Positions 1 through 24,510 of a stretch of 24,510 bases of DNA are shown piece by piece (the stretch's first letter is position 1; every line of letters begins with the position of its first letter). Below the pieces are notes generated by a model, which saw only the letters and a list, made by a program, of their open reading frames with translations, did no database searches and was not told the origin of the DNA. A program made the translations under genes and the position numbers. Source of the stretch: Deltaproteobacteria bacterium (GTDB lineage Bacteria > Desulfobacterota_B > Binatia > Bin18); assembly GCA_012271025.1 (NCBI GenBank), contig JAAXHF010000125.1, forward strand, positions 1 through 24,510, in the 5' to 3' direction.

Positions 1-24
1 GGGCACGGCATGCCGTGCCCCTAC
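1..24. repeat. Perfect palindrome ending in CCCCTAC, probably the edge of a REP-like hairpin repeat
   Basis: Bases 1-20 form a perfect 20-bp palindrome (arm GGGCACGGCA) followed by CTAC. The ending GCCCCTAC is shared with the hairpin at 445-472. The element is cut by the window edge, so a matching GTAG on the left cannot be seen. It lies about 30 bp before the start of the MoaD-like gene. I infer a copy of a dispersed intergenic hairpin repeat rather than a specific operator. Confidence 0.5.
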
Positions 25-51
25 TTTCCGGCATTGACAATTCAAATAGCT

Positions 52-318
52 ATGGCCTCGACCGTCTTCATTCCTGCCCTGATGCGAAAGCTGTCGGGCG
101 GCAAAGACCGCACGACGGCGACGGGTGCAACCCTGCGCGCCATTGTGGACGATCTGGAGCGTCAGTTCCCCGGCTTTCGGGATCGGGTTGTTGAGGATAA
201 CGATCTGGCCGGCTCGGTGGCGGTCTCGGTCAACGGAGAGATCATCACCGGCGGCTTGTCGGAGTCCATCCCGGCCGATAGCGAGATCCATTTCGTGCCG
301 GCTATCGGGGGCGGCTGA
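52..318 (+). CDS. MoaD/ThiS-family sulfur-carrier-like protein
   Basis: An 88-residue beta-grasp protein. The family pattern is visible: an N-terminal MASTVFIPALMRKLSGG strand and helix, a central IVDDLERQFPG helix, SVAVSVNGEII, a FVPAIGGG tail, and the free C-terminal Gly-Gly that MoaD and ThiS proteins use for thiocarboxylation. MoaD supplies sulfur for molybdopterin synthesis; single copies of this type also serve other sulfur transfers, so the exact partner is unknown. The start at 52 is chosen because homologues begin MxxVFIP; an in-frame ATG at 10 lies inside the palindrome. Neither start has a clear Shine-Dalgarno. A molybdenum hydroxylase gene follows, which fits a cofactor role, but a strong terminator separates the two. 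Confidence 0.85.
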   Translation: MASTVFIPALMRKLSGGKDRTTATGATLRAIVDDLERQFPGFRDRVVEDNDLAGSVAVSVNGEIITGGLSESIPADSEIHFVPAIGGG

Positions 319-339
319 GGCGACGCGCAGTGAGATTTT

Positions 340-376
340 ATAGGGAAGGGCTGGATTGGCTCTTCCCTATTTTTTT
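340..376 (+). terminator. Intrinsic terminator after the MoaD-like gene
   Basis: The left arm 340-351 (ATAGGGAAGGGC) pairs with 359-370 over 12 bp with a single G-U wobble. The loop is 7 nt, and an uninterrupted run of seven T follows (370-376). It lies 21 nt after the stop codon of the MoaD-like gene. The U-tract makes it directional, for the plus strand. Confidence 0.9.
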
Positions 377-419
377 GCGCATTTTCCAGCTACATTTCGG
401 GCAGGTTTGCAAAACGGCA

Positions 420-472
420 GTAGGGTGGGCCGCCCGTGGCCGCCTAGGGCAGACACTGGGGTCTGCCCCTAC
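420..472. repeat. REP-like element bounded by GTAGGG and CCCCTAC
   Basis: The element starts GTAGGG at 420 and ends CCCCTAC at 472, giving short terminal inverted repeats. The right half is a clear hairpin: TAGGGCAGAC (445-454) pairs with GTCTGCCCCTA (461-471) with a one-base bulge and a 6-nt loop. The left half is GC-rich with a weaker GGGC/GCCC pairing. It shares its right end with the palindrome at 1-24. Hairpins of the form GGGCAGAC...GTCTGCCCCTAC are common dispersed intergenic repeats in several phyla (recollection, not searched here). It fills much of the gap between the terminator and the Shine-Dalgarno of the next gene. Confidence 0.6.
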
Positions 473-491
473 CGAAGCCGAGGAGGAAGAC

Positions 492-2771
492 ATGGCAGCG
501 CAGCACGAGCATCAGTTCAAGGTCATCGGCACGCGTCCGATCCGCCACGACGGCGCCGATAAGGTCACCGGCCGGGCCAAGTACGGGGCCGATATTCACC
601 TGCCGGGCCTGTTGCACGGCAAAATTCTCCGCAGTCCCCACGCCCACGCCCGGATTGTCTCGATCGATACGTCTGCGGCCCTGGCTGTTCCCGGGGTCAA
701 GGCGGTGGTGACCGGCCAGGATTTTCCCGAGATTGAGGACGGTCTGTTGCAGATCGGCGAGAACATGGTCAACCCTCGCCACCTGTCGAGAAACCTGATG
801 GCCCGCGACAAAGTCCTGTACGACGGACACGCGGTTGCTGCGGTGGCCGCCACCAGCCCGCATATTGCCGAGGAGGCCGCCAAGCTGATTCGGGTCGAGT
901 ACGAGGTGCTGCCCCATGTGCAAAACGTGCTGGAGTCCATGCGCGACGGCGCGCCTATCCTGCACCCTGAGCTGCGCACGGGCGGAACGCCGGACGCGTC
1001 TGACAGCCCGACCAATATCGCCAACCAGGTTCGCTTTGCCCGGGGTGACCTGGACGAAGGCTTTGCCGCCGCCGACCTGATTGTGGAAAAAGAGTTTTCG
1101 ACCTCGATGGTCCACCAGGGCTATATCGAGCCGCACAATGTCGTGGCCCAGTATAATGCCGATGGCCAGTCGACCGTGTGGGTCAGCACTCAGGGACCGT
1201 TTGCAGTCCGTGAGCTGTGTGGCGGTCTGCTCAAGATGCCGCCCAGCAAGGTCAAGGTCATCCCGGCCGAAATCGGCGGCGGCTTTGGCGGCAAGACGAC
1301 CGTCTACCTGGAACACGTTGCCCTGCTGTTGTCGAAACTCTCGGGCCGACCGGTCAAAATGGTCATGACCCGCAGTGAGGTCTTACGGGCGACCGGTCCG
1401 ACGCCGGGCTCGCATATCTATGCCAAGATCGGGGCCGATAAGAACGGCCGGATTACGGCCGCCGAGTTGCGTTTGTCGTTTGAGGCGGGCGCCTTTCCGG
1501 GCTCTCCGGTCGCGGCCGGCAGCATGACGGTTTTGGCGCCCTACGATTTGGAGAACTTCCAGATTGACGGTTTTGACGTAGTGGTCAACAAGCCCAAGAC
1601 CTGCGCCTACCGGGCGCCTGGGGCGACGAATCCGGCCATGGCTGCCGAGACGGTGATTGACGAGCTGGCCGAGAAGCTGGGGATCGATCCGCTGGAGTTC
1701 CGGTTGCGCAACGCGGCCCGCGAAGGCACGGCTCAGCCGGCCGGACCGCAGTTCAAGCGGATCGGCTTTGTCGAGACGGTCGAGGCGATCAAGAACGGCG
1801 AGCACTACCAGTCTCCGCCGCCGCAGTCCGGAGACGGTAAACTGCGCGGCCGGGGCGTGGCCTCGGGCTTCTGGTTCAACGCCGCCTTTCAGTCTTCGGC
1901 CACGGTCAGCATTAACACCGATGGAACGGCCAATGTGGTCACCGGTTCCCCGGACATCGGCGGCAGTCGGGCGTCGTGCGCCATGATTGCCGCCGAGGTG
2001 CTGGGTCTGGCCGCCGAAGACGTGCATCCGGTCGTGGCCGATACCGAGTCGATCGGGCACACTGATACGACCGGCGGCAGTCGGGTGACGTTTGCGACCG
2101 GCATGGCCGTGTATGAGGCGGCCACCAACGCGGTCGCCATCCTCAAACACCGTGCGGCAACGCTGTGGAAGGTCAAGCCCGAAGAGGTGGTTTTTCAGGA
2201 CGGCGTGGTGTCGTGCACGACCAACGGGCATGAGTCGCTGAGCCTCAAACAGATGGCGCCCAAGCTGCCGCGCGCCGGCGGACCGGTGATGGGCAGCGCC
2301 TCGGTCCGACCTCGGGGGGTGGGTCCGACCTTTGCCACCCATGTGGTTGATATCGAGCTTGACCCGGAGACGGGCAAGGTCGATATTGTGCGTTACACGG
2401 CTTCACAAGATGTTGGTAAAGCCGTCCATCCGAGCTATGTCGAGGGTCAGATCCAGGGCGGGGTGGCCCAGGGCATCGGCTGGGCGCTCAACGAAGAGTA
2501 TTTCTACGACGACACGGGTACGCTGCGGAACACCGGGTTTCTGGACTACCGGATGCCGACCTGTCTCGACCTGCCGATGATTGAGACGATTCTGGTCGAG
2601 GTTGCCAATCCCGGCCACCCAATCGGCATTCGGGGTGTCGGAGAAGTGCCGATCGTGCCGCCGCCGGCGGCGATTGCCAATGCCATCTACCGGGCGGCCG
2701 GCATCCGCCTGCAGGAACTGCCCATGTCGCCGGCCAAGGTCGTCAAGGCGATGCTTGAAAAAGACGCCTAG
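492..2771 (+). CDS. Xanthine dehydrogenase/aldehyde oxidase-family molybdopterin-binding large subunit
   Basis: A 759-residue molybdenum hydroxylase subunit, the catalytic part of enzymes that hydroxylate aldehydes, purines or aromatic heterocycles. Visible motifs: the N-terminal aldehyde-oxidase domain (GRAKYGADI near 27-35, LRSPHAHARI near 46-55), the molybdopterin-contacting GGGFGGK at about 262-268, CAYRAPG near the middle, and a C-terminal GVGE with the catalytic Glu at about 718. The AYRAPG loop lacks the AYXCSFR signature of form I CO dehydrogenase, so CO oxidation is unlikely; the substrate cannot be read from sequence. A reading frame extends upstream to 330, but the ATG at 492 has a strong GAGGAGG Shine-Dalgarno and fits the family N-terminus. 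The FAD and 2Fe-2S subunits are not adjacent, so it must pair with subunits encoded elsewhere. Confidence 0.92.
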   Translation: MAAQHEHQFKVIGTRPIRHDGADKVTGRAKYGADIHLPGLLHGKILRSPHAHARIVSIDTSAALAVPGVKAVVTGQDFPEIEDGLLQIGENMVNPRHLSRNLMARDKVLYDGHAVAAVAATSPHIAEEAAKLIRVEYEVLPHVQNVLESMRDGAPILHPELRTGGTPDASDSPTNIANQVRFARGDLDEGFAAADLIVEKEFSTSMVHQGYIEPHNVVAQYNADGQSTVWVSTQGPFAVRELCGGLLKMPPSKVKVIPAEIGGGFGGKTTVYLEHVALLLSKLSGRPVKMVMTRSEVLRATGPTPGSHIYAKIGADKNGRITAAELRLSFEAGAFPGSPVAAGSMTVLAPYDLENFQIDGFDVVVNKPKTCAYRAPGATNPAMAAETVIDELAEKLGIDPLEFRLRNAAREGTAQPAGPQFKRIGFVETVEAIKNGEHYQSPPPQSGDGKLRGRGVASGFWFNAAFQSSATVSINTDGTANVVTGSPDIGGSRASCAMIAAEVLGLAAEDVHPVVADTESIGHTDTTGGSRVTFATGMAVYEAATNAVAILKHRAATLWKVKPEEVVFQDGVVSCTTNGHESLSLKQMAPKLPRAGGPVMGSASVRPRGVGPTFATHVVDIELDPETGKVDIVRYTASQDVGKAVHPSYVEGQIQGGVAQGIGWALNEEYFYDDTGTLRNTGFLDYRMPTCLDLPMIETILVEVANPGHPIGIRGVGEVPIVPPPAAIANAIYRAAGIRLQELPMSPAKVVKAMLEKDA

Positions 2772-2790
2772 CGCGGACACCGGACGAGGC

Positions 2791-3627
2791 ATGATGGCAC
2801 GCGCACGCGATCAGTTTGTAACCGTCAACGGTCTTCGGCTCCACTATCTCGATTGGGGCAGTCCGGGCAAACAAGCCCTGATCCTCTTACACGGAGGTTC
2901 GGCCTACGCCCAGTGGTGGGACTTTTTTGCCCCGGCCTTTTGCGACGATTTCCACGTCATCGCCCCGGACTGGCGGGGCCACGGGGACAGTCAGCACGCC
3001 GACCCTCCGGCCTACAGCACCCGCCACTACATCGACGATCTCCACCAGCTCTTGGCCAAGCTTGGCGTTGAGCGGCCAGTGCTGGTGGGGCACTCCATGG
3101 GCGGGCACAACGCGGTCATCTATGCGACCGAGCACGCCGATGAACTGGCCGGCTTGGTGATGGTCGATACGACTGTGAGCTATCCCGAGTCGGCTGTGCA
3201 GTTCTTGCGTAAACTCGGCCAGAAACCGGCCAAGGCGTTCGCATCGCGGGCCGAGGCGATCAGCCGTTTCCAGGTTCTGCCGCGCGAATCGTTCTTCTCC
3301 CAGGAGCGGCTGGAGTATATCGCCGGCTTTGCCTTCAGCGAACGGGCGGACGGCACGTGGGTGGCCAAGCTCGACCGCCGGACCCTGTTTCGCGAGCCGG
3401 TTGACGGCCGCCGGCGTTTGGCCAGCATCAGCTGTCCGACCCTGGTGGTGAAAGCCGAAAACAGTCCGGTGCTGAACCACGACAAGCTGGCCACACTGTG
3501 CACCGACCTGCCCGACGGCCGCTGGGCCGAGGTCAAAGACTGCTACCACCACGTGATGCTGGACAATCCGGAGGGCCTGGTTGCGGTGGTGCGGGAGTTT
3601 TTAGCGGAGGTTATTCCGAGCGCCTGA
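2791..3627 (+). CDS. Alpha/beta-fold hydrolase
   Basis: A 278-residue alpha/beta hydrolase. It has the oxyanion-hole segment LLHGGSA (about 32-38), the DWRGHGDS turn (about 60-67), the nucleophile elbow GHSMGG with Ser at about 102, and a late YHHVMLDNPE segment supplying the catalytic His. The start at 2791 (ATGATG, either Met possible) follows a GGACGAGG Shine-Dalgarno and lies 19 nt after the hydroxylase stop, so the two are probably co-transcribed. The reading frame continues upstream inside the hydroxylase gene, but that part looks like a shadow frame. The substrate is unknown; esters, lactones or C-C bonds after ring hydroxylation are possible. Confidence 0.88.
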   Translation: MMARARDQFVTVNGLRLHYLDWGSPGKQALILLHGGSAYAQWWDFFAPAFCDDFHVIAPDWRGHGDSQHADPPAYSTRHYIDDLHQLLAKLGVERPVLVGHSMGGHNAVIYATEHADELAGLVMVDTTVSYPESAVQFLRKLGQKPAKAFASRAEAISRFQVLPRESFFSQERLEYIAGFAFSERADGTWVAKLDRRTLFREPVDGRRRLASISCPTLVVKAENSPVLNHDKLATLCTDLPDGRWAEVKDCYHHVMLDNPEGLVAVVREFLAEVIPSA

Positions 3628-3662
3628 GAATACTGGCCCGGCTTTCTTGGTGTCACACTGGC

Positions 3663-4103
3663 TTAGCCAGACTGTGTCGGGAGCCAGGGTGAACCCAGCT
3701 TGCCTCGATTCCAGACCATCCAAGCGGTCAATCCGCCCAGACAGTAGGCAAAAACATCGACTGGATCTGAGGTGCCCTTCCCGAAACAGAAGGGCCCAAC
3801 GATTTCAAACATTATTGACCATATGGTCAGCAGTACGACAATTTCCGAAAATGTCGGCGGACAATTGTCTTTCCTCAAGGCGAACATTCGGGAGAGAAAG
3901 AGCATTATTGGCACAAGAACCGGTATGAGGAGCAGGTCGTTGAGATACCAGTTGCAGATTTCGCACCTGCAGGGTCCGAGTATTAACAGTGACGATTTGT
4001 TGATGGAGTAGAGCGCGACGGAAAAGAGGAAGAGCGGGTCCGAGAGATATTTGAACCCAAAGCTCATGGAATGGATAATCTCACCAGCAGCGCATAAGCA
4101 CAA
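3663..4103 (-). CDS. Small multi-pass membrane protein, function unknown
   Basis: Up to 146 residues with three to four hydrophobic stretches: LFLFSVALYSI, YLNDLLLIPVLVPIMLFL, VVLLTIWSIMFEIVGPF and DVFAYCLGGLTAWMVW. The YLNDLL-IP and DP-DVFAYCLGG pattern resembles short integral membrane proteins of Bacteroidetes and others that have been loosely labelled citrate-transporter-like; I treat that label as unproven. The frame opens with TTG at 4103, 10 nt after the stop of the upstream microprotein, so translational coupling is possible; an internal ATG at 4067 is the alternative start. Base composition is visibly AT-richer than the flanks. The Cys-containing segment GPCRCEICNWY is notable. It converges on the alpha/beta hydrolase. 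Confidence 0.65.
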   Translation of the reverse strand: MCLCAAGEIIHSMSFGFKYLSDPLFLFSVALYSINKSSLLILGPCRCEICNWYLNDLLLIPVLVPIMLFLSRMFALRKDNCPPTFSEIVVLLTIWSIMFEIVGPFCFGKGTSDPVDVFAYCLGGLTAWMVWNRGKLGSPWLPTQSG

Positions 4104-4113
4104 AGACGGTTCA

Positions 4114-4206
4114 TCAACATCCTATGGCCATGAGAATGAAAGCGGTAATGATTGCGCCAACAATCAGGAAAAAAAGCCCAGGGCCACTCATATCTCCGAC
4201 AGCCAT
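4114..4206 (-). CDS. 30-residue single-transmembrane microprotein
   Basis: A short frame of 31 codons: MAVGDMSGPG followed by a fully hydrophobic helix (LFFLIVGAIITAFILMAIG) and a terminal Cys. It has an AAGGGGG Shine-Dalgarno 5 nt before the ATG, better than many genes in the window. A perfect palindrome (4217-4229) lies directly upstream, and the next gene in the same direction starts 10 nt after its stop. The membrane helix, ribosome site and spacing support a real gene; its size means it could be missed by standard callers. Its role is unknown; small helices of this kind often bind a partner membrane protein, here perhaps the adjacent one. Confidence 0.6.
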   Translation of the reverse strand: MAVGDMSGPGLFFLIVGAIITAFILMAIGC

Positions 4207-4216
4207 GTTCCCCCTT

Positions 4217-4229
4217 TCGGACAGTCCGA
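4217..4229. promoter_or_regulatory. Palindrome TCGGAC-A-GTCCGA before the microprotein
   Basis: Two perfect 6-bp arms around one central base, directly upstream of the Shine-Dalgarno of the microprotein gene. It may be an operator or a 5' stem near the ribosome site. No convincing -35/-10 pair was found around it. Confidence 0.3.
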
Positions 4230-4262
4230 TTTATGGGCGAGCGTTCTGGCGCATTGCTGAAA

Positions 4263-4286
4263 GGCCAGGAGGAGAGCCTCCTGGCC
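4263..4286 (-). terminator. Strong hairpin after the amidohydrolase gene
   Basis: A perfect 10-bp stem (GGCCAGGAGG with CCTCCTGGCC) with a 4-nt loop lies 27 nt after the amidohydrolase stop. On the minus strand it is followed by TTTC, a short U-tract, so termination of that transcript is likely. Confidence 0.7.
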
Positions 4287-4313
4287 GGTGTCGGATTGGC
4301 GGACTCGGACGGC

Positions 4314-5420
4314 TTAGTCCAGGTCCATGCGGTAGACTTTGACCGCGTTATCGAACACGATCTTTTTGGTGACCTCGTCCGGGACGCCGTCGAAGTCCTT
4401 GGCGATCCACTGCCGGGATTCCGGCCAGGTCGAATCGGTATGCGGGAAGTCGGACGCCCACATGTAGTTGTCCTCGCCGAAGATCTTGTAGGTGGCCGGA
4501 CCGACCGCGTCATCCTGGAAGGTGCCCCACATCTGACGCCGGACATAATCGCTCGGCTTCATCGGCAGCGGGTTCTTTTCCATGATGTTGAACTTCTCGT
4601 AGGCGTGGTCCATGCGGTACATGAAGTGCGGGAACCAGCCGATGTCGTTTTCGGCCGAGACGATCTTGAGCTGGGGGAAGCGCTCCAGCACGCCGCCGAA
4701 AATCAGGGTTGTCAGCGAGCGCTGAATCTCATGAATCAGGTTCATGTAGAAGGAGCTGATCTGCTCAAAGTTGACCTTGCTCTCCTTGCTCTTGCCGGTG
4801 ATGACGTGCAGCGACAGCGGCATGTCGAGGTCGGACGCGGCCTGCCAGAACTTGTCATAGATAGGGCTGTTATAGGGGGTGTCTTCCGGAGGCGAGCCCC
4901 AGATCATGGCGCCGCGCATGCCAAGCTTGTGGGTGCGCTCGAGTTCCTTAACCGCAGCATCAATGTCGAACAGCGAGATCAGGCTGATGCCGTACAGGCG
5001 CTTGGGGTTGTAGGAGCAGAATTCGGCGACCCAGTTGTTATAGGTCTTGAAGCAGGCTTCCTGCAGGGCGGCGTCTTCGAGGCCGAACAGCGACATGCCG
5101 AGTGTGGTGTACAGCACTTCGGCCTCAACACCGTCAATGTCCTGATCTTTAATCCGTTCGGCCGGATCCCAGCCGCTCGGCCGGGCAGCCTCATAGCCCT
5201 TGTCCAGATGGTCTTTGAGTTCCTGGCCTGACCGGCCCGCTCCAAACCCACCGGCGACCGGAAAGGGGTCAATGCCCTCAGCCACAAAAATCAGTCCGGG
5301 CTTATTGGGATTGTCAATGACTTTGGGGGCACGCTCTCTGTACTTGGCGTCAAGACGCTCTACCCACAGTTCGGCCGGCTCCATCATGTGGGAGTCTGCC
5401 GAGACAACACGCATGGCCAT
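4314..5420 (-). CDS. ACMSD-like metal-dependent amidohydrolase
   Basis: A 368-residue TIM-barrel hydrolase/decarboxylase of the amidohydrolase-2 (ACMSD) family. Metal-site elements: D9-S-H11 with Glu14 near the N-terminus (the second His of the DxHxH form is absent, as is common in this branch), His206 in SLHVITG, the SAENDIGW segment near 256-263, and D325 in ASDFPHTDS. Members act on carboxylated aromatics, lactones or amides; the substrate here is unknown. The start has an AAGGAGG Shine-Dalgarno 8 nt upstream. A 150-nt gap separates it from the Nudix gene, and that gap holds an operator-like palindrome and a TTGACA box. A hairpin terminator follows the gene, so it is probably a single-gene transcript. 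Confidence 0.9.
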   Translation of the reverse strand: MAMRVVSADSHMMEPAELWVERLDAKYRERAPKVIDNPNKPGLIFVAEGIDPFPVAGGFGAGRSGQELKDHLDKGYEAARPSGWDPAERIKDQDIDGVEAEVLYTTLGMSLFGLEDAALQEACFKTYNNWVAEFCSYNPKRLYGISLISLFDIDAAVKELERTHKLGMRGAMIWGSPPEDTPYNSPIYDKFWQAASDLDMPLSLHVITGKSKESKVNFEQISSFYMNLIHEIQRSLTTLIFGGVLERFPQLKIVSAENDIGWFPHFMYRMDHAYEKFNIMEKNPLPMKPSDYVRRQMWGTFQDDAVGPATYKIFGEDNYMWASDFPHTDSTWPESRQWIAKDFDGVPDEVTKKIVFDNAVKVYRMDLD

Positions 5421-5525
5421 ACTAGATCCTCCTTACGGTTTGCTTACGGTTTGAGTATCGGCCTCGGGCGGAGGGACACCGCCGTCGAAGTTCTGAGACA
5501 GTGTGTTGCATATTGGGGGCTAGGC

Positions 5526-5552
5526 TGTCAAGCGAGGCTGAATGAGCGTTCA
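5526..5552 (-). promoter_or_regulatory. TetR-type operator-like palindrome next to a TTGACA -35 box
   Basis: The imperfect palindrome TGAATGAGCGTTCA (5539-5552) fits TGAAYGNNCRTTCA, a pattern typical of TetR/AcrR operators (recollection). On the minus strand it abuts a perfect TTGACA (5531-5526) upstream of the amidohydrolase gene. No good -10 lies at 17 bp (CAACAC), so the promoter may need activation or the -35 may be fortuitous. Confidence 0.4.
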
Positions 5553-5570
5553 GTAAACAGGAGTGCCGCC

Positions 5571-6158
5571 TCAGGCGATGAGTTCCAAAAACCCGCGCAG
5601 CATACGGTAGGTCAGACCCCAAATCGTCTTTCCGCCGTACAACAGGGCCGGAACCTGGATTGAGGTTCCGTCGTGCAGGTCGCGCCGAACCTGTTGCTCA
5701 ACGCCGTCCTGCTGCATGAAGGCCAGCGGCACCCAAATTGTATCCTGCACTTCAACCGGGTCGGGCTCGGGGTGCGCCTGGGGGGACACCAGGTAGACAT
5801 ACGGGGCGACGGTCATGGGGATGGCACGTCCACGCGCCGTGGCCTGAACGGCCTGGAGGTGTCCCAGGTACTCGCCGTGCTGGTTGAGGTCAATGCCAAC
5901 TTCTTCCTTGGTTTCGCGTCGGGTGGTGATCTCCAAGCTGGGATCATCCGGCTCCTGGCGACCGCCGGGAAACGCCATATGGCCGGACCACGGGTCCTGG
6001 GGGTGCTGGGCGCGGTGGATGAACAGTATGTGCAGGTCGTCGCGCCGGGGCTGCAAGAGGAGGGCGACGCCGGCCCGCATCTCGGTTTCCAGTGGCGGTG
6101 GGGTGAATGTGTTGCCGGCCAGGCGCCGACGAATGTGCGCGATCTTTCCTTCTAGCAT
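5571..6158 (-). CDS. Nudix hydrolase, CoA-pyrophosphatase type
   Basis: A 195-residue Nudix protein. The Nudix box is complete in the CoA-pyrophosphatase form: FPGGRQEPDD, then eight residues, then RRETKEEVGI with the metal-binding REXXEE Glu residues. The MAFPGG lead-in and the VAPYVYLV and YGGKTIWGLTYRML segments also match NudL/CoAse enzymes, which cleave CoA and acyl-CoA to 3',5'-ADP and phosphopantetheine derivatives. An upstream reading frame exists, but the ATG at 6158 has a GGGAGGTGG Shine-Dalgarno and matches the family N-terminus; the longer N-terminus is low-complexity Arg/Ser/Pro. It lies 55 nt after a small helical gene. Two CoA-transferases are divergently transcribed nearby, a shared CoA theme. 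Confidence 0.88.
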   Translation of the reverse strand: MLEGKIAHIRRRLAGNTFTPPPLETEMRAGVALLLQPRRDDLHILFIHRAQHPQDPWSGHMAFPGGRQEPDDPSLEITTRRETKEEVGIDLNQHGEYLGHLQAVQATARGRAIPMTVAPYVYLVSPQAHPEPDPVEVQDTIWVPLAFMQQDGVEQQVRRDLHDGTSIQVPALLYGGKTIWGLTYRMLRGFLELIA

Positions 6159-6213
6159 GCCACCTCCCGAACTGCGGGCCACAGGCACGACTGCACGGGG
6201 CGCCAAGACCGGC

Positions 6214-6450
6214 TTACTGCTGCGAGCTTTCTTCCTGGTTGGCGTCTTTGAGGGCGTCAAGGACCGCGTTGGCGCGTTGGACGTGGACTTGAACCTCGAG
6301 AATCTGGTTGAGCAGCCGGCTGATGTAGGTGCGGGCTTCTTCGGTCTGGGGACCGAGACCTTTGACGAGCTGGGTTGCGGTGCCGATCCCCTGCGTCGCC
6401 TGGTTGACGGCGCTTTTGATCTCCCCAAAGGTCTCTGTATCGATAATCAT
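6214..6450 (-). CDS. Small amphipathic helical protein, function unknown
   Basis: A 78-residue protein starting MIIDTETFGEIKSAV, with heptad-like hydrophobics through VNQATQGIGTATQLV and YISRLLNQILEVQVHVQRAN, ending in an acidic/Gln tail (NQEESSQQ). It looks like one or two amphipathic helices or a coiled coil; phasin-like or structural roles are possible but unproven. GAGAGGAGAGGC precedes the ATG at 6450 and fixes the start; the frame is open further upstream. It is the first gene of a probable two-gene unit with the Nudix hydrolase, downstream of a plausible sigma-70 promoter. Confidence 0.7.
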   Translation of the reverse strand: MIIDTETFGEIKSAVNQATQGIGTATQLVKGLGPQTEEARTYISRLLNQILEVQVHVQRANAVLDALKDANQEESSQQ

Positions 6451-6507
6451 AGCCTCTCCTCTCTGGAGGTCGGGACTCGGCCGGGCTGTCTTTCCCTGCA
6501 CTGGCAG

Positions 6508-6536
6508 AGTATTAGGCAGAATCCGGCGCAGGTCAA
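6508..6536 (-). promoter_or_regulatory. Candidate sigma-70 promoter for the helical protein and Nudix genes
   Basis: On the minus strand, TTGACC (6536-6531), a 17-bp spacer, then AATACT (6513-6508; the overlapping TAATACT is also -10-like), 58 nt before the ATG. Matches are 5/6 and 4/6 to consensus. Confidence 0.45.
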
Positions 6537-6574
6537 TCCGGCTGTCGGAAGTCGGGAGCTGTCGGCCGTGACCC

Positions 6575-6604
6575 TTGACTTGACGGATCGAGATGGCCGA
6601 TACT
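6575..6604 (+). promoter_or_regulatory. Candidate sigma-70 promoter for the first CoA-transferase
   Basis: TTGACT (6575-6580), an 18-bp spacer, then GATACT (6599-6604), 57 nt before the ATG at 6662. It faces away from the promoter at 6508-6536, giving a compact divergent promoter region. Confidence 0.4.
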
Positions 6605-6661
6605 TGCCCCTTGCCGGCTCAGAGACGAGTCGGAACGCGACATGCCGAGAAAGACCGATCA

Positions 6662-7867
6662 ATGAAACAAGCCCTGAGTGGAATTCGTGTTGTCGACCTG
6701 AGTCATTATATCGCCGGGCCGTACTGTACCAAGCTGCTGGCCGACTACGGGGCTGAGGTGGTCAAGGTCGAGAAGCCCCAGGCGGGCGACGGGGGCCGTG
6801 GGCTGCCGCCTTTTTTTGCCGACCGGCCAGGACTGGAACGCAGCGGCCTGTTCTGCTTTCTGAATACCAGCAAGCAGGGCATCACGCTCGATCTCAAAAC
6901 CGACCGGGGGCGTGAGATTGTCTGTCGGCTGATGAGCCAGGCCGACGTGGTGGTCGAAAACTTCCGGCCGGGGGTGTTGGAGCGTCTGGGCCTGAGCGCC
7001 GAGGTGCTGGAACGGGCCAACCCCCGCCTTGTCCACACCTCCATCTCCAACTTCGGCTCGTCCGGGCCGTATCAGGACTACAGCCTGACCGACGGGGTAG
7101 CCTACGCCCTGGGCGGCTGGACCTATCCGATGGGAGAGCTGGACCGTCCGCCGGTCCAGCCGGGCGGAGCCTTTGGTCAGTATGTGGCCGGGCTGTACGC
7201 CGCCATCGGCACCCTACAGGCGGTCCGCAACCGGGCTGCCCTCGACGCGGTGCAGCACGTCGAGGTGTCGATTCAGGAAGCCCTGATTGCCACCACCCTG
7301 TACGATTTTGTGGCCTTCTCATACTCCGGGTTCGTGCGCCAGCGCTCCGGTCGTCAGTTTCACCTCGGCTTTCCCAACCTGGCCACCCTGCCATGTGCCG
7401 ACGGCTATGTCGGGATTCATGCCGGTCTGCCGCACCAGATCTTTGCCCTGCTGGAGCTGGTCGGCAGAGCAGACCTGGCCAATGACCCCCGCTTTCAGAC
7501 GCTGACCACCCTGGGCGCGCATGCCAAGGAGTTGCACGACGCCCTGCTGCCGTGGCTGCGCGAGCAAAAAAAGGAAGATATTTATCACGCCGCCCAAGCC
7601 CGCGGCATTCCGGTGTGTCCGATCCCGTCGCCCAAGGAAGTGGTGGAATGGGTGCAGCTCAAGGAACGCGGGCATTTTCTTGAGGTGGAGCATCCCGAGG
7701 GCGGCCGGGTGAAGATTCCGGGTCCGCCGTTCCGGGAGTATGGCCAGCCGCTGTGGCCGTTGACGCGCGCCCCCCTGTTGGGCGAGCACACCGAGGCGGT
7801 GTTGACGAGTCGCCTGGGGTATGCGGCGGCCGAGGTGCAGCGCCTGCGGGATGAGGGGATAGTCTGA
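6662..7867 (+). CDS. CaiB/BaiF family III CoA-transferase (first of two)
   Basis: A 401-residue family III CoA-transferase, which moves CoA between carboxylates through an aspartyl-CoA thioester. Family motifs: GIRVVDLSHYIAGPYCTKLLADYGAEVVKVE (read in parts at 7-37), NTSKQGITLDLKT near 68-80, DVVVENFRPGVLERLG near 95-110, SNFGSSGPY near 129-137. The catalytic Asp is present as D144 in TDGVAYALGG. The start at 6662 follows GAGAAAGA and fits homologues; an upstream open frame is not family-like. A second paralogue follows after 65 nt. Donor and acceptor acids cannot be told from sequence. Confidence 0.92.
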   Translation: MKQALSGIRVVDLSHYIAGPYCTKLLADYGAEVVKVEKPQAGDGGRGLPPFFADRPGLERSGLFCFLNTSKQGITLDLKTDRGREIVCRLMSQADVVVENFRPGVLERLGLSAEVLERANPRLVHTSISNFGSSGPYQDYSLTDGVAYALGGWTYPMGELDRPPVQPGGAFGQYVAGLYAAIGTLQAVRNRAALDAVQHVEVSIQEALIATTLYDFVAFSYSGFVRQRSGRQFHLGFPNLATLPCADGYVGIHAGLPHQIFALLELVGRADLANDPRFQTLTTLGAHAKELHDALLPWLREQKKEDIYHAAQARGIPVCPIPSPKEVVEWVQLKERGHFLEVEHPEGGRVKIPGPPFREYGQPLWPLTRAPLLGEHTEAVLTSRLGYAAAEVQRLRDEGIV

Positions 7868-7874
7868 CAAGGGG

Positions 7875-7911
7875 ACGATGATCTCTTCTCGATACGATCA
7901 GTCATCATCGT
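7875..7911. repeat. Inverted repeat between the two CoA-transferase genes
   Basis: ACGATGAT (7875-7882) pairs with ATCATCGT (7904-7911) across a 21-nt loop in the 65-nt gap. There is no T-run, so it could be a processing or attenuating stem, or an operator. Confidence 0.35.
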
Positions 7912-7932
7912 TCACCCTGCGAGGAGACAGTC

Positions 7933-9159
7933 ATGACCAAACCACTTCGTATCGTTGATCTGACCAACGGCTGGGCGGGACCCATGGCCACCTGTTTGCT
8001 GGGCGATTTTGGCGCCGAGGTGATCAAGGTCGAGTCACCGTCGCATATGGACTGGTGGCGTGGGGCGGGCCTGCAGGGCTCGGATGACGGCCCTAAGCTG
8101 TACGAACAGTCGCCGACGTTTAATACGGTCAACCGGAACAAGATCGGGATTGCCTTGGAGCTGACCCATCCGCGCGGCCGTGAGCTGTTCAAGGAGCTGA
8201 TTCGGGCCAGCGACGTTCTGGTCGCCAACTATCCACCGCGCATTCTGCGCAAACTGGGTATCGACTTTGCGGCCCTGTCCGCAGTCAACCCGCGTTTGGT
8301 GATGGTGACCCTGCCGGCGTTTGGCAACACCGGTCCGGAAAGTGAATATGTCGGCTTTGGCTGTACGACCGAGGCGATGGCCGGTATTACCGGGGTGACG
8401 GGCTATGAGGGCGGACCGCCGCAGATGCTGAGCAACGCCATCGGTGATCCGGTTTCGGCGCTCAACGCGTGCTTTGCTTCTCTGGTCGGGGTGTTTGAAC
8501 AGGAACGGCGTGGCGAGGGGGTGTCAGTCGATCTCTCGCACGTCGAGGGCCTGCTTCCGCTCAACGCTGAAGCCCTGCTCGACTACACCGTAAACGGGCG
8601 GGTGCAGGAGCCGGTCGGTAACCGCCATCCGACGCTGGCACCCCACGGCTGTTACCCGTGTGCGGGCGATGATGAGTGGGTGATGATTACGATTGCCTCT
8701 GACGCCGAGTGGCAGAAGTTCTGCCAAGTCTTGGGCAACCCGGCCTGGAGCCGGAACGAGAGCTTTGCCACTGCTGCGGGCAGGAAGGCGGCTGAGGATG
8801 AACTCGACGCCCACATTGCCGCCTGGACCAAGAACCACGAGCATACCGCGCTGATGGAGCAGTTGCAGCAGGCCGGTGTCACGGCCGGCGCCGTCCTGTC
8901 GGGACCGCAGGTCATGAGCGATGCCCAGCTGGCCGCCCGCGAGTTTCTGCTGGCCATTGATCGGGCAGAGGCCGGCACACACCTGTATCCGGGCTTTGTC
9001 CCCAAATTCCATCCCACGCCCTCGGAGGTCAGAACGCCGGCGCCGTGTTTTGGCCAGCACAACGCCGATGTGTTTGGCCGTATTCTGGGGCTGTCGGCCG
9101 AAGACATTCAGCAGCTTGAGAGCGAGCGGATCATCAGTCAAACGCCGCTTCTGCCCTAG
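7933..9159 (+). CDS. CaiB/BaiF family III CoA-transferase-like protein lacking the usual catalytic Asp
   Basis: A 408-residue member of the same family, with LRIVDLTNGWAGPMAT at the N-terminus, GDFGAEVIKVESP near 24-36, DVLVANYPPRILRKLGID near 94-111 and a C-terminal VMSDAQLAAREFLL segment. At the place of the aspartyl nucleophile (GF/YD in formyl-CoA transferase) this protein has GFGCTTEAMAG, that is Gly143 where Asp is expected. Such members are known in sequence families but poorly understood. The start has a GAGGAG Shine-Dalgarno 6 nt upstream. It may be the partner subunit of the preceding paralogue, forming a heteromer with one active chain. The 3' end nearly touches aat on the other strand (7-nt gap). 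Confidence 0.9.
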   Translation: MTKPLRIVDLTNGWAGPMATCLLGDFGAEVIKVESPSHMDWWRGAGLQGSDDGPKLYEQSPTFNTVNRNKIGIALELTHPRGRELFKELIRASDVLVANYPPRILRKLGIDFAALSAVNPRLVMVTLPAFGNTGPESEYVGFGCTTEAMAGITGVTGYEGGPPQMLSNAIGDPVSALNACFASLVGVFEQERRGEGVSVDLSHVEGLLPLNAEALLDYTVNGRVQEPVGNRHPTLAPHGCYPCAGDDEWVMITIASDAEWQKFCQVLGNPAWSRNESFATAAGRKAAEDELDAHIAAWTKNHEHTALMEQLQQAGVTAGAVLSGPQVMSDAQLAAREFLLAIDRAEAGTHLYPGFVPKFHPTPSEVRTPAPCFGQHNADVFGRILGLSAEDIQQLESERIISQTPLLP

Positions 9160-9166
9160 GTCTGGC

Positions 9167-9844
9167 TCAGCCCCAGCTGCCCCGTCGGGTGGGCAGGCTC
9201 AGGGCTTGGCTCAGCCGGGCCAGGAAATCGGCGCGGAGGATTTCGTACGCCCCCAGGCTGTGCAGGTGGGGATTGCTGATCTGACAGTCGAACAGGCTGA
9301 AGCCCCATTCCTCAAGCTGTCGAGTAAGGCTGAAAAACGCGACTTTGGAGGCGTTGGAGACACGGCTGAACATGGATTCGCCAAAAAAGGCGCCGCCCAG
9401 ACTCACCCCATACATGCCGCCGACCAGGCGCTGCCCGTCCCAGGCCTCAACCGAGTGGGCGAACCCGGCTTTATGCAGGGCGCAGTAGGCCTCAACCATA
9501 TCGCGGGTGATCCAGGTAGCCTGGCCCTTGGCCAGGCGTGTTTCGGCACATGCCCGAATGACCGGTCCGAACGCCCGATCCAGGCTGATGGTAAAGCGTT
9601 CCTGTCTGATCAGGCGCTTGAGGCTGCGCGAGGCGTGAAATTCTTCCGGGTGTAAAACACACCGGCTCGGCGGGCTCCACCACACAATCGGAGAGCCTTC
9701 TTCGTACCAGGGGAAAATGCCCTGGTGATAGGCGAGCAGCAGACGCTCGACCCGGAGGTCTCCGCCAACGGCCAAAATGCCCTCCGGGTTGGCCCATTCG
9801 GGGTCGGGGAAGACCAGCGCTTGGCTCAACTGGTAGACTGGCAT
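9167..9844 (-). CDS. aat: Leucyl/phenylalanyl-tRNA--protein transferase
   Basis: A 225-residue protein with the full Aat pattern: FPDPEWANPEGILAVGGDL near the N-terminus, HQGIFPWYEEGSPIVWWSPPSR (read in parts at 40-61), TWITRDMVEAYCALH in the middle, GGMYGVSLGGAFFGESMFS and FDCQISNPHLHSLGA near the C-terminus. It adds Leu or Phe to N-terminal Arg/Lys of proteins, making them N-degrons for ClpS/ClpAP. Length is normal. The Shine-Dalgarno is weak; it starts 15 nt after the stop of a small exported-protein gene, so coupling may help translation. In many bacteria aat sits by clpA/clpS or bpt; none is visible here. Confidence 0.97.
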   Translation of the reverse strand: MPVYQLSQALVFPDPEWANPEGILAVGGDLRVERLLLAYHQGIFPWYEEGSPIVWWSPPSRCVLHPEEFHASRSLKRLIRQERFTISLDRAFGPVIRACAETRLAKGQATWITRDMVEAYCALHKAGFAHSVEAWDGQRLVGGMYGVSLGGAFFGESMFSRVSNASKVAFFSLTRQLEEWGFSLFDCQISNPHLHSLGAYEILRADFLARLSQALSLPTRRGSWG

Positions 9845-9859
9845 CGTAGCGGGGAGCGA

Positions 9860-10078
9860 TCAGGCACGGTCAAGAAATGCGTTAAACCGGTTCAGGAGGT
9901 CCCGGGAAGATTCGGTGGCCTGCTGAGCCGAGACAGGCGCGGGCTCGGCCGGAGCCGGAGGACGCGGCTTGGCCAGGCACTGGGACACAACGAGACTCAG
10001 GCAACTGACGACGAGCGACCGGCCGATCAGACAGCCTGCTGCGCGTATCCGGTGTGGGGCGGCTCTACGGTTTGGCAC
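9860..10078 (-). CDS. Small putative exported protein
   Basis: 72 residues from a GTG start at 10078: a basic N-terminus (PNRRAAPHRIR), a hydrophobic core (SLVVSCLSLVVSQCLA) and a Pro/Ala-rich mature part (KPRPPAPAEPAPV) ending in a short helix (SSRDLLNRFNAFLDRA). This looks like a signal peptide cut after CLA, or a weak lipobox at VVSC. Its stop is 15 nt before aat, and a good promoter-like pair lies upstream. I do not recognise a family. The main doubt is that the product is short and no Shine-Dalgarno decides the start. Confidence 0.45.
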   Translation of the reverse strand: MPNRRAAPHRIRAAGCLIGRSLVVSCLSLVVSQCLAKPRPPAPAEPAPVSAQQATESSRDLLNRFNAFLDRA

Positions 10079-10123
10079 GGGTGGTGTTCACTTCGGCTGC
10101 TTGAGGTGTGGGCAATCCCTTGT

Positions 10124-10152
10124 CCTATACTGGGCGCGGTCTTGTCGTGCAA
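10124..10152 (-). promoter_or_regulatory. Candidate sigma-70 promoter for the small exported protein and aat
   Basis: On the minus strand, TTGCAC (10152-10147), a 17-bp spacer, then TATAGG (10129-10124). It lies in the 105-nt gap between crcB and the small gene, about 45 nt before the GTG. It would separate aat from the upstream run of genes. Confidence 0.45.
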
Positions 10153-10183
10153 GAGTGAACAGGCTTGTGCCGGGCCGCCAGGT

Positions 10184-10567
10184 TCAGGCTGAGCCGAGCA
10201 GAACCCTGCCCAGGATGATGCCCAGACCCACGCCCAGCAGACCGAGGACCACGCTGCCAAAGAGGCTGAGGCAGGCGAGGCCGACCTGTCCGGCCTGCAA
10301 AAGCCCGAAGGCCTCATAGGTGTAGGTGGAGAAGGTCGTGTAGGCTCCCAGAAAGCCGACCGCAAAAAACAGGCGGTAGGGAGAGTCCAGCAGAGCGTGG
10401 TGGCTGAGGACGACCATGAGGAGCCCGAGCAGAAAACTGCCGCTGATATTGGCGATAAAGGTGCCGTAGGGAAACGTCAGGCCCCAACGCTGGGCCGCCC
10501 AGTCGGCCAGCAAGGCCCGGGCATTCGCCCCCAGAAATCCGCCTAAGCCTATCCACACATACTTCAT
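10184..10567 (-). CDS. crcB: Fluoride ion channel CrcB/FluC
   Basis: A 127-residue four-helix membrane protein with the FluC signatures: GGFLGANAR near the start, GTFIANISGSFLLG (about 36-49) with the polar-track Asn, and GFLGAYTTFSTYTYE (about 71-85) holding the Phe residues and the central sodium-site turn. It exports toxic fluoride as a dual-topology dimer; a single gene copy agrees with the homodimer form. It starts 9 nt after the cupredoxin-like lipoprotein gene, so it is co-transcribed with it, and there is no room for its own fluoride riboswitch. Confidence 0.96.
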   Translation of the reverse strand: MKYVWIGLGGFLGANARALLADWAAQRWGLTFPYGTFIANISGSFLLGLLMVVLSHHALLDSPYRLFFAVGFLGAYTTFSTYTYEAFGLLQAGQVGLACLSLFGSVVLGLLGVGLGIILGRVLLGSA

Positions 10568-10576
10568 GGCTCGGTT

Positions 10577-11344
10577 TCAGTCGCTGGAGCGAAACGTAAA
10601 GACAAGCTCGCGTTCCTCCCGTGGTCCCAGTTCAAGCCGCGTGCGCTGCACGCCCAGGCGCTCGTGCCAGGCTTCCAGCACGTAAGCGCCCGGCGGAACC
10701 TTGGACAGGGAAAAGTTGCCCTTGGCGTCGGTCAGGGCAAAATACGGGTGGTCAAAAACGGCCACATAGGCGCGCATCCAGCCGTGAATGTCACAGGTGA
10801 TGGGAATGACGCTCTCCGGTGTGTGAACCCGAATCGTTTTCGAGGCTCCTGTGATGCCAAGGCTCAGGTTCCACGGTCGTGCCCGCTGCGGCCAGCCATG
10901 GACATTATGGGCGATGGGGTCGCTGTTGACGAACCGCAGCGGCTGGTCAACCCGGACGGCCAGAATGCGGGGGATGAACACACAGCCCCGCTGGTCGCTG
11001 TGGACCGGTTCCTGGGGCACGGCAAAGACGCGCTCGCCCAAGCCGTGGGTGATAGACACGAGCGCGTTCTGTAGCTTGCCGTCGCGGACCAGGAGGTCGG
11101 CAACGGCTGGCAATCCGTCCGGGTGCTGGACGCGGCACGCCGACCAGCCGCCAAGTTGCAGCGTGGTCGGGGCTGGAACGGGCCCCTCAAAACGGACCTG
11201 GCCAGAGACGGTCCCGACCTGTGAGAGATCGAGCGGGCTTGGGGAACGGGTCGGCGGAGGCGGTGGAGAGGGCTGGCAGGCATACAGCGTCAGGAGCACG
11301 GCACAGATGCTCAGCGTCCAGAGAAGTCGCATGCCGTCGTTCAT
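10577..11344 (-). CDS. Cupredoxin-like lipoprotein with a carboxypeptidase-regulatory-like C-terminus
   Basis: A 255-residue protein. It has a signal peptide with lipobox LYAC (Cys23), a Pro-rich linker (PSPPPPPTRSPSP), and a beta-rich domain with potential copper ligands in plastocyanin spacing: His146/His149 in AHNVHGW, Cys184 and His187 in CDIHGW, and Met190. A carboxypeptidase-regulatory-like fold follows (DAKGNFSLSKVPPGAYVLEAW). It is probably anchored to the outer membrane, facing the periplasm, and may bind copper or pass electrons; related proteins are often labelled methylamine-utilization or plastocyanin-like. Starts at 11344 or at Met5 (11332) are both possible. It sits 25 nt after the dehydrogenase gene and 9 nt before crcB. 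Confidence 0.8.
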   Translation of the reverse strand: MNDGMRLLWTLSICAVLLTLYACQPSPPPPPTRSPSPLDLSQVGTVSGQVRFEGPVPAPTTLQLGGWSACRVQHPDGLPAVADLLVRDGKLQNALVSITHGLGERVFAVPQEPVHSDQRGCVFIPRILAVRVDQPLRFVNSDPIAHNVHGWPQRARPWNLSLGITGASKTIRVHTPESVIPITCDIHGWMRAYVAVFDHPYFALTDAKGNFSLSKVPPGAYVLEAWHERLGVQRTRLELGPREERELVFTFRSSD

Positions 11345-11369
11345 CAGCCGAGGCGGTGTGGACGACGCC

Positions 11370-12341
11370 TCAGCCCCGCCGGGTCTGCACCGCTTCCCGG
11401 TTGACGCAGTTGATTGGCGGCTGGCCAGCCCGGATACGGTTCACGTTTGCGGCCAGCCCGCGCGCGATGTCGTTGTACGACAGGTCTGTGACGCCTGCGG
11501 TGTGGGGCGTGGCAATGACATTATACCGAAACAGCGGATCGTCGGGATCGGTCGGTTCGTCCCAAAACACGTCGAGTCCGGCTCCGGCGATCTGTCCCTG
11601 GGCCAGGGCTTCGACCAGGGCGTCATGGTCAATGACCGGACCGCGGGCGACATTGATGACAAAGGCCGTGTCTTTCATTGCGGCGAAGGCTGCGGCGTTC
11701 AGCATCGCCCGCGTCGCGGGTGTCACCGGGAGGGCTAGGACCACAAAATCGGCCTGGGCCAGAACCTGGGTCAAATCGTGCTGGGTGCCGAGAAAATCAA
11801 GATCCAGCTCGCGTTTGAGGGCGTCGGACGGGTGTTGTTTCATGCCCAGTAGGCGGACCTGAAAGGGTTTGAGACGCAGCGCGAGCTGGCGGCCGATGCT
11901 GCCGACACCAAGAATGGCAACCGTCTTGCCCATCAGCGCCGTGCCAAGCGGGGCGCCCAGAGCGCGCTTGCGGACGCTGGCCTGGGCCTCGGCATAGCGA
12001 CGGGCCAAGCCGAGCATCAGAAAGATGGCGTGCTCGGATACCGACGCGGCGTTGCCCGCGCCTTCATAGCCCGGAACATTGGCGACGTAGATGCTGCGGC
12101 GGGTCGCAGCCGGGATATCCACCCCTTCAATGCCGACGCCGAACTGATTGATCAGCGTCGCCGAGGTATTGTCAATCACCCTGGCGTCGACCCGGTACAT
12201 GGCTGGGACCAACACGTCGGCCTCGGCCGCCCTGGCAACAACCTGCTCGGCCGGGCAGGCGATGATCGTATCGTCCGGCAGGTGTTGGCGCAGGACTTCT
12301 GCGCAGTGCGGAAAATGGGTGGTGCAGATCATGACCTTCAT
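11370..12341 (-). CDS. D-isomer-specific 2-hydroxyacid dehydrogenase
   Basis: A 323-residue NAD-dependent dehydrogenase of the D-2-hydroxyacid/phosphoglycerate-dehydrogenase family. Visible: the Rossmann GVGSIG (145-150), and the catalytic triad Arg233 (NVARGP), Glu262 (FWDEP) and His280 (ATPHTAG). There is no C-terminal ACT domain, so it is a short form rather than a full SerA. The ATG at 12341 with GAGGG upstream is preferred over the in-frame TTG at 12347. It starts 9 nt after AcoX, so the two are very likely co-expressed. It could reduce a 2-oxoacid or diketone-derived product tied to the neighbouring E1 enzyme; that link is inference. Confidence 0.9.
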   Translation of the reverse strand: MKVMICTTHFPHCAEVLRQHLPDDTIIACPAEQVVARAAEADVLVPAMYRVDARVIDNTSATLINQFGVGIEGVDIPAATRRSIYVANVPGYEGAGNAASVSEHAIFLMLGLARRYAEAQASVRKRALGAPLGTALMGKTVAILGVGSIGRQLALRLKPFQVRLLGMKQHPSDALKRELDLDFLGTQHDLTQVLAQADFVVLALPVTPATRAMLNAAAFAAMKDTAFVINVARGPVIDHDALVEALAQGQIAGAGLDVFWDEPTDPDDPLFRYNVIATPHTAGVTDLSYNDIARGLAANVNRIRAGQPPINCVNREAVQTRRG

Positions 12342-12350
12342 GGCCAACCC

Positions 12351-13322
12351 TCAGCCCTCTCGCACCGCATCCATGATCCTGGCGATGTCCAGCACGCGCG
12401 GGCCGTCCCAGCTCAGCTCGACCTCCCACGCCTCGTCCGCAGCGACCGGAATCTCGCGTTCCCCGTCCAGGGCCAGGATGGACGGGCTGAAGGTGACCGG
12501 GGCTCGGTCGCCGATCTGCAGCCGGGTGTGGCTCTGGACGCCAACCGCAGTGACCAGCCCCGGCGCGATGGCTGCGGTGACCGCCCGGCCGCCGTCGCCG
12601 AGTTGCAGGCACAGGCCTGCGGATTCGTCGGGCCGAACGGGATCGAGCATCCCGCCGACCGAGGCCATGCCGATGTTGGTCGGCTGGCCCTGGGTCAGGA
12701 AGAGCTGTTTGAGCCGGCCGACTTCCCACAGCGCCCGCGCGCCCACAAACTGATAGTCACAGACCGCGACATCGATCAGCGCCACATCGTCAAAGCTGCC
12801 GTTGCGGTACAGGTTCAGGCGTTTTGTCGGAAATGAGAATGTGTCCGCAGACAGCCCTCGGGCCGCGTAATAGCCGGCCGCCATGCCGGCTAGGGTCGAT
12901 TCGACAAAGCGTGGAAACGCGTTATTGGTGCCCGTGGACAGGGGCACCAGGGGCATGGCGTCACAGCCCTTGGTGACCACCCGGTTGGTGCCGTCTCCGC
13001 CCAGCACGATGACACACGCCACGCCCTGGTCGCGCATCAGGGCGGCCGCCCGCGTCGAGTCGGCCGCTTCGTCGTAGACCGACATTTCCAGCATGCGGAT
13101 ACGCGCCTTTCTGTTGCCCTCAATACCCGACAGGGCCTTCGGCCCGATCGAGGCCGGATCGGGGAAGAAGACGATCTCGTCGACCCCGGCGCCTTCCAGA
13201 CCCAGGACAGCCCGGCGCACGATGTAGACCTTTTCCTGGGTGTCGAGGACCGAGCCGTGAGCGACCAGACGCCGGATGTCTTTGCCCGCGCGTGGATTGG
13301 CGATGATACCGACGGAACTCAT
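12351..13322 (-). CDS. acoX: AcoX-like protein (NAD-kinase-fold, acetoin catabolism type)
   Basis: A 323-residue protein of the ATP-NAD kinase-like fold. It begins VGIIANPRAGKDIRRLVAHG, has the nucleotide-binding GGDGTNR (108-114), then LSTGTNNAFP (128-137), where NAD kinases have a similar GT-N segment. Proteins of this length beside genes for acetoin-type E1 subunits are AcoX, seen in Cupriavidus and other aco operons; their reaction is not well settled. It lies 24 nt after the E1 beta gene and 9 nt before the 2-hydroxyacid dehydrogenase. The Shine-Dalgarno is weak, suggesting coupling to upstream translation. Confidence 0.8.
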   Translation of the reverse strand: MSSVGIIANPRAGKDIRRLVAHGSVLDTQEKVYIVRRAVLGLEGAGVDEIVFFPDPASIGPKALSGIEGNRKARIRMLEMSVYDEAADSTRAAALMRDQGVACVIVLGGDGTNRVVTKGCDAMPLVPLSTGTNNAFPRFVESTLAGMAAGYYAARGLSADTFSFPTKRLNLYRNGSFDDVALIDVAVCDYQFVGARALWEVGRLKQLFLTQGQPTNIGMASVGGMLDPVRPDESAGLCLQLGDGGRAVTAAIAPGLVTAVGVQSHTRLQIGDRAPVTFSPSILALDGEREIPVAADEAWEVELSWDGPRVLDIARIMDAVREG

Positions 13323-13346
13323 AGGTGCAGGCTAGGGCTCGGGCGC

Positions 13347-14360
13347 TTAGAACAGGGCCAGGGCGGCTTCGCTGACCTTGGCCGCGTTCGGCAAATAGTG
13401 GTCTTCCAGCGTCGGGCTGAACGGCACCGGCGTATGCGGTGCGCTGACGGTTTTGATTGGCGCGTTGAGGAAATCAAAGCCCTTATCGGCGACCACGGCC
13501 GCAATATCCCGAGCCACATTGCAGCGCGGGTGGGACTCGTCAACCACGACCAGGCGGCCCGTCTTTTCGACCGAGTCCAGCACCGTCTGTTCGTCAAACG
13601 GCGACAGGGTGTGCGGGTCGATGACCTCGGCGCTACGACCCTGTTTTTGCAGTTCCTCGGCTGCCTGTAGGGCGTGGTGGACCATCTTGCCGATCGCCAC
13701 GATGGTCACGTCGGCGCCCTCGCGTTTCACCTCGGCCTGGCCCAAAGGAATGGTGTACGGATCTTCGGGGACCGGACCCTTCAGGGCGCCCAGGGTGATG
13801 TCTTCAAAAAAGATGACGAGGTCGTTGTCCCGAATCGACGAAATAAGCAGGCCCTTGGCGTCGTACGGCGTGGCTGGCACCACGGTTTTCACTCCCGGAA
13901 TATGGGTGAACAGGGAGTACAGGACCTGAGAGTGCTGGGCTGCTGCCCGAAAGCCGCCGCCGCAGATGGTGCGGATCACCAGGGGCACCTCGGCCTTGCC
14001 GCCAAACATGTAGCGCAGCTTGGCGCCCTGATTCAGAATCTGGTCGAAGCACACGCCCATGAAACCGACAAACATCATCTCGGCGATGGGCCGCAGCCCG
14101 GTGGCTGCGGCGCCAACCGCAGCGCCGATGAAGCCCGACTCGCTGATCGGCGTATCGAGAATACGGTCGCGGCCAAACTCCTGGACGAGTCCTTTGGTCA
14201 CGCCCAGCACCCCGCCCCAGGCATCCTCGCCCTCCAGGTGCTCAACGTCCGCCCCGCCAGCGACGTCTTCGCCGAGCAGGATGACTTTGGGGTCGCGTTG
14301 CATCTCCTGGCGCATTGCCTCGTTGAGCGCCTGATTAAAATTGAGCTGTCTTTCGGCCAT
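13347..14360 (-). CDS. acoB: 2-oxoacid/acetoin dehydrogenase E1 beta subunit
   Basis: A 337-residue transketolase-like beta subunit. It has GEDVAGGADVE (30-40), DTPISESGF with the conserved Glu74 that activates thiamine diphosphate, the MMFVGFMGVCFDQILNQGAKLRYMFGG core (read in parts), and a C-terminal domain with VIDPHTLSPFD and VVVDESHPRCNVARDI. The start at 14360 has a GGAGGGG Shine-Dalgarno; an in-frame TTG at 14378 is less likely. It lies 59 nt after the alpha subunit. The adjacent acoX points to an acetoin-type enzyme rather than pyruvate dehydrogenase, but substrate choice among pyruvate, acetoin and branched 2-oxoacids cannot be fixed by sequence alone. Confidence 0.88.
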   Translation of the reverse strand: MAERQLNFNQALNEAMRQEMQRDPKVILLGEDVAGGADVEHLEGEDAWGGVLGVTKGLVQEFGRDRILDTPISESGFIGAAVGAAATGLRPIAEMMFVGFMGVCFDQILNQGAKLRYMFGGKAEVPLVIRTICGGGFRAAAQHSQVLYSLFTHIPGVKTVVPATPYDAKGLLISSIRDNDLVIFFEDITLGALKGPVPEDPYTIPLGQAEVKREGADVTIVAIGKMVHHALQAAEELQKQGRSAEVIDPHTLSPFDEQTVLDSVEKTGRLVVVDESHPRCNVARDIAAVVADKGFDFLNAPIKTVSAPHTPVPFSPTLEDHYLPNAAKVSEAALALF

Positions 14361-14419
14361 GATTGTCCCCTCCGGCAAGAATGCCCGCTGCGGCCGGCAG
14401 CCGGACCGCAGGGCGTCCT

Positions 14420-15388
14420 TCAGTAATCGACGTACACGTCGGTAAAGGTTTCGGCGACATCCGGAAACGGGCTATCGTCGGCAAACTGGACCGCCGCTTC
14501 GATCTGGGCTTCGATCCGCTCCTCGATGGCCGTGAGTTCGTCCTGGGCGACGAGCTGACGGGACACGACGCTGTCCTTGAAGAGGCTGATCGGGTCCTTT
14601 TCGGCCTGATATTTTTCGTTTTCCCCGGGGATTTTATAGGTCTGCTGATCGCCCTCGTAATGGCCGTAGAAGCGGTAGGTTTTACACTCCAGCAGGGTCG
14701 GTCCCTGGCCTGAACGAGCCCGCGCTACCGCTGAGGCGGTGGCTTCGTGGACGGCGAAGATATCGTTGCCGTCGACGCTGAGGCCGGGCATGTTATAGGC
14801 GGCCGCGCGGTCGGCGATGTTCTCCACGCTGCAGTGGTAGTGGGCGGGTGTGGACTCGGCGTAGCCGTTGTTTTCGGCCACAAAGATGACCGGCAGTTTC
14901 CAGATGGCGGCCAGGTTGAGGCTCTCGTGCAGGGTGCCCTGCTCGGACGCGCCATCGCCAAAAAAGCAAATCGTGACCTGATCGGTCTTGTTGGTCTTGG
15001 CGGTCAGACCCGAGCCGCAGGCTAGCGGTGGACCGCCGCCAACAATACCGTTGGCGCCCAGCATGCCCTTGTCCATATCCGCGATATGCATTGAGCCGCC
15101 CTTGCCCTTGCAGGTGCCGGTGGCCTTGCCGAACAGTTCGGCCATCATGCCGCGTGGATCGACGCCTTTGGCCAGGCAATGGCCGTGGCCGCGGTGGGTC
15201 GAGGTCATGTAGTCGCGATCAGTCAGGTTGGCGCATATCCCGACCGCAACGGCTTCTTCGCCGGCGTACAGATGGACGAAGCCGGGAATCTTGCCTTTGC
15301 CGAACTCGAGCTTCACCCGGTTTTCAAACGTCCGAATGAGCTGCATGCGCTCGTACATCCATACCAGCTGGTCTTTGCTGAGTTCCAT
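14420..15388 (-). CDS. acoA: 2-oxoacid/acetoin dehydrogenase E1 alpha subunit
   Basis: A 322-residue thiamine-diphosphate-binding subunit. The ThDP motif runs from GDG (144-146) to NN (173-174). Other family landmarks: HLYAGEEAVAVGIC near 39-52, TSTHRGHGHCLAKG near 62-75, KGKGGSMHI near 94-102, and the YRFYGHYEGD loop with its His near 260. The ATG at 15388 follows a strong AAGGAGG; the frame stays open to 15637 but that extension is not family-like. It is the first gene of a co-directional run. The E2 and E3 components that would accept and reoxidise the acetyl group are not in the window. Confidence 0.9.
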   Translation of the reverse strand: MELSKDQLVWMYERMQLIRTFENRVKLEFGKGKIPGFVHLYAGEEAVAVGICANLTDRDYMTSTHRGHGHCLAKGVDPRGMMAELFGKATGTCKGKGGSMHIADMDKGMLGANGIVGGGPPLACGSGLTAKTNKTDQVTICFFGDGASEQGTLHESLNLAAIWKLPVIFVAENNGYAESTPAHYHCSVENIADRAAAYNMPGLSVDGNDIFAVHEATASAVARARSGQGPTLLECKTYRFYGHYEGDQQTYKIPGENEKYQAEKDPISLFKDSVVSRQLVAQDELTAIEERIEAQIEAAVQFADDSPFPDVAETFTDVYVDY

Positions 15389-15424
15389 GCTGCCTCCTTT
15401 GTCGGTGCCCATGCGTATGCCCGG

Positions 15425-15446
15425 CTTCATAGCACGAAATATGAAG
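15425..15446. promoter_or_regulatory. Operator-like inverted repeat upstream of acoA
   Basis: CTTCATA (15425-15431) and TATGAAG (15440-15446) form perfect 7-bp arms with an 8-bp spacer, 37 nt before the acoA start. The 211-nt gap between gshA and acoA has no other structured signal I could support, and no TGGC-N8-TGC sigma-54 site as found in some aco operons. Confidence 0.35.
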
Positions 15447-15599
15447 GGGGGGAACACAAGCGCGCCGTCAGAATGGATCTGAGCGGTCACGCGGGCCATT
15501 CGTAAACGGCAAGATTCGGGCTGGACGGGGCGGTAGCGGCAGGCGCGGTCAGATTCGTGACCGACGCGGGCTTGAAGCGACGGAGGGAGATCGCCGGGC

Positions 15600-16982
15600 T
15601 CAGGCGTCTTCGGGCAGCCGGTAGGCGGTGCCCTCAATCAGCCGCCCCACGTCGTAATTCCACTCGCCCATCCACTTTTCGACCAGAGTATAGGCCGGGC
15701 ACTGGCCACGGGCGATTTCCTCCCGCAGGTGTTCGAGGTAGAGCGTCTCGTTTTCTCCGTCTTCATTGGCGTTGTTCTGACGTTCCAGACCTTGCCAGGC
15801 AATGGAGACCAGTTCCCTGGCATAGTCGTGCAAGCGGATGCCTTGGACCCGCGCGCCGAGGGCTTGTCGGTGGGCGGCTGTATAGGCCGCCAGGCGTTCT
15901 TCCCAGTTCCACTTCTTGACCAGATCCCAGGCCGCCCACAGCGGATCGTTGTCGTAGAAAATGCCCTTGCACAAGGCCGGGACGGCCAGCATCAGCTCAT
16001 ACGGCTGGCTATCAAAACAGCGCAGCTCAAGGTAGCGCTTGATACGCACCTCGGGGAAGAGCGTGGTCAGATGCTGGTGCCAATCCTCCAGGGTCGCCCG
16101 GTGTCCGTCGTGACCTTGCTCAAGATAGTGTCGAAACGGCGTGCCGGTCATGTCGATCCATTGACCCCGCCGGACAATGAAATACATCGGGACGTTCAGG
16201 GCATACTCGGTATAGTCCTCGAAGCCGGCCTGGTCGGAAAAGGCAAACGGCAGCAGACCACACCGACGCGGGTCAGTATCGGTCCACACATGGCTGCGCA
16301 TGCTCATATAGCCGTTCAGTTTGCCGTCCGAGAAGGGCGAGTTGGCAAACATGGCGGTCAGAATCGGGACCAGGCCCATGCCGACCTTGAACTTGGTCAT
16401 GGCGTCGGTCTCATCGCTGAAATCGAAATTGACCTGGACCGAGGCCGTTTGTTTCATCATCCGATGGCCCAGCCTGCCGACCTGCTCCATATACGGGGCC
16501 ATGAAGTGATAGCGTGTTTTGGGAATCCACTGGATATCGTCGAGGGGGCTGACCGGCTGCATGCCGAGATTCAAAAAGTCGAGTTCAAGGGCATCTCCGG
16601 CCGCCAGGAGATGGATGAAGTGGTTATCCAGTTCGGCACGGGTGCAGTGGATGGTTTTGCACTGTTCACCCGACAGTTCGACCTGAGCCCCCGGCTCGAG
16701 GGTGATATTGGCCCGTTCGCCACGCAGAGCGATTACATGGCCCTCTTCCTCTTGCGGCTCCCAGCCCAGCGAGTCGGCCAGGCGGAACAACAGACGCTCA
16801 ATGCCCCGGTTTGTCGAGTAGCGGGCGGCGCGGCCGCTGCGGCGCGAGACGCCGACCATTTCGTATTCCGTCCCAATCCGCCACTCCTGGCGTGGCTTGC
16901 CGGCCTGATAGAAGTAGTCAATGAGTTGGGATTGGTGCTCGATGACCTGTTCGGCGTCAGGTCCCTCGACGTATTGCGACAT
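15600..16982 (-). CDS. gshA: Glutamate--cysteine ligase, plant/proteobacterial type
   Basis: A 460-residue ligase making gamma-glutamylcysteine, the first step of glutathione synthesis. Family features: RIGTEYEMVGV near 35-45 (the GTE-E substrate/metal motif), ITLEPGAQVELSGEQ near 93-107, TASVQVNFDFSDE in the middle, ANSPFSDGKLNGYMSMRSHVWTDTDPRRCG (read in parts) and KRYLELRCFDSQP. This fits the plant-type GCS2-like class used by alpha-proteobacteria and relatives rather than the E. coli type. The start has an AAGGGGG Shine-Dalgarno. gshB is not adjacent, so the end product (glutathione, or gamma-Glu-Cys used in ergothioneine-like routes) is not proven here. It is divergent from otsB. Confidence 0.92.
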   Translation of the reverse strand: MSQYVEGPDAEQVIEHQSQLIDYFYQAGKPRQEWRIGTEYEMVGVSRRSGRAARYSTNRGIERLLFRLADSLGWEPQEEEGHVIALRGERANITLEPGAQVELSGEQCKTIHCTRAELDNHFIHLLAAGDALELDFLNLGMQPVSPLDDIQWIPKTRYHFMAPYMEQVGRLGHRMMKQTASVQVNFDFSDETDAMTKFKVGMGLVPILTAMFANSPFSDGKLNGYMSMRSHVWTDTDPRRCGLLPFAFSDQAGFEDYTEYALNVPMYFIVRRGQWIDMTGTPFRHYLEQGHDGHRATLEDWHQHLTTLFPEVRIKRYLELRCFDSQPYELMLAVPALCKGIFYDNDPLWAAWDLVKKWNWEERLAAYTAAHRQALGARVQGIRLHDYARELVSIAWQGLERQNNANEDGENETLYLEHLREEIARGQCPAYTLVEKWMGEWNYDVGRLIEGTAYRLPEDA

Positions 16983-17022
16983 GCGTCCCCCTTAACACGA
17001 CTCCCCTTCCGCCTCAAAGCGG

Positions 17023-17051
17023 CCTTAGACTAGCAAACACGCTTGCTAAGG
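17023..17051. promoter_or_regulatory. Nested inverted repeats in the gshA/otsB divergent region
   Basis: TAGCAA (17031-17036) and TTGCTA (17043-17048) flank a 6-bp centre, and CCTTAG (17023-17028) with CTAAGG (17046-17051) overlap it, in an AT-richer 157-nt divergent gap. On the minus strand, TTGCCT and TAGTCT lie 16 bp apart across this repeat, a weak promoter candidate for gshA. A regulator binding here could affect both genes. Confidence 0.35.
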
Positions 17052-17139
17052 CAAGGGGTTTTGGCCGGGCAGCAGTGCTCCCGGACAGCTTGCAGACATG
17101 GGTGAAGGTGGTATCGGTAAGCGCTGGAGGAACCTGCCC

Positions 17140-17931
17140 ATGCCTGAGCTGGCGTCGGCCTTGGACCACTGGGAAGAGCTGTTGCCCCGGCTGCGCGAGC
17201 AGCGACCGGCCGTTTTCCTGGATTATGACGGAACCTTGACGCCCATTGTTGCCCGGCCGGAGCTGGCGGTGCTGCCGGAGGCGATGCGCGAGACGCTTCG
17301 GGCGCTTGCCGTCCGCTGTCCGGTTGCCATTGTCAGCGGTCGGGATCGGAGCGACGTGCAGAGTCTGGTGGGGATTGAGGGGCTGATTTATGCCGGTAGC
17401 CACGGCTTTGATATTGCCGGGAGGGGCCTGAGATACGAACACGGGCACGGTTTTGTGGCCAGCCTGGATAGGGCTGAGCAGGAGCTGCTGAAGGCGCTGT
17501 CGGAGATTGATGGAGCGCGCGTTGAGCGTAAAAAGTTTGCTGTCGCCGTCCACTTTCGTGAGGTTCGACCTCAATGCGTGGGACGCCTGGAGCCGATCGT
17601 GGATGCCGTGTTGCGGGGCTGTCCAGAGCTGCGCAAGGGTTTGGGCAAAAAAGTCTTTGAGCTGCGGCCGACCAGCGATTGGCATAAGGGCAAAGCCGTG
17701 GTGTGGCTGCTGGAAGCGCTGGGCTTGGACGGGACCGATGCCTTGCCGGTGTACCTCGGCGACGATGTGACGGACGAGGATGCCTTTAGCACTGTGGCCG
17801 GACGCGGCCTTGGAATTCTGGTGGCCGAGGAGTCACGGGTGACTGCGGCCTGCTATCGGCTCACAGATACGGCTGAGGTCCAGGTTTTTCTCCACAAGCT
17901 CACGACCGTGCTCGGCACGAGGAGAGATTGA
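17140..17931 (+). CDS. otsB: Trehalose-6-phosphate phosphatase
   Basis: A 263-residue HAD-superfamily phosphatase. Motif I is DYDGTLT with nucleophile Asp28 and acid/base Asp30; motif II is IVSGRDR (64-70); a Lys-rich region follows; motif IV is [10 protein letters not shown] (207-216). This set is diagnostic for OtsB, which dephosphorylates trehalose-6-phosphate. The ATG at 17140 has GGAGG 9 nt upstream and is preferred over the in-frame ATG at 17098. The synthase gene otsA, the usual partner, is not in the window, so this is an orphan otsB or its partner lies elsewhere. Confidence 0.93.
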
Positions 17932-18001
17932 GCACCTCAGGATCAATCTGGACCTGACGGGGTGCGAGGTGGTGATGCAGGAGCTGGGCAAGAGGGGGTA
18001 A
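17930..18001 (+). pseudogene. Possible 3' remnant of a MerR-like regulator gene
   Basis: In the gap after otsB, a frame reads [23 protein letters not shown] and then stops. This resembles the end of MerR/HspR/CbpM-type proteins, whose last helix reads like LR-DLGLNLAGVEVIL. There is no upstream domain, since the frame enters otsB, and no credible start codon. If real, it is a decayed fragment; coincidence is quite possible. Confidence 0.2.
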
Positions 18002-18007
18002 GAGGGG

Positions 18008-18036
18008 AGGCAGGAACGGGAGGCTGGCTCCTGCCT
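18008..18036. terminator. Hairpin between convergent otsB and anti-sigma genes
   Basis: AGGCAGGA (18008-18015) pairs with TCCTGCCT (18029-18036) across a 13-nt loop in the 112-nt convergent gap. There is no T-run on either strand, so it may be a Rho-independent-like pause or only an RNA 3' stabilising stem. Confidence 0.35.
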
Positions 18037-18043
18037 GGATGGT

Positions 18044-18775
18044 TCAGGTCGACAGGGCGTTGATTTCTTCCTCGGCCAGCTGATGAATGTCCGGGAAATT
18101 GGGCGGACGATCTTTGCTGACCAGAAAGACGGCACGAATGCCGAGGGGGATAATCGTAAACCCATCTCGGTGACTGATGCCCGATAAGGACCGTTTCCAG
18201 CGCCGCGAGACAAAGATCGATATCTCCTCGCTGCGCCGTCGATACACGAGCTGGACAAAGACTTGTCTGAGCGGCCGGCTGACCCGGGCTCGGACAAGGT
18301 GGAAGCCGACTGGGCTGAGGTTAGGAATCTCAGTCAAGCCTTCTTGACGAAGCACGTCTTTGAGGCTGTCCGGGTCCAGCCAGGGCAGGGAAAAGGTGCT
18401 GTTATCATTCAGCCAGATTTCGTGTGTCAGCGCGCCGCTGAACGCCCGGGCTTCTGGATCGTAGGGGGCTGAGAAAAGCTGCTGGCCGATGACCAGGAAG
18501 AGTATTGCGGCGGCGGCCACTCCAAGGCTACGCCAGCGCCGGTTCCAGGTCTGTGGTGAACACAGCGCCATAACCGAGGCGCGTAGCTCGTCAGTCCTGC
18601 CAACCGGTCGGTGTCCAGCTTCCCTGAGCCGTGTGTCAAGCTGCTGCATGGCGGTCAGCTCTTGCTGACACTCCGGGCAGGCATCGAGGTGTTCGGCCAC
18701 AGGAAAGGTATCACGAGCGCTGAGTTCGTTATCAAGAAAGGGGCTCAGGAGTTTGTGTACGTCTTTACAGTCCAT
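18044..18775 (-). CDS. Zinc-finger anti-sigma factor, single membrane span
   Basis: A 243-residue protein starting MDCKDVHKLLSPFLDNELS. The anti-sigma zinc site is complete: His29-x3-Cys33-x2-Cys36 (EHLDACPEC). One transmembrane helix follows at about 84-101 (LGVAAAAILFLVIGQQLF), then an approximately 140-residue outer domain rich in basic and beta segments (VFVQLVYRRRSEEISIFVSRR). It should hold the ECF sigma factor at the membrane until a signal releases it. Its ATG lies inside the end of the sigma gene (11-nt overlap), a classic translationally coupled pair. An upstream in-frame extension to 18844 is within sigma coding sequence and is rejected. Confidence 0.88.
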   Translation of the reverse strand: MDCKDVHKLLSPFLDNELSARDTFPVAEHLDACPECQQELTAMQQLDTRLREAGHRPVGRTDELRASVMALCSPQTWNRRWRSLGVAAAAILFLVIGQQLFSAPYDPEARAFSGALTHEIWLNDNSTFSLPWLDPDSLKDVLRQEGLTEIPNLSPVGFHLVRARVSRPLRQVFVQLVYRRRSEEISIFVSRRWKRSLSGISHRDGFTIIPLGIRAVFLVSKDRPPNFPDIHQLAEEEINALST

Positions 18776-19304
18776 GGCCTGAGGTCCCTTCTTTGTGCGG
18801 CAGCCCGGGCTCGGCCAAGAGACGACGCAGCTCACGCCTGGCACGGTAGAGCCGCGACATCACTGTTCCTATTGGAATATCGAGCATCTGGGCGGTTTCT
18901 TTATAGGCAAATCCTTCGACCACAACGAGCCATAACACCTGCCTAAACTGGGGGGGTAACTGGTTGACCGCAGCAAGAATATCCTGGCCCTCCCCACTTT
19001 CTTCCCCGCTTGCGGGAAACAGGCTGACGACTTTTGAGGACGTTTCGATGTCTTCGGCGCCAAGCAAGGGGTCGCGCCGTTTTTTCCCGGCCGTCTTCTT
19101 TAAGACGTTCAGGAGAATCTTAAACAACCAGGCCCGACAGTTTGTGTCTGGTGTATAGGTTTGGAACGAACGCCAAGCGCGCAAATAGGTTTCTTGGACC
19201 GCGTCTTCCGCGCGTGCCCGGTCACCGCTCAGGCGCAGTGCGGTGCGCATGAGGGTGTCGAAATGGGGAATGGCCTCCTTCTCAAATGAGGCTTTTCTCG
19301 GCAC
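18765..19304 (-). CDS. ECF-type RNA polymerase sigma factor
   Basis: A 179-residue ECF sigma factor with region 2 (SGDRARAEDAVQETYLRAWRSF, about 26-47, read in parts) and region 4 helix-turn-helix (LPPQFRQVLWLVVVEGFAYKETAQML then IPIGTVMSRLYRARRELRRLL, about 116-163). It lacks region 3 as expected. The start is taken as GTG at 19304, which follows GGAG by 9 nt; an in-frame TTG at 19343 would add 13 residues. It overlaps the anti-sigma gene. It lies 56 nt after the Rieske gene in the same direction, so it may be reached by readthrough as well as by the ECF-like promoter described nearby. Confidence 0.92.
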   Translation of the reverse strand: MPRKASFEKEAIPHFDTLMRTALRLSGDRARAEDAVQETYLRAWRSFQTYTPDTNCRAWLFKILLNVLKKTAGKKRRDPLLGAEDIETSSKVVSLFPASGEESGEGQDILAAVNQLPPQFRQVLWLVVVEGFAYKETAQMLDIPIGTVMSRLYRARRELRRLLAEPGLPHKEGTSGHGL

Positions 19305-19344
19305 GCGCGATTTCTCCTGGAAAGAGCCTGCTCTACCGTACAAT

Positions 19345-19368
19345 TAGGCCGCGCCCGACTTTATTCCC
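19345..19368 (-). promoter_or_regulatory. Candidate ECF-type promoter for the sigma/anti-sigma pair
   Basis: On the minus strand, GGGAATAAAG (19368-19359) resembles ECF -35 elements of the GGAAT-A class. It overlaps the Rieske stop codon and lies 55 nt before the sigma GTG. The matching -10 would fall near 19344-19336 (ATTGTACGG); this part is weak. Auto-regulation is typical for ECF operons. Confidence 0.35.
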
Positions 19369-19714
19369 GTCCCCGCTCTGTGTCCTGCTCAGGCGGCGAG
19401 ATCCTGAGGTAGAGGCTCCCGTTTTCAGCTTTGACCGGATATACCGTCGCCCGAGCCGGGCGTGGGCTGGTGCCGTCGCGTAGCTCGAATCGCCAGCCGT
19501 GCATCGGACATTTGATGCCGCCCCTGTCATCGACAAAGCCTCGGATAAGCGGCCCTCTGCGGTGAGGACACCGATTGTTGATGGCATACACCGTGCCGTT
19601 CAGGTTGAACAGGGCAATCTCTATGCTCTTCAGCTTGACCAGCCTGCGCGCTCCGGGTGGCAGGTCTGCGGTGGGACAGGCTTCGAGCCATTTGGCGGCA
19701 GAGTCTGGAGGCAT
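19361..19714 (-). CDS. Rieske [2Fe-2S] ferredoxin-like protein
   Basis: A 117-residue single-domain Rieske protein with the full cluster motif: Cys49-x-His51 (CPHRRGP), 17 residues, Cys69-x2-His72 (CPMHGWRF). There is no signal peptide or membrane anchor, so it is cytoplasmic, like NirD or the ferredoxins of ring-hydroxylating dioxygenases. It would pass electrons to an oxygenase or reductase that is not identified in the window. The ATG at 19714 is preferred; no Shine-Dalgarno is visible. It lies 50 nt after the cyclase-like gene in the same direction, suggesting joint expression. Confidence 0.93.
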   Translation of the reverse strand: MPPDSAAKWLEACPTADLPPGARRLVKLKSIEIALFNLNGTVYAINNRCPHRRGPLIRGFVDDRGGIKCPMHGWRFELRDGTSPRPARATVYPVKAENGSLYLRISPPEQDTERGRE

Positions 19715-19764
19715 CAATCTGAAACGTCAAACGTGGAGGCTGACGGCGGATGCCGCTCGGGGGT

Positions 19765-20736
19765 CTAGGGAATGTAGCCCCACAGCCGCACTACCGCCTG
19801 GTGGTCTGGACTGTGGTAGGCTTTGTATTTCAACAGGGTGTCAATCCCGTCGCAGGTTCGCTCCAGGTTGGTCTCCAACTCGGGGAAATCACCCCAACCG
19901 CTGGGATTCTTGTTGGTCAGAATCCAGCCCAGGCCGCGTTCAATGGTCTCCTGTCCGTGGGCATCTCCCAGCAAACGGGTCACCACCATCAGCGACCGGG
20001 TACAGTCCATGGTGTGATCAACATTTTCTCCGTCCCAGGAACCGTCTGCGGCCTGCCACTCATACAGCTTTTGTGCCCCCTTGGTGCATGACTCCCGCAC
20101 GCCGCTGAGTTGGCCGTCCATGGCCAAGTCGGCAATCAGGGCATCTTGAATCAGGTGGGCGGTGATCTCAACGCCCGAGGGATGGAACTCGTCGTCGTAC
20201 CAGCCTCCGTCCGGGCTTTGATTGTCAAGAATGAACCGGGCACCCTTTTGCCACGCGGGCACGACTTCAGACCGCCGATAGGGCTCGCCCAAGGCCATGA
20301 CTACGTTGAAGAAACTGACCGGATGGCTGGTGGTATCGAGGTCCGCCCAGCTGGGATCGACCCATCGACCGTCGGCGTGTTGGGTGTCGAGAAAATAGTC
20401 AATCGCTCTACGCACGGCCTGACCGATCCGAGCCTGGTGCAAAAAACGATTGCCTCGGATCAGCATCAGTCCGCAAAAGGCTGAGACCCACACCGTGCTC
20501 TCGGAGTCAGCCGAAAACGGACTCCAGCCCCCGTCCTGCGCCTGGCAGTCGGCCAGGGCCAGATAGTCGGCCAGGAAATCCGGGCTGGTGCGGGCGTGCA
20601 GGATGACCCGCAACGCATGGGCGACCAGCTCCAGATCCTGAGGGCCGTGGGTCAAACTCCAGCCCTGTTTTTCCTGAACAAAAAACGCGTATTCGTCCTG
20701 CACCACGCGATCAATGTGTTCGAGAGCAAGCCCCAT
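19765..20736 (-). CDS. Squalene-cyclase/prenyltransferase-like alpha-toroid protein
   Basis: A 323-residue protein built of QW-like repeats at about 67-71 (QDGGW), 121-125 (ADGRW), 175-179 (PDGGW), 230-234 (ADGSW) and 278-283 (SGWGDF). These mark the (alpha/alpha)6 toroid of terpene cyclases and prenyltransferase beta subunits. At half the length of squalene-hopene cyclase it is one domain only. The class II acid motif DxDD is replaced by DLDTT (132-136), and a MDCTRS segment near 243-248 recalls the DCTAE motif of oxidosqualene cyclases, so classic cyclisation is doubtful. It starts 22 nt after the PEP-mutase-like fusion gene, with AAGGA upstream. Its role is unknown; terpenoid, lipid or scaffold functions are possible. 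Confidence 0.82.
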   Translation of the reverse strand: MGLALEHIDRVVQDEYAFFVQEKQGWSLTHGPQDLELVAHALRVILHARTSPDFLADYLALADCQAQDGGWSPFSADSESTVWVSAFCGLMLIRGNRFLHQARIGQAVRRAIDYFLDTQHADGRWVDPSWADLDTTSHPVSFFNVVMALGEPYRRSEVVPAWQKGARFILDNQSPDGGWYDDEFHPSGVEITAHLIQDALIADLAMDGQLSGVRESCTKGAQKLYEWQAADGSWDGENVDHTMDCTRSLMVVTRLLGDAHGQETIERGLGWILTNKNPSGWGDFPELETNLERTCDGIDTLLKYKAYHSPDHQAVVRLWGYIP

Positions 20737-20758
20737 CGTCCGTTATCCTTCTCGGCCA

Positions 20759-22435
20759 TTATTTCATTTTCGCCCACGCCCGACGATAATCCTCAAAGGT
20801 GTCAATTTCCAGCCAGCCTTTATAGATATCTACACACGCGACCTGATGGTCGTGGTTGACTAGTTCCTGCAACATGTCGGTAAAAGCGGCCCGTTGGATC
20901 GAGATGGCCTCGTGAAAGCGGCCGGTGTGAAACCGTTCGCGAACCCCGTGATAGGTCTGGCGTAGGAGTTGGGCGCCCATCTCAGAGAACATGGCCAGGC
21001 CGATAAACTCTCCATCGGCGTCTCGGGCCGACAGGTTTCGGCCAATACGGGACAGTGTCGTGCCTTCCGTGGCTGGCAGAAAGCGGTAGCCGGGCTGGGG
21101 CGGTTGGTGGGTGACGACAAGGTCCGGCTTATTGGCCTGAAGCTCCTCGGCTGAGCGGGGCTGATCATTCCACGCCCGATCAACCACGATGCTGATATCG
21201 GCCTGCGACCTGAGCAATTTTTCGACGATGGTCGGGTCGAAGATAATATCGGAGTACAGAAACAGAAACGGTCCCGACATTTCCGTTTCGGCCACAAACA
21301 GCGAGATCAACTCTCCGGTATCGAGAAACGCGTCGTTGTCGTAGTAGCGGATGTTGGGCAGATTGATCTGTTCCTTTTGGTAGCCACGCACCACGATGAT
21401 ATCTTTCACCCCGCACTCGTTCAGGGCGCTGATCTGGCGCTCAAGAATCGTCTGGCCCTTGATTTCCAGCATCGCCTTGGGACGATCTTCAATGAGCGGC
21501 AGCAGGTTTTCTTCAAAGCCTGCGGCGATAATAATGGCCGTGACTCGGTGCCCGCCCGGAACGAGAAATTTTTGCTCGTTGGCCTGTAGAGCGGGGACGC
21601 CGACCAACTCGTAGATGTCGGACAGGCTGGCAATCTGGTCGTCCACCGCAGCCGGCCGTTCCTCGGCCTTGAGGGTGGTGAGGGCGTGGCGCATCGCGCT
21701 GACGGCCGCCCGCAAGACTTGGTTGGCAAAGATAATCAGCCTGAAGCCGGCTGCTGCCAGCTCAGCCGTGCTAGTGTCGGCGTAGGTTGTTGGTACACAC
21801 ACCAGAGGGCAGGCATTGTCCCAGTCAGCCGTGAAGTTTTGGAGTTCCTCGAAGCCTGCCGCCTTTGAGTGGACCAGAATGGCGTCGGCTCCTGCTTCGG
21901 CGTAGGCCCTGGCACGCTTGAGCGCTTCGTGTTTGCCCCAGCCGGCAATCAGGGCCTCGGTGCGGGCGATGACGACAAAATTGGGATCGTTTTGCGCCGC
22001 CTTGGCGGCCTGGATCTTCCGGGCGTGCTCATCAACAGGAACCAACTCGCGTCGGACCCCGGCGTAAAAGCTGCACCGTTTCGGAAAGATGTTGTCCTCA
22101 ATACACAGCCCAGCGACACCCGCCCGCTCGTATTCGGCAACCGTGCGGATGACATTGATAGCGTTGCCAAAGCCATTATCACAGTCAGCAATAACGGGGA
22201 TGTTGACCGCTGCGCTCATGCGTCGGACCGCGTCAAGCGTTTCACTCATGGTCAGGATATTGGCATCGGGCAGGGCGCTGACCGCAGAAATGCCAAAACC
22301 GCTCGCCCAGATCGCATCAAACCCGGCTTCTTCAGCTAGCCTTGCCGACAGTGCATCGTGGGCTCCGAGGACGAGGCTTGGCTGGGAACGGCGGAGCAAA
22401 GCACGCAGTTTTTCTGTCATCGAAAGGCCAGGCAT
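20759..22435 (-). CDS. PEP-mutase-superfamily enzyme fused to a nucleotidyltransferase domain
   Basis: A 558-residue two-domain protein. Residues 1-295 follow PEP mutase closely: AHDALSARLAEEAGFDAIWASG, Asp57, Asp84/Asp86 (DCDNGFGN), Glu113 and Arg158 (ARTEALIAGWG), all at PepM metal/substrate positions with a one-residue offset from the Mytilus enzyme. The gating loop reads EDNIFPKRCS instead of EDK-x5-NS; Cys121 replaces Asn122, matching the KRC of isocitrate/methylisocitrate lyases. Residues 298-558 are a sugar/CTP-type nucleotidyltransferase (RPKAMLEIKGQTILE, YSDIIFD), but the G-x-G-x-R loop is degenerate (AAGFEENLLPL). The fold suggests phosphonate or related C-P/C-C chemistry plus nucleotide activation, as in PepM-cytidylyltransferase fusions. 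A longer frame from GTG 22543 adds a low-complexity N-terminus; 22435 fits the promoter and family. Confidence 0.88.
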   Translation of the reverse strand: MPGLSMTEKLRALLRRSQPSLVLGAHDALSARLAEEAGFDAIWASGFGISAVSALPDANILTMSETLDAVRRMSAAVNIPVIADCDNGFGNAINVIRTVAEYERAGVAGLCIEDNIFPKRCSFYAGVRRELVPVDEHARKIQAAKAAQNDPNFVVIARTEALIAGWGKHEALKRARAYAEAGADAILVHSKAAGFEELQNFTADWDNACPLVCVPTTYADTSTAELAAAGFRLIIFANQVLRAAVSAMRHALTTLKAEERPAAVDDQIASLSDIYELVGVPALQANEQKFLVPGGHRVTAIIIAAGFEENLLPLIEDRPKAMLEIKGQTILERQISALNECGVKDIIVVRGYQKEQINLPNIRYYDNDAFLDTGELISLFVAETEMSGPFLFLYSDIIFDPTIVEKLLRSQADISIVVDRAWNDQPRSAEELQANKPDLVVTHQPPQPGYRFLPATEGTTLSRIGRNLSARDADGEFIGLAMFSEMGAQLLRQTYHGVRERFHTGRFHEAISIQRAAFTDMLQELVNHDHQVACVDIYKGWLEIDTFEDYRRAWAKMK

Positions 22436-22442
22436 GGCCGAG

Positions 22443-22471
22443 ACTATACGACCTCGGGTCCGAGACGACAA
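22443..22471 (-). promoter_or_regulatory. Sigma-70-type promoter just before the PEP-mutase-like gene
   Basis: On the minus strand, TTGTCG (22471-22466), a 17-bp spacer, then TATAGT (22448-22443, 5/6). The -10 ends only 7 nt before the ATG at 22435, so transcription should begin at or next to the start codon. The spacer holds a palindrome, CTCGG-GT-CCGAG (22453-22464), a possible operator. Confidence 0.5.
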
Positions 22472-22511
22472 GTGCCCGAGCGGTCCGGTGCCTGGCTTGG
22501 CGGTCGTCTGT

Positions 22512-24425
22512 TCAGACGGCTGGATCGATGCGCTGGAGGTCACCTAAGGCGAGACGAATTTCGTCCAGACGGTCGTCCAGGGCGGTCGGCGCATCAATCG
22601 CAAACACGGCTCCCTGCCAGCGGTCGGGATCTCGGAGCCAGGCCGCAAGGATGACACTGGCGTCGATTTCTTCCGGTCGTAGGGGCGGGTCACGGTCCTG
22701 GCTGAAACGTTCCCGAGTCAGACGGGCAAAGGTGGCGATATCGTCCTCTGAGTGGACGGGGCTGCCATGGATGAGCCTCCCGTTGAGCACCAAATAGGCT
22801 TGGGCAGCTCCGGGCTGGTGGCCGGGCAGGAGCAGGAAAGCGTGGGCGCGGGTAATGATCCAGTTGAAGCGGCGGTGCATATTCAGGATATGGTCGAGCA
22901 GCTCGAGGTCTTTTTGCAGACGGGCCGCGCTTTCGAAGCGCAGGCGGGCGGCCAGTGCGTCGCGTTTGGCCAGCAGGGAATCCCGCACTCCGGTATCGTT
23001 GCCCTCGAGAAACCGCTGAAAGGTCTCGACCTGTTCTTGATACGCGGCACGTGACACCTGCACATTACACGGGGCGCTGCAAGCGCCGATCTGCCCGCTG
23101 ACGCACGGAGAAAAGTCCGGGTCCGGAGTCAAATTCCCCTGACAGGTACGCAGACCAAACAGGCGGGCTAACAGTCCCTGGGCTTGTTCAGCAAGCGCCC
23201 GGCTCCGAAAGGGGCCGATGTACAGAGCCCGATTGCTGGCTGGCTTGGTGGCCAGGGACAGACGGGGAAACGGATTGGTCACGCTCAGTTTGAGGAAGGC
23301 AACCCGGGGGAGGTGTTTTGAACGGGTGTTATAGGGCGGTTTGAGGGTGCGGATGAGCGTTGCCTCGCGGAGCGCGGCCTCAAGCTCTGAGCCCGTCTGT
23401 TCGTAGCTGACGTCGTGGACATGGCGCACGAGGTCGAGCACTTTGTCGCTGTGGCCGGCGGAGTTGGTGAAGTACGAACGGACCCGCCGTTTGAGGTTTT
23501 TTGCCTTCCCGATATACAGCAGCCGGCCCTCGCGGTTCAGCATGCGATACACGCCGGGCCCGTCCGGGATACGGGCCAGCGCCAGACGGGGCAGCTGATA
23601 TTCAAAGCGGCGCCCGTCGCGGGCGATATGCTGAAAGTCGAGCAACTGGCTGAGGGTCGTGATGCCACGCGCCGGCAGCTGTTCCAGAAAGATGAGAAAC
23701 ACCTCCGCGGTGATCCGTGCGTCGCCCAGGGCTCGGTGGCGGTCAGGACCTGACACGCCACACTGTGCGGCCAGCGCGTCGAGGGTGCGGGAACGGAGGC
23801 TGGGCAAGAGACGCTTGGCCAAACGCCGGGTGCACAGGACGGGGTTGAGCAGTGGGCCAGCCATGAGACGCTGGGCGTCATGATTAAGGAAAGCCAGATC
23901 AAAATCGGCGTGATGAGCGACAAGCGGGGCCGAGCCAATAAAGGTTTGGAAGTCCGGAAAGACCGCATCGATACGTGGCTGGTCACGCAGCATGTGGTCG
24001 GTGATGCCAGTCAGCCGGATCACGGCTGGCGGGATCCGGCGGCCGGGATTGACCAAGGCGTGAAACTCGTCCGTCAGCCGTCCGTGTGTGATCCGAACCG
24101 CAGCCATTTCGGTGATGGCTGCCGGGCCTGGTTTGAAGCCGGTCGTTTCGAGATCGAGGACGACAAACTCGGTATCGGCAATCGCCCGCTGGAGAGCGCT
24201 ATGGATGGTGGCATACCAAAGATCACTCGCCGCGTCATACGCAAAATGCGGGTCGGTACCGATCGCCGTATGCAGAAAACGGGTATCGAACTCGAGCCTC
24301 CGATTGGGCCTGAGGCCCGAACCCGCTCCGGGTGTGAAGAGCACGTTCAAGAGCTCGGCCGAGCTGGCCCCTCCGGGTCGCGCGGCCACATAGTCGTAGA
24401 GTTTCTGGCGCACGGTAGGGAACAT
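22512..24425 (-). CDS. DnaQ-type exonuclease fused to a UvrC/Cho-like GIY-YIG nuclease
   Basis: A 637-residue fusion. Residues 1-80 look like a small winged-helix-type domain. Residues 85-250 are a DEDDh 3'-5' exonuclease: Asp91/Glu93 (DLETTG), Asp174 (HHADFDLAFLN), His230 and Asp235 (DRHRALGDAR). Residues 288-370 are GIY-YIG: GVY (291-293), YIG (304-306), the RRVRS arginines and Glu354 (REATLIR). Four Cys (428, 441, 449, 453) match the UvrC Cys cluster, followed by a UVR-like helix (LAARLRFESAARLQKDLELL, 491-510). The UvrC C-terminal endonuclease and HhH domains are absent, so it could make only the GIY-YIG-side incision, like Cho. Similar exonuclease-GIY-YIG fusions occur in actinobacteria. 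No uvrA/uvrB is adjacent. The start has no clear Shine-Dalgarno. Confidence 0.92.
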   Translation of the reverse strand: MFPTVRQKLYDYVAARPGGASSAELLNVLFTPGAGSGLRPNRRLEFDTRFLHTAIGTDPHFAYDAASDLWYATIHSALQRAIADTEFVVLDLETTGFKPGPAAITEMAAVRITHGRLTDEFHALVNPGRRIPPAVIRLTGITDHMLRDQPRIDAVFPDFQTFIGSAPLVAHHADFDLAFLNHDAQRLMAGPLLNPVLCTRRLAKRLLPSLRSRTLDALAAQCGVSGPDRHRALGDARITAEVFLIFLEQLPARGITTLSQLLDFQHIARDGRRFEYQLPRLALARIPDGPGVYRMLNREGRLLYIGKAKNLKRRVRSYFTNSAGHSDKVLDLVRHVHDVSYEQTGSELEAALREATLIRTLKPPYNTRSKHLPRVAFLKLSVTNPFPRLSLATKPASNRALYIGPFRSRALAEQAQGLLARLFGLRTCQGNLTPDPDFSPCVSGQIGACSAPCNVQVSRAAYQEQVETFQRFLEGNDTGVRDSLLAKRDALAARLRFESAARLQKDLELLDHILNMHRRFNWIITRAHAFLLLPGHQPGAAQAYLVLNGRLIHGSPVHSEDDIATFARLTRERFSQDRDPPLRPEEIDASVILAAWLRDPDRWQGAVFAIDAPTALDDRLDEIRLALGDLQRIDPAV

Positions 24426-24479
24426 CCGGTAATCGTAAGACTTGTGTCGCCTCTGGGCTGGCTGTAGAATCCGGTCGCC

Positions 24480-24508
24480 AGCATAACGTGAACAGTCCGA
24501 CTTTCCAA
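24480..24508 (-). promoter_or_regulatory. Candidate sigma-70 promoter for the DnaQ/GIY-YIG gene
   Basis: On the minus strand, TTGGAA (24508-24503), a 17-bp spacer, then TATGCT (24485-24480). It lies 54 nt before the ATG. No LexA-like CTG-N10-CAG box is seen in the visible 85 nt. Confidence 0.45.
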
Positions 24509-24510
24509 GG

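Follow-up and report, generated by a model that had tools for sequence, protein, structure and literature searches.

A probable cysteine-type phosphoenolpyruvate mutase, fused to a nucleotidyltransferase, outside the motif that currently defines PepM

Introduction

Phosphoenolpyruvate (PEP) mutase (PepM, Ppm or AepX; TIGR02320; 1pym, 5unc) is presented, in the accessible text of PMC8931226, as the enzyme with which practically all known phosphonate biosynthesis begins. The motif EDKX5NS was applied as a filter in four surveys, according to the accessible portions of these papers (PMC6697681, PMC8931226, PMC9426474, PMC12723261). Going by the same portions, one of them (Rice et al. 2019, PMC6697681) described Ppm-NTP_transf_3 fusions, in which PepM is followed by a MobA-like nucleotidyltransferase, and retained EDKXXXXXNS sequences alone (26,231 removed; 22 fusions). 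The domain architecture and pathway considered below were thus already known from that work. In another survey, as excerpted, pepM was present in 90% of aepY genomes (PMC9381506). Nitrospirota pepM was counted by KEGG number in a lake study, the accessible text of which does not mention the motif difference (PMC10734540).

In the available part of a review (PMC7916636), Arg159 and His190 are given as phosphonyl contacts of PepM, with Asn122 and Ser123 as hypothetical ones, and the Asn122-to-Thr change is, in the view of most authors, the source of the difference between PepM and phosphonopyruvate hydrolase (PPH), a view that the review itself doubts. Since residue 122 is credited with the choice between mutase and hydrolase outcomes, a Cys at this position could change the reaction, and a Cys-type mutase would be unexpected, though conceivable, from what is available of this literature.

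The window (the whole stretch of DNA analysed here, 24,510 nucleotides) holds a gene for a fusion protein with a Cys at this position. The protein resembles PepM in its TIM barrel, its Mg site, its equivalents of Lys120, Ser123, Arg159 and His190 and its PF12804 fusion, and many of its relatives are encoded next to a phosphonopyruvate decarboxylase (Ppd), a 2-aminoethylphosphonate (AEP) transaminase, a nucleotidyltransferase and a CDP-alcohol transferase. This cluster logic is similar to that of the Ppm-NTP_transf_3 fusions. Unlike PepM, it has EDN-x5-CS in place of EDK-x5-NS. With PPH (TIGR02321; 2dua) it shares the fold, the Mg site and a change at the Asn122 position, whereas PPH has EDK..TS and no fused nucleotidyltransferase. 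The K-[KR]-C loop, with the Cys aligned, is common to it and to 2-methylisocitrate lyase, PrpB, petal death protein and 2,3-dimethylmalate lyase; the eight lyase rows aligned differ by EDQ and C-G where it has EDN and C-S-F.

Experimental procedures

The open reading frames of 80 listed loci and of the window were clustered, and cluster representatives were identified. Loci were assigned to Nitrospirota according to the label of the database record. Neighbours of the target gene were searched by tblastn (60 bits or more) within the fetched stretch, at most 10 kb on each side. The class genome set consisted of relatives around genome G001. Motif columns were excluded from every protein tree, and 12 greedily picked EDN rows were omitted to keep the trees small. 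The lyase outgroup consisted of eight rows, all with EDQ and C-G. For the rpoB tree of Nitrospira, 30 genomes were sought; G119 and G127 gave no match and G096 gave pieces only. The co-occurrence tests ignore kinship, for which the rpoB tree is a partial control.

Results

The features of the locus are collected in Table 1. The PF13714 (213.2 bits, N-terminal) and PF12804 (44 bits, C-terminal) matches lie in one protein, which has the Ppm-nucleotidyltransferase fusion architecture. The initial annotation was silent on the second domain. The in-frame extension is probably not translated, because the five nearest homologues have a recorded length of 553 aa and because of its overlap with the upstream gene. 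Many homologues of the fusion start near M42; some are recorded as longer.

Table 1. Positions of the fusion gene, its domains and its neighbours in the window
Feature	Position	Strand	Remarks
PepM-nucleotidyltransferase fusion gene (target)	20759..22420	(-)	553 aa, ATG at 22420
In-frame extension 5' of the ATG, to GTG at 22543	22421..22543	(-)	41 codons; overlaps end of upstream gene
PEP mutase/isocitrate lyase TIM-barrel domain	21551..22420	(-)	residues 1-290
Gating-loop motif EDNIFPKRCS	22070..22099	(-)	translation of minus strand
Cys codon	22073..22075	(-)	aligned with PepM Asn122, PPH Thr, lyase Cys
MobA/LicC-like nucleotidyltransferase domain	20762..21547	(-)	residues 292-553; PF12804
Squalene-hopene-cyclase-like gene	19765..20736	(-)	323 aa; PF13243; 22 nt downstream of target
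Rieske ferredoxin-like gene	19361..19717	(-)	PF00355; next after cyclase-like gene; cluster c18
ECF sigma factor and zinc-finger anti-sigma-like pair	18044-19343	(-)	downstream of Rieske gene
DEDD exonuclease and GIY-YIG (UvrC N-terminal-like) fusion	22512-24425		directly upstream of target

The minus strand at 22067-22099 reads EDNIFPKRCSF, and the alignments agree with the initial annotation that this loop sits in a PEP-mutase scaffold. The PepM landmarks lie, as annotated, at a one-residue offset: D57, D84, D86, E113, K119, S122 and R158, numbered from M37 (an ATG) of the longest open reading frame, correspond to D58, D85, D87, E114, K120, S123 and R159 of the Mytilus enzyme. His189 (Mytilus H190) is also conserved. 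In alignment A2, all eight Mg- and phosphoryl-binding positions (D58/D85/D87/E114/K120/S123/R159/H190) are kept in 42/42 EDN rows and 14/14 canonical rows, and two positions split the groups without exception: 116 is Asn in the 42 versus Lys in the 14, and 122 is Cys in the 42 versus Asn in the 14. Compared with Mytilus PepM, the loop has Asn in place of Lys116, Arg in place of Thr121 and Cys in place of Asn122. It has neither the EDKX5NS motif of PepM nor the EDKx5TS loop of PPH, and the K-[KR]-C-G-H loop of the lyases is present only as KRC, with S-F in place of G-H. Judged by these residues, the site is a true hybrid of a lyase-like KRC and the mutase Ser, as had been proposed.

The nucleotidyltransferase half matched LicC (1jyk, E 3.1e-14) and 6pd1 (nucleotidyl transferase/aminotransferase, E 5e-6). 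Of the positions that we take to be catalytic, Lys315 and Asp391 are found in 42/42 EDN rows of A2 and Asp540 in 40/42; the GxGxR loop is degenerate. The domain is a putative cytidylyltransferase acting on a phosphonate.

The predicted fold of the N-terminal half is the ICL/PEPM TIM barrel, with PepM as the nearest structure (48% identity to 5unc). The curated profile cut-offs were not reached for PepM (TIGR02320, 287.8 bits versus 319.55), PPH (TIGR02321, 262.3 versus 374.4), the lyases (TIGR02317, 193.1 versus 354.4) or CPEP phosphonomutase (TIGR02319, 138.6 versus 420.05). Motif and PepM cut-off both agree with the original view that this is not a standard PepM. In the protein trees the lyases fell outside as a separate clade (100/100), and the window enzyme was grouped with PepM and PPH. 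The EDK-type clade was supported at 98/96 with the EDN-x5-CS proteins outside it. Tests of EDN-CS monophyly gave a p-AU of 0.445 in an earlier analysis and 0.201 in a later one. A tree of the kind suggested earlier as a check therefore places these proteins apart from the EDK-type enzymes, either as a clade of their own that is sister to the EDK clade or as its stem group. A metagenomic protein, P0341, stood beside the hydrolases in the first trees and was rejected, its N-terminal half being of EDN type and its C-terminal half of hydrolase type; it is probably an assembly chimera and is absent from the later trees.

A protein search found EDN[IVL][FY]PKRCS in 121/121 sequences, namely the query and the best 120 homologues listed, all with at least 58% identity. 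When the PepM domain alone was the query, 117 further proteins were listed, with EDNx[FY]PKxCS in 113, RSS in two and no motif found in two. For the canonical fusion L025, all 120 best matches listed had EDKx[FY]PKxNS. Being kept across these lists of homologues, the motif is neither a chance variant nor a sequencing error. A genome scan yielded at least 80 loci. Of the 80 listed, 77 have EDN-x5-CS and three have another triplet before x5-CS (EDQ in L092, EDS in L100, EDA in L108); the Cys-Ser pair is kept in all 80. They span Binatia, Nitrospirota, Myxococcota, Acidobacteriota, Planctomycetota, Rokubacteria, Omnitrophota and others, and among the Myxococcota carriers Sorangium cellulosum and Minicystis rosea are represented by complete genomes. 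Of 297 genomes drawn from the whole of the window's phylum, only three had an EDN-CS match and four a match to canonical PepM (E<=1e-80), so the family is patchy. Many EDN-CS proteins bear the JGI label 'phosphoenolpyruvate phosphomutase', which means that automatic naming exists.

The cluster representatives comprised a split ThDP decarboxylase (Ppd alpha and beta), a class V aminotransferase that belongs to the AEP family (354.3 bits against a cut-off of 360.8), a second nucleotidyltransferase, an HpnL-like membrane protein and a CDP-alcohol phosphatidyltransferase. Ppd was found near the target in 31/41 Nitrospirota loci, 21/30 others and 0/9 loci of the window's own family (f1), so that 52 of the 71 listed loci outside f1 show a genomic link to phosphonopyruvate decarboxylase. 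The misses are partly due to short contigs and partly not (e.g. L047, L083). The transaminase was near the target in 31/41, 8/30 and 0/9 loci, respectively. In P0347, an EDN-CS PepM and Ppd alpha form a single protein. The Nitrospira Ppd beta subunit scored 181.6 bits with TIGR03846 (sulfopyruvate decarboxylase) versus 170.6 with Ppd, both below cut-off. Eleven genomes of the class outside f1 also bear the target; in 10/11 it adjoins Ppd on one contig, and in G028 a contig end intervenes. Four canonical fusions from the window's phylum (L288-L291) have Ppd alpha and beta, a nucleotidyltransferase and the transaminase nearby in 4/4 cases, and a CDP-alcohol transferase match in 3/4.

No Ppd adjoins the target in the window or in the nine named f1 loci. 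Nucleotidyltransferase matches within f1 loci stem from the domain fused to the target itself and were excluded from the counts. The cyclase-like gene follows the target in 8/9 named f1 loci, the ninth stopping at a contig end, and the Rieske gene is present in the window and eight named f1 loci. The cyclase-like protein is half-size, and a member of the same cluster sits between target and Ppd in L056. The DEDD/GIY-YIG fusion (cluster c19) is upstream in f1 relatives too.

Ppd and the transaminase were found at a second locus in 16/16 f1 genomes, with eight of the transaminases above the curated cut-off. In the one-contig genome G008, this locus encodes Ppd alpha, Ppd beta, the transaminase, a nucleotidyltransferase and a YdjC-like protein. 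The operon (L175 3528-12191) lies behind MlaA, MlaC and MMPL genes, which hints at a lipid product. The target gene was found in 13/16 f1 genomes (in two pieces in G015); G003 has a C-terminal fragment only. In G004 and G009 (88% and 84% complete), Ppd and the AEP transaminase were present and no PepM of either type was detected, which may reflect gaps in the assemblies or yet another variant of PepM. Ppd was dropped as a co-occurrence marker for the class, since Ppd-like paralogues, with up to 22 matches, occur in several target-less genomes. It was replaced by the transaminase at 300 bits or more, a threshold picked after the scores had been seen.

Twenty-four carriers were picked from the 80 loci (G059 and G069 look identical to the G032 and G053 assemblies of the class genome set, with the same coordinates). 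A canonical PepM query (E<=1e-40) found one protein per genome in 24/24, and this was the Cys-type gene. Ppd-like genes were found in 23/24; that of G078 scored about 498 bits (cut-off 312.5) versus only 130.5 for sulfopyruvate decarboxylase beta. A transaminase above 300 bits was found in 14/24 and not in the other 10, including both Sorangium genomes and Minicystis. A different product or a different transaminase is indicated for these 10, and the product is not uniform.

Of 79 Nitrospira genomes, 74 hold one PepM-type fusion, with EDN-CS in 29 (28 read directly and G060 via L058), EDKLFPKTNS in 44 and a motif-less fragment in one; the other five have none. Both types together were found in 0/79. 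Fisher's test on 78 genomes (fragment left out) gave 1.3e-16, a value inflated by kinship. Mapped on an rpoB tree with 27 genomes, the PepM label switches three times, each switch being forced by well-supported branches. That one type stands in for the other, and that they are never found together, is most simply explained by a shared function. Their neighbours differ, however: Ppd is nearby in the case of 27/28 EDN-CS versus 17/44 EDK-NS genes, the transaminase in 27/28 versus 0/44 and the CDP-alcohol transferase in 25/28 versus 0/44. The exclusion may thus be one of rival pathways rather than a one-for-one exchange. The first step may be common to both types, with divergence downstream, and the product of the EDK-type fusions (L185-L228) is probably unlike that of the EDN-CS clusters.

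Discussion

The PEP mutase reading is based on sequence, predicted fold, relationships, gene context and phyletic pattern. From these we infer, with a probability of roughly 80%, that the gene encodes a functional cysteine-type PEP mutase fused to a nucleotidyltransferase; its reaction, the role of its Cys and its end product are part of this inference. The gene context, the decarboxylase fusion, the absence of a further PepM from the searched carriers and the exclusion in Nitrospira argue for this function and against the new lyase or hydrolase also envisaged in the initial annotation. Counted against it were the failed motif and TIGR02320 cut-off, the changed residue 122, the absence of Ppd beside the f1 gene, the neighbour mismatch in Nitrospira, G004 and G009 lacking PepM, the 10/24 carriers without transaminase, the sulfopyruvate score of Ppd beta and the rarity in the phylum draw. 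The same Cys was not found in a characterised PEP mutase in the searches made.

In the proposed mechanism, Mg2+ held by D52/D79/D81/E108 (553-aa numbering) would bind PEP. The phosphoryl group would be held by Lys114, Ser117, Arg153 and His184, and the gating loop would shut. Transfer of the phosphoryl group from O to C3 would then yield phosphonopyruvate, Cys116 occupying the place of PepM Asn122. The ThDP decarboxylase (Ppd alpha/beta) would draw the unfavourable equilibrium towards phosphonoacetaldehyde, which the AEP transaminase, if its gene is present, would convert into 2-aminoethylphosphonate. Finally, the nucleotidyltransferases, both fused and free, would act with the CDP-alcohol transferase to deliver the phosphonate, in many cases 2-aminoethylphosphonate, to a lipid, glycan or other surface acceptor.

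Three other activities were weighed. The loss of Asn at residue 122 would suit a PPH or another C-P hydrolase, by which phosphonopyruvate would be hydrolysed and not made from PEP. This is unlikely: the TIGR02321 score is far under its cut-off, the annotation of the PPH-type loci L181 and L182 (3.9-4.0 kb) shows an aminotransferase but neither Ppd nor a nucleotidyltransferase nor a CDP-alcohol transferase, and the fusions to nucleotidyltransferase and Ppd, together with the Nitrospira exclusion with PepM, favour biosynthesis. A C-C lyase of the methylisocitrate, 2,3-dimethylmalate or oxaloacetate type, with the Cys as acid/base, is a still less probable explanation of the PKRC sequence, which is as in the lyase loops L026, L027, L029 and L030, and of a Cys common to the eight outgroup rows. 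Ser-Phe replaces the Gly-His that follows the lyase Cys, and the TIGR02317 score, the position of the lyases in the trees and the phosphonate gene context point away from it. Moreover, relatives' genomes hold separate paralogues, and all five of those inspected have EDQ..RCG.

Least probable of all is a mutase-like enzyme in a pathway for a sulfonate or other 3-substituted pyruvate, with sulfopyruvate decarboxylases as neighbours. It draws on the TIGR03846 score of the Nitrospira beta subunit. Against it, the transaminase belongs to the AEP family (and exceeds the cut-off in eight f1 genomes), the Ppd of G078 scores far higher as Ppd than as sulfopyruvate decarboxylase beta, the fused nucleotidyltransferase and the CDP-alcohol transferase fit a phosphonate, and homologous clusters contain canonical PepM. 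A PEP mutase that lies outside PepM as currently defined, and works like it, is therefore our best reading of the EDN-CS variant.

A tentative idea, to which we give well under even odds, goes further. The EDN-CS enzymes could be surviving descendants of the step from a Cys-dependent C-C lyase to a C-P mutase, by the route EDQ..RCG to EDN..RCS to EDK..NS or TS, which retained the lyase Cys while already making phosphonopyruvate. The Cys would act on the phosphoryl group, for example through a transient phosphocysteine or as a thiol steering metaphosphate; a covalent phosphocysteine is speculation. If so, lineages such as many Nitrospira species, Sorangium and Binatia would be unrecognised phosphonate producers with a chemistry unlike that of PepM.

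The EDN-CS proteins form a widespread and overlooked enzyme family of environmental bacteria, with the making of carbon–phosphorus bonds as its probable activity. No description of an EDN-x5-CS PepM was found in a literature search of titles and beginnings of abstracts, with most subscription journals outside its scope. Since EDKX5NS is absent from them, surveys using this filter would miss them, and phosphonate producers may be overlooked. If they are PEP mutases, phosphonate producers are undercounted in Nitrospirota, Myxococcota, Acidobacteriota, Planctomycetota and Binatia, and the family may account for some genomes that have the decarboxylase and no recognised pepM. The family is also a natural test of residue 122 in the lyase/hydrolase/mutase split of the superfamily.

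Two minor observations concern organism names. Locus L056 (CAMBZJ010000034.1) is titled 'MAG: Klebsiella pneumoniae', a label that looks wrong because the gene has the same contig coordinates as in G032, a genome of the class of the window's nearest genome. Three proteins named as from Aspergillus violaceofuscus, A. niger and A. tubingensis (P0251, P0268, P0293) have an EDN-CS PepM domain with 63-69% identity to the bacterial query, and transfer to fungi is possible.
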